A stretch of 64,000 bases of DNA. Origin: Gloeobacter violaceus PCC 7421. GTDB taxonomy: Bacteria; Cyanobacteriota; Cyanobacteriia; Gloeobacterales; Gloeobacteraceae. The translations under genes were made by a program, and so were the position numbers. Under the pieces are notes generated by a model. That model had not been told where the DNA came from. It made no database searches and saw only the letters and a list, made by a program, of their open reading frames with translations. How positions within the stretch are numbered: the first letter of the stretch is position 1; every line of letters begins with the position of its first letter. The stretch lies in assembly GCF_000011385.1 (NCBI RefSeq), contig NC_005125.1:4216001-4280000 (forward strand). The letters are read 5' to 3'. Shown one piece after another: positions 1-64,000 of this stretch.

Positions 1-243
1 AAAAAAGTCCGGCCCGCGAAAATCCTCGGACTTGCGCTGGGTGAGGCTGTAGTAAATCGTCAGGTTACCCGAGCAATAGAAGTCCTGTCGGTCCTGCCAC
101 CAACACTCCAAAGAGCGGATGAGCAGGTCCATCTGCTTGCGGTGGCGGTCGGACTCCATCGGTGGCTCATCGCTCCACAAATCGACTGGCGGAGGGGCAA
201 AAGGCTCGAAGGGCGAACCTGAAAATTCGGAAGCAACGGGCAT
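1..243 (-). CDS. Uma2-family (DUF820) putative endonuclease, N-terminal part only
   Basis: Reading the minus strand from an ATG at 243 gives 81 codons with no stop before the window edge, so the gene is cut. The N-terminus is Pro/Ser-rich, followed by MESDRHRKQMDLLIRSLECW and then SEDFRGPDFF. The phrase EDFRGPDFF is characteristic of the cyanobacterial Uma2/DUF820 family, where the Asp belongs to the PD-(D/E)xK-like active site. These proteins are abundant in cyanobacteria and their biological role is poorly known. It lies 72 bases downstream of fabF on the same strand. Another member of the family is at 60317-60865. Confidence 0.75.
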   Translation of the reverse strand, partial: MPVASEFSGSPFEPFAPPPVDLWSDEPPMESDRHRKQMDLLIRSLECWWQDRQDFYCSGNLTIYYSLTQRKSEDFRGPDFF

Positions 244-315
244 CACCACAGTACGCTCCCCATCTGGGAATTGCCGCCATTGTAATGTCTGGAACGACCG
301 GTTCGGGAGGCTTTC

Positions 316-1563
316 CTAGGCTTCGCGGAACTTTCTAAATACCAGGGTGACGTTGTGGCCGCCGAAGCCGAAGGAATTGGATAGAGCCACCTCGATAGGC
401 ATCGTCCGGGCGACCCCCGGCACGTAGTCGAGGTCGCAGCTCGGGTCGGGGGTCTCAAGGTTGATGGTGGGCGGCGCGATGTCGTGGTAAACAGCCAGAG
501 CCGTGGCCACCGCCTCGATGCCCCCGGATCCGCCCAGCAGGTGACCGGTCATCGATTTGGTGGAACTGACCGCCACGCTGTAGGCAGCCTCTCCCAGCAC
601 GGTCTTAATCGCCTGGGTCTCGTTGGTGTCGTTGAGGGGCGTACTGGTGCCGTGGGCGTTGATGTAGCTCACCTGGTCCGGGAACACGCCTGCATCCTTG
701 AGCGCCAGCCGGATGGCCCGAGCGGCCCCTTCGCCGGCCGGTGCGGGCGAGGTCATGTGATAAGCGTCGCAGGTCATCGCGTAGCCGCAGATTTCGGCGT
801 AGATGCGCGCGCCGCGCGCCAGGGCGTGGCTGAGTTCTTCGAGCACCAGAATGCCCGCCCCCTCGCCAATCACAAAGCCGTCGCGGTTTAAATCGAAAGG
901 CCGGCTCGCTGTTTCAGGTTCGTCGTTGCGGGTCGAAAGGGCGCGCGACGCGGCGAAGCCCGCCACCACCAGCGGGGTGATGCACGCCTCGGTGCCGCCG
1001 CAGATCACCGCCTGGGCTTCGCCGTACTGGATAAGCCGAAAAGCGTCGCCGATGGCGTTGGAGCCGGCGGCGCAGGCGGTGACGGTGCAGGAATTGGGGC
1101 CTTTGGCGCCCAGCTGAATGGCGGTGAAGCCGGCGGCCATATTGGCGATAAACAGCGGCACCATAAAGGGTGAAACGCGGTTGGGTCCCTGCTCGCGCAG
1201 GATGCCGTCCTGCTGCTCCAGCCACTCCATGCCGCCGGTGCCGTTGCCGATAATCACCCCGACCTGTTCGCTGTTGAACTCGTTGATGGCAAGAGCCGCG
1301 TCGGCGACCGCCTGCTTGCTCGCGGCCACCGCCATCTGGGTAAAGCGCACCGTGCGCTTGACTTCTTTTTTCTCGAGGTACTGGTGGGGATCAAAATTTT
1401 TGACCTCGGCCGCGATGCGCGCGTCGTGGCGGCTCGGGTCAAACAGACTGATAGGTGCCACACCGGAACGGCCTGCGAGCAAGCCTTCCCAGAAGTCGGC
1501 CGCCGTGTTGCCAAGAGGCGTCACCGCGCCGACGCCGGTCACCACCACCCGCTTTTTTTCCAT
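316..1563 (-). CDS. fabF: 3-oxoacyl-[acyl-carrier-protein] synthase II
   Basis: Condensing enzyme of type II fatty acid synthesis: it joins malonyl-ACP to an acyl-ACP with loss of CO2 in the cytosol. The 415-residue product starts [18 protein letters not shown], which is the family's N-terminus. The catalytic triad is visible: Cys164 in TACAAGSNA, His304 in [14 protein letters not shown] and His341 in [10 protein letters not shown]. Length matches FabF (about 412). An upstream in-frame extension to 1656 exists but has no family similarity, so I chose the ATG at 1563. It is divergent from miaB with about 110 bases between the starts. No acpP is seen in the window. Confidence 0.96.
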
Positions 1564-1673
1564 CGAGACCCTGTACCTCGCGTAGGCTGATCCTTTCAAG
1601 AATAACAGGCTTGGGCAGTCGGCCGATGAAAGTAGTAGCCTGGAGGGTGTCCGCAACCCGCCCCCATTTCGCC

Positions 1674-2999
1674 ATGGAATCCACCACCAACCCCCAGGGC
1701 AAAACCGCCTGCCTCGTCACCTTCGGCTGCCAGATGAACAAGGCCGACTCCGAGCGCATGGCCGGGGCACTCACCCACCTGGGCTACCGGATCGTCGATG
1801 AAAGCGACACGGCCGACTTGGTCCTGTTCAACACCTGCACCATCCGCGACAACGCCGAGCAAAAGGTCTATTCCTACCTGGGTCAGCAGGCCAGGCGCAA
1901 ACAGCGCGACCCGCACATCACGCTGGTATTGGCGGGCTGTGTGGCCCAGCAGGAGGGTGAAAAATTGCTCCGGCGCGTGCCGGAACTGGATCTGGTGATG
2001 GGGCCGCAGCACGTCAATCGCCTTTCGGATTTGCTCGAGCGGGTGGCCGAGGGTGAGCAGGTGGTGGCCACCGAGCCCATCGAAATTCTCGAAGACATCA
2101 CCAAGCCCCGCCGCGACAGCGCCGTCACCGCCTGGGCCAACATCATCTACGGCTGCAACGAAGGATGCACCTACTGCATCGTGCCCTCGGTGCGCGGGCG
2201 CGAACAATCGCGCACTCCCGAGGCGATCAAAGCCGAAATTTGTGAACTGGGCGCGTCGGGCTACAAAGAAGTGACGCTTCTCGGCCAAAATATCGACGCC
2301 TACGGCCGCGACATCGGCACCAACCTGGCTTCACTGCTGCGCTTTATCCACAACGCGCCGGGCATCGAACGCCTGCGCTTCGCCACTTCCCACCCGCGCT
2401 ACTTTAGCGACGAACTGATTGCCACCTGTGCCGAATTGCCGAAAGTTTGCGAGCACTTTCATATTCCTTTTCAGTCGGGCGACAACGAAGTGCTCCGGCG
2501 CATGGCCCGGGGGTATACCCACGAAAAATATCGCGCCATCATCGAAAAGATCCGCGCCATCCTGCCCGACGCCGCCATCTCGGCGGACCTCATCGTCGGC
2601 TTTCCCGGCGAAACGGAGGCGCAGTTTGAAAATTCCCTGCGCCTGGTGGACGAACTGGAATTCGACGCCCTCAATACGGCGGCCTATTCGCCCCGCCCGG
2701 GCACCCCGGCGGCGCGCTGGCCCGGGCAATTGGACGACGAAGTCAAGCAGGACCGCCTGCAGCGTACCAACCGGCTGGTGGCCCAAAAAGCTTTCGAGCG
2801 CTCCCAGCGCTATCTGGGCCGCACCGAGCAGGTGCTGGTCGAAGAGACCAACCCCCGCGACCGCTCCCAGGTGGTGGGCCGCACCCGCACCAACCGCCTG
2901 GTCTTTTTTGCGGGCGAACTTGCGAAACTGCGCGGCCAACTGGTCGATGTGCAGATCACCGCGGCGCGCGCCTTTTCGCTGACGGGCACGGCAAGCTAA
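1674..2999 (+). CDS. miaB: tRNA-2-methylthio-N6-dimethylallyladenosine synthase (radical SAM methylthiotransferase)
   Basis: Adds the 2-methylthio group to i6A37 of tRNAs using two Fe-S clusters and SAM. The 441-residue product has the three domains of the family: an N-terminal UPF0004 domain with FGCQMN (Cys19) and further Cys in FNTCTIRD and LAGCVAQ, a radical-SAM core with the CxxxCxxC motif [19 protein letters not shown] near residues 160-172, and a C-terminal TRAM region. The [13 protein letters not shown] wording and [13 protein letters not shown] are MiaB-like. In-frame ATGs at 1626 and 1674 are both possible; 1674 gives the usual length. nadD follows after 3 bases, so the two are likely one transcript. 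Confidence 0.95.
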
Positions 3000-3002
3000 C
3001 CG

Positions 3003-3623
3003 ATGGGCGAACGGCTCGGTATCTTCGGCGGCACCTTCAATCCGGTCCACCGGGGACACCTCGCCATGGCCCGCGCCGCGCGCGACCGCTGCGGGCTCGA
3101 TCAAATCCTCTGGGTACCGGCGGCTCAACCGCCCCACAAACCCCTGGCCGGGGGTGCCTCGATCGGCGATCGCGTCGAGATGGTGCGTCTGGCCATTGCC
3201 GGAGAGGCGGGTATGGCACTGTCGCTGGTGGACGCGCGCCGACCTGGCCCTTCTTACGCGATCGACACCCTCAGGCTTCTGGAGGAGCAGTACCCGCAAG
3301 CGCAATGGCACTGGCTGCTGGGTCAGGACGGTCTTGCCGATTTGCCGGGCTGGTATCGCGCCGCCGAACTTATCCCCCGCTGCCGCTGGATAGTGGTACC
3401 CCGCCCCGGCAGCGGAGCGGATCCCAAGCAGGCGATGGCGGATCTCACCGAGCGCTTCGGGGCGGTATTCGTCCCGCTTTCGGATTTCGAGTGCGACATT
3501 TCCTCGACGCGGGTGCGCGAGCAACTCGCCGCGGGCCGGGCCGGCTGGGAAGCACTCCTGCCTGAGCAAGTGGTCTCTTACATTCATAAGCGCGGTCTGT
3601 ACGATGTGCCCGCGGGTGCTTAG
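3003..3623 (+). CDS. nadD: nicotinate-nucleotide adenylyltransferase
   Basis: Transfers AMP from ATP to nicotinate mononucleotide, giving deamido-NAD+, in NAD biosynthesis. The 206-residue protein opens with GIFGGTFNPVHRGHL, the nucleotidyltransferase alpha/beta phosphodiesterase motif (GGTFxPxHxGH), and ends with ISSTRVRE, the second ATP-binding motif. A central LLGQDGLADLPGW matches the NadD LIGxDxLxxLxxW segment. Length is normal. It begins 3 bases after miaB, suggesting translational coupling. Confidence 0.95.
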   Translation: MGERLGIFGGTFNPVHRGHLAMARAARDRCGLDQILWVPAAQPPHKPLAGGASIGDRVEMVRLAIAGEAGMALSLVDARRPGPSYAIDTLRLLEEQYPQAQWHWLLGQDGLADLPGWYRAAELIPRCRWIVVPRPGSGADPKQAMADLTERFGAVFVPLSDFECDISSTRVREQLAAGRAGWEALLPEQVVSYIHKRGLYDVPAGA

Positions 3624-3696
3624 CCGCTCGCTGCCTAGGCAAGCCGCAAAGCAGCCAATATACTAAAAAGAACGACCGGGCTCATACACCTGACCG

Positions 3697-5014
3697 ATGC
3701 CTATCGTCGAATCGATGGTGGTCCAGAATTGTTACCGCCCGGTGCGCCTTTTGGGAGCAAACGGAACGCGGCAGACCTGGCTTGCGGCGGAGGAAAAGAC
3801 TGGACAAACCGTGACGCTCAAGGCGCTTTATTTCGGCGAGGGTGCGCTGTGGCAAGATTTTAAGCTTTTCGAGCGCGAGGCTGAGACGCTGCAGTCACTT
3901 TCCCACTCCCGCATCCCCCGCCAGCGCGACGCCTTCTGGTGGGAGCAGCCGGAGGGCAACTACTTTTGTCTCATCCAGGATTTCATCCCCGGCCAGTCGC
4001 TGGAGGCAAGTGTGCGCAACCTCGGTCCCCTGCCGGAGGCTGAAGTACGCACCATTGCCGCCGAGGTGCTTGAAATTTTGATCTATCTGCACCGACAGTC
4101 GCCGCCGGTGATCCATCGCGACCTCACCCCCGCCAATCTCATTTGGGGCGAAGACGGACGAATTTATTTGATCGACTTTGGTGCGGTACAGGCGGTAAGC
4201 GCTCCCGAGAAAACGATGACGGTGGTGGGCACCTACCGGCTATATGCCCCCGGAGCAGTTCGAGGGCCGCACGGTCCCTGCGTCAGATCTGTTCGGCCTC
4301 GGGGCGACGCTGCTTTTTTTGCTCACCGGGATCAATCCTGGGGAACTGCCCCGCGAGAACTTTCGGATCCGCCTGGGGGAGAGGGCGAGCGCCGGTCTGA
4401 AGCCCTGGCTGGAGCGAATGCTCGATCCCGATTTGCAGTACCGTTTTGCGAGTGCTTGCGCCGCCCACGAAGCACTCGATCGGCAGGAAAATCGGCCTGT
4501 GCCGACAGTGAGCGGTCAACCAACCGGCAGCTGCATTGCCCTGAAGCGAACTGCCGAACGACTCACCATCGAGGTTGAAGGTCGGCGGCTGCAGTTGCGG
4601 GATTTCTATGTCGCCCTTGCCCAAATGGCTCTCCAGTTTCCGCAAATGTTCCTGAGTTTCAATCAGGAGAACTCTTCTACATCCTGGCTTCCCTGGATTC
4701 CCCGTCTAATGTTTGCCATGTTGACGGCCGCGTGGCTTGGGGAACTGTGGGTTGTCGGTTCGACGCGCACCCGTATCGAGACCGACGGGTTGAACCTCAC
4801 TATCTCCCAGCGCTTCTGGAATTTACTTCCCTACAAAAAGACCCGTGGCCGGCTCGTCGACGTTCGTAGCCGGCAGCAGGCGGACATTATCTTTGGCCGC
4901 GACAAGTTTGTCTGGCGGTTCTGGGGTGAGGAAAAGAAATTTACGCTCTTTTTGAGTCCGGTCGAGCAGGAGTGGCTGCAAAAAGAGATCCGCACCTGGA
5001 TCGAGGACAAATAA
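3697..5014 (+). pseudogene. Ser/Thr protein kinase of cyanobacterial type, interrupted by a +1 frameshift
   Basis: Two reading frames together make one kinase of about 438 residues. The first (from 3697) carries the glycine-loop region, catalytic loop VIHRDLTPANLIW and DFGAVQAV. It then reaches GTYRLYAPGA and loses similarity. The second frame begins at that point with YMPPEQFEGRTVPASDLFGL, the APE-like motif and helix F of kinases. Removing one C of the pair at 4236-4237 turns the junction into GTYGYMPPEQF, exactly what the family shows. The last 200 residues hold one likely membrane segment near FAMLTAAWLGELWVV. It could be a real inactivated gene or a sequencing error. MVVQNCY at 3715 is an alternative start. 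Confidence 0.85.
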
Positions 5015-5022
5015 TTTTGGAG

Positions 5023-5054
5023 ATGGACTTGGGCGACATCCCGAGTCCATTTTT
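5023..5054 (+). terminator. Rho-independent terminator after the kinase gene
   Basis: An 11-bp stem (5023-5033 with 5040-5050, one G-U pair) and 6-base loop CGACAT is followed by a run of five T. It lies 9 bases after the kinase stop codon, so the kinase locus keeps a clean transcription end even though its frame is broken. Confidence 0.8.
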
Positions 5055-5165
5055 CTGTATAGCGATGCCTGGAATGCTCGTCCAGTCTGGTTCTCAAGCT
5101 ACTTTGTCACCCCTTGAACAACTGCCGGATTCTTTTCTGCACCGTGTTTGTACAAAAAGCAGCCA

Positions 5166-5615
5166 TCAGGCCTGGCTTGTGAGGTATTCAATAAAACCCC
5201 GGCCCAGACGGCTCACCAATGGCAATTTGACGAACTTGAGCGCGGCGGAATTGATGCAGTAGCGCAAGCCGGTCGGGGGCGGACCGTCGTTGAAGAGATG
5301 GCCCTGGTGGGCGTCACACACCGCGCAGAGCACCTCGGTGCGCCGCATAAAAAGACTGAAATCGGCTTTGGTGGCGATGTTTTTCGGGTTGACAGGACCC
5401 CAGAAGCTGGGCCAACCCGTTCCCGAGTCGTACTTTTGAGCGGACGAAAACAAGGGTGTTTCACAGCAAACGCACTGGTAGATGCCTGCCTGCTTAGTAT
5501 CGTGATATTTACCCGTAAAGGCCCGCTCGGTGCCTTTTTTGCGCGTGATCAAAAACTGTTCGGGTGTCAGAATTTTTTTCCATTCGGCTTCCGATTTAAA
5601 GACTTTGGTGGGCAT
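5166..5615 (-). CDS. msrB: peptide-methionine (R)-S-oxide reductase
   Basis: Repairs methionine-R-sulfoxide in proteins using thioredoxin. The 149-residue product carries the two zinc CxxC pairs (CVCCETPLF and [10 protein letters not shown]), the SGTGWPSFW substrate motif and the catalytic-Cys motif [11 protein letters not shown]. Length and order match stand-alone MsrB. It points away from the PAAR gene at 5775; the 159 bases between them must hold both promoters. No msrA is seen nearby. Confidence 0.95.
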
Positions 5616-5774
5616 CGTGTTTCTCCTGGTTGGACGTGGCTTGGGTCGCGGCTTGGCCGAATCTGCTGGGTGTACGGGGAAGGCGGTTTTTTGGATTGGC
5701 GGTACTCCACAGCACTAAGGACCGGGGGGCGTTGTCCCTAAACAAAGGGATAGCCCAGTCACTACGGAGATCTT

Positions 5775-6053
5775 ATGGGTCTGGCGCAAGCCCGCATGGG
5801 AGACCCGGAATCCTGCCCGGCGATTCCTCCCTGTATCACCCCGACCGGAACCATCTCGGCGATGCTGTGCACAAAAACATTCTGCAACGGCCTGCTGGTC
5901 TCCGTCATCGGCGACGGCGTCAGTTGCGGAGCGACGACCGTGGGCGGCTCGACGACCGTCTTTCACGAAGGCATCTCCGCCCACCGACTCAGCGACGCCA
6001 ACAGCTGCGCGGGCGCCTGCACAGGAGCCAGCCCCGACACGTTTATCGGCTAA
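5775..6053 (+). CDS. PAAR-domain spike-tip protein
   Basis: Small protein of 92 residues. The pattern ARMGDPESCP, then VIGDGVSCGATTVGGSTTVF, AHRLSDANSC and a final ASPDTFIG is the PAAR layout: short beta-hairpin repeats with the G-S-x-T-V-F element. PAAR proteins cap the spike (VgrG/gp5) of contractile injection systems or phage tails and can carry effectors. No other tail gene is in the window, so it is an orphan here. A Shine-Dalgarno (ACGGAGATCTT before the ATG) supports the start. It is followed 13 bases later by a 109-residue unknown, probably co-transcribed. Seven Cys residues are unusual for PAAR. Confidence 0.75.
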   Translation: MGLAQARMGDPESCPAIPPCITPTGTISAMLCTKTFCNGLLVSVIGDGVSCGATTVGGSTTVFHEGISAHRLSDANSCAGACTGASPDTFIG

Positions 6054-6066
6054 TTCAGGAGCACCC

Positions 6067-6396
6067 ATGGACCTGCTCAAATTTCTCTGGTTTTGTCTGT
6101 GGAACCTGCGCTTCGAGCACCAGGGTTCCCGGTGCACGCTTTGCCTGCAGGGGCTCAATCTGGCCCTCGACGGCCAAGGCAACGTCCGAATCTGGACAAA
6201 CCGGGATCTCAGGCTCAATGCCCGCTACTTGCTCAACCAGTGCGATCCCCACTTCGACCCCGACGCTTTTCTAGAGGGGCACGAGGAGCGCCAGCGCCAG
6301 GCGATCGATCAGATCGAAAGCAGCCCTTGTCACGCCCGTCCGCGCCGGGAGTGGGGTACCTCGGTAACGTTGAAAAAAATCAGAGTCGAGAACTGA
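6067..6396 (+). CDS. unknown protein downstream of the PAAR gene
   Basis: A 109-residue protein I do not recognise. It begins MDLLKFLWFCLWNLRFEHQG, with a short aromatic/hydrophobic stretch (residues 3-13) that is too short for a normal membrane span, followed by a compact segment with RCTLCLQGLNLALDGQGNVR. The C-terminal third is charged (EGHEERQRQAIDQIE). An RBS (CAGGAGC) precedes the ATG and only 13 bases separate it from the PAAR stop. This suggests an operon and possibly a partner, adaptor or cargo of the PAAR protein; that role is inference from position only. Confidence 0.6.
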   Translation: MDLLKFLWFCLWNLRFEHQGSRCTLCLQGLNLALDGQGNVRIWTNRDLRLNARYLLNQCDPHFDPDAFLEGHEERQRQAIDQIESSPCHARPRREWGTSVTLKKIRVEN

Positions 6397-6579
6397 CCCT
6401 GAACTGTCAAACTGGGTGCAGTGGTTGCCGCAAACCTCTTGCTGGAGGGCTTTGCGGTCATGACGACTCCAAGAGAACCTTATGGTGCTATCGCTTTTGT
6501 AGATCAACACTGTTCCGCTTATCAACACCTGTTTGCAGATATCCGAACTTTTGAACGTTGTCTTCAAATGCAAAACGCT

Positions 6580-7650
6580 CTAAGGACTGCCGGTTCCGAA
6601 GAGCTTGATCGTATCACTCTGGGAATTGACCGGTTCGATGGGCACCAGCGACTGTTTGCTGTTAAAGCGAAACAAATACAGCAGCAGTTGTTGGCTTCCC
6701 ATCTTCAAGGTGACAAAGACGTTGATGCGGGTAAGCGGATTGCTCAGATCCGGTTTGTTGAGATTGAACTGGGCGATGCGCTCGGCCAGCACCGAGGTGG
6801 ATTTCTGGGTGGAGACACTCAGTTCGAGCGGTTTGCCCAGGGGTTGGCCGGTCGTCGGTTGGGTTTCGGTCGTGCCGGTGGCGGCGAGGGCGGGTTTCGA
6901 GGCAACGGCAGTCGGCACCGCCGGCAGAGGAGCAGTATCGCCGAAGCGGTAGTCGCGGTAGGTGGTCCCAATGTCGACGGGGCCTGCGAAGGCGCGGCGG
7001 GTGAAGCCGACCGGCACCCAGAAATTCATTTTGATCTGCATGCGGGAGCGCTCCGGCAGCCAGTAGCGCTCCACCGGCTGAAAATCGACCGTGTAATCGG
7101 CCGAACCCCAGACTCCGGCCAGGTAGATCACCGCCCGCCGGGGCAGGGCGGTGGCGGCGTCGAGCCACAGTTCACGCAGAGGGCCGCCCGCAAGGGGCAC
7201 GAGGCGAAGCCGGACCGCTTCGCCCGCACCAAGGCGGGTCGTCTCGACCGTCTCGACGCGGTAGGTTTCGGCGGTGGCGCCCAGGTCCACAATCGCGTGG
7301 GGAGCCACCCGCTCGGGGCGCTCGATGTACTCGCTGTAGAGCTTGAGGCGGTCGGACTGGGTGACCAGATTCAGCCGGTTGTGGGCGATTTTGTAGAACT
7401 GGTCGCCCTCGGTCAGATTCGCCTCCCAGCCGCCATCGGCACGAAAGACAAATTCGCCGGTGGTGATCCCCTCCTGCCACCCAAACGTCTGAATTTGCTG
7501 CTCGAAGCGGCGCTCAGAAGGCGCTTCGAGCGCCTGTAGGACCTTTTGGTATCGTTCGAGCCAATCCTGAGGCGGCTGGGACCAAGCCGGAGCCTGCCCC
7601 ACGAACCACAGGGCGAGAACGAGCCACCGGCGCCGGAAGGTGTACGGCAT
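6580..7650 (-). CDS. exported LolA/outer-membrane-lipoprotein-sorting-like protein
   Basis: A 356-residue protein with an N-terminal signal sequence (RRRWLVLALWFVGQAPAWS). The mature part reads like an unclosed beta-barrel of the LolA/LppX type: FRADGGWEANLTEGDQFYKI, then LRELWLDAATALPRR, WGSADYTVDFQPVERYWLP. The last 90 residues add a Pro/Thr-rich linker and a hydrophobic beta segment. The assignment rests on fold-like pattern, not on a diagnostic motif. It is the last gene of a tight minus-strand run starting at rpsO; 29 bases separate it from the GSGD protein upstream, which is also exported. Confidence 0.6.
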   Translation of the reverse strand: MPYTFRRRWLVLALWFVGQAPAWSQPPQDWLERYQKVLQALEAPSERRFEQQIQTFGWQEGITTGEFVFRADGGWEANLTEGDQFYKIAHNRLNLVTQSDRLKLYSEYIERPERVAPHAIVDLGATAETYRVETVETTRLGAGEAVRLRLVPLAGGPLRELWLDAATALPRRAVIYLAGVWGSADYTVDFQPVERYWLPERSRMQIKMNFWVPVGFTRRAFAGPVDIGTTYRDYRFGDTAPLPAVPTAVASKPALAATGTTETQPTTGQPLGKPLELSVSTQKSTSVLAERIAQFNLNKPDLSNPLTRINVFVTLKMGSQQLLLYLFRFNSKQSLVPIEPVNSQSDTIKLFGTGSP

Positions 7651-7679
7651 GGGAAGTTCCGAAAAATTGGACTGGGCAG

Positions 7680-8330
7680 TTAGCGCGAGACGATCGTGCC
7701 GCTGCCGGCGACTTTGCGGTTGACGCGCTGGGGGTTACCGCTGTAGAAGACATCGCCGCTGCCGGCGACGCTCGCGTCGAGCGCTTCGGTGGTATAGACC
7801 TGCACGTCGCCCGAGCCCGCGACGCTCACCGCCGCGGTGCGGGCGCGCAGGGCCGCGAGGTTGGCGTCGCCGGAACCGGCCACATCCACCTGCAGCCGAT
7901 CGACCGTGGAGAGTCCCTCGGCCGGGGCGACCACCACATCGCCGCTGCCGGCGATCGACACGCTGAAGGTGTCGCTGCGGATACCGCTCAGGCGCGCGTC
8001 GCCGCTACCCAAGATCGTGATGGACTGGAGCTGTGGCACCCGGATCAGCGCGCGCGGTCCGCGCCCGCCGATGTTCATGCTGCTGCCGCGCGGGCCGCTT
8101 ATCACCAGCGTCTCGCCGCTGACTTCGGTCACAATGCGCTCGATTACCCCCGGGGCGCCTTCGAGGAGCACCACCAACTGGTTCGCACCGGCGCGCACGT
8201 CAATATCGGTCGAGCCGCGCACCTCGATGCGCGAAAAGGCCGGTACCTCGCGGGTGACCGTCTCGGCACTGACGGCGGCAGTCCCCGCCACCATCAGCAC
8301 CGCCACCGCCGCAGCAAGTTTTGCCTTCAC
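7680..8330 (-). CDS. exported GSGD-repeat protein (DUF2807 / head-GIN domain)
   Basis: A 216-residue exported protein: signal peptide MKAKLAAAVAVLMVAGTAAVSA, then FSRIEVRGSTDIDVRAG, the typical opening of DUF2807. The core repeats G-S-G-D at least six times (ILGSGDARL, IAGSGDVVV, VAGSGDANL, VAGSGDVQV, VAGSGDVFY, VAGSGTIV), spaced about 20 residues apart, as in the right-handed beta-helix of this family. The family is periplasmic or surface-located with unproven function. It starts 10 bases after the small gene at 8341. Confidence 0.88.
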   Translation of the reverse strand: MKAKLAAAVAVLMVAGTAAVSAETVTREVPAFSRIEVRGSTDIDVRAGANQLVVLLEGAPGVIERIVTEVSGETLVISGPRGSSMNIGGRGPRALIRVPQLQSITILGSGDARLSGIRSDTFSVSIAGSGDVVVAPAEGLSTVDRLQVDVAGSGDANLAALRARTAAVSVAGSGDVQVYTTEALDASVAGSGDVFYSGNPQRVNRKVAGSGTIVSR

Positions 8331-8340
8331 CGGCTCTCTC

Positions 8341-8565
8341 CTATTCGATCGAGATCGACTGGGGGCCTTTGTTGTTGCCGTTGGTGCTGGTGAAACCGCC
8401 GCCAGCGGTGCCGTAGCCCGTTTCGCTGCGGTTGAGCTGTTCGGTCAGCCAGCTTTTGACCGGGTCTTCCATCGGATTCATCCGAAACACACCCGCCACA
8501 AAACCGCTCAAAAACCCCAGCGGCTGGTCGGTCAAAGAACGCACAATCGGACTCAACTCATCCAT
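8341..8565 (-). CDS. conserved cyanobacterial small protein, unknown function
   Basis: A 74-residue protein with start ATG at 8565. MDELSPIVRSLTDQPLGF followed by LSGFVAGVFRMNPMEDPVKSW, then a Gly/Asn/Thr-rich tail. I recognise the PLGFLSGFVAGVFR / EDPVKSWL layout as a small conserved cyanobacterial protein but know no function. The glycine-rich hydrophobic stretch may lie at a membrane surface. It sits 46 bases after the DUF3593 gene and 10 bases before the GSGD protein. An in-frame extension to 8745 overlaps the upstream gene and is not credible. Confidence 0.7.
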   Translation of the reverse strand: MDELSPIVRSLTDQPLGFLSGFVAGVFRMNPMEDPVKSWLTEQLNRSETGYGTAGGGFTSTNGNNKGPQSISIE

Positions 8566-8611
8566 GGCCACCACCTTCTTCAACACAGTCCCATAGTATC
8601 CCCGGGCCGCG

Positions 8612-8908
8612 CTATTCCGCGCTCTTGCCGCTGCGTTCGAGGGCCTGCTTGAACCCGAGCACCACCAGAATGTTGGCCACGGTGAGCAGCGATTCGGCCG
8701 TCCCGTGCAGCCAGTCGACATTGGCGAGCGATTGACCCAGGACAAACCGGCTATAGAGTCCGGCGGGAATCGTCACCGCCACGAAGACGAGGGTGCCGTA
8801 AAAACCATAGAGGGCCAGCTTCGGAAAGCGGCCCGAGCGGGTGGCAAACCACAAAAAAGCGAGATACGGAAACAGCGAAGCGGCAAAAAGCGCCTGCTCG
8901 AATGCCAT
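8612..8908 (-). CDS. small membrane protein, DUF3593-like
   Basis: A 98-residue membrane protein conserved in cyanobacteria and plants. FEQALFAASLFPYLAFLWF forms the first membrane span; LYGFYGTLVFVAVTIPAGLY the second; ESLLTVANILVVLGFKQAL the third. The family name DUF3593 is from memory and should be checked. Its ATG is 1 base past the rpsO stop, so it is almost certainly translated from the same message. Confidence 0.75.
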   Translation of the reverse strand: MAFEQALFAASLFPYLAFLWFATRSGRFPKLALYGFYGTLVFVAVTIPAGLYSRFVLGQSLANVDWLHGTAESLLTVANILVVLGFKQALERSGKSAE

Positions 8909-8909
8909 G

Positions 8910-9179
8910 CTAGCGGCGCAGGCCGAGGCGATCGACCAGGGCGCGGTAGCGGTCGGCTTCGTTGGCCGCCAAATAAGCCAACAATTGCTTGCGTCGGCCG
9001 ATGAGCTTGAGCAGGCCGCGCCGCGAGGAAAAATCTTTGGGGTGGCTGCGCAGGTGCTCGGTCAACTGGTTGATCCGATCGCTGAGCATTGCCACTTGCA
9101 CCTCCGGCGAACCGGTGTCGGTTTCGTGGACCTGGTAGGTGCCAATCAATTCCTGCTTGCGATCTTGGGTCAGGGGCAT
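8910..9179 (-). CDS. rpsO: 30S ribosomal protein S15
   Basis: Primary 16S rRNA-binding protein of the small subunit platform. The 89-residue sequence has the S15 signature: DTGSPEVQVAMLSDRINQLT, then LRSHPKDFSSRRGLLKLIGR and RRKQLLAYL. The start is the ATG at 9179 (MPLTQDRKQELIG), giving exactly the family length; the upstream extension to 9245 has no similarity. It heads a five-gene minus-strand run with spacings of 1, 46, 10 and 29 bases. Bacterial rpsO is often autoregulated through its leader; I could not identify such a structure here. Confidence 0.97.
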   Translation of the reverse strand: MPLTQDRKQELIGTYQVHETDTGSPEVQVAMLSDRINQLTEHLRSHPKDFSSRRGLLKLIGRRKQLLAYLAANEADRYRALVDRLGLRR

Positions 9180-9458
9180 GGTGATTCCGAAAAATTCAAG
9201 CTTTCCTAGAATACCACAGATTTGCTCGTCATCTTCGATGTTCAACCCGCCAAGCGCGCTTCCGAGTCGGGGTAGAGGCGCTCAGCAGCTGCCCCCTGGT
9301 AAGATCCAAAGGCAGGTCGCCGCGTGCCCGGTGATGCAGACGACAGCGCCGTAGGTAAGGCGTTGTTCTCCTCACAGGCTTTTCGTGCGGCCGGTCCGCA
9401 TATTTTTCAGCATCCCGGCATCACCTTTCAGACCACCGCACGCGAACCCCCGCTCACC
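9180..9458. promoter_or_regulatory. divergent intergenic region rpsO / RND adaptor
   Basis: A 279-base gap between two outward-facing genes, so it must contain promoters for both. I see no coding sequence with family similarity and no convincing -35/-10 pair. An in-frame GTG/ATG extension of the adaptor to 9324 exists but gives an Arg/Ser-rich stretch, unlike adaptor N-termini. Confidence 0.5.
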
Positions 9459-10772
9459 ATGGCCGATTCTACCCGCGAATCCCGCGCTCCCCAACGCGCC
9501 GACCTCCCCCCGGTTTCCGAGCGCGAACGGCGCAACTGGGTGCCGATCGTCGTGGGCCTCGCGCTCATCGTACTGGGGATTGTCCTGTTTCGGTTCTTTG
9601 CAGGGGACAAACCGGCGGAGTCGCCCGCAGCCCAGGCGGGACGCAAAGCGGTGCCGGCGGCCACAGCGGTAGCGACCCAAAAAGCAGTGCCGATCGCGAT
9701 TGCCGCCATCGGCGCCGTCGAAGCCTACAACACCGTCGCCGTGCGCTCCCAGGTCGAAGGTACCCTCACCCGCGTCGTCTTCGAGCAGGGCCAGTACGTC
9801 CAGAAAGGTGCTCTGCTCTTTACGGTGGATGCCCGTCCGAACGCGGCGGCCTTTGCCCAGGCCGAGGCGCAACTGAGCCGCGACCAGGCGGGAGTCGCCC
9901 AGGCGGAAGCGGCGGTGGCGCGCGATCGCGCCCAATTGCGCACCGCCCGGACCCAGGTGCAGCGCTACCGGTCGCTGGTGGCCCAGGGGGCGGTCTCCCA
10001 GGAGCAGTTCGACCAGGTGCAGACCAACGCCGAGGCCCTCGCCGCCACCGTGCGCGCGAGCGAAGCGGCCGTGGCCAACGCCCGCTCGGTGGTGCGCGCG
10101 AGCCGTGCCGCCGTCGAGAGCGCCCGCGTTCAGTTGGGCTACACCGAGATTCGTGCCCCGATTGCCGGACGCACCGGCAGCCTCGCGGTCTACGCCGGCA
10201 ACCTGGTGCGCGCCAACGACACTACACCGCTGGTGGTGATCAATCGGGTGAGCCCGATCTATGTGAGCTTTACGGTCCCTGAGCGGGAACTGCCCGCCAT
10301 CAAGCGCTACCAGGCCCAGGCCCGCCTCAAAGTCGTCGCCGTGCCGCCCAGCGGAGCCGGTCGCGCCGTGACGGGGTACTTGAGCTTTATCGACAACGCC
10401 GTCGACAGCACCACAGGCACCATTCGCCTGCGCGGCACGTTCGAGAACCAGGACAACTACCTGGTTCCCGGCCAGTTCATGAACGTCACCCTCACCCTCA
10501 CCACCCAGCCGAACGCGGTGGTGGTGCCCACCCAGGCGGTACAGACCGGTCAGCAGGGTACCTACGTCTATGTGGTCAAGCCCGACCGGACGGTGGACCT
10601 GCGGGTGGTGACGAGCAGCCGTACCGTAGGCGGCGACGCGCTCATCGACCGGGGAGTCGCACCTGGGGAGACCGTCGTCACCGACGGCCAGCTGCAACTG
10701 AAGCCGGGCGACACCATTAAAACCGCGTCCACCGCCTCTACCCCGTCCACCACCCAGGAGCCGCGTCCGTGA
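9459..10772 (+). CDS. RND efflux periplasmic adaptor (membrane fusion protein, MdtA/AcrA type)
   Basis: A 437-residue adaptor that links an inner-membrane RND pump to an outer-membrane channel. One membrane anchor (WVPIVVGLALIVLGIVLFRF) follows a 30-residue cytoplasmic head. Then come the lipoyl half AIGAVEAYNTVAVRSQVEGT, an Ala/Gln-rich coiled-coil hairpin (QAEAQLSRDQAGVAQAEAAV), the second lipoyl half YTEIRAPIAGRTGS, and the barrel and membrane-proximal domains (YVSFTVPEREL, LVPGQFMNVTLTL). The closing TGA overlaps the GTG start of the pump gene. Confidence 0.92.
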   Translation: MADSTRESRAPQRADLPPVSERERRNWVPIVVGLALIVLGIVLFRFFAGDKPAESPAAQAGRKAVPAATAVATQKAVPIAIAAIGAVEAYNTVAVRSQVEGTLTRVVFEQGQYVQKGALLFTVDARPNAAAFAQAEAQLSRDQAGVAQAEAAVARDRAQLRTARTQVQRYRSLVAQGAVSQEQFDQVQTNAEALAATVRASEAAVANARSVVRASRAAVESARVQLGYTEIRAPIAGRTGSLAVYAGNLVRANDTTPLVVINRVSPIYVSFTVPERELPAIKRYQAQARLKVVAVPPSGAGRAVTGYLSFIDNAVDSTTGTIRLRGTFENQDNYLVPGQFMNVTLTLTTQPNAVVVPTQAVQTGQQGTYVYVVKPDRTVDLRVVTSSRTVGGDALIDRGVAPGETVVTDGQLQLKPGDTIKTASTASTPSTTQEPRP

Positions 10773-13700
10773 ACTTCTCGGCAGTGTTCATCCGCCGCCC
10801 CGTCGCCACGACGCTGGTGATGCTCGGGGTGTTGTTCTTCGGCCTGATTGCCTACCGGCTCCTGCCGGTCAACGATCTGCCGAACGTCGATTTTCCGACC
10901 ATCCAGGTATCCGCCGGTTTGCCCGGTGCCAGTCCTGAGACGATGGCCGCAGCGGTAGCCACACCTCTGGAGCGTCAGCTCTCGGCGATCCCGGGCCTCG
11001 ATTCGATGAGTTCGTCCAGTTCGCTGGGCAGTACGCAAATCACCCTCCAGTTCGATCTGGAGCGCGATATCGACGCCGCCGCCCAGGATGTGCAGACGGC
11101 GATTGCCACCGCCGCTTCGCAGTTGCCGCCGGGACTGCCCACGCCGCCCAGTTACCGCAAGGTCAACCCGGCGGAGCAGCCGATCATGATCCTCTCGCTC
11201 AATTCGCCGACGCTGCCGCTGTGGCGGGTGGACGAGTACGCCCAGACGCTCATCGCCCAGCGCATTTCGATGGTGAGCGGCGTGGCGCAGGTGCTGGTCT
11301 TCGGCGCCCAGAAGTACGCCGTGCGCATCCAGGTGGACCCCAACGCCCTTGCCGCGCGCGGTATCGGCCTCGACGAAGTCGAAAGCGCCATCCGCACCGG
11401 CAACACCAACCTGCCCACCGGCTACGTCGACGGCAAATACCGCGCCTTTACGATCGAATCGGACGGCCAGTTGCTCAACGCCGCAGCCTTCCGGCCGCTG
11501 GTGGTCGCTTACCGCAACGGCTCGCCTGTGCGCCTCGAACAGCTGGGCAAAGTGATCGACAGCGTCGAGAACGACAAGGTGGCCGGCTGGTACAACGGCA
11601 CGCGCTCGATCACCCTGGGGGTGCAGCGCCAGCCCGGTGTCAATACGATCGCGGTCGTCGATGCCATCGAAGCCTTGCTGCCGACCTTTCGCTCCCAGAT
11701 TCCCGGGGCGGTCAACCTCGACATCGTCTTCGACCGATCCGAGTCGATCCGCCACTCGGTCGAGGACGTCCAGTTCACGCTGGTGCTCGCCATCGGCCTG
11801 GTGGTGCTGGTGATCTTCTTGTTCCTGCGCAACCTCTCAGCCACGATCATCCCGAGTCTGGCGGTGCCGCTGTCGCTGGTGGCCACCTTCGCGGTGATGT
11901 ATCTGTTGGGCTTCAGCCTCAACAACCTTTCGCTGATGGCGCTCACCCTCTCGGTAGGCTTCGTGGTCGACGACGCCATCGTCGTGCTCGAGAACATCGT
12001 CCGCCGTCAGGAGATGGGTGAGAGCCCCATGGAGGCGGCTTTCAACGGTTCGCGTGAGATCACTTTTACGATCATCTCGATGACGCTGTCGCTGGTGGCG
12101 GTCTTTTTGCCGGTGCTCTTTATGGGAGGCATCCTGGGCAGACTCTTTAACGAGTTTGCGATCACCATCGCCACTGCCATTCTCGTCTCGGGGTTCGTCT
12201 CGCTGACCCTCACCCCGATGCTCTGCAGCCGCTTCCTGCGGGCCGAATCGGTACACCCGTCCAGCCGCAGCCGTTTGTATCAAATTTCCGAGGGAGCCTT
12301 CGACGCCCTCACCCGCGCCTACGACCGCAGTTTGCAGTGGGTGCTGCGTCACCGCGTCTTGACGATGCTCGCTTCGGCGGCGGTGCTGGCGGCTACGGTT
12401 TACCTGTTTAACGCCATTCCCAAGGGCTTCATTCCCAGCGAGGACAACGGTCAAATCATCGTCACCACCGAGGCCGCCCAGGGGATCTCCTTTGCCGACA
12501 TGGCGCGCAAGCAGCAGCAGGTCGTGGCGGTCCTGCGCCAGGATCCGGCTATCGACGGCACCAATGCGAGCGTCGGCTCGGGCGGTCCCGCCGGTGCCAG
12601 CAACGCCGGGCGGGTCTTCGTGCGCCTCAAGCCGCGCTCCGAGCGCGACAGCGCCCAGGACGTCATCCAGCGGTTGCGGCCGAAGCTTGCCCAGGTGACC
12701 GGGATTCGCGTGTTCATGCAGCAGCCTCCGGCCATCCGCATTGGCGGCCAGCAGAGCAAGAGTCTCTACCAGTACACGTTGCAGAGCACCGATACCGACG
12801 AGCTGTACCGCTATACCCCGATGTTGGAGGCAAAGCTGCGCGAGGTGCCCCAACTGCAGGATGTCACCTCCGACGTGCAGCTTAAGAACCCCCAGATCAA
12901 TCTGGTGATCGACCGCGACAAAGCCTCCTCGCTGGGGATCACCGCCGAACAGATCGAGCGCACCCTCAGCAACGCCTACAGCTCGCGCCAGATCTCGTTG
13001 ATTTATGCCCCCACAAACCAGTACCGGGTGATCCTCTCGGTCGACCCACAGTACCAGCAAGATCCGGAGGCCCTCTCGCTGTTGTACGTGCGCTCGACCG
13101 GCGGCCGGCTGGTGCCCCTCTCGACGGTGGCCAAACTCACCCCGGGCGTCGGCCCCCTCTCAGTCAACCACCTGGGCCAGTTCACCGCCGCGACCATTTC
13201 CTTCAACCTCAAACCGGGCGTCTCCCTCAGCGAAGCGTCAGCCATCATCGAGCGCCGCGCCGCCGAAACGTTGCCCGATACGATTGCCACGAGCTTCCAG
13301 GGCAACGCCGAGGCTTTCCAGTCCTCCACCCAGAACCTGGGGCTGTTGCTGGCGGTGGCGATCCTGGTTATCTACCTCGTGCTGGGCATCCTCTACGAAA
13401 GCTTCATCCATCCGCTGACGATCCTCTCCGGGCTGCCTTCGGCCGGGTTCGGGGCATTGCTCACGCTGATGCTGTTCGGTTTCGATCTCGATGTCTACGG
13501 ATTTGTGGGGCTCTTGCTGCTGGTGGGGATCGTCAAGAAAAACGCGATTATCATGATCGACTTTGCCCTCGAAGCCCAGCGCAAGGACGGCAAGCGGCCG
13601 GAGGACGCCATCTACGCGGCGGCGCTGGTGCGCTTTCGGCCGATCATGATGACGACGGTTTCAGCGATTGCGGGGGCTATCCCGATCGCCATCGGCTTTG

Positions 13701-13894
13701 GGGCCGGGGCCGAGACGCGCCAGCCGTTGGGTCTGGCGGTGGTGGGGGGCTTGCTTTTTTCGCAGTGGCTGACCCTTTACATCACCCCGGTTATCTATCT
13801 CTATCTCGACCGCTTCCAGGAGCGCTTTAGTTGGGGCAAAAACGCCCGCCCGGCTCCCGCAGGTCCGGTACCCGACGGCCAGTTTGCCGAGTGA
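10769..13894 (+). CDS. RND-family multidrug efflux pump, inner-membrane subunit (HAE1/MdtB-MdtC type)
   Basis: A 1041-residue proton-driven pump. Visible landmarks: N-terminal TM FIRRPVATTLVMLGVLFFGL, porter-domain phrase LPNVDFPTIQVSAGLPGASP, the RND motif LSVGFVVDDAIVVLENIVRR with the proton-relay Asp pair, the second-half repeat AILVIYLVLGILYESFIHPL, VGIVKKNAIIMIDFALEAQR and RFRPIMMTTVSAIAGAIPIA. The order is that of AcrB relatives and the wording is closest to MdtB/MdtC. It starts with GTG inside the adaptor stop (GTGA), so translation is coupled. No outer-membrane TolC gene is adjacent. Substrate cannot be told from sequence. Confidence 0.94.
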   Translation: MNFSAVFIRRPVATTLVMLGVLFFGLIAYRLLPVNDLPNVDFPTIQVSAGLPGASPETMAAAVATPLERQLSAIPGLDSMSSSSSLGSTQITLQFDLERDIDAAAQDVQTAIATAASQLPPGLPTPPSYRKVNPAEQPIMILSLNSPTLPLWRVDEYAQTLIAQRISMVSGVAQVLVFGAQKYAVRIQVDPNALAARGIGLDEVESAIRTGNTNLPTGYVDGKYRAFTIESDGQLLNAAAFRPLVVAYRNGSPVRLEQLGKVIDSVENDKVAGWYNGTRSITLGVQRQPGVNTIAVVDAIEALLPTFRSQIPGAVNLDIVFDRSESIRHSVEDVQFTLVLAIGLVVLVIFLFLRNLSATIIPSLAVPLSLVATFAVMYLLGFSLNNLSLMALTLSVGFVVDDAIVVLENIVRRQEMGESPMEAAFNGSREITFTIISMTLSLVAVFLPVLFMGGILGRLFNEFAITIATAILVSGFVSLTLTPMLCSRFLRAESVHPSSRSRLYQISEGAFDALTRAYDRSLQWVLRHRVLTMLASAAVLAATVYLFNAIPKGFIPSEDNGQIIVTTEAAQGISFADMARKQQQVVAVLRQDPAIDGTNASVGSGGPAGASNAGRVFVRLKPRSERDSAQDVIQRLRPKLAQVTGIRVFMQQPPAIRIGGQQSKSLYQYTLQSTDTDELYRYTPMLEAKLREVPQLQDVTSDVQLKNPQINLVIDRDKASSLGITAEQIERTLSNAYSSRQISLIYAPTNQYRVILSVDPQYQQDPEALSLLYVRSTGGRLVPLSTVAKLTPGVGPLSVNHLGQFTAATISFNLKPGVSLSEASAIIERRAAETLPDTIATSFQGNAEAFQSSTQNLGLLLAVAILVIYLVLGILYESFIHPLTILSGLPSAGFGALLTLMLFGFDLDVYGFVGLLLLVGIVKKNAIIMIDFALEAQRKDGKRPEDAIYAAALVRFRPIMMTTVSAIAGAIPIAIGFGAGAETRQPLGLAVVGGLLFSQWLTLYITPVIYLYLDRFQERFSWGKNARPAPAGPVPDGQFAE

Positions 13895-13901
13895 GGACAA
13901 G

Positions 13902-14861
13902 CTAACCCACGCCGCTTTGGGTCGTTGAGCCCAACAGCTGGCAGACCAGCCGCTCCAGACCCTCGGCGTAGTGGACCGGTTTTTCGTTCCAGCCGCGAAA
14001 GTCGACGATGCTGCGGCTGCTGTAGAGCATCGCAGGCCAACCCATCGCCGTCTGGCCCATGCCGCCGTCGACGCGCAGCGCGTGGATGATTTCGTGCTTT
14101 TCCTCGTTCTCGCGCAGAAACACCGCCTCGACCTCCTGCTCGATCCAGCCGCTTTGGAGAGAATCCTCAGAAAGAACCACCAAGAGCCGCTCCCCGCGCC
14201 GCAGGGGCTGGTCGATGCCGATTCGGCGCTTCGCCCGGCCGTGGCTTTCCTCGCAAGCGCGCCAGCAGCGCACTCCCATCGTCTGCAGATCGCGGGACAA
14301 CCGATCGACAAACGCCTGATCCCGGCTGATGTGGCTGATAAAACAACTCGGCGGCAAGACCTGGGCGCTCAAGGTTGGGGCGAAGGCAATCAGCGGTTCG
14401 CTCAGGCCGCAGCCGCGCAGGAACACCACGGGCACCTTGCCCGACTTTTCGAGCGTGCGGTGATCGAGCACGCTCGGCCCGTCGTGCACACAGTTTTCTA
14501 GATTCTGCACCTCGCCCAGTTCGACATCGGCAAGCACCGTATCGAATAGTCGCGCACCCTCCAGATCCACCGTTCCGAGCACTGCTGCCGTCAGGTTCGC
14601 CAGGCGCAAATTCGCCCCGCGCAGATTGGCTCCGTCCAGGTTTGCCTCCCGAAGGAGCGCTCCGGCCAGATTGGCGCGCGCCAGGACACTTTTATGCAAA
14701 TTGGCCCAACTCAAATCGGCGTCTCGCAGATCCGCCCCGCCCAGATCGAGCCAGCTCAAGTCCGCCCCGGTGAAATCCGGTCGGATGCCCGTGCGCTGAC
14801 GCCACTGGTTCCAGGTGGGAATGCTCTGCTTGAGCCGGGCTAGATGCTGTTCGTTTGCCAT
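13902..14861 (-). CDS. pentapeptide-repeat / TIR-domain protein
   Basis: A 319-residue two-domain protein. Residues 29-112 are pentapeptide repeats (A(D/N)LxG type: GADLSWLDLGGADLRDADL, ANLDGANLRGANLRLANL), a square beta-helix. After a linker, residues 172-310 form a bacterial TIR domain: CFISHISRDQAFVDRLSRDL, MGVRCW, a DQPLRRGERLLVVLS strand, and SGWIEQEVEAVF, where Glu243 is a candidate for the NADase-type catalytic Glu. Bacterial TIR proteins hydrolyse NAD+ or make cyclic nucleotides in immunity, or act as scaffolds; which applies is unknown. The gene converges on the efflux operon (8-base gap) and is divergent from bioY. Confidence 0.88.
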   Translation of the reverse strand: MANEQHLARLKQSIPTWNQWRQRTGIRPDFTGADLSWLDLGGADLRDADLSWANLHKSVLARANLAGALLREANLDGANLRGANLRLANLTAAVLGTVDLEGARLFDTVLADVELGEVQNLENCVHDGPSVLDHRTLEKSGKVPVVFLRGCGLSEPLIAFAPTLSAQVLPPSCFISHISRDQAFVDRLSRDLQTMGVRCWRACEESHGRAKRRIGIDQPLRRGERLLVVLSEDSLQSGWIEQEVEAVFLRENEEKHEIIHALRVDGGMGQTAMGWPAMLYSSRSIVDFRGWNEKPVHYAEGLERLVCQLLGSTTQSGVG

Positions 14862-14939
14862 CGATCAAATGCCTCCTGCTGTTGTATTCTCCCGTACAGC
14901 ACCCGATAATGAGGCGGGTCCCCTTCAAGTTATCCGCCC

Positions 14940-15611
14940 ATGAACTTTCAATCGGATCGCCCGATACCCGGCATCCGTACCACCCTCGGCCTGCCGTTGC
15001 CGCGCAAGCGGTGGTTGCCGCTTCCCACCCCCGTCGAAGTGATCTGGGCTCTAGTCGGTCTGGTGCTCACCGTCGGCGGCACCCTCTGCCGCGTGCAGTT
15101 GCCCGACCGCTTCCCGCAGTCGATCGCCTTCGGCAGCTGGCCGCCCGCAGTCGAATGGTACTTCGAGCCTGGCTATCCGTTTTCGCTGCAAATCGCGGCG
15201 GTGCTTTTCTCGGGCTGCGTCGGCGGACCGGTGGCGGCGGCACTTGCCCAGATGGCCTACCTGGCTCTAGGATTTTCGGGCTTTCCGGTCTTTACCGGCG
15301 GGGGGGGCATTGGCTACTTCACCCAACCCCAATCCGGCTACCTGCTTGCCTTTGTACCCGCCGCTGCGCTCACCGGAGTGCTTGCCTTCCGCTGCCGCTC
15401 CAACCTCAACTGGCTTGCCGCCAGTGCCCTGGCGGGTCTGGCCATCGTCCATATTGGCGGGCTCGCCGGGTTGCTGGTGCACCTGCCGGTGGGGCCGACC
15501 CTCGCCCAGGCGGTCGTCCAGTTCTCGCTGCTGCCGCTGCTGGGTCAGGCGATCGGCGTACTGCTCGCCGCTGGAGCGGGCTGGCTGGTCCGCCGCCTGC
15601 TGCTGTCCTAA
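14940..15611 (+). CDS. bioY: biotin transporter substrate-binding membrane subunit
   Basis: S-component of an ECF transporter, or a stand-alone biotin carrier, in the cytoplasmic membrane. The 223-residue protein has about six hydrophobic segments. It carries the BioY phrases VQLPDRFPQSIAFGSWPPAV (loop), FTGGGGIGYFTQPQSGYLLA (the G-x-GY-x3-P-x2-GY-L motif that binds biotin) and a C-terminal LGQAIGVLLAAGAGWLVRRL. The N-terminal 27 residues are longer than in many BioY proteins. No BioM/BioN genes lie next to it. Confidence 0.9.
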   Translation: MNFQSDRPIPGIRTTLGLPLPRKRWLPLPTPVEVIWALVGLVLTVGGTLCRVQLPDRFPQSIAFGSWPPAVEWYFEPGYPFSLQIAAVLFSGCVGGPVAAALAQMAYLALGFSGFPVFTGGGGIGYFTQPQSGYLLAFVPAAALTGVLAFRCRSNLNWLAASALAGLAIVHIGGLAGLLVHLPVGPTLAQAVVQFSLLPLLGQAIGVLLAAGAGWLVRRLLLS

Positions 15612-15620
15612 GATAAAAGC

Positions 15621-15824
15621 ATGGCCAACCAGGACTTCCTCAAGACGATTGCCAAGTACCCGACCTTTCTGGCCGGGGCGCTCTTGGGTATCTTCTTCGC
15701 CGCCTTCGGCTGGGCGAAACCGCTGTTTCGCAAACGCCTCAGCGGGGCACTGGCTATTTTGTTCCTCGTCGGCTTCGTTGCCTTCGTCGTTCTGACGGTG
15801 CGCGCGATGCTGATGCTCGATTAG
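15621..15824 (+). CDS. DUF751 (Ycf33-like) small membrane protein
   Basis: A 67-residue protein with two membrane spans (FLAGALLGIFFAAFG and GALAILFLVGFVAFVVLTVRAML). The opening FLKTIAKYPTFLAG and the ending RAMLMLD match the cyanobacterial/plastid Ycf33 (DUF751) pattern, whose members finish with LRAML. Function is unknown. It begins 9 bases after bioY and is probably on the same transcript. Confidence 0.8.
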   Translation: MANQDFLKTIAKYPTFLAGALLGIFFAAFGWAKPLFRKRLSGALAILFLVGFVAFVVLTVRAMLMLD

Positions 15825-15828
15825 TCCG

Positions 15829-16047
15829 CTAGCCATCCCCCTTGTGCGGACACACCGCGCAGGGCGCTCCGTTGGCACCCAGTCGCGTGGCGTCCTGATG
15901 TCCCATGGTGTAGGAGATCCGAATCAGACTGCGGACCACCTGCAGGAGCTTCAAGCTGATGAACGAATCCAACGGCTCCGTGACGTCCAGGAACATCTTC
16001 TCCGCGGCCAGCTCAAGCATTTCTGGAGTTTTGATCGGCTGCTGCAC
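15829..16047 (-). CDS. small unknown protein, paralogue of the one at 24472
   Basis: A 72-residue protein. The core MFLDVTEPLDSFISLKLLQV followed by IRISYTMGHQD is shared almost position by position with the 64-residue product of 24472-24666 (MLMLDTTEPLDPLLSLKLTN, KIVYMMGLQD). It ends with a Cys pair (CAVCPHKGDG) not present in the paralogue. I know no function. It converges on the DUF751 gene with a 4-base gap. The similarity to a second locus argues strongly that it is a real gene. Confidence 0.7.
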   Translation of the reverse strand: MQQPIKTPEMLELAAEKMFLDVTEPLDSFISLKLLQVVRSLIRISYTMGHQDATRLGANGAPCAVCPHKGDG

Positions 16048-16140
16048 TAGTGATTACCTGCGCAAATATACTTAGATGCCATCATAGCGTCAACTTATTC
16101 ATCTTTTGTTACAGTTGCTACGTTTGAGGAGGGGCCACCG

Positions 16141-16530
16141 ATGAAGACGCACCGACCAGCGAGAGTAGGCGAGTTAATCAAGCGCGAGGTGAGCGACATG
16201 CTGCTCAGGGGGCAGATCAAAGATCCGCGCGTGGGAGCGGGCCTGGTGAGCGTCACCGATGTCGAAGTGACGGGCGATCTGCGCCAGGCCAAAATTTTTG
16301 TGAGTATCTTCGGCACCCCCGAGGCGCAGAAGTTGACGATGATGGCCCTTGCGGAGGTGACCGGCTTTGTGCGCCAGGAAATCGGCCACCGCATCCGCCT
16401 GCGCTATACGCCCGAGATTGCCTTTGTGCAGGATCGGTCGCTGGAGCGGGGGGCGCGCATCACCCGTCTCATCGACGAGATCCGCGCCGAAGAGGAGGCC
16501 CGCGCCGCGCACAAGGAGGAGGGCAATTGA
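16141..16530 (+). CDS. rbfA: 30S ribosome-binding factor A
   Basis: Assembly factor that binds the 30S subunit and is needed for 16S rRNA 5' end maturation, especially in the cold. The 129-residue protein has the KH-like fold wording: RVGELIKREVSDMLLRGQIK, DPRVGAGLVSVTDVEVTGDL, AKIFVSIFG, then RQEIGHRIRLRYTPEIAF. A strong RBS (GAGGAGGGG) precedes the ATG. Its stop overlaps the TTG start of the next gene. Confidence 0.95.
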   Translation: MKTHRPARVGELIKREVSDMLLRGQIKDPRVGAGLVSVTDVEVTGDLRQAKIFVSIFGTPEAQKLTMMALAEVTGFVRQEIGHRIRLRYTPEIAFVQDRSLERGARITRLIDEIRAEEEARAAHKEEGN

Positions 16531-16949
16531 ATCGCCGCGACCTGGTCTTGTGTTTGGCGGCGGGGTGGCTCTGGCCTGTCGCGGCCCGCGCCCAGCGGGT
16601 GATCAACTACCCGCCGCGGGTGCTGGGCACCACTTCCCAGCAAATTAACGCCACCTGCAGTCCCGGTGACCCGCTCATCGGTCAGTTCCTGCCCGCCTTC
16701 GGCGCCCAGAGCGTCTCGGCCATCGTCAATTCGGAGGTGCAGGCGACCGCTTATCTCGATGTCACCTCCAACATGTTCGACGAGCGTTCGACGGTGCTGG
16801 GGGTCTCCTCTGCGGACTTGCAACCCAAGCAATCGCAGTTGTTGGTGCTGCCGGCTTTTCTGGTCAACATCCAGGCGGTGCGGCTGCGGGTGGTCAACAC
16901 CGACCGTACCTTCGGCACGGTGGTCGCCACGATCTCGGTGGCGCGATAA
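16527..16949 (+). CDS. small exported protein, unknown function
   Basis: A 140-residue protein that begins with TTG at 16527, inside the rbfA stop (TTGA overlap), so it depends on rbfA translation. NRRDLVLCLAAGWLWPVAARA is a signal peptide with an AxA-like cleavage site. The mature 115 residues are predicted all-beta (ATAYLDVTSNMFDERSTVLG, VNIQAVRLRVVNTDRTFGTV) with one Cys. I do not recognise the family. The TTG start is inferred because no ATG or GTG gives a complete signal peptide. Confidence 0.65.
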   Translation: MNRRDLVLCLAAGWLWPVAARAQRVINYPPRVLGTTSQQINATCSPGDPLIGQFLPAFGAQSVSAIVNSEVQATAYLDVTSNMFDERSTVLGVSSADLQPKQSQLLVLPAFLVNIQAVRLRVVNTDRTFGTVVATISVAR

Positions 16950-16973
16950 ATCCTTGCGGGTCTATCGGCGCTT

Positions 16974-16979
16974 TATAAT
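16974..16979 (+). promoter_or_regulatory. -10 element (TATAAT) in front of argJ
   Basis: A perfect TATAAT lies 31 bases before the argJ ATG at 17010. A poor -35 (TTGCGG at 16954) is 14 bases upstream. If used, transcription starts near 16986, which supports the ATG at 17010 rather than an upstream in-frame TTG at 16989. Confidence 0.5.
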
Positions 16980-17009
16980 CGCTGCGGAGTGCTTGCGCGA
17001 GGGGCGGCG

Positions 17010-18230
17010 ATGGCGGATTTCGAGTGGATCGATGGCGGGGTGACCGCAGCAAAGGGCTTTCGCGCGGGCGGCATCGCCAGCGGCATCAAACCGAGCGGCA
17101 AAACGGATCTGGCGCTCATCTATTCGGAGAACCCCTCGGCGGCGGCCGGGGTATACACCACCAACCTGGTTCAAGCCGCCCCAGTGGCCTATAACCGCAA
17201 TTTGCTGCAGCAGCGGGGCAAAGCCTGCGCCATCGTGGTCAATTCCGGCAACGCCAACGCCGCCACCGGCAAAGCCGGCGAGGAGGCCGCCATCGAGACC
17301 GCCCAGGTCTTTGCCCGTGCGCTCGGCTTCAGCGCCGATCAGGTGCTGGTGGCTTCTACGGGGGTGATCGGGGTGCCGCTGCCCATCGAAAAAATCCGCA
17401 CCGCCGCCCAGGCTCTGGTCGATGCAGCCACCGAGACCGGCTCCGATGCGGCGGCCGAAGCCATCCTCACCACCGACCTGGTGGCCAAATCCTGCGCGGT
17501 GCGCGCGCTCATCGGCGGCAAGACCGTGCACGTGGGCGGCATCGCCAAGGGTTCAGGGATGATCCACCCGCAGATGGCGACGTTGCTGGCCTTCATCACC
17601 AGCGACTGCTCGGTGGATATCGACCTGTGGCGGCAGATCGTGGCCAGAGCCACCGACCGCTCCTTCAACCAGATCACCGTCGACGGCGATACCAGCACCA
17701 ACGACATGCTGCTGGCGCTGGCGAGCGGCGAAGCGAAAAATCCCCGCATACTCGATGCGGCAAGTCCGGAAGCAGGCCTACTCGAACAGATGGTGAGCGC
17801 GGTGTGCGTGGATCTGGCCAAAAAAGTCGTGCGCGACGGCGAGGGGGCGACCAAGCTCATCGAGGTGCAGGTGGCAGGCACCGGCGACGACGCCCAGGCG
17901 CGCAAGATCGCCCTCACCGTCGCCAGTTCTTCGCTGGTCAAATCGGCGATGTTCGGCAATGATCCCAACTGGGGCCGACTCGCGGCGGCAGCCGGACGGG
18001 CGGGGGTTGAATTTGACCCGGCGGCGCTTGCGGTGCGCCTTGGAGCCTTTGCCTTGATGGAGGTGGGCCAGCCGCTTGCTTTTGATCGGGCTGCCGCGTC
18101 GGACTACTTGAAAGGCTCAGACACCGTCGAAGTGCATCTGCAGGTCGGCCCCGGAACCGGAAACGGCATCGCCTGGGGCTGCGATCTCAGCTACGACTAT
18201 GTGAAGATCAACGCCGAGTACACCACCTGA
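17010..18230 (+). CDS. argJ: bifunctional glutamate N-acetyltransferase / amino-acid acetyltransferase
   Basis: Moves the acetyl group from N-acetylornithine to glutamate (cyclic arginine pathway) and may also acetylate glutamate with acetyl-CoA. The 406-residue precursor cleaves itself before the Thr of PQMATLLAFITSD, giving alpha and beta chains. That motif is intact, preceded by AKGSGMIHPQMATLL. Other landmarks are TVDGDTSTNDML and MFGNDPNWGRLAAA. It is monocistronic as far as can be seen, with its own -10 element; about 90 bases of gap follow before the low-GC island. Confidence 0.96.
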   Translation: MADFEWIDGGVTAAKGFRAGGIASGIKPSGKTDLALIYSENPSAAAGVYTTNLVQAAPVAYNRNLLQQRGKACAIVVNSGNANAATGKAGEEAAIETAQVFARALGFSADQVLVASTGVIGVPLPIEKIRTAAQALVDAATETGSDAAAEAILTTDLVAKSCAVRALIGGKTVHVGGIAKGSGMIHPQMATLLAFITSDCSVDIDLWRQIVARATDRSFNQITVDGDTSTNDMLLALASGEAKNPRILDAASPEAGLLEQMVSAVCVDLAKKVVRDGEGATKLIEVQVAGTGDDAQARKIALTVASSSLVKSAMFGNDPNWGRLAAAAGRAGVEFDPAALAVRLGAFALMEVGQPLAFDRAAASDYLKGSDTVEVHLQVGPGTGNGIAWGCDLSYDYVKINAEYTT

Positions 18231-18350
18231 GAAGAGATACTTGTTGGAGGCAGACCTTTAGGGGCTAGAAGCCTTTAAATGCAAGGATGCGGTCGCTTGA
18301 CAGCCTAGATTATAGTATGTATGCCTCAGAAAGCGTTTTGTGAAGCCCTC

Positions 18351-18970
18351 ATGGAAAATGATGCAAACTCATTTGCAGCTGACTGGGGCAGTTATGTCCA
18401 GGAAGACTCCGAAATAGCAATTTCAGATGACGTTTGGTATGATTTTGATGTCGCTTACAGCGATCTGGAGCCAGGTCAGCAGGCTGCTAATTTTAGTTTC
18501 CAAGAATCTGACAATCCTAATGACATCCTGCAGTTGCAAGACACTGAACTGAACAGTTATGCCGACAATGTAGTCGAAATATCAGACGAAGAAGACGGTG
18601 AACAGCCATCCTATGAAAATTGGATTGCACAAGGATATACAGTAGATCTAAGTGCCGAATTTGATCCGAAAACCGGCAACTACGCTACCGGCCTGCAGCC
18701 CAACTCGCTCGGCTGTGACAAAACTGATTATGACGGAAGTCAGACTGACAATGTAAAAGTTGGTTTCTCAGGATTGACTGGAGCGGGTGGAGCAGCTGTC
18801 GGATGGGCATTATCGGCGAAGCTGGCGCTACAATACTGGGCGGTCCTGCTGGGGCAATTCTCGGGGGTATTGCAGGCACTGTTTTCGGGAACACTCTCTA
18901 CAATGCTGGCATTGATGAAGCTAAGCGGAGTCAAGCCGAGTGTCGTGATAAGCGACAGGACGAAGAGTAG
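18351..18970 (+). pseudogene. acidic glycine-zipper protein with a one-base frameshift
   Basis: One gene in two frames, about 206 residues if repaired. The first 145 residues are very acidic (DSEIAISDDVWYDFDVAYSD, VVEISDEEDGEQPSYENW) and end in GFSGLTGAGGAAVG. At 18801-18808 the sequence must gain one base, most simply a G in the TGGGC run. The other frame then continues with GIIGEAGATILGG, PAGAILGGIAGTVFGNTLYN and a basic/acidic tail, stopping at 18970. The join gives one unbroken GxxxG glycine zipper, the kind found in pore-forming or bacteriocin-like peptides. Without repair the frame runs on as an unrelated hydrophobic tail to 19037. ATG at 18321 is an alternative start. Base composition is far lower in GC than the neighbours. 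Confidence 0.65.
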
Positions 18971-18973
18971 CGA

Positions 18974-19618
18974 ATGTCCATCATTATTCGTCCCCCGTTG
19001 GCAATCAGGCTGGCTGTGTTTGTCATCTTGCTGCTGATGAGCTCTGCCAGCTTGGCAGCCGTCATAGTCGGAACAGGATGGGATAGGTTTTTGGGTGCAG
19101 TTTGTTTAACATTTTTTTGCTTCCAGCTTTTAGGGTCGAAGAATCTTTTGCGCGCAATCCTTATCGATAAAAGCGGATTGCAAATGGACAACTTAAATAT
19201 TCTATGGGAGAGCATCGAGTTTGTTGATGTTACTTACTTTGGTGGTGGACCAAGTGTAGGTCTGTTGCTGAAAGAGCCTTCTGCAGAGCTTGCCAAGTTG
19301 AATACACCGCTCATTAAGCTAGACTTCGTACTTGCGACTTTGGCGGCACCGACGTTGCTACCTCGCACCGTAGGTCTTCTCCAAGTCCGAAACCCTGAAC
19401 AATTAATGAAGTGGAGCCGTTCCTGGACTGGATTTGACCTGTTGATTCATGAAGGAAAGCTCGATCGCAGTGCTTACAGACTGGCGGAGATGATCCGCCG
19501 CCGAATCGGTCAGATGCGACCGATCTGCAGGAAAGAACGTTCTTTTCTATCTACTCTGATCTGGCCGAGTATGGTCGGCTTATTTATCTCTTTGCTTCGG
19601 CGCTTGCTGTTGGAATAA
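18974..19618 (+). CDS. membrane protein, possible partner/immunity protein of the glycine-zipper gene
   Basis: A 214-residue protein starting 3 bases after the repaired stop of the glycine-zipper gene. Two N-terminal membrane spans (LAIRLAVFVILLLMSSASLA and FLGAVCLTFFCFQLLG) precede a soluble part with a PH-like strand pattern: LIDKSGLQMDNLNILWESIE, then FVDVTYFGG. That arrangement resembles the STM3941-type membrane proteins, but the match is weak. The C-terminus has another hydrophobic stretch. GC is low, as in the preceding gene, so both probably arrived together. A role as immunity or transport partner is inference. Confidence 0.65.
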   Translation: MSIIIRPPLAIRLAVFVILLLMSSASLAAVIVGTGWDRFLGAVCLTFFCFQLLGSKNLLRAILIDKSGLQMDNLNILWESIEFVDVTYFGGGPSVGLLLKEPSAELAKLNTPLIKLDFVLATLAAPTLLPRTVGLLQVRNPEQLMKWSRSWTGFDLLIHEGKLDRSAYRLAEMIRRRIGQMRPICRKERSFLSTLIWPSMVGLFISLLRRLLLE

Positions 19619-19638
19619 CGGCTGCTTGACAAGAAGTG

Positions 19639-19962
19639 TCAATTGACGCCAAAAAGCCAGCGCACCGGCACCCCGCGCGTGAGGGCGAATTCTTGAGTTC
19701 CGCGCACCAGCCGGGCGGTGTCGCGGCGGGTGTCGGGGGTCTGGTAATAGCGGCCCAAATAAAATTCGAGGATGCCCGCAAGGCGTTTGAGCCCGCAAGA
19801 CGTCGGTGGACAGGTAAATTCAATGCACTCGATCTGGTCGAGGTGGCTGTCGAAGACCGGACTGGTGCGCAGCACGATCTGCGATTCGACACCCAATTGG
19901 GCGATATGCACGGCGCACTCGCGGCAACTGGCAAAGGGCCAACCCGGAAGATAAAGACGCAT
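19639..19962 (-). CDS. conserved protein of unknown function downstream of the LuxR-type regulator
   Basis: A 107-residue protein starting at the ATG at 19962 (MRLYLPGWPFASCRECAVHI). It has five Cys, three of them in a CRECA pair and an ECIEFTC segment. The rest (LAGILEFYLGRYYQTPDTRR, TQEFALTRGVPVRWLFGVN) looks helical and folded. I do not recognise the family. It begins 4 bases after the PedR-like gene ends and is thus probably co-expressed. Redox-sensitive Cys are a possibility. Confidence 0.6.
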   Translation of the reverse strand: MRLYLPGWPFASCRECAVHIAQLGVESQIVLRTSPVFDSHLDQIECIEFTCPPTSCGLKRLAGILEFYLGRYYQTPDTRRDTARLVRGTQEFALTRGVPVRWLFGVN

Positions 19963-19966
19963 CTTT

Positions 19967-20239
19967 TCAGCCGGCGGCCGGACCGTTACCATAGCGCAGG
20001 CTGCAGCAGTTGACTTCATCGATGCAGACTTTGCCCCACTGCAAAGCCCAGCGCACCAGCTCGACACGGTTTTTGGTCTTGGTCTTCTGAAGAATATTGC
20101 TCACGTGGTTGTCCACCGTACGTTTGCTGATCTCCAAAACTTCCGCAATGTCTTCATTGGTATGGCCCTGGGCCACCAATTCCAGAATCTGCATCTCCCG
20201 GTCAGAGAGGGATTCGCTAGACACGCGGGTCTCAGGCAT
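19967..20239 (-). CDS. stand-alone LuxR/NarL-type HTH regulator, PedR-like
   Basis: A 90-residue protein made almost only of a LuxR-type helix-turn-helix: LSDREMQILELVAQGHTNED then VLEISKRTVDNHVSNILQKT, with no receiver domain. Cyanobacteria carry a small LuxR regulator of this size, PedR, that responds to photosynthetic electron transport through a Cys near the C-terminus. Here the tail holds three Cys (VCIDEVNCCSL), consistent with redox sensing. Assignment to PedR is by size and layout only. Confidence 0.75.
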   Translation of the reverse strand: MPETRVSSESLSDREMQILELVAQGHTNEDIAEVLEISKRTVDNHVSNILQKTKTKNRVELVRWALQWGKVCIDEVNCCSLRYGNGPAAG

Positions 20240-20310
20240 GGTGATCGAGTAGGTATAAATTCACGTTCACTTACATTCTACGGGATCTGCCGAAATTGAG
20301 GATCTTCGGC

Positions 20311-21483
20311 TCAGATCTCGATGGCCGACTCGGGCAGTTCCTTCATCGGTAGGTCGTTGTTGAGATCGTCGATACCTTCGAGGGTGGCGCGGTTGGCCTG
20401 TTTGAGGTGGTCTTCGAGGATTTGCCGAAAGCGTGGATGGTAGATGCGGTGCAGGCTGTAGTTGGGGGTGGCGGCAAAACCGCGGCGCATTTTGAACTGC
20501 CCGCCCGCCCCCGGATCGAAGACTTTGAGGCCCATCTCGATAGCCGCTTCCACCGGCTGGTAGTAGCAGGTGCTGAAGTGCAGGAACTTGACCTCCTCGG
20601 TGCAGCCCCAGTAGCGGCCGTAGAGATGGTTGCCCTTGCGGATGTTGAAGGACATGGCGAGGATATCTGCTTGCTTGTGGGCGGCGATAAAGACCGTGCG
20701 GTGGGCGAAGCACTCGGCGATGAGCTGAAAAAAACGCCGGTTGAGGTACTTGCTGCTCCACATGAATTTGCTGCAGGTGTCGTCGTAGAGCCTGTACATC
20801 AGCCCAAAGAGATCCGCCCGGATGCTGTCGCCGGTGTAGGTGGTAAAAGTCAATCCTTCTCGCTCCAGTGCGGCGCGTTCGCGGCGGATGTTGCGGCGCT
20901 GGTTGGCGTTGAAGCGCTGCAAGTACTCGTCGAAGTCGCGGTAGCCGCCGTTGACCCACTGGTAATTGTGGGTGATGCGCTCCAGGCAGTCCTGGGCCTG
21001 GAAGCGCTCGCGCTCGCGCGGGGCGACGTACAAAAAGCTTGCACTCAAGATGCGGTTGTTGCGCGCGAAGGTGTCGATGGCCTGGGTGATGCCGCTCATC
21101 AGCGCGCCCGGCTCCTCGCCCGGGTGCATCAAGAAGCGATAGCCCGCAGCCGGGGTAAAAGGCGTCACCCCCATCAGCTTCGGGTAGTAGCGCAAGCCCA
21201 TGCGTCCGGCCGCATCCGCCCAGGCGTGGTCGAAGACGAATTCGCCGTAGCTGTGGCCCTTGAGATAAAGCGGCGCCGCTCCCACCAGCCGGCCGCCGCG
21301 CCGGGCCACCAGATGGACCGGCTGCCAGCCCTCGCCCGGCGAGACACAGCCGGCGAGTTCCATGCTTCTCAGCCACTCCCACTCCAGAAACGGCGAGCCG
21401 TCCCCCACCAGGGTGTTCCATTCGTGCGGGTCGATCGACTGGAGCGAATCCAGCCATTCGCAGGTGAGTTTGGCGGTAGACAT
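20311..21483 (-). CDS. FemAB-like acyltransferase (GNAT superfamily, DUF482)
   Basis: A 390-residue protein starting MSTAKLTCEWLDSLQSIDPH. It has the double-GNAT layout of the family once called peptidogalycan biosynthesis proteins. Landmarks are EWNTLVGDGSPFLEWEWLRS, HLVARRGGRLVGAAPLYLKG, FNANQRRNIRRER, YGRYWGCTEEVKFLHFSTCY and VFDPGAGGQFKMRRGF. The substrate is not established; transfer of an acyl or aminoacyl group in envelope synthesis is the usual proposal. The ATG at 21483 gives the normal start. It is divergent from the nurA gene. Confidence 0.85.
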   Translation of the reverse strand: MSTAKLTCEWLDSLQSIDPHEWNTLVGDGSPFLEWEWLRSMELAGCVSPGEGWQPVHLVARRGGRLVGAAPLYLKGHSYGEFVFDHAWADAAGRMGLRYYPKLMGVTPFTPAAGYRFLMHPGEEPGALMSGITQAIDTFARNNRILSASFLYVAPRERERFQAQDCLERITHNYQWVNGGYRDFDEYLQRFNANQRRNIRRERAALEREGLTFTTYTGDSIRADLFGLMYRLYDDTCSKFMWSSKYLNRRFFQLIAECFAHRTVFIAAHKQADILAMSFNIRKGNHLYGRYWGCTEEVKFLHFSTCYYQPVEAAIEMGLKVFDPGAGGQFKMRRGFAATPNYSLHRIYHPRFRQILEDHLKQANRATLEGIDDLNNDLPMKELPESAIEI

Positions 21484-21638
21484 AGCGCGGTGCTGCCGAC
21501 GATTCACATTTATCGTACCCACACCGGCGGGCGGCACGGCCAAATTTGGCACGAAAAGCGCTCCGGCGCTTGCGTTTGGGGGCCGAAGGCGGTAGCTTAC
21601 GGATAACAACTGTCCACAACTACCACATTTTGAGCGCC

Positions 21639-22814
21639 ATGCTGGACTTTCTGAAGATTGCACGCCAGATGCAGGGGGTGAGCCGCCAGCTCGCCGAGGA
21701 AGCGCAGCGCGCCTCGCGCCGCCTCGAAGAAGCCGACCGCGTGCTCGGCTGGGTCCGGCAGAACCAGCAGGCGGTGATTGCCCGCACCGCCGAGGTGCGC
21801 TCCAAGATCACGTTTTTGGTGGGCGAGCCGGTCGAACCGCTCGGTGAGAACCATCCGGTCGTCCCGGCACCGCCCGTGCACACGGTGATTGCCACCGACG
21901 GTTCGCAGATTGCGCCGAGCCACCACGAGATTGCCTACTGCTCGCTCATCAACGTCGGCAAAGTCTGCCTGCACTACGGCACCGGCGAGCGGCCTTTGCT
22001 CGATTCGCAGCCGGAGGTGTTCTACCGCGAAGAGGATCTGTACGGCCCCTGGGGGCTCAACACCGAGGAGTCGCTTGCCCTGCGCCGCTCCAGAGCCGAG
22101 ATGGAAGTGCTCGCCGATGTGGCCCTCGACTGCGGCGCGGGCGAACGTCCTGCTGTGGCGCTGGTGGACGGCTCCCTTATCTACTGGCAACTTGAGCAGG
22201 TCTCCACCAAACACCAGCAGGCGATTCTCGAACCGATGCTGGCCGCCTGGGAGCGGCTGCGCGAACGGCGCATCCCGGTGGCGGGCTACATCAGTTCGTC
22301 GCGCTCGGGCGACGCGATCAATTTTTTGCGCCTGCAACTGTGCCCCCATCCCGACCCGGACTGCGACCGCCACTGCACGGGCAACACCGGCCGGGGCGCC
22401 CCCTGCGGCATCCTCCACGGTCTGAGCGACCGGCGGCTTTTCGACAAATTGCTCGCTTCCGGCGAGCGCTCGGGCCTGTGGGCGAGTACCTCCCGCATTC
22501 TTGAGCACTACGGACCGCACCGCGTCCACTTTTGTTATCTGCACGTCGGCTCGGAGATCGCCCGCGTCGAGATGCCCGCGTGGGTGGCCCTCGACGGCGA
22601 GTTGCGCGAGCGGGTGCTGGGAGCGTGCCTCGCTCAAGTCGAAAAAGGTTTCGGCTATCCGGTGGCGCTGGCCGAGGCCCACAACCGGGCGGTGGTGCAG
22701 GGGGGCGACCGGGCGCGCTTTTTTGCGATGCTCGAAGCCGCCCTGCTCAAAGCCGGCCTCAACGACGTGCGCGTCTCGCGCAAAGAAGCGCGCAAGCGCG
22801 GCAGCATCGCTTAG
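21639..22814 (+). CDS. NurA-domain nuclease (DNA end processing)
   Basis: A 391-residue protein with the NurA fold: a conserved Asp in TVIATDGSQIAPSHH, a second in AVALVDGSLIYWQLEQ, and a late His-containing segment (ALAEAHNRAVVQGGDRARFF). NurA degrades 5' ends together with the HerA/Rad50-Mre11 machinery in archaea; cyanobacterial homologues are common but their role is less clear. The N-terminal 50 residues are a likely coiled coil (QLAEEAQRASRRLEEADRVL). A Cys/His-rich segment (CPHPDPDCDRHC) may bind metal. No herA gene is visible. Confidence 0.85.
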   Translation: MLDFLKIARQMQGVSRQLAEEAQRASRRLEEADRVLGWVRQNQQAVIARTAEVRSKITFLVGEPVEPLGENHPVVPAPPVHTVIATDGSQIAPSHHEIAYCSLINVGKVCLHYGTGERPLLDSQPEVFYREEDLYGPWGLNTEESLALRRSRAEMEVLADVALDCGAGERPAVALVDGSLIYWQLEQVSTKHQQAILEPMLAAWERLRERRIPVAGYISSSRSGDAINFLRLQLCPHPDPDCDRHCTGNTGRGAPCGILHGLSDRRLFDKLLASGERSGLWASTSRILEHYGPHRVHFCYLHVGSEIARVEMPAWVALDGELRERVLGACLAQVEKGFGYPVALAEAHNRAVVQGGDRARFFAMLEAALLKAGLNDVRVSRKEARKRGSIA

Positions 22815-22851
22815 CAGCCCATCCCTTAGACGTTCCTGCTAGCCTGTAAAT

Positions 22852-23229
22852 ATGGAACTGATTCGGAATCACGAGCGCGATTTGCCCGCATATCCCCTCG
22901 ACCGGGAGGCGCTGGAGCGCGACTGTACTCTGGAATTTGTGATTGCCAGTGGACCCGGCGGACAGCACCGCAACAAGACCGAAAGCGGCGTGCGGCTGAC
23001 CCACCGCCCAAGCGGCGTCGTGGTCAGCGCCACCGAGCGGCGCTCCCAGCACCAGAACCGGGAAGTGGCCTTCGAGCGCATGGCCGCCAAGCTCGCCGAT
23101 CTGCAGCGGGTTCGGGCTCCCCGCAAACCGACCCGCAAACCCCGGGCGGCCAAATTGCGCGATCTCGAAGCGAAAAAACGCCGCTCCGCCATCAAGCGCG
23201 CCCGCTCCGGCCGCGATCTGGCCGAATAG
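22852..23229 (+). CDS. peptidyl-tRNA hydrolase of the ArfB/RF-1 domain family
   Basis: A 125-residue protein with the class I release-factor catalytic motif: FVIASGPGGQHRNKTESGVR (GGQ) and RLTHRPSGVVVSATERRSQ, followed by a basic C-terminal tail (RAPRKPTRKPRAAKLRDLEA). It lacks codon-recognition domains, as in ArfB (YaeJ), which frees stalled ribosomes. It could also be a related RF-like paralogue. The message may be leaderless or nearly so: TGTAAAT directly precedes the ATG. The THUMP methyltransferase starts 5 bases later. Confidence 0.85.
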   Translation: MELIRNHERDLPAYPLDREALERDCTLEFVIASGPGGQHRNKTESGVRLTHRPSGVVVSATERRSQHQNREVAFERMAAKLADLQRVRAPRKPTRKPRAAKLRDLEAKKRRSAIKRARSGRDLAE

Positions 23230-23234
23230 ACGCT

Positions 23235-24359
23235 GTGGAACGCTACTTTGCCACCGTCGCCCGCGGCCTCGAAGCGGTCGCCGCCGCCGAACTGGAGCGA
23301 CTTGGGGCGCAGCGGGTGGAAGCGGCCTTTGCCGGGGTGCAGTTCCGGGGGGATCGAGCGCTGCTGTATCGGGTCAACCTCTGGGCGCGCACGATCTTTC
23401 GGGTGCTGGCGCCCATCGCCGAATTTGCGGCACCGGACCGCGAGCGACTCTACCGGGCCGTCCAAAAAATTGACTGGCAGCGCTACGTGCCGGTGGAGGC
23501 GACGCTCGCGGTCGATGCCACCGGCGGCAATGCCCGGCTCAACCATACCCACTTCACCGCCCTGCAGGTCAAAAACGCGATCGTCGATCAGCAGCGCGAC
23601 CGCACGGGCAGGCGATCGAGCGTCGATGCTCACCGGCCCGATGTGCGGCTCAACATCCACATCGACAACGATCGCGCCGTGCTCAGTCTCGACAGTTCCG
23701 GCGAGAGCCTGCACCGGCGGGGCTACCGCCCGGCGATGGGGGCGGCGCCCCTCAAAGAAACCCTGGCCGCGGCCCTTATCGAGCTTGCCGGCTGGGATCC
23801 CGCCCAGGCGTTTGTCGATCCGCTCTGCGGTTCCGGAACGCTGCCGCTCGAAGCGGCCACCAAAGCGCTCGCCATTGCTCCGGGCTTGTTTCGCGACCGT
23901 TTCGGCTTCGAGGGCTGGCCGGACTTTGACCAACCGCTGTGGGAAAGCCTGCGCGCCGAGGCGAAGTCCATGCAGCGCACCCAATTGTCTGCACCGATAG
24001 CAGGCAGCGACAGCGATGTGGAGGTGTTGCAACTGGCCAGGGAGAACGCCCGCCGCTGCGGGGTCGAAAAACTCGTCACCTGGAGCGCCACCGAACTTGC
24101 GCACCTCGAAGCGCCGAGCGACCGGGGTGTCATCCTCTGCAACCCGCCCTACGGCGAGCGCCTCGGGGAGGCATCGGCGTTGGGCGAACTCTATTCCAGC
24201 CTTGGCGACGTGTTCAAACAGCGATTCAAAGGCTGGCAAGCGGGCATTCTGACCGGCAACCGCGAACTGGCCAAGCAGATCGGCCTGCGCCCTTCGCGCC
24301 GTCTGCCGGTGTTCAACGGGTCGCTGGCGTGCACCCTTTTGCTCTACGAGCTGTACTGA
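23235..24359 (+). CDS. THUMP-domain SAM-dependent RNA methyltransferase (RlmL/YpsC type)
   Basis: A 374-residue protein with a GTG start. Residues 1-160 are a ferredoxin-like/THUMP RNA-binding region (YFATVARGLEAVAAAELERL, then LNIHIDNDRAVLSLDSSGES). The Rossmann methyltransferase half shows LHRRGYRPAMGAAPLKETLA, DPLCGSGTLPLEAA (SAM loop) and ILCNPPYGERLG, the NPPY motif of N-methylating enzymes. This corresponds to the m2G2445 half of RlmL; the second (RlmK) half is absent. It is tightly linked to the ArfB-like gene (5 bases). Confidence 0.92.
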   Translation: MERYFATVARGLEAVAAAELERLGAQRVEAAFAGVQFRGDRALLYRVNLWARTIFRVLAPIAEFAAPDRERLYRAVQKIDWQRYVPVEATLAVDATGGNARLNHTHFTALQVKNAIVDQQRDRTGRRSSVDAHRPDVRLNIHIDNDRAVLSLDSSGESLHRRGYRPAMGAAPLKETLAAALIELAGWDPAQAFVDPLCGSGTLPLEAATKALAIAPGLFRDRFGFEGWPDFDQPLWESLRAEAKSMQRTQLSAPIAGSDSDVEVLQLARENARRCGVEKLVTWSATELAHLEAPSDRGVILCNPPYGERLGEASALGELYSSLGDVFKQRFKGWQAGILTGNRELAKQIGLRPSRRLPVFNGSLACTLLLYELY

Positions 24360-24471
24360 AAAGCCCGACAGCTATGCAACCGGAAGGAGAAAGCATTGTG
24401 TCCATCGGCAGAGGGGATAGCTGCCTTCTGAGCACTAACTTTGACTCACGAACTCGCACAGGGCCACGGCC

Positions 24472-24666
24472 ATGGATTACCTTGAAACCGCCAAAGATAT
24501 GCCCGAGACGCTACGCAGCTCGATCGAAATGCTAATGCTCGATACCACCGAGCCGCTCGATCCGCTGCTGTCGCTCAAGCTTACCAACCTGACGATGAAT
24601 GTTGCAAAGATCGTCTACATGATGGGACTGCAGGACGGCCGCTCCGGCTCCTCTTTCTACTCCTGA
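24472..24666 (+). CDS. small unknown protein, paralogue of the one at 15829
   Basis: A 64-residue protein, MDYLETAKDMPETLRSSIEM followed by LMLDTTEPLDPLLSLKL and KIVYMMGLQDGRSG. It shares the LD-x-TEPLD-xxx-SLKL and I-x-Y-x-MG-x-QD patterns with the protein at 15829-16047, with the same spacing between them. It lacks the C-terminal Cys pair. The two copies are 8.4 kb apart and on opposite strands. No function known to me. The sequence looks helical and soluble. Confidence 0.7.
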   Translation: MDYLETAKDMPETLRSSIEMLMLDTTEPLDPLLSLKLTNLTMNVAKIVYMMGLQDGRSGSSFYS

Positions 24667-24808
24667 TCGCACACAGCATTGCAAAGCCGAAAATAATTAT
24701 ATTTGTGCATCGTATGTAGTGCCAAAATGTGTGGCTTACTTGTAAATTCGGCCGAAGCGTTTGTTCGGTGGTAGCATCTGGAGGCTGTAAGCGAAAGCGG
24801 AGATTTCA

Positions 24809-25291
24809 GTGGCTACCGTCAGCGATATCACCGTCCAGACAGTAGATGGGCAGGCCCGTTCCCTTGGCAGATACAAAGGTCAGGTGCTGCTTATCGTCAA
24901 CGTCGCTTCCTACTGTGGCTACACGCCCCAGTACGCGGGCCTCGAAAAGCTCTACCGCCGCTATAAAGATGCCGGGTTGCGGGTACTGGCCTTTCCCTGC
25001 AACGACTTTGGAGGGCAGGAGCCGGGTTCCAACGCCGAGATTGCCGAGTTTTGCAGCCGCTACGATGTCAGCTTCGAGCTGTTCGACAAGGTGGGTGCGC
25101 GCGGCTACTACAAGCATCCCCTTTACGTCCGCCTGAGTGAAGCGGCTGAGCCTGCGGGGGAAGTGTCCTGGAATTTTGAAAAGTTTTTAATCGCTAAATC
25201 GGGGGAGATCGTGGGCCGCTACCGCAGCGGTATCGGCCCGGAAGATCCGCAACTGGTCGCCGATATCGAACGCGAACTGGCGAAAAGTTAG
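24809..25291 (+). CDS. glutathione peroxidase-family thiol peroxidase
   Basis: Reduces hydroperoxides, usually with thioredoxin or NADPH in cyanobacteria. The 160-residue protein has a GTG start and the family motifs NVASYCGYT with peroxidatic Cys36 (Cys, not Sec), AFPCNDFGGQEPGSN with Gln70, and VSWNFEKFLI with the catalytic Trp. The second Cys in FPCN is the resolving-type Cys seen in thioredoxin-dependent members. It ends 1 base from the convergent gene at 25293. Confidence 0.94.
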   Translation: MATVSDITVQTVDGQARSLGRYKGQVLLIVNVASYCGYTPQYAGLEKLYRRYKDAGLRVLAFPCNDFGGQEPGSNAEIAEFCSRYDVSFELFDKVGARGYYKHPLYVRLSEAAEPAGEVSWNFEKFLIAKSGEIVGRYRSGIGPEDPQLVADIERELAKS

Positions 25292-25292
25292 C

Positions 25293-25781
25293 CTATTTCT
25301 TGTTGCCTTTGCTGCCCTTAACTTTGCTGTCCTTGACCGCATCGCCGAACTTGCTGTTCAGGAAGCTGCGGAACTTGTTGATCAAGTTGGGTTTCGGGCG
25401 CTGGGCCGGCTGGATCGCGTCGTCGGGAAATTCCTTGCGCCTAAAACCGTACTCCAGTGGATTGGTGGCCTTGCGCAAAGCGGCGTACTGCCTGAGGGCG
25501 CTCTGGCGCAGTTTTTCTTCGGAATCGAAAATTGCCTGCTCGACGAGATTAGAAGCAACAGCGATTGCTCCGGCCGCCTTCCACTCGTCCTGGCCGGACT
25601 CGCGCACGAAAATTTCAAAGGTCGGCTCGCCTTTTTTCTCAGCTGCCTCGTAGCGGCGGCGCGCCTGAAATTCTTCGTCACTCAGCCGCGGTGCCGCACG
25701 ACGGCGCTTGGGCGCGGCAGGTTTGGCGGGCTCGACGGGTTTGCCGAAGCCTTTCGGTTGGGGGTCCGATTGCTCTGCCAT
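25293..25781 (-). CDS. conserved cyanobacterial protein (possibly HHL1-like), unknown function
   Basis: A 162-residue protein starting MAEQSDPQPKGFGKPVEPAK, after a clear RBS (GGAGAAACA before the ATG). A Pro/Lys-rich head leads into a conserved core: GEPTFEIFVRESGQDEWKAA, AGAIAVASNLVEQAIFDSEE, LEYGFRRKEFPDDAI, and a basic Lys/Ser tail. The core looks like cyanobacterial proteins related to plant HHL1, a photosystem II protection factor, but I hold that only loosely. No membrane span is visible. Co-transcription is not suggested by spacing. Confidence 0.6.
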   Translation of the reverse strand: MAEQSDPQPKGFGKPVEPAKPAAPKRRRAAPRLSDEEFQARRRYEAAEKKGEPTFEIFVRESGQDEWKAAGAIAVASNLVEQAIFDSEEKLRQSALRQYAALRKATNPLEYGFRRKEFPDDAIQPAQRPKPNLINKFRSFLNSKFGDAVKDSKVKGSKGNKK

Positions 25782-25860
25782 TGTTTCTCCTTGCACTGGG
25801 TCCGGTCTTTCGATTATCGCGGCAAAGGCGGCGCGTGCGGCGAATCGATTGCCCGGCTCA

Positions 25861-26166
25861 TCAATGGTACTTGAGCGCTTCCATCAATTCTTCGACGATC
25901 CGGCCCTGGTCGCCCCGCTCGTGGGCGGTGGTGACGTGCGCTTCGAGGTGACCGCGCAGAACCACCTCCCCGGCCCGGCTTAGGGCTCCCTGCACCGCCT
26001 TGAGCTGGCGAAGCACATCGATGCAGTAGATCTCGGGGTCGTCGAGCATCTTCTGGATGCTCTCAAGATGACCTTTGGCAATGGCAAGCCGGCGGGCCGC
26101 CTGTTTGCGGCTTTCCACCGGCATGCACAGATGGTGGGTTGCACCCTGGACGGCTTTTTTGCTCAT
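25861..26166 (-). CDS. CsoR/RcnR-family metal-sensing repressor with a Cys-His-His ligand set
   Basis: A 101-residue four-helix-bundle repressor: RRLAIAKGHLESIQKMLDDP, YCIDVLRQLKAVQGALSRAG, VVLRGHLEAHVTTA. The metal-site spacing is Cys48 / His73 / His77. Classic copper CsoR has Cys-His-Cys at these positions; RcnR (Ni/Co) has Cys-His-His. Its neighbours copZ and copA are copper-type genes, so the ligand set and context disagree. It overlaps copZ by 4 bases (ATGA). It probably represses both copZ-csoR and copA through the two G/C-tract sites described here. Confidence 0.88.
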   Translation of the reverse strand: MSKKAVQGATHHLCMPVESRKQAARRLAIAKGHLESIQKMLDDPEIYCIDVLRQLKAVQGALSRAGEVVLRGHLEAHVTTAHERGDQGRIVEELMEALKYH

Positions 26167-26372
26167 CGTGCCCCCACCACTTCCACTCCAAACCCTTGGG
26201 CGTCGACAGCCGCCGTGAGCCGCTCAGGGTCGGCGTCCCCTTCGACGATTGCCCGTCCGGTGCTCAGATCCACCGTCACGGCCGCAACACCCGGCTGCGC
26301 CTGGAGAATCCGGGCGACGCCCGCCTCACAACCGGCGCAGGTCATGCCGGTAATCTTCAACTCGATGGCCAT
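26163..26372 (-). CDS. copZ: copper chaperone-like heavy-metal-associated domain protein
   Basis: A 69-residue single HMA domain, LKITGMTCAGCEAGVARIL, with metal-binding Cys12 and Cys15. CopZ/Atx1-type proteins hand Cu(I) to CopA or other acceptors. An RBS (GGAGG) lies 8 bases upstream of the ATG. It is first in the operon copZ-csoR and is divergent from copA with a shared control region of 179 bases. The gene symbol follows role and context; a metal other than copper is possible. Confidence 0.85.
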   Translation of the reverse strand: MAIELKITGMTCAGCEAGVARILQAQPGVAAVTVDLSTGRAIVEGDADPERLTAAVDAQGFGVEVVGAR

Positions 26373-26392
26373 GTCTTCAACCTCCTCTACCG

Positions 26393-26415
26393 TTGACCCC
26401 CCTGGGGAGGGTATA
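26393..26415. promoter_or_regulatory. CsoR-type operator 1
   Basis: The bottom strand reads TACCCTCCCCAGGGGGGTCA (next base A), an imperfect palindrome of facing C and G tracts like CsoR/RcnR operators. It sits 21 bases upstream of the copZ start, next to an AT-rich -10-like TATAAA. A second site at 26529-26550 matches it at 18 of 21 positions. Confidence 0.65.
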
Positions 26416-26528
26416 AAATTATTCTACTGCTGTCTTGGCTCCGGCGACAAGCGCTTTTGGCCTACTTGAACCGAACACAGGGCTTTTGCGCTGCTATCAT
26501 GGCGGTAGACATTCAAGAACAAAGGAAG

Positions 26529-26550
26529 TTGACCCTCCTGGGGGGGATAG
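26529..26550. promoter_or_regulatory. CsoR-type operator 2, overlapping the copA ribosome-binding site
   Basis: Bottom strand TATCCCCCCCAGGAGGGTCA (next base A), almost the same as the site at 26393. It ends 1 base before the copA ATG at 26552, so the G-tract also serves as the Shine-Dalgarno of copA. A bound repressor there could act as a transcription roadblock. Confidence 0.6.
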
Positions 26551-26551
26551 G

Positions 26552-28795
<2,244 letters not shown>

Positions 28796-28829
28796 CAAAT
28801 TGGAGAAATCGTTACAGACTGTGTTCGAG

Positions 28830-28860
28830 TTGATCTCGCTCGAGAGCAGCTCACTATAAT
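28830..28860 (+). promoter_or_regulatory. candidate promoter upstream of the 93-residue unknown
   Basis: TTGATC (28830-28835) and a perfect TATAAT (28855-28860) with 19 bases between them, just downstream of copA. Transcription would start near 28867, so the message begins with the hairpin described at 28895-28932. Confidence 0.5.
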
Positions 28861-28894
28861 GCGCGAACCACCGGCGGGGTTGGGTCTGCCGTTC

Positions 28895-28932
28895 GACATC
28901 GCCACCGCCTGAAAGTCGGTAGTGGCGATGTC
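28895..28932 (+). other. leader hairpin, perfect 11-bp stem
   Basis: GACATCGCCAC (28895-28905) pairs exactly with GTGGCGATGTC (28922-28932), leaving a 16-base loop. There is no T-tract after it, so it is not a terminator. It covers two upstream in-frame start codons (GTG 28922, ATG 28928) of the next gene. Confidence 0.6.
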
Positions 28933-28981
28933 AAGCAAATCTCGGCCCACCGCCTTCCGGCTCGCAGCGTCGGAGGCTTCC

Positions 28982-29263
28982 ATGTTCTCGCAAAATCGCA
29001 AGATCGTCGTTACCGTCAAACCCGAGCATTTTCACAAAGAATGGCGGCTGGTGGGCAAGTTTCACCGCCGGACCAACGAGTTGCTGGAGTTGCTGGTGAT
29101 GCCGCCGGAGGTCACCTGCCCGGCCGACGCCCGGCAGTATTACTGCCTGCTGATGCTCAACGGCTCGATTCGCGATACGTTGCGTTTGCGTGGCCTTAAC
29201 AATCTCGATCGGCCCCTCACCTGGACGTTCGACTCCGGCGGCCAGGAACTGGGCTGGTGTTGA
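28982..29263 (+). CDS. unknown small basic protein
   Basis: A 93-residue protein, MFSQNRKIVVTVKPEHFHKE then WRLVGKFHRRTNELLELLVM and RQYYCLLMLNGSIRDTLRLR, ending DSGGQELGWC. A good RBS (CGGAGG) supports the ATG at 28982, although GTG 28922 and ATG 28928 are open. No recognised domain. It may be expressed from its own promoter with a structured leader. Confidence 0.55.
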   Translation: MFSQNRKIVVTVKPEHFHKEWRLVGKFHRRTNELLELLVMPPEVTCPADARQYYCLLMLNGSIRDTLRLRGLNNLDRPLTWTFDSGGQELGWC

Positions 29264-29324
29264 GGCGCTCTCCGTCTTTGAGGACGAACCCGTGTTAACT
29301 TGGGTGACGTAATCGGTCGTTTCG

Positions 29325-29546
29325 ATGCAGTTTTCCATCTCTTTGCCGGATGAACTGTTGGAATATATGGACAAGCGCGTTACCGATCGCAGTGTGTTGA
29401 TCGAATCACTGCTTCAGGAATGGCGCAGGCGCACCGAAGTCGAAACGATGGTGGAAGCGGCCTTTTTGCTGGATGGGTCCGACTTGTCGTGGGATAACGA
29501 ATGTCAGCAGGCGATGCTTACAGACTGGGAAGCCTCTGGTTTGTGA
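29325..29546 (+). CDS. MazE-like antitoxin
   Basis: A 73-residue protein. MQFSISLPDELLEYMDKRV, then TDRSVLIESLLQEWRRR, is a ribbon-helix-helix DNA-binding start of the MazE9/CopG type. A flexible acidic tail (DGSDLSWDNE) would wrap the toxin. Its last 46 bases overlap the start of the MazF-like gene, the usual antitoxin-first order. Such antitoxins repress their own operon. Likely targets lie just upstream, but no clear palindrome was found. Confidence 0.78.
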   Translation: MQFSISLPDELLEYMDKRVTDRSVLIESLLQEWRRRTEVETMVEAAFLLDGSDLSWDNECQQAMLTDWEASGL

Positions 29547-29866
29547 GATTCGACCCCTCGGTGGGAAGCGAAATTCAGAAGACTCGTCCGGCGCTCATCG
29601 TCTCCGCTACTCCCTTCAACGGGCGCACCAAGCTGACGATGCTGCCGCTCACTTCGCGCGAGCCAAACAACCCGAAAATGCTGTCGGTGCTTGTCGCTGT
29701 CGAGCCTTCGCTTCAAAATGGCTTGAAGCAAAAAAGTTATGTCATCGGCATCGATCCTGCCACCTTCGACAAGCAACGGTTGGTTCAGTACCTCGGCCAA
29801 CTCGAAGCCGACCCACTGCGGCGCGTGCAAAGAATTTTGCAATTGTATCTTGGATTGGGGCCGTGA
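29501..29866 (+). CDS. MazF/PemK-type mRNA interferase toxin
   Basis: A 121-residue member of the MazF family: GDAYRLGSLWFVRFDP, VGSEIQKTRPALIVSATPFN and TMLPLTSRE match the beta-barrel core with the R-P-A-L-I-V motif. It cleaves RNA at specific short sites when not held by its antitoxin. Its TGA stop overlaps the GTG start of the next gene by 4 bases, which ties a toxin-antitoxin pair to a metabolic gene. Start at 29501 overlaps the antitoxin frame by 46 bases. Confidence 0.85.
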   Translation: MSAGDAYRLGSLWFVRFDPSVGSEIQKTRPALIVSATPFNGRTKLTMLPLTSREPNNPKMLSVLVAVEPSLQNGLKQKSYVIGIDPATFDKQRLVQYLGQLEADPLRRVQRILQLYLGLGP

Positions 29867-30528
29867 TCGCAGCCGATTTCATCCTGGTGCCCCGAGGGGC
29901 GGAGTACGAGGCGGTACGCCAGGGCGTTTCAGACAGCAGCATTGTGGTGATTGCCATTCCCGCCGGCCCGACGGCGGTGAAGCGCTTTTTGAGCGAGTTC
30001 TCCTGCCGAAACGGCAGCCGGATCTGGTCTATGGGCCTGTGCGGCAGCTTGAGTGAGCAGTTGCCCGTCGGGCAGGTGGTCGTCTACCGTGACTGCCGCC
30101 CGGTCCAGCCGGAGGCCGCCACCCTTGCGTGCGACCCCGAACTGGTGCAGTCTTCACTCTCGCGCCTTGAACGGGCGCGGTTGGTCAGTGCCCTGGGCAC
30201 CGACCGGGTGATTGTCTCTGCTGCCGAGAAGCAAGCCCTCGCTCGGCAATTCGCAGTCCGGGTGGTGGATATGGAAAGTTACACCGTCCTTGAAGCCCTA
30301 AGACCGGCGGGCATCTCGGTCGGGGTGGTGCGGGTGGTGAGCGACGGTGCCGCAGGCGATCTGCCGGATCTCAGCGGCGCGTTTGATTGCACAGGCGGCC
30401 TGCAACCGCTCGCCCTGGCCGCCGCCCTCGTGCGCTCTCCCATCGCCGGGGCTCGGCTGGTGGGCGGCTCGCTGATCGCGTTGCGGGTATTACAGACGGT
30501 CGCCAGGCGGTTATTGGGCCCGGATTGA
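29863..30528 (+). CDS. nucleoside phosphorylase/nucleosidase-family protein, HpnG-like
   Basis: A 221-residue protein with GTG start at 29863. It has the PNP/MTAN fold signature: ADFILVPRGAEYEAVRQGV, GSRIWSMGLCGSLSEQLPVG and the base/ribose site AVRVVDMESYTVLEALRPAG. In hopanoid pathways HpnG, a member of this family, removes adenine from adenosylhopane; with hpnB and shc about 4-5 kb away, that role is attractive but not proven. MTA/SAH nucleosidase is the alternative. It is translationally coupled to the MazF-like toxin. Confidence 0.7.
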   Translation: MIAADFILVPRGAEYEAVRQGVSDSSIVVIAIPAGPTAVKRFLSEFSCRNGSRIWSMGLCGSLSEQLPVGQVVVYRDCRPVQPEAATLACDPELVQSSLSRLERARLVSALGTDRVIVSAAEKQALARQFAVRVVDMESYTVLEALRPAGISVGVVRVVSDGAAGDLPDLSGAFDCTGGLQPLALAAALVRSPIAGARLVGGSLIALRVLQTVARRLLGPD

Positions 30529-30682
30529 TATTAAGAATGCAGCGCTATCTTGATCACAGCTTCTGCTATTCAGATCAGCATAAGTGAGTAACGACGGTCA
30601 CAAATCCCCACATGGGCAGATTTCGCGCCCACTCCCTAGAGGTAAATTAGTAGCGTTGAATACAAATGACAAGGAGCAGCGC

Positions 30683-31093
30683 ATGGCAAGCATTGTTGAT
30701 ACGGCCGTTCAAGCAGGCACCTTCAAGACCCTGGCGCAGGCATTGACCGCCGCCGATCTGGTGGACACGCTGAAGGGCAGTGGTCCTTTCACCGTCTTTG
30801 CTCCCACCGACGATGCCTTTCAAAGCCTTCCTGCCGGTACTCTGAACGATCTGCTCAAGCCGGAGAACAAGTCCAAGTTGGCGAATATTCTCAAATACCA
30901 CGTCGTCTCCGGCAAAGTGATGTCTAGCGACATCAAGCCTGGCAACGTCGCGACTGTGGCGGGTGAGTCGATTTCGATCCAGACCCAGGGACAGCAGGTG
31001 ATGGTCAACGAGGCCCGCGTCACCAAGGCCGACATTGCCGCCGACAACGGCGTCATCCATGTGATCGACAAAGTTTTGCTGCCCAAGGGCTAA
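30683..31093 (+). CDS. fasciclin (FAS1) domain protein
   Basis: A 136-residue single FAS1 domain without a signal peptide. [20 protein letters not shown] is followed by the H1/H2 boxes [33 protein letters not shown], and [18 protein letters not shown]1 proteins mediate adhesion or protein contacts. An RBS (AAGGAG) precedes the ATG at 30683; the longer frame to 30584 is not needed. A terminator-type hairpin follows at 31127. Confidence 0.93.
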
Positions 31094-31126
31094 CGGTCGT
31101 ATTCGCCCCTAGGCGTTCACATTTTT

Positions 31127-31156
31127 AGCACCCGCCGGAGCACTCCGGCGGGTGCT
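31127..31156. terminator. 14-bp hairpin between convergent genes
   Basis: AGCACCCGCCGGAG, loop CA, CTCCGGCGGGTGCT: a perfect 14-bp stem between the fasciclin gene (+) and the 84-residue gene (-). T-tracts after it are poor on both strands, so it may work as a weak two-way terminator. Confidence 0.65.
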
Positions 31157-31158
31157 TA

Positions 31159-31413
31159 TCAATAGCGGGCCCGGCTCGGCTGCAATACCAGACCGAATTC
31201 CTCCTGTACCGCCCGGTCCCGCCCATCCTCGCAGCGATAGAAATACGCCTGCAGGTGGGCGCTGTAAACCAGCTCGGCAAGGCGCGCTTCGCCGGTGGCT
31301 GCAAGCAGCCAACCAGCAATGTCCGCCGCCGGGGTGTAGGTCACCCGGCGGCCGTATCCGGCAGCGTCCGGATTTTCGAACGTTTTGAACAGAAACTCGG
31401 GCAGGTTTGCCAT
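31159..31413 (-). CDS. small unknown protein
   Basis: An 84-residue protein with ATG at 31413. MANLPEFLFKTFENPDAAGY then TPAADIAGWLLAATGEARLA and LVYSAHLQAYFYRCEDGRDR. It looks like a folded soluble domain with no recognised family. The frame extends upstream to 31569 but without an RBS or family support. It is divergent from the amidase gene. Confidence 0.55.
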   Translation of the reverse strand: MANLPEFLFKTFENPDAAGYGRRVTYTPAADIAGWLLAATGEARLAELVYSAHLQAYFYRCEDGRDRAVQEEFGLVLQPSRARY

Positions 31414-31584
31414 GGATATCGGGTGGAATTTGGACCACTCTATAGCACCGCAGACGCAACTTTGTCGTCTGGATAACATTCTAGCGCAGTAGACTTTCCC
31501 GCCGCTTTGCGGTGTCCGCGATTGCTGTATTCGGTCTACCGAACGTGGTATGGATATCCAGCAATCCAAGCTGCTGGGGGTTCT

Positions 31585-33174
31585 ATGGTGTTGAGGAAAC
31601 CAGGCTTCGCGACGATGGCGGCCGCGGGCGGGCTGTCGATTTTACTGGGTACCGGCCGGGCGTTCGCCGCCACCTGCCCGCCTGCCGGTCCGCCGTTGGC
31701 GGAGACGACGGTGGCCGCTCTGCAGAAGGCCCTGGCCTCCGGGGCGCTCACCTCGCGCCGGATTGTCCAGGGCTACCTCGATCGGATCGCCTGCTACGAC
31801 AAGCAGGGTCCAAAGATCAACGCCGTGCTCGAAATCAACCCGGACGCGCTCGCCATCGCCGACGCGCTCGACGCCGAGCGGCGGGCGGGCAAGGTGCGCG
31901 GACCTCTACACGGCATTCCGATACTGCTCAAGGGCAACATCGCCACGGACGACCGGATGCTCACCACCGCCGGTTCGGTGGCGCTCGTCGATTCGCTGCC
32001 CCAAAAGGACGCCTTTATCGCCACCCGTCTGCGCGAGGCGGGGACGGTGCTGTTGGGAAAGGCCAACCTGACTGAGTTTGCCAACTTCATGTCCTACTAC
32101 ATGCCCTCGGGCTACAGCTCCCAGGGCGGCCAGACCCTCAATCCGTACTTTCCGGCCCTCGAAGACAACGGTGTGCCCACGGTCACCCCCTGCGGCTCCA
32201 GCGCCGGTTCGGGGGCGGCGACGGCGGCGAACCTGACGGCCATTTCGATCGGCACCGAGACCTCCGGCTCGATTCTCTGTCCCTCCAGCTTCAATTCGCT
32301 GGTGGGGATCAAGCCGACCGTGGGCCTGGTGAGCCGCACCGGCATCATCCCGATCTCGGCAAGCCAGGATGTGGCAGGACCGATGACCCGCACGGTGGCC
32401 GATGCGGCGGTGCTGCTTGGTGCCATTGCCGGGTACGACCCGGCCGACCCGGTGACCGCGAGCAGCGTGGGCCAGATCCCGGCCGATTACCGAACTTTTC
32501 TTAAACTGGATGGTCTGGTGGGGGTACGCATTGGCCTGCCCCCGGAATATCTTGATTTTTTGGGTCCGGAGACCCGTCCTGCCTTCGATCAGGCCCTCGC
32601 CGTGCTGCGCGCCCAGGGAGCGGTGATCGTCGATGCGCCGATCGCCACCACCGACGCGCTGTTTGCCTCCCCGTCGGTGATCACCGTCCTGACCTACGAG
32701 TTCAAGCGCGATCTCAATGCCTATCTGGCCAAGGTCAAGCCCGGTACCACGATCGACACGCTTTCCGAAGTGATCGACTTCAATTTCCGCAAACGCGAAG
32801 TGGCCCTCAAGTACGGCCAGGGACTGCTGGTCGACAGCCAACAGCGCCGATTGCAGGACGGCACCCCGATCACCGCCCAGGGCTATCGCGACGCCCTTGC
32901 CGAGAAGAGGCTGCTCGCCAAAACCGAGGGCATCGATGCCACCATCGCGAAGTATGACCTCGACGCGCTGTTGTTTCCGACTTATTACGGCTCGTTCGTC
33001 GGCGCGGCTGCCGGGTATCCGTCGGTGATCGTCCCGGCGGGCTACGCCACAGGCGGGCTGCCGATCGGCATCACCTTCCTGGGCAAGGCCTTCAGCGAGC
33101 CGCAGCTGATCCAGTACGCCTACGCCTACGAGCAGGCTTCCCTCGCCCGCCGTCCGCCGGAAGCTACGCCCTGA
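31585..33174 (+). CDS. exported amidase (amidase signature family)
   Basis: A 529-residue serine hydrolase with the Ser-Ser-Lys triad. Lys is in HGIPILLKGNIATDD and the cis-Ser is in TPCGSSAGSGAATAANLTA. The nucleophilic Ser is in ISIGTETSGSILCPSSFNSL. The N-terminus is a twin-basic hydrophobic export signal (MVLRKPGFATMAAAGGLSIL, then AFA). Many such amidases act on peptides, urea derivatives or nitrile products; the substrate here is unknown. It overlaps the convergent membrane-protein gene by 11 bases. Confidence 0.88.
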   Translation: MVLRKPGFATMAAAGGLSILLGTGRAFAATCPPAGPPLAETTVAALQKALASGALTSRRIVQGYLDRIACYDKQGPKINAVLEINPDALAIADALDAERRAGKVRGPLHGIPILLKGNIATDDRMLTTAGSVALVDSLPQKDAFIATRLREAGTVLLGKANLTEFANFMSYYMPSGYSSQGGQTLNPYFPALEDNGVPTVTPCGSSAGSGAATAANLTAISIGTETSGSILCPSSFNSLVGIKPTVGLVSRTGIIPISASQDVAGPMTRTVADAAVLLGAIAGYDPADPVTASSVGQIPADYRTFLKLDGLVGVRIGLPPEYLDFLGPETRPAFDQALAVLRAQGAVIVDAPIATTDALFASPSVITVLTYEFKRDLNAYLAKVKPGTTIDTLSEVIDFNFRKREVALKYGQGLLVDSQQRRLQDGTPITAQGYRDALAEKRLLAKTEGIDATIAKYDLDALLFPTYYGSFVGAAAGYPSVIVPAGYATGGLPIGITFLGKAFSEPQLIQYAYAYEQASLARRPPEATP

Positions 33175-33952
33175 CGGCGGGGCCTGAGGCGATTAGCCGC
33201 AGGCAAAAGAGCATATAGAGCGTCCAGCCCAGGGGACCCACCAGCCGCAAAGCCGGGCCGATCCCGGCGATGGCGGCGTTGCCCGGCAGCAGGCGCTCGG
33301 CCCACGGCGTGCCCACAAGTGCGAAGCTCAGGGGCAAAGCGAGCAAGGCGACCAGCAATCCCAGGGGCATAAACGCCAGGGCGGCGGCCCACCAGTGCCC
33401 CTCGGTGAGCCGCCAGCTTCTGGGCAAGGGCGAGAGAGCCCCGTGCTCCTCGACAAAGTGCAAGGGCACCGTCACAAAAAGACGCACCCCCAGGTATATT
33501 CCCGGTACCGCCAGGACAATCATCGCTCCAAAAGGCACTGCCACTTCCCAGAAGGCGGCACCCGCCAGCAGCGCCGCCTCGAAGCGGCGGTAGGCAAAGT
33601 AAAAAAGCCAGGCGGTGGGAAGCATGGCCGCTCCCACTGTCAGGATGCTGGTGGCGATGAGTTTGGGCCAGGTGCGCACTCCCCGACTGAAGGCCGCTCC
33701 AAAGTGACGGTCGCCTGTGCCGGTGAGCGCCTGGTGGGCGTAGGCGAGGCTGGTGCCGGTGAGGACAGGGTCGAGCACCAGCGGCACCAGGGCCTGGGTG
33801 GCGCCGCGCACCGGTCCCTGCGGCAGGCTCCCCACGGCGAGGTTGGCCGCCAGAGCGATCCATTGCAGCACCAACAAGGGCAGGTAGACGCGGGGGGCGA
33901 CCCGCACCAGTTCGCGGTAAAGCGAGGACAGCGACAAATCGGCGTCAGTCAC
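33164..33952 (-). CDS. membrane protein coupled to hpnB, unknown function
   Basis: A 262-residue protein with about six membrane spans (PLLVLQWIALAANLAVGSL, AWLFYFAYRRFEAALLAG, PFGAMIVLAVPGIYLGVRLF, AAALAFMPLGLLVALLALPL and others). GTG at 33952 overlaps the hpnB stop by 8 bases, so it is translated with hpnB. Much longer ATG extensions run back through hpnB and are not credible. The fold resembles DUF975-like or glycerophosphodiester-phosphodiesterase membrane domains, a weak guess. A lipid-related role is suggested only by context. Confidence 0.7.
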   Translation of the reverse strand: MTDADLSLSSLYRELVRVAPRVYLPLLVLQWIALAANLAVGSLPQGPVRGATQALVPLVLDPVLTGTSLAYAHQALTGTGDRHFGAAFSRGVRTWPKLIATSILTVGAAMLPTAWLFYFAYRRFEAALLAGAAFWEVAVPFGAMIVLAVPGIYLGVRLFVTVPLHFVEEHGALSPLPRSWRLTEGHWWAAALAFMPLGLLVALLALPLSFALVGTPWAERLLPGNAAIAGIGPALRLVGPLGWTLYMLFCLRLIASGPAVRA

Positions 33953-35141
33953 GGCGGCGGGCGTTTGGGTAGACCCTACCCTTCCAGGATCCACCCTCCC
34001 CCAGCCAGTGGCGCCAGGCCGAATCGACGGTGATCGCCGTGTAGAGCGCGGCGATGGCGGGAAGAGCCGGGGCAAGCCAGGGCGGCAATTCGTAAAAGCG
34101 CAAGGTCGGCCAGTAGGCCACGGCCATGGCGAGCCACCCCGCCCCCCCAAGGGTTACCAGCAGCGGGCTGGCCGTGAGCCACCCGGCCAAAAAAGCGATC
34201 GGAGGCACCAGGTACAGCAGCGCCATCGCCGCCACGGTGAGCACCAGCAACGCGGGGGAGTAGTCGAGTTGGGTGAAAGCCGTGCGCGCCACCATCTTCC
34301 AGATTTCTGTAAGGCCGGTGTAGGACCTGAGGCTGCGGGTGCGCCGGGTCAGCCCCAACCAGAGGTTGGCGCCGGTGCGTTTCACCTGCGCTGCCAGAGC
34401 GCAATCGTCGATCAGGCAGTCGCGAATGTCGGCGATCCCGCCGGCACGATCCAGCGCGGTGCGCCTCACCAAAATGCAGCCCCCGGCCGCCGCGGCGGTG
34501 GAATCGCTCGGATCGTTTACCCAGCGAAACGGGTAGAGCTTTTGAAAGAAAAACACGAACGCCGGAATGAGCAGCACTTCCCACGCATCGCGGCAGCGCA
34601 GGCGCACCATCAGCGAGACGAGATCGCGCTTCTCTTGTTGGGCCTTTTGCACCAGGGCGGCCAGATTGTCGGGGTGGTGGCAAATATCGGCGTCGGTGAG
34701 CAGCCAGTACTCGGGCTCCAGGGCTTCGCCGCGGCGCAGACCCTGCTCGATGGCCCAGAGCTTGCCGCTCCAGCCCGGCAGGAGCGTTTCCCCCGATACG
34801 ACCGTCAGCCGGTCCTCGCGGCCGTACGCGCGGGCCAGTTCTTCCGCCAATGTGCCGGTGCCGTCGCCGCTGCGGTCGTCCACCAACACGATATGCAACA
34901 GCCCCGGATAGTTCTGGGTCAACAGCGAAGGCAGCGTCTCACCCAACACCTCCGCCTCGTCGCGCGCCGGAATTACCGCCACCACCGGCGGCAGAAGCCC
35001 TTGCGGCAGATCCCCCGTGTCCGGATCGAGCACCTCGTCGCAGCGCCAGAACCCGCCGCGCCAACCCAGCAATCCTGCCCAACCGACCGCCGCAGCCAGA
35101 GCCAGGCCCGCCAACCCAGAAAAACTATCCACCGCAAGCAT
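33945..35141 (-). CDS. hpnB: hopanoid-associated glycosyltransferase HpnB
   Basis: A 398-residue GT-A family glycosyltransferase of the hopanoid cluster. One N-terminal span (GLALAAAVGWAGLLGWRGGF), then nucleotide-sugar site HIVLVDDRSGDGTGTLAEEL, acceptor/metal motif YWLLTDADICHHPDNLAALV, GGCILVRRTALDRAGGIADI and DCLIDDCALAAQVKRTGANL. Several C-terminal membrane spans follow. HpnB adds sugars to hopanoid head groups or related lipids; exact product unproven. The ATG at 35141 is preferred over a TTG at 35165. It is divergent from shc with a 57-base shared control region. Confidence 0.92.
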   Translation of the reverse strand: MLAVDSFSGLAGLALAAAVGWAGLLGWRGGFWRCDEVLDPDTGDLPQGLLPPVVAVIPARDEAEVLGETLPSLLTQNYPGLLHIVLVDDRSGDGTGTLAEELARAYGREDRLTVVSGETLLPGWSGKLWAIEQGLRRGEALEPEYWLLTDADICHHPDNLAALVQKAQQEKRDLVSLMVRLRCRDAWEVLLIPAFVFFFQKLYPFRWVNDPSDSTAAAAGGCILVRRTALDRAGGIADIRDCLIDDCALAAQVKRTGANLWLGLTRRTRSLRSYTGLTEIWKMVARTAFTQLDYSPALLVLTVAAMALLYLVPPIAFLAGWLTASPLLVTLGGAGWLAMAVAYWPTLRFYELPPWLAPALPAIAALYTAITVDSAWRHWLGEGGSWKGRVYPNARRRD

Positions 35142-35198
35142 TCCCACTGTTCTAGAACCGTACAATAACTGCGACAGGAGTGAACGGAACAGTTAAAA

Positions 35199-37112
35199 AT
35201 GCAAGTCCAACCGCGCATCGAAAAAAAGCACCTAGATAGTGCGATCGAAGCGAGCCAGGCGTACCTGTTGGCTCGGCAGTACTCCCCGGGCTACTGGTGG
35301 GCCGAACTGGAGTCGAACGTGTCGATGACCGCCGAGGTGGTCCTCCTGCACAAAATCTGGCGCACGGACACCGGCCGTCCCCTCGCCAAGGCGACCGCCC
35401 ACCTGCTCGCTGAGCAGCGCGCCCACGGCGGTTGGGAGCTGTTCTACGGCGACGGCGGCGATCTGAACACATCGATCGAGGCGTACATGGCCCTGAAGCT
35501 GCTGGGCCTCACCGCCGATCACCCCGCCCTGGCGCGCGCCCGCGCATTTATCCTCGCCAAAGGCGGCATCAGCCGCGCGCGCATCTTCACCAAGATCCAT
35601 CTGGCGCTCATCGGCTGCTACGACTGGCGCGGCGTCCCGTCGATTCCGCCCTGGGTGATGCTGCTACCTGAGGCCTTTCCGGTCAATATCTACGAGATGT
35701 CCAGTTGGGCGCGCGGCAGCACGGTACCGCTGCTGATCGTCTTCGACCGCAAGCCGGTCTTTGCCGTCGAGCCGGCCATTACCCTCGACGAGCTATTTGT
35801 CGAAGGACGCGCCCAGGCCCGCTTCGATCTGCCCCGCAGTTCGAGCGACTGGTGGGCGAATCTGTTTGTCGATCTCGACTGGGGCTTCAAGCTCGCCGAG
35901 AGCCTGGGGGCGGTTCCCCTGCGCGAAGAAGGGCTGAAAGCCGCCGAGCGCTGGGTGCTCGAGCGCCAGGAGGCGACCGGTGATTGGGGTGGGATCATCC
36001 CGGCGATGCTCAATTCGCTGCTGGCGCTGCGCTGCCTCGATTACGATCCCCACGACCCGGTGGTCGAGCGGGGAATGGCCGCGGTCGATCGCTTCGCCAT
36101 CGAGACCGAAAGCACCTATCGCCTGCAGCCGTGCGTCTCCCCCGTCTGGGACACAGCCCTGACCATGCGCGCCCTGGTCGATTCGGGATTGCCCCCGGAT
36201 CACCCGGCCCTCGCGGCGGCCGGCACCTGGCTGCTGAAGAAGCAGATCCTCGACTACGGCGATTGGGCGGTCAAAAACCGGACCGGTCCGCCCGGCGGCT
36301 GGGCTTTCGAGTTCGACAACCGCTTCTACCCGGATGTGGACGACACGGCCGTCGTGGTGATGGCCCTCGACGCCGTGCGGCTGGCCGACGAGACCGCCAA
36401 GGGCCAGGCGATCGCCCGGGCGGTGTGCTGGGTGGCCTCGATGCAGTGCCGGGGCGGGGGCTGGGCGGCCTTCGATATCGACAACGACGCCCACTGGCTC
36501 AACAGCCTTCCTTACGCCGATCTCAAGGCGATGATCGACCCGAACACCGCCGATGTCACCGCCCGCGTCCTCGAGATGTACGGCCGCTGCCGCCTGATTC
36601 CCGCGGCCGCCGGTGCCCAGCGCGCCCTCGATTATCTGCGGCGCACCCAGGAGCCGGAGGGCTGCTGGTTCGGCCGCTGGGGGGTGAATTATCTCTATGG
36701 CACCAGCGGCGTGCTCTCGGCCCTGGCCGCTTTCGCCCCGGCCGAACGCACGGCCATCGAGCGCGCTGCCGCCTGGCTGCGGGGTTGCCAGAACACCGAC
36801 GGCGGTTGGGGGGAAACCTGCGGGAGTTATGTCGATCGCACTTTGATGGGCCAGGGACCGAGCACCGCTTCCCAGACTGCCTGGGCGTTGCTCGGCCTCA
36901 TCGACGCGAGCCGGGTGGCCCGCTTCAGCGACAGCAGCGCCCTCGAACGCGGCCTTGCCTATCTGGTGGAAACCCAAAAAGCGGACGGCAGCTGGGACGA
37001 GCCCTACTTCACCGGCACCGGTTTTCCGGGGCATTTTTACCTGAAGTATCACCTCTATCAGCAGCACTTTCCCCTGAGTGCCCTCGGCCGCTACCGCCGC
37101 CTGCTCAGTTAA
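35199..37112 (+). CDS. shc: squalene-hopene cyclase
   Basis: Cyclises squalene to hopene at the membrane in one step. The 637-residue protein has the catalytic motif PDVDDTAVVV (D-x-D-D, near residues 376-380) and many QW repeats such as RGGGWAAFDIDNDAHW, GGWGETCGSYVDRTLMGQG, PEGCWFGRWGVNYLYGT and GSWDEPYFTGTGFPGHFYLK. Length is normal. It lies opposite hpnB and is followed 179 bases later by the squalene-synthase-type gene, which supplies its substrate. Confidence 0.97.
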   Translation: MQVQPRIEKKHLDSAIEASQAYLLARQYSPGYWWAELESNVSMTAEVVLLHKIWRTDTGRPLAKATAHLLAEQRAHGGWELFYGDGGDLNTSIEAYMALKLLGLTADHPALARARAFILAKGGISRARIFTKIHLALIGCYDWRGVPSIPPWVMLLPEAFPVNIYEMSSWARGSTVPLLIVFDRKPVFAVEPAITLDELFVEGRAQARFDLPRSSSDWWANLFVDLDWGFKLAESLGAVPLREEGLKAAERWVLERQEATGDWGGIIPAMLNSLLALRCLDYDPHDPVVERGMAAVDRFAIETESTYRLQPCVSPVWDTALTMRALVDSGLPPDHPALAAAGTWLLKKQILDYGDWAVKNRTGPPGGWAFEFDNRFYPDVDDTAVVVMALDAVRLADETAKGQAIARAVCWVASMQCRGGGWAAFDIDNDAHWLNSLPYADLKAMIDPNTADVTARVLEMYGRCRLIPAAAGAQRALDYLRRTQEPEGCWFGRWGVNYLYGTSGVLSALAAFAPAERTAIERAAAWLRGCQNTDGGWGETCGSYVDRTLMGQGPSTASQTAWALLGLIDASRVARFSDSSALERGLAYLVETQKADGSWDEPYFTGTGFPGHFYLKYHLYQQHFPLSALGRYRRLLS

Positions 37113-37291
37113 ATGCGGCCGGCAAGCCCGGCGCGAGTTCACTGCTCAATCTGGCAGAAACGAACCGGTTTTGTTGCGATTGTGTCGCGGCTGAGGTGGT
37201 TGAGCGAAGGTCGGGTATGCGCGCGATCAGATAACAAATCCGGTAAGCTCATCGTAAAATTCCTAGATGGTGTGTGCAGGGGTGAAGAACA

Positions 37292-38383
37292 ATGCAAGGT
37301 ACCCATGGGGCAACCGGGGGTCAAAAATCTGCTTTGCTGTTTTGCAACGCAATTCTTCCCCGAGTCTCCAGGACTTTCGCGATTAGCATCCGCTTTTTAC
37401 CGGGTCGACTGGGCAGGGCTGTCCTCACCGCTTACTTGCTGTGCCGGATAGCCGACACGATCGAAGACGATCCGGCGGCGAGCGCGGGCGAGAAGGTGCG
37501 GCTTTTGGGCGAATTTATGGCGGGTTTTGACGAGGTTGAGACAGCCAGGAAGTTTCCGACTCTGGCGCAATCGGTGAGCGGCGAGGCGGCCCACGTCGAG
37601 CTGGTCCACCACACCGATTTGGTCTTCGAGTTGTTCGAGGGCGTACCCGCTCCTTCGCGCCAAATCGTCAAGCGCTGGGTGGGCGAGATGGTCGAAGGGA
37701 TGCAGAAGTTTGTCGCCCTTTATCCCCACGGCATCCGCATCCAGACGCTCGAAGAATACAACGAATACTGCTATTACGTCGCAGGAACGGTAGGGCATCT
37801 GCTCACCGACCTGTGGCATGCCCACGCCCCAAGCGTCGATCGGGCCAAGTACACGGCTCTGCTCGAGCATTGCGAGGCCTTCGGCGAGGCGCTCCAGACG
37901 GTCAATATTCTCAAGGACATCGCCTGGGACGCCGAGCACGAAAATTCGATCTATGTGCCTGAGCAATCGCTGCGCGAGCACGGCAGCAGCCAGCAGACCC
38001 TGCTCAGCCCGCACTGTCTTGAGCAGAACCGGGCGGCAATCGCCTCGCTGGTGGCGCTGGCCTGGGCGGATCTCGACGCCGCCCTCGTCTATTTGCTTGC
38101 CATCCCCCGGCGGGCCGTGCCGATTCGTCTGTTCTGCATCCTGCCGTTGCTGTTCGCCTACGCCACGCTGCGCGAGATTACCCGCTCGACGGCGATGCTC
38201 ACCAGCGGCGGCACCGTCAAAATCTCGCGCGAAGAGGTCAAAGCGCTGATGGTGGCCGGAGTGGCCACCATCTTGAGCAATCGCGGGATTGAGCGGCTGG
38301 TTGCGCGGGTGCGCGCCGACACTTATGGGCTGGGGTGGGGGGGATCCCCCCCCTGCCCCCCCCTTGGGAAGGGGGGGTCGTGA
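37292..38383 (+). CDS. squalene/phytoene synthase-family enzyme, probably squalene synthase
   Basis: A 363-residue head-to-head prenyl synthase. Both Asp motifs are present: AYLLCRIADTIEDDPAAS (DxxxD) and GEALQTVNILKDIAWD. The phrase EEYNEYCYYVAGTVGHLLTD and the opening VSRTFAISIRFLPGRLGRAV are closer to squalene synthases than to CrtB, and the gene sits beside shc. It would join two farnesyl-PP to squalene with NADPH. The last 15 or so residues (GGSPPCPPLGKGGS) come from a G/C-tract repeat rather than from the family. Confidence 0.82.
   Translation: MQGTHGATGGQKSALLFCNAILPRVSRTFAISIRFLPGRLGRAVLTAYLLCRIADTIEDDPAASAGEKVRLLGEFMAGFDEVETARKFPTLAQSVSGEAAHVELVHHTDLVFELFEGVPAPSRQIVKRWVGEMVEGMQKFVALYPHGIRIQTLEEYNEYCYYVAGTVGHLLTDLWHAHAPSVDRAKYTALLEHCEAFGEALQTVNILKDIAWDAEHENSIYVPEQSLREHGSSQQTLLSPHCLEQNRAAIASLVALAWADLDAALVYLLAIPRRAVPIRLFCILPLLFAYATLREITRSTAMLTSGGTVKISREEVKALMVAGVATILSNRGIERLVARVRADTYGLGWGGSPPCPPLGKGGS
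38332..38379. repeat. G/C-tract palindromic repeat at the end of the squalene-synthase gene
   Basis: Two palindromic modules: GGGGGGATCCCCCC-type, then CCCCCCTTGGGAAGGGGGG with an 8-bp stem and GGG loop. Repeats of this kind are scattered through cyanobacterial genomes. Here it lies inside the reading frame and adds a Gly/Pro-rich tail before the TGA. Confidence 0.65.
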
Positions 38384-38415
38384 GGCGCCGCGGCGGCCCG
38401 GGTGCCCGGGCCGCC

Positions 38416-38811
38416 TTAAACTGTGGCCGATGAGGCTGGGGCGAGCAGTTCGATGGGCAGGCCGTCGGGGTCTACTACAAAGGCAACTGTGAAGGTCCGA
38501 TCGCCAATCTGCTGCGGGCGGGGTTCGAGCAGGACCGGGACGCCCGCCTGTTGCAGGCGCTCCACGAGCGCGGGTACATCCTCGACTTCAAATGAAGTGT
38601 GGTAGTAACCGGTGTAGTGCTCGTCGAACCAGCTTTCGGGGGCGGGTTTGGGTTCGGGAATTTGAATCAGTTCGATGCGGCCCAGGGGGCCTGTCAGCCA
38701 ACAGGCGAGGGTCATGCCGGTGGTGAAGCGCACCTCGACGGTGAAACCGAGGAGTTCGTAAAAGGCCATCGCGCGAAAAATGTCGGCGGTGCGGATCGAG
38801 ACGTGGTGCAT
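38416..38811 (-). CDS. VOC-superfamily (glyoxalase/bleomycin-resistance fold) protein
   Basis: A 131-residue protein of two beta-alpha-beta-beta-beta modules. MHHVSIRTADIFRAMAFYEL (metal-ligand His near the start), GRIELIQIP, YYHTSFEVEDVPALVERLQQ (second-module His) and VDPDGLPIELLA (final Glu). This is the metal-site pattern of lactoylglutathione lyase relatives. The reaction is not predictable. Its ATG overlaps the stop of the upstream gene (TGATG). Confidence 0.85.
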   Translation of the reverse strand: MHHVSIRTADIFRAMAFYELLGFTVEVRFTTGMTLACWLTGPLGRIELIQIPEPKPAPESWFDEHYTGYYHTSFEVEDVPALVERLQQAGVPVLLEPRPQQIGDRTFTVAFVVDPDGLPIELLAPASSATV

Positions 38812-39119
38812 CAGCTTTTTCCTTCGAGGCGGGCGATGAGCAACTCCGCCACGGCGTTGGCCACGACAAATTCGCTGCAGGCGGTCATCGCATAATCGTC
38901 GTGGCGCATCTCGGCAAGCAGGACAATGTGGATGGAAGCGAGCAGATCCTCGCCCTCCAGACGCTGGCGGGCGTAAATCGATGCGGCGCGCTCGGCAATG
39001 TGGGGGTGGATCGCCTCGGCCAGAAATTCGCGGTCGAGCCAGGCGAGCAGCGCCCCCGCGAGCCAGCGTCTTTCGGACTCCACGTCGGTGGCCGGGGGCA
39101 GCCAGATGTCCTCTACCAT
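38811..39119 (-). CDS. conserved protein of unknown function upstream of the VOC gene
   Basis: A 102-residue, all-helical looking protein: MVEDIWLPPATDVESERRWL, ALLAWLDREFLAEAIHPHIA, SIHIVLLAEMRHDDYAMTAC. I think it is a conserved cyanobacterial protein but cannot name it. Overlap with the VOC gene by one base shows an operon. Confidence 0.65.
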   Translation of the reverse strand: MVEDIWLPPATDVESERRWLAGALLAWLDREFLAEAIHPHIAERAASIYARQRLEGEDLLASIHIVLLAEMRHDDYAMTACSEFVVANAVAELLIARLEGKS

Positions 39120-39226
39120 GGCTCCAACTCTACCAGCCCCGCCCCAGGTCGGTTCAGTCTCTCGGGCAGGTTTGCGCGCCGGTTTGTTGCGGTAGGATGC
39201 TCTGTGAATGTTCGCAGAAGGACGGT

Positions 39227-39529
39227 ATGGAAGAAGCTTCCGCGCGGATGAGCTGGTTCGATGAAGGGCAGGGCCTGACGCACCTGTCGGAATATTTTCA
39301 GCGCATGGAGTCCTGGCAACAAGCGATCGCCGACGGCGTCATCACCCCCGAAGAAATTCGTGAGCAGGCGCAACGGGTGATCGGGTTGCTCAAAGAGGTG
39401 GAGCCGCTGGTGGACGCGGCCGAACGGCGGACGATCACCGAGACTCTCTACGAAATGGCCGTGCTGGGGGCGATGCAGACTTCCGCCGTCTCCGCTTCGC
39501 TGCGGACGGCTGCCAAGGGGGAAACATGA
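39227..39529 (+). CDS. gene A of a three-gene operon: helical domain protein
   Basis: A 100-residue protein, MEEASARMSWFDEGQGLTHL. Its core EYFQRMESWQQAIADGVITP and the following EEIREQAQRVIGLLKEVEPL are predicted helices. A near copy of this core forms the C-terminal third of the third gene in the operon (39984-40724). No membrane span. Its stop overlaps the next start (ATGA). Not recognised from any named family. Confidence 0.75.
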   Translation: MEEASARMSWFDEGQGLTHLSEYFQRMESWQQAIADGVITPEEIREQAQRVIGLLKEVEPLVDAAERRTITETLYEMAVLGAMQTSAVSASLRTAAKGET

Positions 39530-39972
39530 AAGTCAAGGCGTACAAGATTCCCGATACTTCGCCCTCATTCCTGGCGACGGCCATCGAGTCGTGGTTTCGC
39601 TCCGAAGGGTTCGAGGCGCAGAGTTTCGCCGGTCCGGAGGGGACTTACGTGATCCAGGGGCGCAAGGACAACTTTCTGCGTTTTATCGTGGGGCTTTCGG
39701 CGGCGCTCACCGTCACGGTCGGTACGCAGCCGGACGGGGCGCTCACCGTGGCCATCGGTGCGGGCAGCTGGGTGGACAAGTTTCTGGCCGGCTTTGCGGG
39801 GGTGTTTTTGTTTGCTCCCCTCGCCTTTACCGCCGCCTACGGCGTCTGGAAGCAGGACAACCTCGAAGACAAGCTCTGGGAACACATCGCCGGGCGTCTG
39901 CCCGGAGCGGTCGAAGTGCCGGTGCAAGTTCCCGCCCCCCAGTTTCACCCGGTCAAGCTGACCCCCTCCTGA
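39526..39972 (+). CDS. gene B of a three-gene operon: membrane-anchored alpha/beta domain protein
   Basis: A 148-residue protein. MKVKAYKIPDTSPSFLATAI and ESWFRSEGFEAQSFAGPEGT lead to DNFLRFIVGLSAALTVTVG and a second hydrophobic segment FLAGFAGVFLFAPLAFTAAY, then a charged helix (NLEDKLWEHIAGRLPG). The whole N-terminal two-thirds of the third gene is a paralogue of it. The second hydrophobic stretch is probably a membrane anchor. It overlaps gene A by 4 bases. Confidence 0.75.
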   Translation: MKVKAYKIPDTSPSFLATAIESWFRSEGFEAQSFAGPEGTYVIQGRKDNFLRFIVGLSAALTVTVGTQPDGALTVAIGAGSWVDKFLAGFAGVFLFAPLAFTAAYGVWKQDNLEDKLWEHIAGRLPGAVEVPVQVPAPQFHPVKLTPS

Positions 39973-39983
39973 GGACATTCACC

Positions 39984-40724
39984 ATGCAAACCCGTACCTA
40001 CAGTGCGCCGGGGATCACGGCCGAGGCCCTCGCCGAGAGGGTGCGCACCTGGTTCGTTGAAAAAGAATTCGAAACCCAGTCGTTTGCTACGGCGGGCGGT
40101 GGCCAGATCGTGCAGGGCTACCGCGACGATTTTTGGCGGGTGGCGGTGGGGCTCGCTGCGGCCCTGACCGTGCAAATCAAACCGCTGCCGGGGGACACTC
40201 TCGAAGTGAACATCGGGGGCGGTGCCTGGGGCGACAAGCTCTTCGTAGCCGGGATCGGCCTGCTGCTCTTTTTGCCGTTGGTGCTGCCCGCCGCCTGGGG
40301 CACCTGGGAGCAGTACCGCCTCGACAAGGACATCTGGGAAGCGATCGAAGCGGCGCTCCCGGCGGGCAGCTCCCCGGTCGCATCTGCCCCCGCCGAAGCT
40401 GCTGCCCCCGCCGAATTGCCCGACACCTGGTTCAACGAGGAGACCAACGAGATCTACTCGGTGCAGTTTTTTCAGCGCATGGAGTCGTGGCAGCGCGCCA
40501 TCGCCGACGGCCGCATCGACCAGGAAGAGATCCAGATCCAGGGCGAGCGGGTGACGGACCTGCTCAAGCGTCTGGAACCTACCCTCAGCGACGAAGCCCA
40601 CGCCAAGCTCACCCAGGTGTTTCGCGAAATGGCGGTTCTGCAAGGGATGCAGTCGTTCGTGCTGGTGCAGCAGATGGGCAGTGTCTCCGCCTCAAGCCCA
40701 ACCCCGCAGCCGGTAAACGAGTAG
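39984..40724 (+). CDS. gene C of a three-gene operon: fusion of paralogues of genes B and A
   Basis: A 246-residue protein. Residues 1-135 correspond to gene B: TWFVEKEFETQSFATAGGGQ, DDFWRVAVGLAAALTVQIKP, AGIGLLLFLPLVLPAAWGTW. Residues 160-236 correspond to gene A: QFFQRMESWQRAIADGRIDQ and REMAVLQGMQSF. A Pro/Ala linker joins them. The order is B then A, the reverse of the gene order. It starts 11 bases after gene B. The 3' end overlaps the convergent YdcF-like gene. Confidence 0.8.
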   Translation: MQTRTYSAPGITAEALAERVRTWFVEKEFETQSFATAGGGQIVQGYRDDFWRVAVGLAAALTVQIKPLPGDTLEVNIGGGAWGDKLFVAGIGLLLFLPLVLPAAWGTWEQYRLDKDIWEAIEAALPAGSSPVASAPAEAAAPAELPDTWFNEETNEIYSVQFFQRMESWQRAIADGRIDQEEIQIQGERVTDLLKRLEPTLSDEAHAKLTQVFREMAVLQGMQSFVLVQQMGSVSASSPTPQPVNE

Positions 40725-41474
40725 ACCGACCCATTCTTTCAGGGCCAGGGTCGAACTTTCGAGCGCCGCAGCGCTGGGCAACCAGGCGAGCAGCCAGTCG
40801 TCGAGGTCCGTGCCGCTGCGCACATCGGTCGAGGCTGCGATCACCGCGAACCCGGCGCGCTCGAAGATGGCGACCGAGCGGGGCATGTGGCTGGCGCTGG
40901 TGACCAGCAAAATCCGTGTCATGCGCCGCGCCTTGAGCACCTCGGCGCTGAAGGCGGCGTTTTGAAACGTATTCCAGGAGCGCTCCTCGGTGAGGATAGC
41001 CCCTGCCGGTACCCCCAGTTCCCGGGCGAAGGCGGCCATCTGGGTCGCTTCGGGGGGTTGGTCGGGCCTGGTATGAAAAGGCGGGTTGCCGCCGCTCATC
41101 AGCACCACCGGCGCTTTGCCCGCCTTGAATAGCCGGGCGGCGTGGAGCACCCTGTCGCTCGATTCTGCTAGCTCGTAGGTGCGGTGGCGCGCATTCGGCA
41201 GATGCAGCGCCCCGCCCAAAACGACGATCGCTTGGGCCGAGGGGTTATTCTCTACGGGCACCTCGGGATACTGCGATTCGAGTGACCACAGGAGCGCGTC
41301 GGCCACAGCGGGAGCGCTAAAGGAGCCCAGCCACAGGACGATTGCCCCACACAGCCAGGTTGCCAGTTTTGTCCGCCCAAAGCGGATTGCTGTCGCAGCA
41401 GCAATCGTGAGTACGAGGCTGAGGCCCAGCGGGTAGAACAACAGCGGCAGCACTTTGCCCAGGTAGATGAACAT
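40692..41474 (-). CDS. YdcF/ElyC-family (DUF218) membrane protein
   Basis: A 260-residue protein with two N-terminal spans (VLPLLFYPLGLSLVLTIAAA, LATWLCGAIVLWLGSFSA) and a DUF218 domain outside: IVVLGGALHLPN, ALLVMSGG-like VVLMSGGNPPFHTRP, EERSWNTFQNAAFSAEVL, LLVTSASHMPRSVAIFERAG. The S-x-N-T and TSxxHxxRS patterns are typical. ElyC-type proteins affect envelope integrity. The ATG at 41474 is preferred to 41540. Confidence 0.88.
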   Translation of the reverse strand: MFIYLGKVLPLLFYPLGLSLVLTIAAATAIRFGRTKLATWLCGAIVLWLGSFSAPAVADALLWSLESQYPEVPVENNPSAQAIVVLGGALHLPNARHRTYELAESSDRVLHAARLFKAGKAPVVLMSGGNPPFHTRPDQPPEATQMAAFARELGVPAGAILTEERSWNTFQNAAFSAEVLKARRMTRILLVTSASHMPRSVAIFERAGFAVIAASTDVRSGTDLDDWLLAWLPSAAALESSTLALKEWVGLLVYRLRGWA

Positions 41475-41553
41475 GCCTGTCTCCGGCGCGGACTGCTTCA
41501 AGCTAACCTGGCCAGCCGCCAATACTATGCTCTCGCCCAACTGCGCAGCTTAG

Positions 41554-42855
41554 TTAGCGGAATTTGTCGAGAACTTTGTTTTTCTCCCTTGCGGTCTTAC
41601 CCCCGACTTCGCTATGCCCGGCAACTTCAAAACCGACAGTTGCAGGAGTCAACCGGAAAACCGTTCCACAACCGGCGGGCGAAAAAGAACACGGTTGATC
41701 GCCAAAAAAGGTGGCACCGTAGAGATCACCCTTGTCGTCTTGGATGAGTCGACTAGGAAGTGTGCTTCCTCCTGCTGCAGAATTAAATGCAAACATGTAC
41801 AGCACTGAAAGCACGCCTTTGGGAGTAATTCTGTAGATCGTACCGGCATTGTTGCTACCGCCAATACCGGTCGAACCGTAAAAATAACCGTCCTTGCCCC
41901 TGGTCAATCCCGCCGTCGGGTTCCCACCCTCGAAGCCTCCGGTGAACGCGTAAACCGTTGTCAGTTTTCCACGTTTTGAAAGACGAAAGACGGTGCCGAA
42001 TCCGGATGCTCCACCTGTGGAGGTGACCCCATACAAACTGCCGTCCGGTGCCTGTACCAGTTCACCTGTAGGAAAAGCACCGTCGATTCCACCTGTAAAG
42101 GTGTGCAGTAATGTGAAATTCCCGTGAGGAGAAATTCGATAAACCGTGCCGCAGTCGCAAGGACCCTCACTCCGGAGTGTTGTTCCGTAGAAATTGCCGT
42201 CACTTCCTCGAACCAAGCCCGCGATCGGCCTGCCACCATCGTCCTCACCCTTGAAGCGGTACAACGTCAAATTTCGCCCGCCTGGGGCAATACGAAAGAC
42301 GGTACCGCAACCGGGTGTACTCGTGCTCCCCTGGCAATCGCCTTCCCCACCTGCCTCTGCCGTTCCGTACAGGCTGCCGTCTGCGCCTTGCACCAGCGGT
42401 GCTTTGGGGTTTGCACCGTCCGCTCCGGCAAATGTATAGATTGTGGTGAATTGTCCTGTCGGAGTGAGCCGATAAATTGTTCCAAAGTTGCCAGAAGTGC
42501 TGTTTCCGAAAATCGTCGTACCGTAAAAGTTGCCATCGTTTGCAAGGGTCAGCGCGCCGTACGGCAAAGCCCCTTCTGCTCCCGAAAATGAATACAAAGA
42601 AGCGAACTCTCCTGCTGAAGTGACGCTGTAAATTGTTCCATTACCGCTTGCACCGCCATGTTGGGTCGTTCCATAAAAGCGGCCGTCACGACCGTCTACA
42701 AGACCACTGGCAGGCTGGGCACCATCGCTGCCTACAAATTCCTGGAGGATAGTAAGGGTCTGCGCACTAAGCGGAAAAACTAGAGCCGTCGAACTGAGGG
42801 TCAGAAGGACGGAAGAGACGATCGAAGCCATAGTCAAGGAATGTGAAAATTTCAT
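41554..42855 (-). CDS. GloVer tandem-repeat exported protein
   Basis: A 433-residue exported protein: signal peptide in MKFSHSLTMASIVSSVLLTL, then about nine repeats of roughly 40 residues. Each has the form FxGxDGAxPxxGLxxGxDGxFYGTT, then GGxxGxGTIYRxTPxGxxTxLYxF. This is the GloVer repeat (TIGR03803), which forms propeller-like blades; the family is expanded in Gloeobacter. Function is unknown. GC is below that of its neighbours. Upstream is an AT-rich region (42856-42950) that likely holds the promoter. Confidence 0.92.
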   Translation of the reverse strand: MKFSHSLTMASIVSSVLLTLSSTALVFPLSAQTLTILQEFVGSDGAQPASGLVDGRDGRFYGTTQHGGASGNGTIYSVTSAGEFASLYSFSGAEGALPYGALTLANDGNFYGTTIFGNSTSGNFGTIYRLTPTGQFTTIYTFAGADGANPKAPLVQGADGSLYGTAEAGGEGDCQGSTSTPGCGTVFRIAPGGRNLTLYRFKGEDDGGRPIAGLVRGSDGNFYGTTLRSEGPCDCGTVYRISPHGNFTLLHTFTGGIDGAFPTGELVQAPDGSLYGVTSTGGASGFGTVFRLSKRGKLTTVYAFTGGFEGGNPTAGLTRGKDGYFYGSTGIGGSNNAGTIYRITPKGVLSVLYMFAFNSAAGGSTLPSRLIQDDKGDLYGATFFGDQPCSFSPAGCGTVFRLTPATVGFEVAGHSEVGGKTAREKNKVLDKFR

Positions 42856-43029
42856 ATCGTTCTTCTTGAGTAAATGCAATATGTGCAGCACAATTATTAG
42901 ACCAAAAGTCAAAAAAAGTAAAGTTAAATTTGATTAACTAAACCGTGATTTTGTAACTCCGTTCTCGGGTACGGATGAGGAAGCAGTTGTGGAAAGCCCA
43001 AGAGGGCCGATTATCAGTACTGCGTCCCC

Positions 43030-43600
43030 CTAGTACAGCAACTGAGCATCGAGGAACGCCTCAAAGATATTCCGAGGGCCGGCAAGCCCTCCGCCATCAC
43101 TGCTGAGCAGTTGTGTCAAATTGTCGCCTTGGCGTGCGAGTTGCCCGAGGCTTCCGGGCGGCCCATTACCCAATGGTCGCCGCGGGAACTGGCAGCACAA
43201 ATCGTCGGGCGCGGCATCTTGAGTGCGATTTTTCACCCCGCCATGCCGCCCGTCTGCTCAAAAAAGGGATCTCCAGGGTCGTTGCCCCAACGACCCCCAA
43301 CCGCACCGGGTGCGCGCCTGGCTGACAGCGAAGCACGACGAGCATTTTGACGATAAAGTTCGGCATATCTGCGCTTTGTACCAGCAAGCCCCCGGGCTTT
43401 TGGCCGAGAACGCGGTGGTCTACAGCACCGACGAGATGAACGGCGTGCAAGCCCTGGAGCGGCTACATCCCGACAAACCGATGCGGCCGGGCGAGCCCGT
43501 CAAGAAGGAATTTGAGTACATTCCTCACGGTACGCTGTCGTTGATAGTCCATCGGGAAGTGGCCACTGGGCAGGTGATTGCGCCTTTTGCCGCTCCAACG
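43030..43600 (+). pseudogene. broken IS630-type transposase
   Basis: Three frames in turn read one transposase. First LSIEERLKDIPRAGKPSAIT and QWSPRELAAQIVGRGIL. Then a shifted frame reads SPRHAARLLKKG. Then a third frame reads DPQPHRVRAWLTAKHDEHFD, AENAVVYSTDEMNGVQALER and KKEFEYIPHGTLSLIVHREV. The Asp of YSTDE is the first DDE-type residue. The second shift falls at a short palindrome (43276-43296) that replaces the expected KKGDLQPHRVR join. The end is lost after about 43600. The element is dead. Confidence 0.8.
43276..43296. repeat. palindrome inserted in the IS630-type transposase
   Basis: GGGTCGTTG, loop CCC, CAACGACCC: perfect 9-bp arms. Its core CGTTGCCCCAACG is identical to that of the palindrome in the istA gene at 45633-45663. 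Confidence 0.75.
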
Positions 43601-43659
43601 CTTGAGGCAGAAAATTGCGTGCTAGCGGTGGTGCTGGCCATCAGTGAGCGGCCCGAGGT

Positions 43660-43979
43660 CAAAAAAGCTGGTGGCATTGGGTCTGGACTCTGTGCTGGCC
43701 AGCCGCACGGGCAGTGCCGACGAGTATTACCTCAAGGATGCCCTGAACGGTTCGGTGGCGGCGGCGGTGGCCGGGGGCAGCAGCCCCTCGGTGAAGACCG
43801 GCTACGGTTACAGTCCTTTTGGAACCGTCAGCACCGCCGGCGGCAGCCCGGCGAGCACCTGGCGGCCGAGCAGATTGACCGGTCGGTGGGAGTGCCCGGT
43901 TGGTTGGGCTTTGTGCCGGTGATTGGTTCGGCCTTACAGGCGATTGGTGATTTTCAGGCGTTTCGCTGTACGGCGTCAA
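43660..43979 (+). pseudogene. remnant of an RHS/YD-repeat core domain
   Basis: A short open stretch downstream of the broken transposase reads LVALGLDSVLASRTGSADEY then YYLKDALNGSVAAAVAGGSS and VKTGYGYSPFGTVSTAGGSP. YYLxDALGSV...YxYxPFG is the signature of the RHS repeat-associated core. A neighbouring frame continues with VGVPGWLGFVPVIGSALQAI and GDFQAF, perhaps the start of the variable tail. The N-terminal bulk of the RHS gene is absent. No RHS gene is seen elsewhere in the window. Confidence 0.6.
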
Positions 43980-44111
43980 CTAGATAGTCTGATGTCGTCG
44001 ATTATCCTGGCTGCAGGCGATGATCATTTTGCGCAACTGCTAATTGTCGCAGATCCGCTGCGACAATTAGCCGCGTCAATTAGTAATCTATAGACACTTA
44101 TTGAACTTGTC

Positions 44112-44873
44112 TCAAGTGGCCGACTGACGCTGCTGTCTGGCCTGGGCTGCCTTCTTGCGGTAGCTCTCCGCCTCAATTTCAATGAGCGTCGCATGATGCA
44201 CCAACCGGTCGACGGCCGATACCGTCATCGTCGTGTCACTGAAGATCTGGTCCCAATCGCGAAACGGGTGGTTGGAAGTTATCACCAGGCTGTGCCTTTC
44301 GTACCGATGGGCAATCAACTCGAAGAGCACGCTGCTCTCGGACTCGCTGCGTTTGACGTAGCCGATGTCGTCGATGACCACAACCGGGTAATGGTCCAGA
44401 CGCACCAACTGCTTCTCCAGAGCCAGGTTGAGCTTTGCCTGCTGGAGTAGCTGCACCAGATTGGTGGCTGTGAAGTAGCGCACGGGGATGCCCTTCTCGA
44501 CCATCGCCAGACCGACTCCGGCCGCCAGGTGCGTCTTTCCCACTCCGCTCGGGCCGAAGAGCAACACATTCTCCGCCCGCTTGACCCAGGTGCTGTCCGC
44601 TGCCAACTGCTGCACCCGGCGGCGTTCGAGTTTCGTACAAGCGGCAAAGTCGAATCCCGATAGGCTCTTGCCCACGGGCAGTCGAGCATCCTTGAGGTAG
44701 CGCGCCAATCTGCGGTTCTCCCGCTCGGTGTGTTCAAATTCGCATAGGCACTTGAGGAAGCGGCTGTGGCTCCAGCCCTCGGCTACGGCCTGTGCCTCGA
44801 TGCGCTCGACTTGTTCACCAATGAAGCCCAGGCGCAATGCCTTCAACAGCACCTCCAGACTCGCCTCGCTCAT
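44112..44873 (-). CDS. istB: IS21-family helper ATPase IstB
   Basis: A 253-residue AAA+ protein that assists the IstA transposase. Walker A LLFGPSGVGKTHLAAGVGLA, Walker B HYPVVVIDDIGYVKR, and sensor LVITSNHPFRDWDQIFSDTT are all intact, as is the N-terminal domain with EASLEVLLKALRLGFIGEQV. The ATG at 44873 overlaps the istA stop (ATGA). Confidence 0.93.
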   Translation of the reverse strand: MSEASLEVLLKALRLGFIGEQVERIEAQAVAEGWSHSRFLKCLCEFEHTERENRRLARYLKDARLPVGKSLSGFDFAACTKLERRRVQQLAADSTWVKRAENVLLFGPSGVGKTHLAAGVGLAMVEKGIPVRYFTATNLVQLLQQAKLNLALEKQLVRLDHYPVVVIDDIGYVKRSESESSVLFELIAHRYERHSLVITSNHPFRDWDQIFSDTTMTVSAVDRLVHHATLIEIEAESYRKKAAQARQQRQSAT

Positions 44874-46420
44874 CGGCCTGCACTCCCACAACTGGTTGGC
44901 AACAGGGCGTCGTAGTCCGCTAGCGAGTGCTGGTCAAAACTACTGTGCGGTAAAACAATCTCCTGCCTGGCTTCGAATCTGCTCCTCAGTCGGCTCAAGC
45001 TGAGGGTACCGCGGCTTAGTTCGCTTTCCAGGTAAGCCCCCACCGCTGCCTGACAGTCCAGCTTCGCCGCCAGATACAGGGCACTGACCATTAATTTGCA
45101 GGCCATGTCCCGGTCAAACTGCTCAACCATGCGGCTCCACAGTTGGCGGTAGTGCCCGTCCGGCAACAATTCATCGCGGTACTGGCAACTGGCAAAAGCC
45201 CGGGGCTTCTTGTGCAGGCTGTCAATCACGTGGCGGTAGTCGATGGAGCGTGCTCGGCGCTTGGCGCAATCGGCCGCAACATACACCCGCTCTAAGGAGA
45301 ACACCTGTCGGCAGCCGAGGTAGCCGACCAGCCGGTCGTGATAGAGGTGGATGCGCAGGGTATGACCCATCAGTTGCGAGGGCACCGAGTAGAGGATGCA
45401 ACGCACGCAGACGGTGCTCGAGGAACTGACCTTCGTCAGCACCACCCGATAGTCGGCGTAGCGGTCGTCCGGCAACGCCGACAGTTGTACGCGCTCCGAC
45501 TCGAACTCGCTCTGGTGCAGGGCATTGAGCCTGTCAATCACTTCGTCGATGAGCGTCTGATACTCGGCCACCGAGGCAAAGTCGAACGAGCCGCGCAAGA
45601 GCATCGCCTGCACCAGCCGCCGCTTGAAGTGACCTCAGGGGCGTTGGGGCAACGCCCCTGAGGACGATTCAACTGAGCCGTTCTCGTGGCCCTTTCCCCG
45701 ATTATTGCGGCTGGGGGCCATGCGGTAGTGCAGACACAACCCGTCGTAGGCAAGGCTCAGATCCTCGATGGTGCGCGGCAGCAAATTGTGGAAAGCGGCC
45801 GAAAGACTATCGGTGCGGTGCTCGGCGGGGCAGCCGCCCAACTTCCACAGTGCATTCTGCAACCCCTCGGACAAAGCGGCGAAGCTCTCACCGCCTTGGA
45901 CAACTTGTACATAGCTCCAGCCGCTATAGGCCAGGCGAAAGTGGTAGAGCAGGTGAGTAAATGGCCGACCGCCGATGGTGACAACCGCCTGCTTGAGCTT
46001 TGTGAAGTCGGACAGCCCCATCACCCCCGGCAGGTGTTCCTGGCGGAACATGACTTCCTTAGGTGGTCCTTCGAGAGCCGGCCATTCACGCACCCGTCGC
46101 TCCAGGGTGCGCAGGACTTTGCGCGGATACTGGCCGGGGTAGAGCTTTTGCAGGTGTTCCCACAGCGTCATCGGCTTGAGGCTGGGCGTGCGGCGCAGTA
46201 AGGGTATCAGTTCTGAGTGCCAGACCTCGGCCAACGGGTCCGGACGGGTTCTGTAACTTCGCGGCTGACAGTGATGGGGCTGGTGGGTGCCTTGCTCAAT
46301 ACGGTGAGCAGTGCGGGTCGAAAAGCCGGCTTTGGCCGCAGCAGTTTGCTGCTGGGCACCCTGATTGCGCAGCGTCATGAACAGTTTGACCTGTTGAGTG
46401 GTGATGTACTTTCCAGGCAC
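44870..46420 (-). pseudogene. istA: IS21-family transposase IstA, interrupted
   Basis: A GTG start at 46420 opens MPGKYITTQQVKLFMTLRNQ. The first half has the helix-turn-helix and DDE core: GLSDFTKLKQAVVTIGGRPF, CPAEHRTDSLSAAFHNL, RMAPSRNNRGKGHENGSVES. There a 30-base insertion (palindrome 45633-45663) adds SGALPQRP and an in-frame TGA. The second half then resumes in the same frame (HFKRRLVQAM, MLLRGSFDFASVAEYQTLID, VYVAADCAKRRARS). Removing the insertion restores one frame across the whole gene. Confidence 0.85.
45633..45663. repeat. 31-base palindrome inserted in istA
   Basis: Arms CCTCAGGGGCGTTG and CAACGCCCCTGAGG pair perfectly over 14 bp around the loop GGG. It carries a stop codon in the istA frame. 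The core CGTTGGGGCAACG is the reverse complement of that in the palindrome at 43276-43296. Confidence 0.8.
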
Positions 46421-46484
46421 AACCTAGCCCCATCGATAACGAGACGATGGAGCAAGAGTCGCCGATCCGGCTGCGCGGGGTTAC

Positions 46485-46790
46485 CTACCGAACGTCAGCC
46501 AAGGTAATTGTCGCGCAACACTCGACATCGGCCTCTGCCGGGTCGGGTTCAGTTTCTTCTTCCAGTGCAGCTGGCTCGACCTCAATAAGAGGTTTGAATG
46601 CTTCCTCGTCCCAGAGGTCGTCTTCCCAGGGCTCTTCAGACGCAGCGGCGGCAGGGGTGTCCCAGAAGGCGAGCGGATCCCAGCCGGACGCTTCTTCCTG
46701 ATAGGCGAGCGGTGGGAGCGATTGCCGGCTGGACGGTTCGCTGTGCTGCATCTCGCTTGGCGTCCTAAGCCGCCACGGTCTGCTGGACAA
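46485..46790 (-). CDS. small acidic protein cut by the IS21 end
   Basis: An open frame of 101 codons at the right flank of the IS21 element. MQHSEPSSRQSLPPLAYQEE (alternative start at 46751), then WEDDLWDEEAFKPLIEVEP and EEETEPDPAEADVEC: strongly acidic and Pro-rich. Its last ten codons lie inside the IS end, so the original C-terminus is missing. Acidic, low-complexity sequence and lack of relatives make it doubtful. 46791-46996 shows no convincing gene. Confidence 0.3.
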   Translation of the reverse strand: MSSRPWRLRTPSEMQHSEPSSRQSLPPLAYQEEASGWDPLAFWDTPAAAASEEPWEDDLWDEEAFKPLIEVEPAALEEETEPDPAEADVECCATITLADVR

Positions 46791-46996
46791 AAATCACAGC
46801 AAGCGGCGCAATCTCCTGGTCTTAGGGACAACCTAATCAATTTGAAAGGCCGATCCGGCAGCTTCCCGGCTCAAGCGCATGATTGCGCAAAATATAACGC
46901 AATCCGGTACTGACGCAGTTGGCACTCAGCCCCAATCACCCCGGCAAGCCGGACGAGCGCCTCGTCCAGCAGTTTCGGGCGGGCGATCCCGCCACC

Positions 46997-48931
46997 CTAG
47001 CGCGCGGCCAGTTCGACCTGGAGTTCGTTGGTGAGGTAGGTGTAGCCGCTCAAGGAGCGCTCGTAGTGCTGCAGCAACAACCGCGATTCGCTCAGGGTGA
47101 TGCGCCGCTCCCTGAGCGCCTGCTCGGTCTCGCGGCGAATACTCTCCAGCATCGCTTCGTGGTCGTACTGGACGTACTTGAGCACCTCGGTCATCGTGTC
47201 GCCCTTGACGACGTGTTCAAGCCGGTAACTCTGCTCGCCCGGCTCGTCGGAGGCGAGATGAATGTGAACGGTGTTGGTGTCGCCGAACAGGTTGTGCATG
47301 TCCCCCAGAATTTCTTGGTAGGCACCGTTGAGGAACATCCCCAGGTAATAGGGTTCCTCCGGCCGCACCGGGTGCAGTTCGAGCACGCCCTTGACGTCGC
47401 GCAGGTCGATAAACTGGTCGATTTTGCCGTCGCTGTCGCAGGTGAGATCCGCGAGGGTGCCGCGGGCCTTGGGCTCCTCGTCCAGCCTGTGGATGGGCAT
47501 GATCGGAAAGAGCTGGTCGATGGCCCAACTATCGGGGGCGGACTGGAAGACCGAGAAGTTGCAGTAGTAGGTCGAAGCCATATTCTTCTCGAGGTCCGCC
47601 AGCTCGTCCGGGATGTAGTCGAGTTCGCGCACCAGGTTGAGGATCTTCTCGCAGCAGCCCCAGTAGAGCCGCTCGGCCCGGGCGCGTTCCCCCAGGCCCA
47701 AGTAGCCCAGAGCAAAAAGGCTGAGGGCTTCTTCTTTAAATTGCGAAGCGTCGTTGAAGGCTTCTTGCACGTTGTCGGGGGTGATCTGGGTATAGGTCTC
47801 GTAGAGGTTGCGGATGATCGAGTGCTCGTTGCGGGCGGGAGGCTCCGGTTCGCCGAATTGCAGGTGGCTCACCCCCATCACATCGAAGACGAGCACCGAC
47901 TGGTGGCTGGTGATCGCCCGACCCGACTCGCTCACCAGGGTCGGCACCGGCACGTTCTTGGTGCGGCAGGCGTCCTGGAAGGCGGCCACCACGTCGTAGG
48001 CGTACTCCTGCATGTTGTAGTTTTTGGAGGCGCGAAAGTTGGTCTTCGAGCCGTCATAGTCGATGGCCAGCCCCCCGCCCACGTCGCAGTACTGCATGGG
48101 GGCTCCCATCTGCGCAAGTTCGACGTAGACGCAGGACGCCTCGCGCAGGGCCGTCTTGATCACGTTGATGGCCGAGATTTGCGAGCCGATGTGAAAGTGC
48201 AGCAGTTGCAGCGAGGAAAGCAAGTCGGCGGCTTTGAGTTGGGCCACCACCTCCATGATCTCCCCGGCGCTCAGGCCGAATTTGGCTCGATCGCCGGTGG
48301 AATCGCCCCAGCGCCCGATGCCCCGGGCGGTAAGCTTGGCCCGCACACCGATGAGCGGACGGATGCCGAGCTTTTGGGCCGCTTCGATGAGCAGCGTCAA
48401 CTCGTGAAAGCGTTCGATCACCACGAAAGGGGTGTGGCCGAGCCGTTGGGCCAACAGCGCCGTCTCGATATATTCGCTGTCTTTGTAGCCGTTGCAGATA
48501 ATCAAGGCCCCCGGCGTCTTGAGGGTGGCCAGGGCGATGAGCAGTTCGGGCTTGGAACCTGCTTCCAGACCATATTGAAAGGGCCGGCCAAATTCGACCA
48601 CTTCCTCGACGACGTGGCGCTGCTGGTTGACCTTGACCGGGTAGACGCCTTTGTAGATCCCCGGGTAGTCGTATTCGCGGATGGCCTCGACAAAGCAGGC
48701 GTTGAGGCGGGCGATGCGGTCGGCCAGGATATCGGAGAAGCGAATCAGCATCGGCATGTTCAGGCCGCGCTTCTGGATGTCTTGCACCAGGTGGAACAGG
48801 TCGATCTCACCGTTGCCCTCGCCGCGCGGCATCACAGCGACGTGCCCTTTGTCGTTGATCTTGAAGTAGGGCTCCCCCCAACCGTGAATCTGGTACAGCT
48901 CGGCGCTGTCTTCGATTGTCCAATCTTGCAT
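46997..48931 (-). CDS. speA: biosynthetic arginine decarboxylase
   Basis: PLP enzyme that turns arginine into agmatine for polyamine synthesis, cytoplasmic. The 644-residue protein has the PLP Lys in GIYKGVYPVKVNQQRHVVEE, the HFHIGSQIS motif, GGGLAIDYDGSK and the substrate-side Cys region near the C-terminus. The opening MQDWTIEDSAELYQIHGWGE is the SpeA start, and total length is typical. A same-size frame on the other strand is only its shadow. It faces the ECF sigma gene with a 90-base gap. Confidence 0.97.
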   Translation of the reverse strand: MQDWTIEDSAELYQIHGWGEPYFKINDKGHVAVMPRGEGNGEIDLFHLVQDIQKRGLNMPMLIRFSDILADRIARLNACFVEAIREYDYPGIYKGVYPVKVNQQRHVVEEVVEFGRPFQYGLEAGSKPELLIALATLKTPGALIICNGYKDSEYIETALLAQRLGHTPFVVIERFHELTLLIEAAQKLGIRPLIGVRAKLTARGIGRWGDSTGDRAKFGLSAGEIMEVVAQLKAADLLSSLQLLHFHIGSQISAINVIKTALREASCVYVELAQMGAPMQYCDVGGGLAIDYDGSKTNFRASKNYNMQEYAYDVVAAFQDACRTKNVPVPTLVSESGRAITSHQSVLVFDVMGVSHLQFGEPEPPARNEHSIIRNLYETYTQITPDNVQEAFNDASQFKEEALSLFALGYLGLGERARAERLYWGCCEKILNLVRELDYIPDELADLEKNMASTYYCNFSVFQSAPDSWAIDQLFPIMPIHRLDEEPKARGTLADLTCDSDGKIDQFIDLRDVKGVLELHPVRPEEPYYLGMFLNGAYQEILGDMHNLFGDTNTVHIHLASDEPGEQSYRLEHVVKGDTMTEVLKYVQYDHEAMLESIRRETEQALRERRITLSESRLLLQHYERSLSGYTYLTNELQVELAAR

Positions 48932-49022
48932 GCCTGTCCCTCTCGGCCCGGAAACAAACCCAAAGCTTACCCATTATTGTTTATCGGTTGATTAAGCGTG
49001 TGGTCGCAGACTCCCGTCGGGC

Positions 49023-49616
49023 CTAAGAAGACAGCGCATCGCGCTCGGCGGCATCGCCGCTCATCCAACAGTGCAGCCAGGCCCTGGCGATATTCCAGTG
49101 GCGTTTGACCGTGGCGGGGGATAGGGCGAGCGCCTCGGCGGTTTGCTCGATAGTCAGCCCGCCGAAGTAGCGCAGTTCTACCAGCCGGCTTTGCTGGGGG
49201 TCAACTTTGGCCAACGCGTCGAGCGCTTCGTCGAGCACGAGCAGTTCCTCGTCGCGCTCCGCAGCAGCCGGCTCGGCCACCCGATCGAGCGAAACCTTGA
49301 CCGCCCCGCCACCGCGCTTGAGCCGCCGGTGGGCGCGGGCGTGCTCGACGAGGATACGCCGCATCGATTTGGCGGCAATCGCCAGAAAATGAGCGCGGTT
49401 GCTCCAGGCCACACCCCCTTGATCGACCATCCGCAAATACGCTTCGTTGACCAGGGCCGTGGCCTGGAGCGTATGACCGGAACGCTCAGCGCGCAACAGG
49501 TGGGCGGCCAGCCCGTGCAGTTCCTTGTGAATCAAAGGCGTCAGTTGGATCAGCGCCTGCTGATCCCCGTTGCGCCAGTCGAGCAGCAGTTGGGTAACGT
49601 TCGCAGAAGGTTCCAT
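49023..49616 (-). CDS. ECF-like sigma factor (TIGR02999 type)
   Basis: A 197-residue sigma factor with region 2 (ELHGLAAHLLRAERSGHTLQ, ATALVNEAYLRMVDQ) and region 4 (QSRLVELRYFGGLTIEQTAE, LALSPATVKRHWNIARAWL). This group is common in Acidobacteria and Planctomycetes and is often found beside Ser/Thr kinase genes instead of an anti-sigma factor. Exactly such a kinase lies divergently at 49792. Control by phosphorylation is therefore a fair inference. ATG at 49616 is used; a TTG at 49622 is also possible. Confidence 0.9.
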   Translation of the reverse strand: MEPSANVTQLLLDWRNGDQQALIQLTPLIHKELHGLAAHLLRAERSGHTLQATALVNEAYLRMVDQGGVAWSNRAHFLAIAAKSMRRILVEHARAHRRLKRGGGAVKVSLDRVAEPAAAERDEELLVLDEALDALAKVDPQQSRLVELRYFGGLTIEQTAEALALSPATVKRHWNIARAWLHCWMSGDAAERDALSS

Positions 49617-49791
49617 CGCCAATTTCCCAAACGGTCAGCTGTACCTGCACTAGGGGCACAAACCGGTTGCCGGTTTCGACACCTTCCCTGCGCGTGCCTG
49701 TCGCGTATACACTGTCACTACCGGCACAGCCTCTAGAGGTGGATACTAAACCACCCCGAAAGCTGCCTACTGCTACCGTGCCACTGGGAGC

Positions 49792-52632
49792 ATGACACCC
49801 GAACAGTGGAAACAGATCCGAGAAGCACTCAGCGTTGCCCTCGATCGCCAGGGGACCGACCGACTCGCCTACCTCGATGCTCTGCGCCTGGAGCCGCAAC
49901 TGCGCCAGTGTCTGGATAAGTTGCTCGCCGCCCACGACCAGCAGGACGGTTTTTTGAGCACGCCGATTCTCGGCTCACCCCTGGAATCGCTGTTGGCCAA
50001 TCGGTCCCCAACAGATGTAAGCTGGGTCGCCGGTCGCCGTTTGGGGGCCTACCGGCTGGTGGGGGAGCTGGGTCGGGGCGGCATGGGGGTGGTCTACCTC
50101 GCTGAGCGCGCCGACGGTCTTTTCAGCAAGCGCGTCGCTATCAAAGTCCTGCAACCGGGCCGGGGGGCGCCGCTATTGTTGGAGCGGTTCGTCCAGGAAC
50201 GGCAGATCCTCGCCAACCTCGAACATCCGCACATCGCCCGGCTCATCGACGGCGGCACCAGCGAAGAAGGGCTTCCGTATCTGGTGATGGAGTACATCGA
50301 CGGCGAACCAATCGACTGCTACTGCCGCAAGCAGCAGTTGCCGGTGCGGGAGCGGCTGGCGCTCATCGAAAAAGTCTGCCGGGCGGTGCACCATGCCCAC
50401 ACCCTCCAGGTGCTCCACCGCGATCTCAAAGCAAGCAACATCCTGGTTGATGGAGCAGGTGAACCGAAGCTGCTCGACTTCGGCATTGCCAAGCTGTTGG
50501 ACGAGCAGGCACCGGAAGCCGAGCAGACCGCGACGGAATGGCGAATGCTCACCCCCAGCTACGCTTCGCCCGAGCAGATCCGGGGGGAAGCGGCAGGACC
50601 TTCCAGCGATGTATTCTCCCTGGGGGTGGTGCTCTACGAGTTGCTCACCGCTCGCCGGCCGGCGGGGTTGAATGTCGGTCCCCTCGATGAAATGCTCTGG
50701 ACGCTCGGCGAACAGGCGGCCGTACCACCCAGCCGGGCGGTTGCCGCAGGCACCGACGCCGGACTGCTCGCGGATCCTCAAAAAGTTCAGATTGATGGGT
50801 CCATCGATCCGCTGGTGCTGTGTGCCCTGGCCAAAGCCCCTGCCGACCGCTACACCTCCGCGCTGGCGATGGCCGAGGCAATTCGCGGCTATCTGGCAGA
50901 CCATACCCCGGCAAGCGGGCCGCTGTCATTTCCCCCCAAAGCCCCGCGCCCAGCCCTAACCGGCCGGCTGCGGCAGCCGGCGGCAATTGCGGCCGGTATT
51001 GGGGTGCTCGCTGTATCGCTGGGGGTCGGAGGCTTCTGGTGGACGAGCAACTTCGGGAGTCCCGCCTCCGCCGCAGCGCGCACGATTGCCGTTTTGCCCT
51101 TTGCCAATATCGACGGCGACAGCCGCAGCGCTTATTTCAGCGACGGCATGACCTTCGACATCACCAACCAGTTGGGAAAGATTGCCGACCTGACGGTGAT
51201 CGCCAGTTCGGCTGCGATGCAATATAGGGGCACCACCAAAGCGCTGCGCGAGGTTGCCAGGGAGTTGGGAGCAGGTACGATCCTGACGGGCAGCGTACGC
51301 CGCAACGGTAACCGGGTGCGCATCGTAAGCCAACTGGTGGACCCGGCAACCGGCCAGCAGTTGTGGTCGCAAGATTATGAGCGGCAATTAAAAGATGTCT
51401 TTGCTATCCAGGCGGAAGTCTCCGAGCAGATCGCCCGGCGGCTGCAGGCCAGACTGAGCGCCACCGAAAAGCTGCGCCTCACCCAGGTGCCGACCGCCAG
51501 CATCACCGCCTACGACTACTACCTCAAAGGCCGCGACTACCTGGGCCGACGCAGCCGGGCGGATAATGACCTGGCTATCGAGCTGTTCAAGCGGGCATTG
51601 GCCCTCGATCCGAACTATGCCCTAGCCCACGCGGGCCTGGGAAGCGCCTACGGCAGCAAAGCAACCCGCTACGGCCAGGAGGAGCGCTGGGAAGCCGAAT
51701 CGCTCAAGGCGATCAAAAAGGCACTGGTACTCGATCCAAATTTGTCCCAGGCGCACAAGGCCCTGGGCAGCTATTACTACGGTCGGGGGCGGTATCGTCA
51801 GGCGCTCGCTTCCTTCAAGCGGGGGGCCGAACTCAACCCCAGCCTGCCGGTGGTGGCAGGCGCCTACGGCGGCCTCAGTGCGGCGATGGGCAATCTCGAA
51901 GAAGGGGTGCGGTGGAGCAAACGATCGATCGCGCTCAATCCGACCCGCAACGGCTATCCGAACCTTGGCATGATTTATACGATTCTTGGAGAAGACGCCC
52001 GGGCGCGACGGGCGCTGGAAGCGGCAGTGAGTATTCAACCCGACAATGTGTATGCCCTGTCGTATCTGAGTACCCTGCACAAGTTGCGCGGTCAGTACGA
52101 CGAGGCCCGAAAGACTGCCCAAAAGATCCTGGCGCGCGACCCGCAGGAAGTGTTCGGCCTGACTGCTGCGGGGGATGCCGAGCGCTTCGCCGGGCGCTGG
52201 TCCGAAGCCAAAGCGCACTACGAAAAAGTGCTCAAGATTACCGACCGCCTCGACGGCGAGAGCGGACAGTTGCAATCGACGACCATCCTGGCCGATATCG
52301 CCCGGCGCGAGGGCCAGCCGACCCGGGCCGCCCAACTGCTCGCGCGCAGTTTTCAGATCGACCGCGAGGCGATCGACGGCGGCAACGAGTACTATTTTTA
52401 TCCTTTCGATCTGGCTGCGGCGTACGCGGTGCAGGGCGACAAAAGCTCAGCGCTGCGCTGGTTGCGCCGGGCGATCAAAGCTGGGTGGCGGGATTACCGC
52501 TGGCTCAAGCTGGATCCGGTTTTTGAAAGACTGCGCGGCGATGGCGAATTCGAGCAGCTCGTGGCGCAGCTCAAAGCCCAGGTTGAGGCGATGCGCCAGC
52601 GGGTGATCGCTGCGGAGAGCGCAGAGTCTTAG
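49792..52632 (+). CDS. membrane Ser/Thr kinase with TolB-N-like and TPR output domains
   Basis: A 946-residue protein. Residues 84-370 form a kinase: LGRGGMGVVYLAERADG, VAIKVLQPG, VLHRDLKASNILVDGAGEPK, LLDFGIAKLL and TPSYASPEQIRGEAAG, all key residues present. A membrane span (AAGIGVLAVSLGVGGFWW) follows near 400-418. Outside is a TolB-N/FlgO-like module (IAVLPFANIDGDSRSAYFSD, GAGTILTGSVRRNGNRVRIV), then TPR repeats (LDPNYALAHAGLGSAYGSKA, NPTRNGYPNLGMIY) to the end. It is divergent from the ECF sigma gene. Confidence 0.93.
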   Translation: MTPEQWKQIREALSVALDRQGTDRLAYLDALRLEPQLRQCLDKLLAAHDQQDGFLSTPILGSPLESLLANRSPTDVSWVAGRRLGAYRLVGELGRGGMGVVYLAERADGLFSKRVAIKVLQPGRGAPLLLERFVQERQILANLEHPHIARLIDGGTSEEGLPYLVMEYIDGEPIDCYCRKQQLPVRERLALIEKVCRAVHHAHTLQVLHRDLKASNILVDGAGEPKLLDFGIAKLLDEQAPEAEQTATEWRMLTPSYASPEQIRGEAAGPSSDVFSLGVVLYELLTARRPAGLNVGPLDEMLWTLGEQAAVPPSRAVAAGTDAGLLADPQKVQIDGSIDPLVLCALAKAPADRYTSALAMAEAIRGYLADHTPASGPLSFPPKAPRPALTGRLRQPAAIAAGIGVLAVSLGVGGFWWTSNFGSPASAAARTIAVLPFANIDGDSRSAYFSDGMTFDITNQLGKIADLTVIASSAAMQYRGTTKALREVARELGAGTILTGSVRRNGNRVRIVSQLVDPATGQQLWSQDYERQLKDVFAIQAEVSEQIARRLQARLSATEKLRLTQVPTASITAYDYYLKGRDYLGRRSRADNDLAIELFKRALALDPNYALAHAGLGSAYGSKATRYGQEERWEAESLKAIKKALVLDPNLSQAHKALGSYYYGRGRYRQALASFKRGAELNPSLPVVAGAYGGLSAAMGNLEEGVRWSKRSIALNPTRNGYPNLGMIYTILGEDARARRALEAAVSIQPDNVYALSYLSTLHKLRGQYDEARKTAQKILARDPQEVFGLTAAGDAERFAGRWSEAKAHYEKVLKITDRLDGESGQLQSTTILADIARREGQPTRAAQLLARSFQIDREAIDGGNEYYFYPFDLAAAYAVQGDKSSALRWLRRAIKAGWRDYRWLKLDPVFERLRGDGEFEQLVAQLKAQVEAMRQRVIAAESAES

Positions 52633-52842
52633 AGCAGGTGTCAGATGTCAGTCTGAAAACCGTTGCCTGCCAGGGTCTGGCTTTTTTTATCTACCCCAAA
52701 ACCGCTTCGAACACCGCCGCCAAGGCGCTCCAGGCCAATCGGCAACAACCGTGGCGGCGGGGGTGAGCTAGATAGCCGACCGGTGTCGCTTTGTTTGGCA
52801 AGGAGGCAATTGCGGCCCTCCCGACACCAGGAGCCAGAAACC

Positions 52843-54621
52843 ATGGAAGACAACTACTCCCTTGGCGACCTCGACGATGTCCGCCAGATGTACCTCGACC
52901 AGACGGACTATCTCGACAGCTTTGATGATGAAGGCCAGAGGTTTGCGAGTTCGGCGGACGGGGAGGCCCTCGATACGAACGAAGCCGACACGCGCGAGCC
53001 GGGCTGGTACGCGGACGACCCGATGGACCCTCACCCGGACTACCCGGCGGGCATGGGCCCGGACAGCGATGCGATCGATGGCGATAGTCGCGATCCGCTT
53101 GGGGGATTTGAGACTTTTTCAGAAAACGATCCGGCGGACAGATCCGCCTTCAACAGCCCGGATTTTGATAGTGCAAACGACTACCAGGACTTCGACGGAA
53201 CCCCTCGCCAGCTGGATATGGATGGGTTCGGGCAGTCGATCGACCAAGCTTTCAATACCGACGCTCCCCTCAATCTTGAACTTGATAATCACCCCTACAT
53301 CAGCCAACCTGGACCGGGAGACCGCGTCGAGTGGCCGATGAGCGAATCTGAGCAGCGCTACTACGACTACATGCGCGACACCGAACCGCGGCTTGAGGCT
53401 GCCCAGGAGCAGATCAAGCAGGATATGGGCCGCTGGGACTACGAATTGCGCCCGGAGCGCTACGAACTGGAAGCGCGCCAACAACACTTCGCCGATTCCA
53501 CCGTGCCCGCCGAGTACCAGCCCATCCGCAACAGCGAGGTGGGGATGATCACCGACATGGCGATGAAAGATTACCTGGCTGCCCAGGCTGCCCCCGGCAG
53601 CAGCAGCGCCCTCGCCGCCAACGCCAACGCGGTCAAAAACGGCAACGAGTACGTCCAGCACGGGGGCAAAGCCTTGCGGACCGGGGCGGCGGGAGTCGGC
53701 AACCCGGCCGGTTGGGCGGGGACCACGGCGGTACCGCCGGTGACCGGCGTCATCGGCCAGGTGGGTAGCGGCGTCTCGGATCTGGCCGGCACCGTCGGCA
53801 ACGCCGCCAATGCGGTACAGGGGTACGACGGCTGGCAAAACGGCAGCGACCCGGCCAAACAGCAGGTCGGTCGCAATCGATTGATGGACGGCGGTATCTC
53901 CTCCGGCATTAGTGCTTTGAAAACTGCCACCAATGCGACCAGAATCGCCGCCCACGCGGGTGAGTCGGTGGCGGTGGGGGCTATCCCCGGCCTGGGCATC
54001 GCCAGTTACGGTCCCCAGACTCTCTACACCGCCGCCCAGGGTATCGGGCACGGCAAGCAGGCCCACGATCTGGGCCAGGTCTCCGCTACAGCCCAGGCCG
54101 ACAACAGCCCCTACACCGACGCCCTGCAGGCGGCCCACGGCCGGATGCAGGAGTTGACCCTCCGCGACGGCGTGCAGACGACCGCTTACGGCGTGAGCAC
54201 CGCCGGGGACGGCGTGACTTTAAGCGGCGTGGGCGCACCCATCGGTCTTCCCATCAAAGCCGGCGGTCAGGCGCTCGAATTTGCCACCAACATGGGGGCT
54301 TTGGGCCGCGACAGCCATATAGCCAAGCAGTCCCAGCAGGCCATGCAGGATCTGCGCATGGGCGTTCCCGGTGCCGAAAACTACGCCCTTAAAAACAGTC
54401 CCCAGCTGGCGGCGCACGCCCTGGCCGGCGGCGCCAAACACTTCCAGGACCCGATCGCCACCCAGGGACTGAACGCGATGGGCATTGACTCCCAAACGAT
54501 CGAGCAGTCCTCGCAGCCAAACCTCGCCAACCTCGCCCTCAACCAGCAAAAGCACGACTCCCAGCCGCAAAGCACCAGCCAAAAAGCTTCAAACCTCCTG
54601 CGGCCAGGTCGCAAAAAATAG
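52843..54621 (+). CDS. large acidic Gly/Ala-rich protein of unknown function
   Basis: A 592-residue protein with ATG at 52843 behind a good RBS (CCAGGAGCC). Residues 1-130 are very acidic and repetitive (DLDDVRQMYLDQTDYLDSFD). A helical block follows (SEQRYYDYMRDTEPRLEAAQ). Residues 210-470 are Gly/Ala-rich with several hydrophobic helices (VTGVIGQVGSGVSDLAGTVG, VAVGAIPGLGIASYGPQTLY). The last 120 residues are Gln/Ser-rich and end in basic RPGRKK. There is no signal peptide. Such a layout is seen in secreted effectors and polymorphic-toxin scaffolds, but no toxin domain is recognisable. Confidence 0.8.
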   Translation: MEDNYSLGDLDDVRQMYLDQTDYLDSFDDEGQRFASSADGEALDTNEADTREPGWYADDPMDPHPDYPAGMGPDSDAIDGDSRDPLGGFETFSENDPADRSAFNSPDFDSANDYQDFDGTPRQLDMDGFGQSIDQAFNTDAPLNLELDNHPYISQPGPGDRVEWPMSESEQRYYDYMRDTEPRLEAAQEQIKQDMGRWDYELRPERYELEARQQHFADSTVPAEYQPIRNSEVGMITDMAMKDYLAAQAAPGSSSALAANANAVKNGNEYVQHGGKALRTGAAGVGNPAGWAGTTAVPPVTGVIGQVGSGVSDLAGTVGNAANAVQGYDGWQNGSDPAKQQVGRNRLMDGGISSGISALKTATNATRIAAHAGESVAVGAIPGLGIASYGPQTLYTAAQGIGHGKQAHDLGQVSATAQADNSPYTDALQAAHGRMQELTLRDGVQTTAYGVSTAGDGVTLSGVGAPIGLPIKAGGQALEFATNMGALGRDSHIAKQSQQAMQDLRMGVPGAENYALKNSPQLAAHALAGGAKHFQDPIATQGLNAMGIDSQTIEQSSQPNLANLALNQQKHDSQPQSTSQKASNLLRPGRKK

Positions 54622-54625
54622 AGCG

Positions 54626-54664
54626 AAAGGCGGTCCACGTGCTTCGTGGACCGCCTTTTTTTTT
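54626..54664 (+). terminator. strong Rho-independent terminator
   Basis: GGCGGTCCACG (54629-54639), loop TGCTT, CGTGGACCGCC (54645-54655), then nine T. AAA before and TTT after extend the stem. It sits 8 bases after the stop of the 592-residue gene. It is the best terminator in the window. Confidence 0.92.
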
Positions 54665-54930
54665 GACATCCTTGTATATTCTTGGGGTCGGGAGATCTCT
54701 CGATAAAATCTACTCAGGGCAACCAGAGTAGGCGGGGACCGGAACGCTGCTGACATCCTTTGGCTACGCGCCCGCTCGGGAGAGGAGCGTCCGCCCCTCA
54801 CACTTGTTCCCTCAGAGCGGACGGTATCTTAAGACAATTCTCGCTATTGCTCTTGCATGCACAAGGATGGTCCGAACAAGTACTTACTCCATGCAGCTCT
54901 GTGCTCGTATCTGAACAGGAGGTATTTCCA

Positions 54931-55089
54931 TTGAATGAGGCTGTTTTGGGAATCGACATTGCGAAGCTGTCCTTTCAGGCTGCGCTGCTCGTCGCGGGCA
55001 AGTTGCGCTCCAAGAGCTTCCAAAATTCCCCCACCGGATTTGAACAATTGTGTGACTGGCTCAATCAGCAGCAACTCCAACACATATAG
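54931..55089 (+). pseudogene. N-terminal fragment of an IS110-family transposase
   Basis: TTG start at 54931 after a perfect AGGAGG. The 52 residues read NEAVLGIDIAKLSFQAALLV, then GKLRSKSFQNSPTGFEQLCD and WLNQQQLQHI, the DEDD-type N-terminus of IS110 transposases (catalytic Asp in GIDIAK). The rest is missing: the IS630-type element starts at the break. 54665-54930 contains no other recognised gene. Confidence 0.75.
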
Positions 55090-56043
55090 CTGTCGCCAAC
55101 TTTATTAGGACATAGGCTATAACTACCAGTAGTCTCTCGGCGACCGGCCATGGCAAAACCCTACAGTTACGACTTCCGCCAAAAAGTCCTGCAAGCCATC
55201 GAACTCAACGGTCTCAAGAAAAGTGAAGCCAGCGAGCTGTTCGACATCAGTCGCAACACCATCAACTTGTGGTCTCAGCGCAAGGCAGAAACCGGAGATG
55301 TCCAGGCAAAGCCCAGACCGGCATCCCATAAGGGTCAGAAAATTACCGACTGGGAAAAGTTTCGGGCCTTCGTAGAAGCACATGGCGACAAAACCCAGGC
55401 CGAGATGGCGCAACTGTGGGATGGACAGATCAGTAGCCGCACGATTTCGCGGGCGTTGCACAAGCTTGGCATCACCCGAAAAAAAAGACCTACGGGTATC
55501 GCGAACGCGATGAGGCGAAACGCTCAGCATTCCTAGAGCTTCTGCCGGACCCGAAAGCCGCGCACCTGGTGTATGTCGATCAGTCCGGCATGGACGAGCG
55601 CGACGATTACGGATACGGTTGGTCGCCGTTGGGGGAGCGCTTTTACGGACTGAAAGCAGGTCGTCGTCAAGGTCGCATCAACATGATTGCGGGCTATCGA
55701 GCCGGTCAGCTGATCGCCCCGTTCACTGTCGAAGGAGCTTGCAATCGGACCGTGTTTGAAATTTGGCTGGAGAGCTGCTTGATTCCTGTGTTGCAGCCTG
55801 GCGAGTGGGTGATTCTGGATAACGCCACGTTTGATCATGGTGGCCGGATTGCCGCATTGATTGAAGCGGCCGGTGCCCACGTACTCTATTTACCCCCGTA
55901 TTCCCCCGACCTGAACCGCATTGAGAAGTGCTGGGCGTGGTTGAAAAGTCGGATTCGCAAACGGTTACGTGATTGCGGGCATTTGCGCAACGCGATGGAT
56001 GCCGTTCTCAAACAGGCTGCGTCCTAACTTAAATGGCGACAGC
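55089..56043 (+). mobile_element. IS630-family element
   Basis: Inverted repeats of 22 bases: left 55090-55111 (CTGTCGCCAACTTTATTAGG...) and right 56021-56042, with 17 of 22 matches. Between them is a transposase gene in two overlapping frames. The left end abuts the IS110 fragment. A clear TA duplication on both sides was not found. Confidence 0.8.
55150..56027 (+). CDS. IS630-family transposase, OrfA-OrfB joined by -1 frameshifting
   Basis: OrfA starts MAKPYSYDFRQKVLQAIELN with a helix-turn-helix (KKSEASELFDISRNTINLWS) and reaches ITRKKRP at an A8-G run (55479-55487). A -1 slip there (A-AAA-AAG) continues as KKTYGYRERDEAKRSAFLEL, then YVDQSGMDERDDYGYGW, VILDNATFDHGGR and YSPDLNRIEKCWAWLK, the three DDE residues. 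The joined product is 292 residues. The slip site fits programmed frameshifting of IS elements; a simple mutation cannot be excluded. Confidence 0.85.
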
Positions 56044-56047
56044 CATA

Positions 56048-56140
56048 GCCCTGATCTGTCAAACACGGGCGAAACGTTGAATCTTCGTGAGCTGAAAGGC
56101 CGTGCTTTCGTTGAAAAATCCCTATGTGACAGATCAGGGA
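56048..56140. repeat. MITE-like element with 13-bp inverted ends
   Basis: CCCTGATCTGTCA (56049-56061) and TGACAGATCAGGG (56127-56139) are perfect inverted repeats around 65 bases of non-coding sequence. TA dinucleotides flank both outer sides (56046-56047 and 56141-56142), as expected for Tc1/IS630-type insertion. It sits directly between the IS630 element and the ExeM-type gene. Confidence 0.6.
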
Positions 56141-56161
56141 TAGTTATGCAAGATTGATCTG

Positions 56162-57982
56162 CTAACGCCGCCCGTCTGCCTTTAATTCCAATCCGACAAC
56201 TACCGGATCGTGGTCTGAGGAACGGTAGGGCGTCGGCTCGTAGCGGTCGTCCTTTTTGGCGGCCGGGTTGCGGCGGCTGTACTCGGTGTTGTAGTCGATG
56301 ACGGGCGGTTCGTCGGAGTTGACGTGCCACTCGGTGATGCCGGTCACCTGTTTGTCCAGGCTGGGGGTGGCCAGGGCATGGTCGAGGTAGCCCGACTGGC
56401 CTTCGAAGACATAGGAGTAGCGTTCCGCCGCCGGGATGCGCAGATTGAGACTCACCAGCCCGCCCGCACCGAGCGCCTTGATCGGGTCTTCGCCGCCGTA
56501 GGCGTTGAGATCCCCCACCACCAATACGTCAGGATCGTTCAGGGTCTTCACGAAGGCGAGCAGTTTGCGGGCCTGGGCCACCCGTCTGAGGTTCCAGCAG
56601 CCCTGGCCTTTGTCGGCATCGGCGTCCGGGCCGGGGTCGGGGCAGCTGCCCTTCGATTTGAAGTGGTTGACCACCACCGTGAAGGTGCTGCGCGGACCGC
56701 TGCGACGGGCCTGAAATGTCTGGGCCAGAGGCGGCCGGTCGAAGATGGGTTCGGGGTCGCTGCGGGACGGGCCTACCGGTTTCACCCGCTCGGGCTTGTA
56801 GATGATCCCCACTTGAATGTCGTCGGTGCCCGTGCCGCGCAAAGGCGGGATCACCACGTCGAAGACCGTGCGGCCGTAGGCTTTGTTGAGGGCGGCGGTC
56901 AGGTTGTCGAGGGCGATCAGGCCGTTATTCTGGATCTCGATGAGCCCGACCACATCGGCGTCGATCGCTTTCAAGGCGGCCACCACTTTACCCTGCTGGC
57001 GTTCGAACTCTTTGTCGTTCGCCGCTCCCCGGCTGCCCAGGGTCGTGAAATAATTGAGCACATTGAAACTGGCCACCTTCAGGCGGCCCCCCACGGGGGC
57101 AGGAGCCGCGGTGCGCGGGTTGGCCTGGACAAATTCCGGCGGGGCGGTCGGCTGCAGGCGGTAGGTGCCGAAGCCGCTGGTGAGAATGCCCGTGAGCCCC
57201 GCAACCGTGTCGCCCAGGCGGCGGGTGCCGCTTTTGTCGGTGCCGGTGAAGTAGGGGATCTGTTTCGGGTTGAGCAGGTTGCTCGCATCGTCAAGAACCA
57301 ATCGGCGGCGGGCATTCAGTTCGCTGCTGCCCCCCTGGCCGTTGGTGGGGACGAACAGCCGTCCGTCCGCCGAGAGCACCAGTTCGCCCCGCTCGCCCAG
57401 TTCGTTGGTGTCGGTGATGGTGAGGGTCTGGGCGAGGCGCACCAACATGCCCTCGTAGCGCTCCAATTGGCCGGGAGTACCCACCGGCAGGGCGAGTGCC
57501 GTGGGTTCAACGCCCTGACCTCCCTCGCAGACAAGCACTTCGCTCACCCGGTCGAGCTCAGTCAGGGTGCGGCCCTGGGGACCGAACTCCTTGACCGCAC
57601 CGCTCACCCGCACCCGATCCCCCGCGGCCACTTCTTTTTTGGAGAGCGGATTGGCCGGGGGCACGAAGATGAAAATCCCGTCGGAAGTCTCCGGATCGCC
57701 GTCCCCGACGCGCTCCTGAAGATAAAACCCGCCCAACTGGTTGCCGGGCTGAAAGTCGCCCGTGACGATCCCTTCGACGACCACTGCCTGACCGGCCAGG
57801 GAACTGGCCCCCTCCTTGCCCTGGATCTGGAAGATAGGAGTCAGGGGTACTGCGGGCGCAGGGCAGTTCTGGGCCAGGCTTTTCGGGGCGGCCAACAGCG
57901 TCACGGCAGGGATCAGCGCCGCCCACACCGGCAGCAGCGGCCACGGTCTCGATTGCATAACACTCCTTGCGAATCGCTCCAT
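56162..57982 (-). CDS. ExeM/NucH-type extracellular nuclease
   Basis: A 606-residue exported protein. Signal peptide (RPWPLLPVWAALIPAVTLLA), then an OB-fold domain (IQGKEGASSLAGQAVVVEG, GGFYLQERVGDGDPETSDGI), then an endonuclease/exonuclease/phosphatase domain. The latter has LKVASFNVLNYFTTLGSRGA, VGLIEIQNNG (metal Glu), VVVNHFKSKGSCPD, VVGDLNAYGGEDPIK and YRSSDHDPVVVGLEL. This is the ExeM family that degrades extracellular DNA. It is the last gene of a tight minus-strand run beginning at leuS. Confidence 0.92.
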   Translation of the reverse strand: MERFARSVMQSRPWPLLPVWAALIPAVTLLAAPKSLAQNCPAPAVPLTPIFQIQGKEGASSLAGQAVVVEGIVTGDFQPGNQLGGFYLQERVGDGDPETSDGIFIFVPPANPLSKKEVAAGDRVRVSGAVKEFGPQGRTLTELDRVSEVLVCEGGQGVEPTALALPVGTPGQLERYEGMLVRLAQTLTITDTNELGERGELVLSADGRLFVPTNGQGGSSELNARRRLVLDDASNLLNPKQIPYFTGTDKSGTRRLGDTVAGLTGILTSGFGTYRLQPTAPPEFVQANPRTAAPAPVGGRLKVASFNVLNYFTTLGSRGAANDKEFERQQGKVVAALKAIDADVVGLIEIQNNGLIALDNLTAALNKAYGRTVFDVVIPPLRGTGTDDIQVGIIYKPERVKPVGPSRSDPEPIFDRPPLAQTFQARRSGPRSTFTVVVNHFKSKGSCPDPGPDADADKGQGCWNLRRVAQARKLLAFVKTLNDPDVLVVGDLNAYGGEDPIKALGAGGLVSLNLRIPAAERYSYVFEGQSGYLDHALATPSLDKQVTGITEWHVNSDEPPVIDYNTEYSRRNPAAKKDDRYEPTPYRSSDHDPVVVGLELKADGRR

Positions 57983-58016
57983 TGCACCTTTGCGGGAGGC
58001 TGGGAACGATTATGCG

Positions 58017-59459
58017 CTACAGCACCGGTGCCAGGAGACGGGAAATGCGCACCGCGAGGCGAAACCACAAAGGTTTGCGGCGGTATTCCCGGTAATCGAC
58101 CTGGCGGCAGACGTCCAGATCCGCCATCAGCATCGCTTCGACGCTTTTCACAAAATCGGGATCCACAATGTAGTTCATTACCTCGAAGTTGAGGGTGAAC
58201 GAGCGGTTGTCGAGGTTGGCGGTGCCGACCCCGGCAATTTCGCGGTCCACCAGGATCACCTTCTGGTGCATGAAACCTTTCTGGTAGCGGTAGAGCTTGA
58301 TGTCGGTGCGGGCCAGGTCGTCGTAGAACGAAAAGGCACACAGATAGACCAGCAGGTGATCCGGATGCTCCGGGAGCATTATGCGCACATCGACTCCCCG
58401 CATCGCCGCCAGTTGCAAGGCAAGCAACACCGGTTCCGGGGGCACGAAGTAAGGACTGGCAAGCCACAGGCGCTCGCGGGCCTGCTGGATCAGATCCACA
58501 AAAAACAGCGTGCAGGCGGGCAAGCTGTCCGCCGGACCGGTGCGCAGCACCAGGGCCGCCGCCCCCGCTTCCCGCTCGGCGTGCACCCGCCATTCGACCG
58601 GCGGCGATTCGCCCGTCGCCCAGTACCAGTCGCGCAGGAAAATCAACTGCAAACACTGGACGGCGGGACCGGTGAGGCGCAAATGGGTGTCTCGCCAGGG
58701 GCGCAGCTGCGGGTTTTTGCCCTCTCCAAGATATGCATCGCCGATGTTGAGTCCGCCCACGCAGGCGACCCGACCATCCACCACCAGGATCTTCGTGTGG
58801 TTGCGAAAGTTGATCTGCAGCCGGTTCTTCCAACCCTTGGTGCTGTGAAAGGCACTCACCTCGACGCCGTGGCGGCGCAAATCGTCGATGTAGGAACGGG
58901 GCAGGTGGTTGCTGCCGATTTCGTCGTAGAGCACATACACCCGCACTCCGGCCCCGACCCGCTCGATGAGCGCCTGTTTGAACACTTCACCCGAGCGATC
59001 CGCCTCGACGATGTACGACTGCAACAACACATAGTGCTCGGCCCCGGCAATGGCCGAGAGCATCGCGTCGTACGTTTCGCGGCCGTCGATGAGCAACCGG
59101 GCGGTGTTGCCGGTCAAAAACGGCAGACTGGCGAGTTGTTCGCCCAGTTGTTCCACCGGGGCCAAGCGCGCAGGAAGCTGTGCTCGATGCTCCAGCAGGC
59201 CGTCGTAGGCTCTGTCGATGCGGCGGTGGTGCTGCTCGTAGGCGGTACGGATGGCCTCGGCGTAGCCCAAAAAGCGGTTGCGCCCAAAGACCCAGTACAG
59301 CGGGATGGCGAGCCACGGAAAAGTAATCAGCCCAATGCTCCAGGCCACTGCCCCCCGAGATGAGCGCACATGCATCACGGCATGGGCGGCGTTGGCAATC
59401 CCCAGCCCATGGACAGCAAGGACCAGCAGGCTAAAAAGTGTCGCCTCCTGAGCGAGCAT
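58017..59459 (-). CDS. cls: cardiolipin synthase (phospholipase D family)
   Basis: Makes cardiolipin from phosphatidylglycerol at the membrane. The 480-residue protein has two N-terminal spans, then two HKD motifs: NHTKILVVDGRVACVGGLNI and MHQKVILVDREIAGVGTANL (followed by DNRSF). Length and order are as in Cls. It starts 1 base beyond the stop of the EEP gene, and 34 bases precede the ExeM-type gene. Confidence 0.94.
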   Translation of the reverse strand: MLAQEATLFSLLVLAVHGLGIANAAHAVMHVRSSRGAVAWSIGLITFPWLAIPLYWVFGRNRFLGYAEAIRTAYEQHHRRIDRAYDGLLEHRAQLPARLAPVEQLGEQLASLPFLTGNTARLLIDGRETYDAMLSAIAGAEHYVLLQSYIVEADRSGEVFKQALIERVGAGVRVYVLYDEIGSNHLPRSYIDDLRRHGVEVSAFHSTKGWKNRLQINFRNHTKILVVDGRVACVGGLNIGDAYLGEGKNPQLRPWRDTHLRLTGPAVQCLQLIFLRDWYWATGESPPVEWRVHAEREAGAAALVLRTGPADSLPACTLFFVDLIQQARERLWLASPYFVPPEPVLLALQLAAMRGVDVRIMLPEHPDHLLVYLCAFSFYDDLARTDIKLYRYQKGFMHQKVILVDREIAGVGTANLDNRSFTLNFEVMNYIVDPDFVKSVEAMLMADLDVCRQVDYREYRRKPLWFRLAVRISRLLAPVL

Positions 59460-59460
59460 T

Positions 59461-60297
59461 TCAGTCGGTCTCCTCGTCCCAGGTCAGTTCAGTAAGAATC
59501 GGCCGGTGGTCGGAGCAGGTGGTGCGCCGGAGCACCCGGGTGGCGTTCGCCTTCTCGCTGAGGCCCCGAAAGAAGATGTTGTCGAGGGGGGCGGAGAGCA
59601 AAAAGCGTTTGACCAGCCAGCGATCGGCGGGGGCAAAGGTGACGGCCTTCAGCCCCAACCGGCGGGCTATTTCCTCCAGCAACTCCACCCGCGGCGCGTT
59701 CCAGGTGTTGAAGTCTCCCGCCAACACCATCGGCCCCCGGTGGCGGCTTGCAATCGCTTCGAGTTGCCTTAACTGGGCGCCGAAGGACGGCAGATCCACG
59801 AAGTTGATGAGGTGGCTATTGATGGCAAGCAGCTTGCGGGAGCGCCCGGGTAGCGGGTATTCGGTGAGGAGCGAGGCTTTGGGGGTGCCGGCCAATGGCT
59901 CCGTGTCGTGGGTGAGCACAACGCGCTGACCGATAGGAGCGGGCCGCGCGGCGGTGAGCAACCCGGAATAGGCGTTCAGGTGGGTGTCTTTGTAGTTGGG
60001 TGCCACGCTCCAGTGCATGCCCGCCAGATCTACCGCCCGCATGGTCTCGGCGTCGACGCGCACCTCCTGCAAAAACACAATATCCGGCTGCTCGCGTTCG
60101 AGAATGCTCAGAAACTCCCGGGTGAAGCGGCGGTCATGGTTGCTCTTGGCGACATTCCAGCTCAAGATTTTGAGCGCTTCGCCGTCGAAGTGGGCAGGCT
60201 TGTCGTGGCTACCGTCAAAGATGGTTTCCGGGGCACGCTCGAAGCGCCGCGACGGCAGCCACTGGGTTAGTAAGCGCCGGGTCGGATCTTCGTCCAT
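59461..60297 (-). CDS. endonuclease/exonuclease/phosphatase-family protein
   Basis: A 278-residue cytosolic protein: LKILSWNVAKSNHDRRF (Asn metal ligand), DIVFLQEVRVDAETM (Glu), LLAINSHLINF, GPMVLAGDFNTWNAPRVELL (Asp-Phe-Asn) and TCSDHRPILTELTW (catalytic His). These are the Mg-dependent hydrolase motifs of the family. Substrate could be DNA, a phospholipid or an inositol phosphate; the cls neighbour hints at lipid. ATG at 60297; the longer frame is not supported. Confidence 0.88.
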   Translation of the reverse strand: MDEDPTRRLLTQWLPSRRFERAPETIFDGSHDKPAHFDGEALKILSWNVAKSNHDRRFTREFLSILEREQPDIVFLQEVRVDAETMRAVDLAGMHWSVAPNYKDTHLNAYSGLLTAARPAPIGQRVVLTHDTEPLAGTPKASLLTEYPLPGRSRKLLAINSHLINFVDLPSFGAQLRQLEAIASRHRGPMVLAGDFNTWNAPRVELLEEIARRLGLKAVTFAPADRWLVKRFLLSAPLDNIFFRGLSEKANATRVLRRTTCSDHRPILTELTWDEETD

Positions 60298-60316
60298 GCC
60301 AAACGGCCGCCCGCTT

Positions 60317-60865
60317 CTAGAGTTCGTCAAATTCCACCAGCCACAGATCCGCAATTGCCAGTTCCCAACCAGGCAGCAACTCGTTGAGCGACAGGATATC
60401 ACCGCCCTCGAGAATCACCGGCTCCTGCTCCGGTCGGTAAACGCTCACCCGCTGCTGATCGGGATCGACAAGAATACCCACCCGGGCCCCCAACTCCAGG
60501 TAAGACTGCAACTTGTCCACCAACGGGCGGAGGCGGTCGGTGCTCGATTTGACCTCTACCACCAGATCCGGTACCACCGGCGCGTAGGTGCGAGGCACAC
60601 GTCTGAGCCGCTCCCGCGAGACGAAGGACACATCTGGGGCCGTTAGATCGCCGTTGGGAGGGCGAAAGCCGGAATTGGAGTCGAAAACAAAGCCCAGTTT
60701 GCGGGGCCGCACCCAGTTGCGCAACTGCGCCGAGAATTCGACACCGATGAGTCCCGAGGTCGCGTCCGCAGGGCTCATAATCGTAATCGCCCCGTCGCGC
60801 AATTCAATTTTGTGGTCCGGGTAAAGGCTCTGGAGCTTTTCGACATCTGCAACAGTCATCGTCAT
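60317..60865 (-). CDS. Uma2-family (DUF820) putative endonuclease
   Basis: A 182-residue protein: KIELRDGAITIMSPADATSG, GFRPPNGDLTAPDVSFVSRE and VPDLVVEVKSSTDRLRPLVD hold the D-(x)n-E-x-K catalytic set, and YLELGARVGILVDPDQQRVS is typical of the family. Biological role is not known. It is packed between leuS (20 bases) and the EEP gene (19 bases). Confidence 0.92.
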   Translation of the reverse strand: MTMTVADVEKLQSLYPDHKIELRDGAITIMSPADATSGLIGVEFSAQLRNWVRPRKLGFVFDSNSGFRPPNGDLTAPDVSFVSRERLRRVPRTYAPVVPDLVVEVKSSTDRLRPLVDKLQSYLELGARVGILVDPDQQRVSVYRPEQEPVILEGGDILSLNELLPGWELAIADLWLVEFDEL

Positions 60866-60885
60866 CGGCCTGCTTCCTGCAAAGA

Positions 60886-63429
60886 TTAGCCCACCACCAG
60901 ATTGATCAGCCGTCCCGGCACGACGATCACCTTCTTGATCGCCTTGCCGTCGGTGTGGCGGCGCACCGCTTCGCTTGCCAGGGCAAGTTCCTGCAATTCA
61001 CCCTCGCTGGCGGCAGCGGGTACCTGAATATCGTCGCGCTTCTTGCCGTTCACCTGGATCACCAGGACGATCGTCTCTTCGACCAGGGCGGATTCGTCGA
61101 GGGCGGGCCAGTCCGAAGTGTGAATATCCCCCGCTTCACCCAGAGCCTGCCACAGCTCGGCGCCGATGTGGGGCGCAAAAGGAGCCAGCAGCTTCACGAT
61201 CACGTAGACGCCTTCTTTGTAGGCGGGCGATTGGCCGCTCGGGTAGTCGGCCATGGCGTTGTTGAGCTTCATCAACGCGGCGATGGCGGTGTTGAACTTG
61301 TACTGTTCGATGTCGCCTCCCACTTGCTGAATAGCCCGGTGCACCTCCCGGCGCAAATCGCGCTCCTGGGCTTCGCCGACGGGTCTATCCGGCTTCTCGC
61401 CGCTCACAAACTCGTACACCGTCCGCCACACCCGGCCCAAAAAACTGTACTGGCCGCGCACATCGGCGTCGGACCACTCCAATTCTTTCTCCGGGGGTGC
61501 CTTGAAAAGCACGAACAAGCGGGCGGTGTCGGCCCCGTACTCGGAGCGCACCGTGAGCGGGTCGATGCCGTTGTACTTGGACTTGGACATCTTCTCCATC
61601 GCGCACACCAGGGGCGTGCCATCCGGCCGGGCAAAAAATGCGCCGCCGCGCTCCTCCACCTGGTCGGGCGGATAGTACTTTTTGGTGGCCGGGTCCACGA
61701 AGGCATTGCTCAGCACCATGCCCTGGGTGAGCAGGCGCTTGAACGGCTCGTCGAAACTCAGCAATCCCCGATCGCGCAGAACTTTGGTGAAAAACCGCGA
61801 ATAGAGCAGGTGCAAAATCGCGTGCTCGATGCCGCCCACGTACTGGTCCACCGGCAGCCAGTAGTCCACCGCCTCGCGCGAAAAGGGCTCGGCCCCGTTA
61901 CGGGCGTCGGCAAAGCGCAAAAAATACCACGACGAATCGATAAACGTGTCCATCGTGTCGGTCTCGCGCCGCGCCGGGGCGCCGCACTGCGGGCAATCGA
62001 CACAGATCCAGCCTTCGAGCTTGGCCAGGGGCGAGGGGCCGCGACCACTAAATTCGACATCTCCGGGCAATGCGACCGGCAATTGCTCGTCAGGGACCGG
62101 CACCACACCGCACTCGGGGCAGTAGACCATCGGAATCGGGCAGCCCCAGTAGCGCTGGCGCGAGATGAGCCAGTCGCGCAGCCGGTACTGCACGCGGCCT
62201 TTGCCCCAGCCCTGCTGCTCGGCGTATTCGACGATCTTGAGCTTGCCTGTGGGTGAATCGAGGCCGTTGAAGGGACCGGAATTTACCAGCACGCCCACCT
62301 CCGTGTAAGCCGCCCGCAGCGGTTCTGTGAGCGAGCCGTCCGGGGCCTGCACGACCAGGCGGATGGGAAGTTCGTATTGGCTTGCAAAGACAAAGTCGCG
62401 CTCGTCGTGGCCGGGCACGCCCATCACCGCACCGGTGCCGTACTCAAAGAGCACATAATCGGCGATCCAGACCGGCACCGCCTGGCCGGTAAACGGATTG
62501 AGGGCCACAGCCCCGGTAGACACCCCCTGCTTGGGCCGGTCTTCGCTCACCCGCTCGATTTCACTCTCGCTCTGGACCTGGGCCACAAAAGCCCGCACCG
62601 CCTCGCGCCGCTCGGGTGCCGTGATGCGCTCCACCAGCGGGTGCTCCGGGGCGAGCACCAGATAGGTGACGCCGTAGACCGTATCCGGCCGGGTGGTGAA
62701 CACGCGAATCCCCTCGGGCTCCCCGTTAATCGGAAAACACAGTTCTGCTCCCACCGACTTGCCGATCCAGTTTTCCTGCATGACCCGCACCCGCTCGGGC
62801 CAATCCCCGAGCGTACCCAGCGCCTGCAGCAACTCCTCGGCGTAGTCGGTGATCTTCAGATACCACTGCTCCAACGGCCGCTTCTCTACCAGTGCTCCCG
62901 AGCGCCAGGAGCGGCCCTCCGCATCGACCTGCTCGTTGGCGAGCACCGTCTGATCGACCGGATCCCAGTTGACGACGCCCGCTTTGCGGTAGGCGAGTCC
63001 TGCCTTCCAGAATTCAAGAAACAATTTCTGGGTCCAGCGGTAGTACGCAGGTGAACAGGTGGCCACTTCCCGCTCCCAGGCGTAGGCAAAGCCCAGGCGC
63101 TTGAGTTGCTCACGCATCTGGGCGATGTTTTGCTCGGTCCACTGGGCCGGGTGGATGCCCCGGTCGATGGCGGCATTTTCGGCGGGCAGCCCAAAGGCGT
63201 CCCAACCGATCGGGTGCAGCACGTTGAAGCCGCGCATGCGCTTGTAGCGGCTGATCACATCGGTAATCGAGTAGTTGCGCACATGGCCCATGTGCAGCGC
63301 GCCGGAGGGATACGGAAACATCGAGAGCGCATAAAATTTGGGCCGCCCATCCATTGCAAGGTGCGGCGCCTCCTCCCACTGCTTTTGCCGGCGCGGTTCG
63401 ATTGCGTGGGGGTTGTAGCGCGTTTCCAT
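60886..63429 (-). CDS. leuS: leucyl-tRNA synthetase
   Basis: An 847-residue class I synthetase that charges tRNA-Leu. [20 protein letters not shown] opens the protein; [16 protein letters not shown] is the HIGH motif and [16 protein letters not shown] the KMSKS motif. The editing domain ([33 protein letters not shown]) and a zinc-ribbon-like CPECGVVP / CPQCGAP are present. The start at 63429 fits the family; longer frames to 63507 do not. It leads a compact minus-strand cluster. Confidence 0.97.
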
Positions 63430-63784
63430 GGGTGCTTTGTGCCTCGATGCTGCCATTTTTCCCATTATCATCCTCCAGCGCGTCCAGCTACTTAATGCAA
63501 TTCTCAAGCCTGCCTTGAACTTTGCCCGAGCGGTCCCTGCCTAAAGTGCTGATTGTGATTTCGCCGCTTTGAAAAAAGCTGCGGAATGTGATTATTTGTC
63601 TATATGCGCTCATTTTCTCGCCTGGGTGGCGTGGAGCTGCCGAACTTTCGGGAGGGAGATGCCCTCCATTTTATCAAGGCGAAGGACAGTCTATGCAATT
63701 TGCATTAGGTACATTCGTCAGCGGCTGATAGACTGTAACGAGTAAGAAAGCCTCCAGTCATTCAGATTACTTGCCTCGATACTC
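63430..63784. promoter_or_regulatory. divergent intergenic region leuS / cytochrome-like gene
   Basis: A 355-base gap with no recognised gene. It must hold promoters for both neighbours. A 9-bp inverted repeat (ACAGTCTAT 63686-63694, ATAGACTGT 63728-63736, 33 bases apart) lies about 50 bases upstream of the right-hand gene, and a TGCA-ATT-TGCA motif sits inside it. Either could be an operator. Confidence 0.5.
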
Positions 63785-64000
63785 ATGAAACAATTGCAAC
63801 CCTATCAGCCGCTGCTTTTGCGCATTCTTCACGCATTAACCGGCTTCTTTGTCGTGGGAGCGATTATAACTGCTTTCTGGACCTACGACACCTACGACGG
63901 CAGGTGGGGAAGGGTGCCGCTGCCCAGGTTCGAGGAGATAGAAGGCATCCATGGCACCTTTGGACTGATCGGCTTGCTCATCTTCCCGGCCTTTGCCCTC
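63785..64000 (+). CDS. cytochrome b561-like membrane protein, N-terminal part only
   Basis: 72 codons from the ATG at 63785 to the window edge. The start MKQLQPYQPLLLRILHALTG and the span FFVVGAIITAFWTY are followed by YDGRWGRVPLPRFEE, then EGIHGTFGLIGLLIFPAFA. His16 and the His of GIHGTFGL are placed like heme ligands of the cytochrome b/b561 fold in cyanobacterial membrane proteins of this type. The full gene runs past the window. Confidence 0.7.
   Translation, partial: MKQLQPYQPLLLRILHALTGFFVVGAIITAFWTYDTYDGRWGRVPLPRFEEIEGIHGTFGLIGLLIFPAFAL

Follow-up and report, generated by a model that had tools for sequence, protein, structure and literature searches.

Three small genes that follow one another in Gloeobacter violaceus PCC 7421 raise the question of why the same two protein modules are encoded both separately (genes A and B) and joined in one chain (gene C), and whether the three products work together. 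The genes lie in a window of 64 000 nt, the whole stretch of DNA that was analysed, which occupies positions 4,216,001–4,280,000 of a single-contig genome of 4,659,019 bases. SHOCT domains, which the A module is likely to resemble, are widespread and their job is obscure, partly for want of simple test cases. An operon in which the same adaptor-like module is free, missing and fused would be an unusually clean test case for SHOCT-like domains, and it raises the question of whether a free adaptor (A) binds an orphan domain (B) as the fused one does.

Gene organization and distribution

A first-pass annotation of the window had given three reading frames, with 4 bases shared by A and B and a gap of 11 bases between B and C, and all of this was confirmed (Table 1). 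The ATGA overlap makes translational coupling of A and B likely; three of the eight genomes compared have a gap of 3–12 nt at this point, and the spacing between B and C ranged from 2 to 13 nt across genomes.

Table 1. Positions in the window of the genes and features discussed in the text
Feature	Position	Strand	Basis
Gene A, 100 aa, SHOCT-like helical domain on its own	39227..39529	+	Homology with C residues 144–235; conserved in eight genomes
Gene B, 148 aa, predicted helix-grip-type domain, hydrophobic hairpin and conserved tail	39526..39972	+	Homology with C residues 1–137
Gene C, 246 aa, a B-like and an A-like domain joined by a linker	39984..40724	+	Profile alignments
A/B ATGA stop/start overlap	39526..39529	+	Sequence; −4 overlap in five of eight genomes
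SHOCT-like core of A, residues 27–47, MESWQQAIADGVITPEEIREQ	39305..39367	+	hhalign to SHOCT repeats; weak DUF1707 matches
SHOCT-like core of C, residues 166–186	40479..40541	+	Alignment register with gene A; match to SHOCT repeats
Hydrophobic stretch of B, residues 83–104, probable membrane-dipping hairpin	39772..39837	+	Hydropathy; loop of low confidence that joins strand 5 to helix 2 in the C model
Hydrophobic stretch of C, residues 83–104	40230..40295	+	Hydropathy; fold model
Pro-rich tail of B, residues 127–148, ..EVPVQVPAPQFHPVKLTPS	39904..39969	+	Alignment; occupies the place of the A domain of C
B-like half of C, residues 1–127	39984..40364	+	Profile alignment; AF2 strands and helices 2–124
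A-like half of C, residues 147–233, three predicted helices	40422..40682	+	AF2 model; profile alignment

A search of 96 genomes, including that from which the window was taken, revealed the full A-B-C order in eight of the nine Gloeobacterales genomes (G000–G004 and G006–G008), representing three GTDB families. The assembly of the ninth (G005) is fragmented, with pieces of A and C at contig ends. Outside the Gloeobacterales this search gave a single weak match, which is probably due to chance. Named genomes with matches included Aphanocapsa lilacina HA4352-LM1, Gloeobacterales ES-bin-313 and Candidatus Cyanaurora vandensis, and a contig search with C as the query returned Gloeobacterales relatives only. 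A-B-C also marks the lineage of the thylakoid-less cyanobacteria, which branch earliest. Since the genes are conserved in the three families and their dN/dS ratios are low (A 0.09–0.13, B 0.04–0.10, C 0.17–0.26), A, B and C are real coding genes under purifying selection, B being the best conserved of the three.

The neighbourhood of the locus gave no functional clue, its flanks being common only within Gloeobacter and partly with one other genus (G004). Upstream of A, on the reverse strand (positions 38416–39119), lies a divergent gene pair encoding a VOC-family-looking protein and a 102-aa protein of no assigned family; this pair stays with the operon in Gloeobacter and G004. A toxin–antitoxin, defence or phage origin of the locus was considered and rejected, as PADLOC and PHROG gave no useful match and no plasmid, phage or viral-contig relative was found.

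A, B and C always occurred together at the main locus, as the first-pass annotation had anticipated. The replacement of A and B by C, which it had also envisaged, was never seen; what was found instead were second loci in two genomes (G007 and G008), in which A lies directly upstream of C, without B, at a distance of 7 bases in one genome and about 105 in the other. A and C are therefore the constant pair, and this gives rise to the main rival to a joint assembly of all three proteins, namely that A is a regulator or decoy which competes with the tail of C for an intramolecular or dimer contact, B being an accessory paralogue that is not needed. The A proteins and the C tails also stay distinct clades across the Gloeobacterales, as different jobs would predict. 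However, B is always kept at the main locus and is the gene under the strongest constraint, which argues that B matters, and we regard regulation of C by A without a part for B as somewhat unlikely.

Homology of the separate and joined modules

Both halves of C proved to be paralogous with A and B, as had been claimed. In profile–profile comparisons made with hhalign, B aligned with the N-terminal part of C (residues 1–137) at E 5e-31, and A aligned with the C-terminal 92 residues (144–235) at E 4e-32, the comparison on which the fusion view had been said to stand or fall. Single sequences were sufficient to detect both relationships by BLASTP (A versus C, 47 % over 77 aa, E 7e-21; B versus C, 41 % over 126 aa, E 1e-28). 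When the whole genome was queried with C, the only significant matches besides C itself were A, B and another A-like gene.

Neither the A domain nor the B domain had a family match over the cut-off in Pfam or NCBIfam, in agreement with the earlier statement that they belong to no named family, and no solved structure related by sequence was found for either. The B domain is thus one that Pfam and NCBIfam do not cover.

B-domain relatives in other cyanobacteria and the order of the fusion

A profile of B and the N-terminal half of C identified one clear and two partial further relatives among 244 Cyanobacteriota genomes. After the new relatives had been added to the profile, 12 other cyanobacterial genomes, out of 385 searched, were positive. 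The N-domains from these other cyanobacteria matched the Gloeobacterales profile at hhalign E 2.4e-9 over 103 columns (score 57, compared with a maximum of 24 after shuffling), and one member, L052, bridged the two groups at about 1e-14 to 1e-16. The sequence link that places C and B with the N-domain of these proteins is solid.

In all 12 of these genomes, three or four SHOCT-type repeats, recognized by their motif, come after the B domain, and Pfam SHOCT (PF09851) was confirmed in the three such proteins that were scanned, with E values down to 1.6e-22; they are called B-SHOCT proteins here. They resemble C in the N-terminal domain (e.g. L052, L053 and L054; E 2.4e-9 to 1e-14) and in the order of their parts, which is a globular domain, a hydrophobic stretch and a helical tail. 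They differ in that the tail consists of three or four canonical SHOCT repeats, whereas that of C is one longer A domain, and in that they are always encoded by one gene without conserved neighbours; no common neighbours of the B-SHOCT genes were found among the loci compared. The N-domain encoded at the B-SHOCT loci (L052–L054 and L065–L076) carries no Pfam or NCBIfam name, is of the predicted helix-grip type and has a Gly-rich hydrophobic loop. When the tails were compared, that of C was SHOCT-like, scoring below the cut-off, and B had only its conserved Pro-rich tail.

Because other cyanobacteria carry the B domain followed by SHOCT-type helices, the order found in C appears to be the usual and ancestral one. 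The description of C as a reversed-order fusion, in the sense of a derived state, therefore did not hold; on the simplest reading, the architecture of C is the usual one, and A and B correspond to its modules, each encoded by a gene of its own. A-B-C is a Gloeobacterales-specific operon and a variant of a B-domain/SHOCT protein type that is sporadic in other cyanobacteria, and is not categorically new.

The same domain order is what would be expected if a C-type gene had been duplicated and partly lost, leaving A, B and C as mere tandem paralogues that have separate jobs and form no complex: A and B each resemble what remains of a single module, and the A-like gene D stands alone beside coaBC in six genomes. 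This explanation has to contend with the strict, ordered co-retention of all three genes in the three families, with frames that overlap or nearly do so, and with the strong purifying selection on such short pieces, and it is quite unlikely. In phylogenetic trees the A proteins stood apart from the C tails and from the D genes, each of which made up a clade of its own, and the N-domains of B and C formed separate clades, that of C being weakly supported (73/85). These separate clades suggest that the split between A/B and C probably predates the radiation of the Gloeobacterales. The trees do not root this split and do not show which of the B and C halves is older.

The A domain as a probable SHOCT-like helical module

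The conserved core of the A domain is W-x-x-A-x-A-D-G-x-[IV]-[TDE]-x-x-E-[IL]. Gly37 and Glu43 of A were invariant in 20 sequences, forming part of an ungapped helix-turn-helix in which the Glu follows six residues after the Gly. This core aligned with the SHOCT repeats of the B-SHOCT proteins without gaps and in register (hhalign P 4.4e-4), and none of 200 column shuffles gave as good a result. Weak matches to DUF1707 (PF08044), a SHOCT-like model, were detected in three of the 20 A-domain members, the best of which (E 0.011) was below the cut-off. A and C had no match to Pfam SHOCT (PF09851) over the gathering cut-off, and none was listed among the 20 members.

The A domain shares with SHOCT and DUF1707 (PF09851 and PF08044) a helix-Gly-x-[ILV]-[ST]-x-x-Glu-helix core, with the invariant Gly and a Glu at +6, and the SHOCT-like part of C is C-terminal, as in most SHOCT proteins. 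A differs from SHOCT by an additional WF[DN] segment at the N-terminal side and by a long third helix; it remains below the cut-off and exists as a stand-alone protein. Since motif, register and position after the B domain are the same, the A domain is likely to be SHOCT-like, although it is not a SHOCT member by the Pfam threshold and a helix-G-x-I-T-x-x-E turn may arise by convergence.

Weak matches to the A domain in other Cyanobacteriota were coiled coils or short partial matches and were apparently due to chance. The only protein over the SHOCT cut-off in the genome of the window (G000:C1:3355212-3355292, L082) is short, with a SHOCT tail and an N-terminal part that looks TM2-like by eye.

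Predicted fold of the B domain and its hydrophobic stretch

An AF2 model of C was built from 39 aligned rows, including B-, A-, D- and SHOCT-type rows, and had a mean pLDDT of 76; an earlier model from 10 close sequences had been poor (pLDDT 59). The N-terminal half was modelled as a strand (residues 2–7), a helix (13–26), four strands (30–35, 41–46, 59–68 and 72–81), the hydrophobic stretch (about 82–102), which took no defined form, and a helix (100–124), followed by a linker and helices at 158–174, 180–200 and 203–236. Confidence within residues 1–124 was mostly about 80–97, and lower at 51–60 and in the hydrophobic stretch (81–110).

Foldseek found nothing below E 0.001 with this model. 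Alignment of residues 1–130 by VIA-align gave a Z score of 8.7 with the Chk1 KA1 domain (91 of 92 residues) and 8.0–8.5 with several other KA1 domains, values which, for a model of pLDDT 76, are close to the background commonly seen when a model has no clear Foldseek match. The folds of the spermine synthase N-domain, SRPBCC-like proteins, Flpp3 and DUF302 matched the same residues at Z of about 8–9, and for this reason the assignment stops at ‘helix-grip type’, a KA1/helix-grip-type fold being predicted. The B domain is predicted to share a beta-alpha-beta4-alpha arrangement with KA1 (PF02149) and other helix-grip folds (BamC N-terminal domain, Flpp3 and DUF302), at Z up to about 8.7. It differs from them in that no sequence similarity could be detected (Pfam scans at E 10 gave no KA1 match), in the hydrophobic loop that precedes its last helix and in the lack of a kinase or lipoprotein context.

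The first-pass annotation had placed a membrane span in B and C. A plain span is doubtful, as the model returns the next helix onto the same sheet and the counterpart stretch in the SHOCT-type relatives is rich in Gly and less hydrophobic. The hydrophobic stretch is more likely to form a membrane-dipping hairpin or loop than a span, since the helix that follows it belongs to the domain.

The same stretch bears on the proposal of a toxin–antitoxin-like or lysis module, in which a small soluble A would neutralize a holin-like membrane protein B or C. The gene sizes and the overlap would suit such a module, and C residues 79–123 gave a weak match to a holin family (PHROG 2877, E 0.0045), but this match spans only the hydrophobic stretch and the next helix, the genes are vertically conserved and there is no antitoxin DNA-binding domain. 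Such a module is very unlikely.

The tail of B (EV.V..P...F.PV.L) is strongly conserved and is possibly a binding motif.

A possible submembrane scaffold

The reading that we favour, with a probability of roughly 0.4, is that A, B and C co-assemble into a small submembrane scaffold composed of a membrane-seated B module and a SHOCT-like A adaptor. The hydrophobic loop of the B module, which contains Gly and Pro and lies between the last strand and the last helix, would dip into the cytoplasmic face of the membrane, and the A module (helix-Gly-x-[IV]-[TDE]-x-x-Glu-helix with an extra helix) would act as the adaptor. C would hold both modules in cis; A and B would be separated copies made together from coupled genes. 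B and C would be seated at the inner leaflet via their hairpins, and free A would pack where the tail of C packs, on B, which has no tail domain, and/or on C. Packing of A would set the size or state of the assembly, A doing in trans what the tail of C does in cis. The scaffold could bring partners together at the plasma membrane, where photosynthesis also takes place in the Gloeobacterales.

An A–B complex, as first suggested, is plausible by the classical fusion argument, since A and B are encoded separately and are fused in C. The proposal of a submembrane scaffold draws on published suggestions that SHOCT-like domains tether a variety of domains to the inner leaflet and build up membrane complexes (PMC11237479), and on the frequent occurrence of SHOCT with oligomeric membrane-linked domains such as band 7 and bacterial PH (PMC3581485); the sole published test of SHOCT self-oligomerization was negative (PMC3581485). 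A further-reaching version, in which a three-subunit scaffold with modules in trans (A and B) and in cis (C) replaces the one-gene B-SHOCT protein and possibly organizes the thylakoid-free photosynthetic membrane, seems to us rather improbable.

The fourth paralogue, D

D is a protein of 88 aa that consists of the A domain only (G000:C1:1669577-1669843, equivalent to L049:7578-7844; also L043 and L045–L048). In six Gloeobacterales genomes the gene and the end of coaBC overlap, the shared part being 4 bases long in five of them and about 23 in one, which suggests that D, as a SHOCT-like protein, is translationally coupled to coenzyme A biosynthesis.
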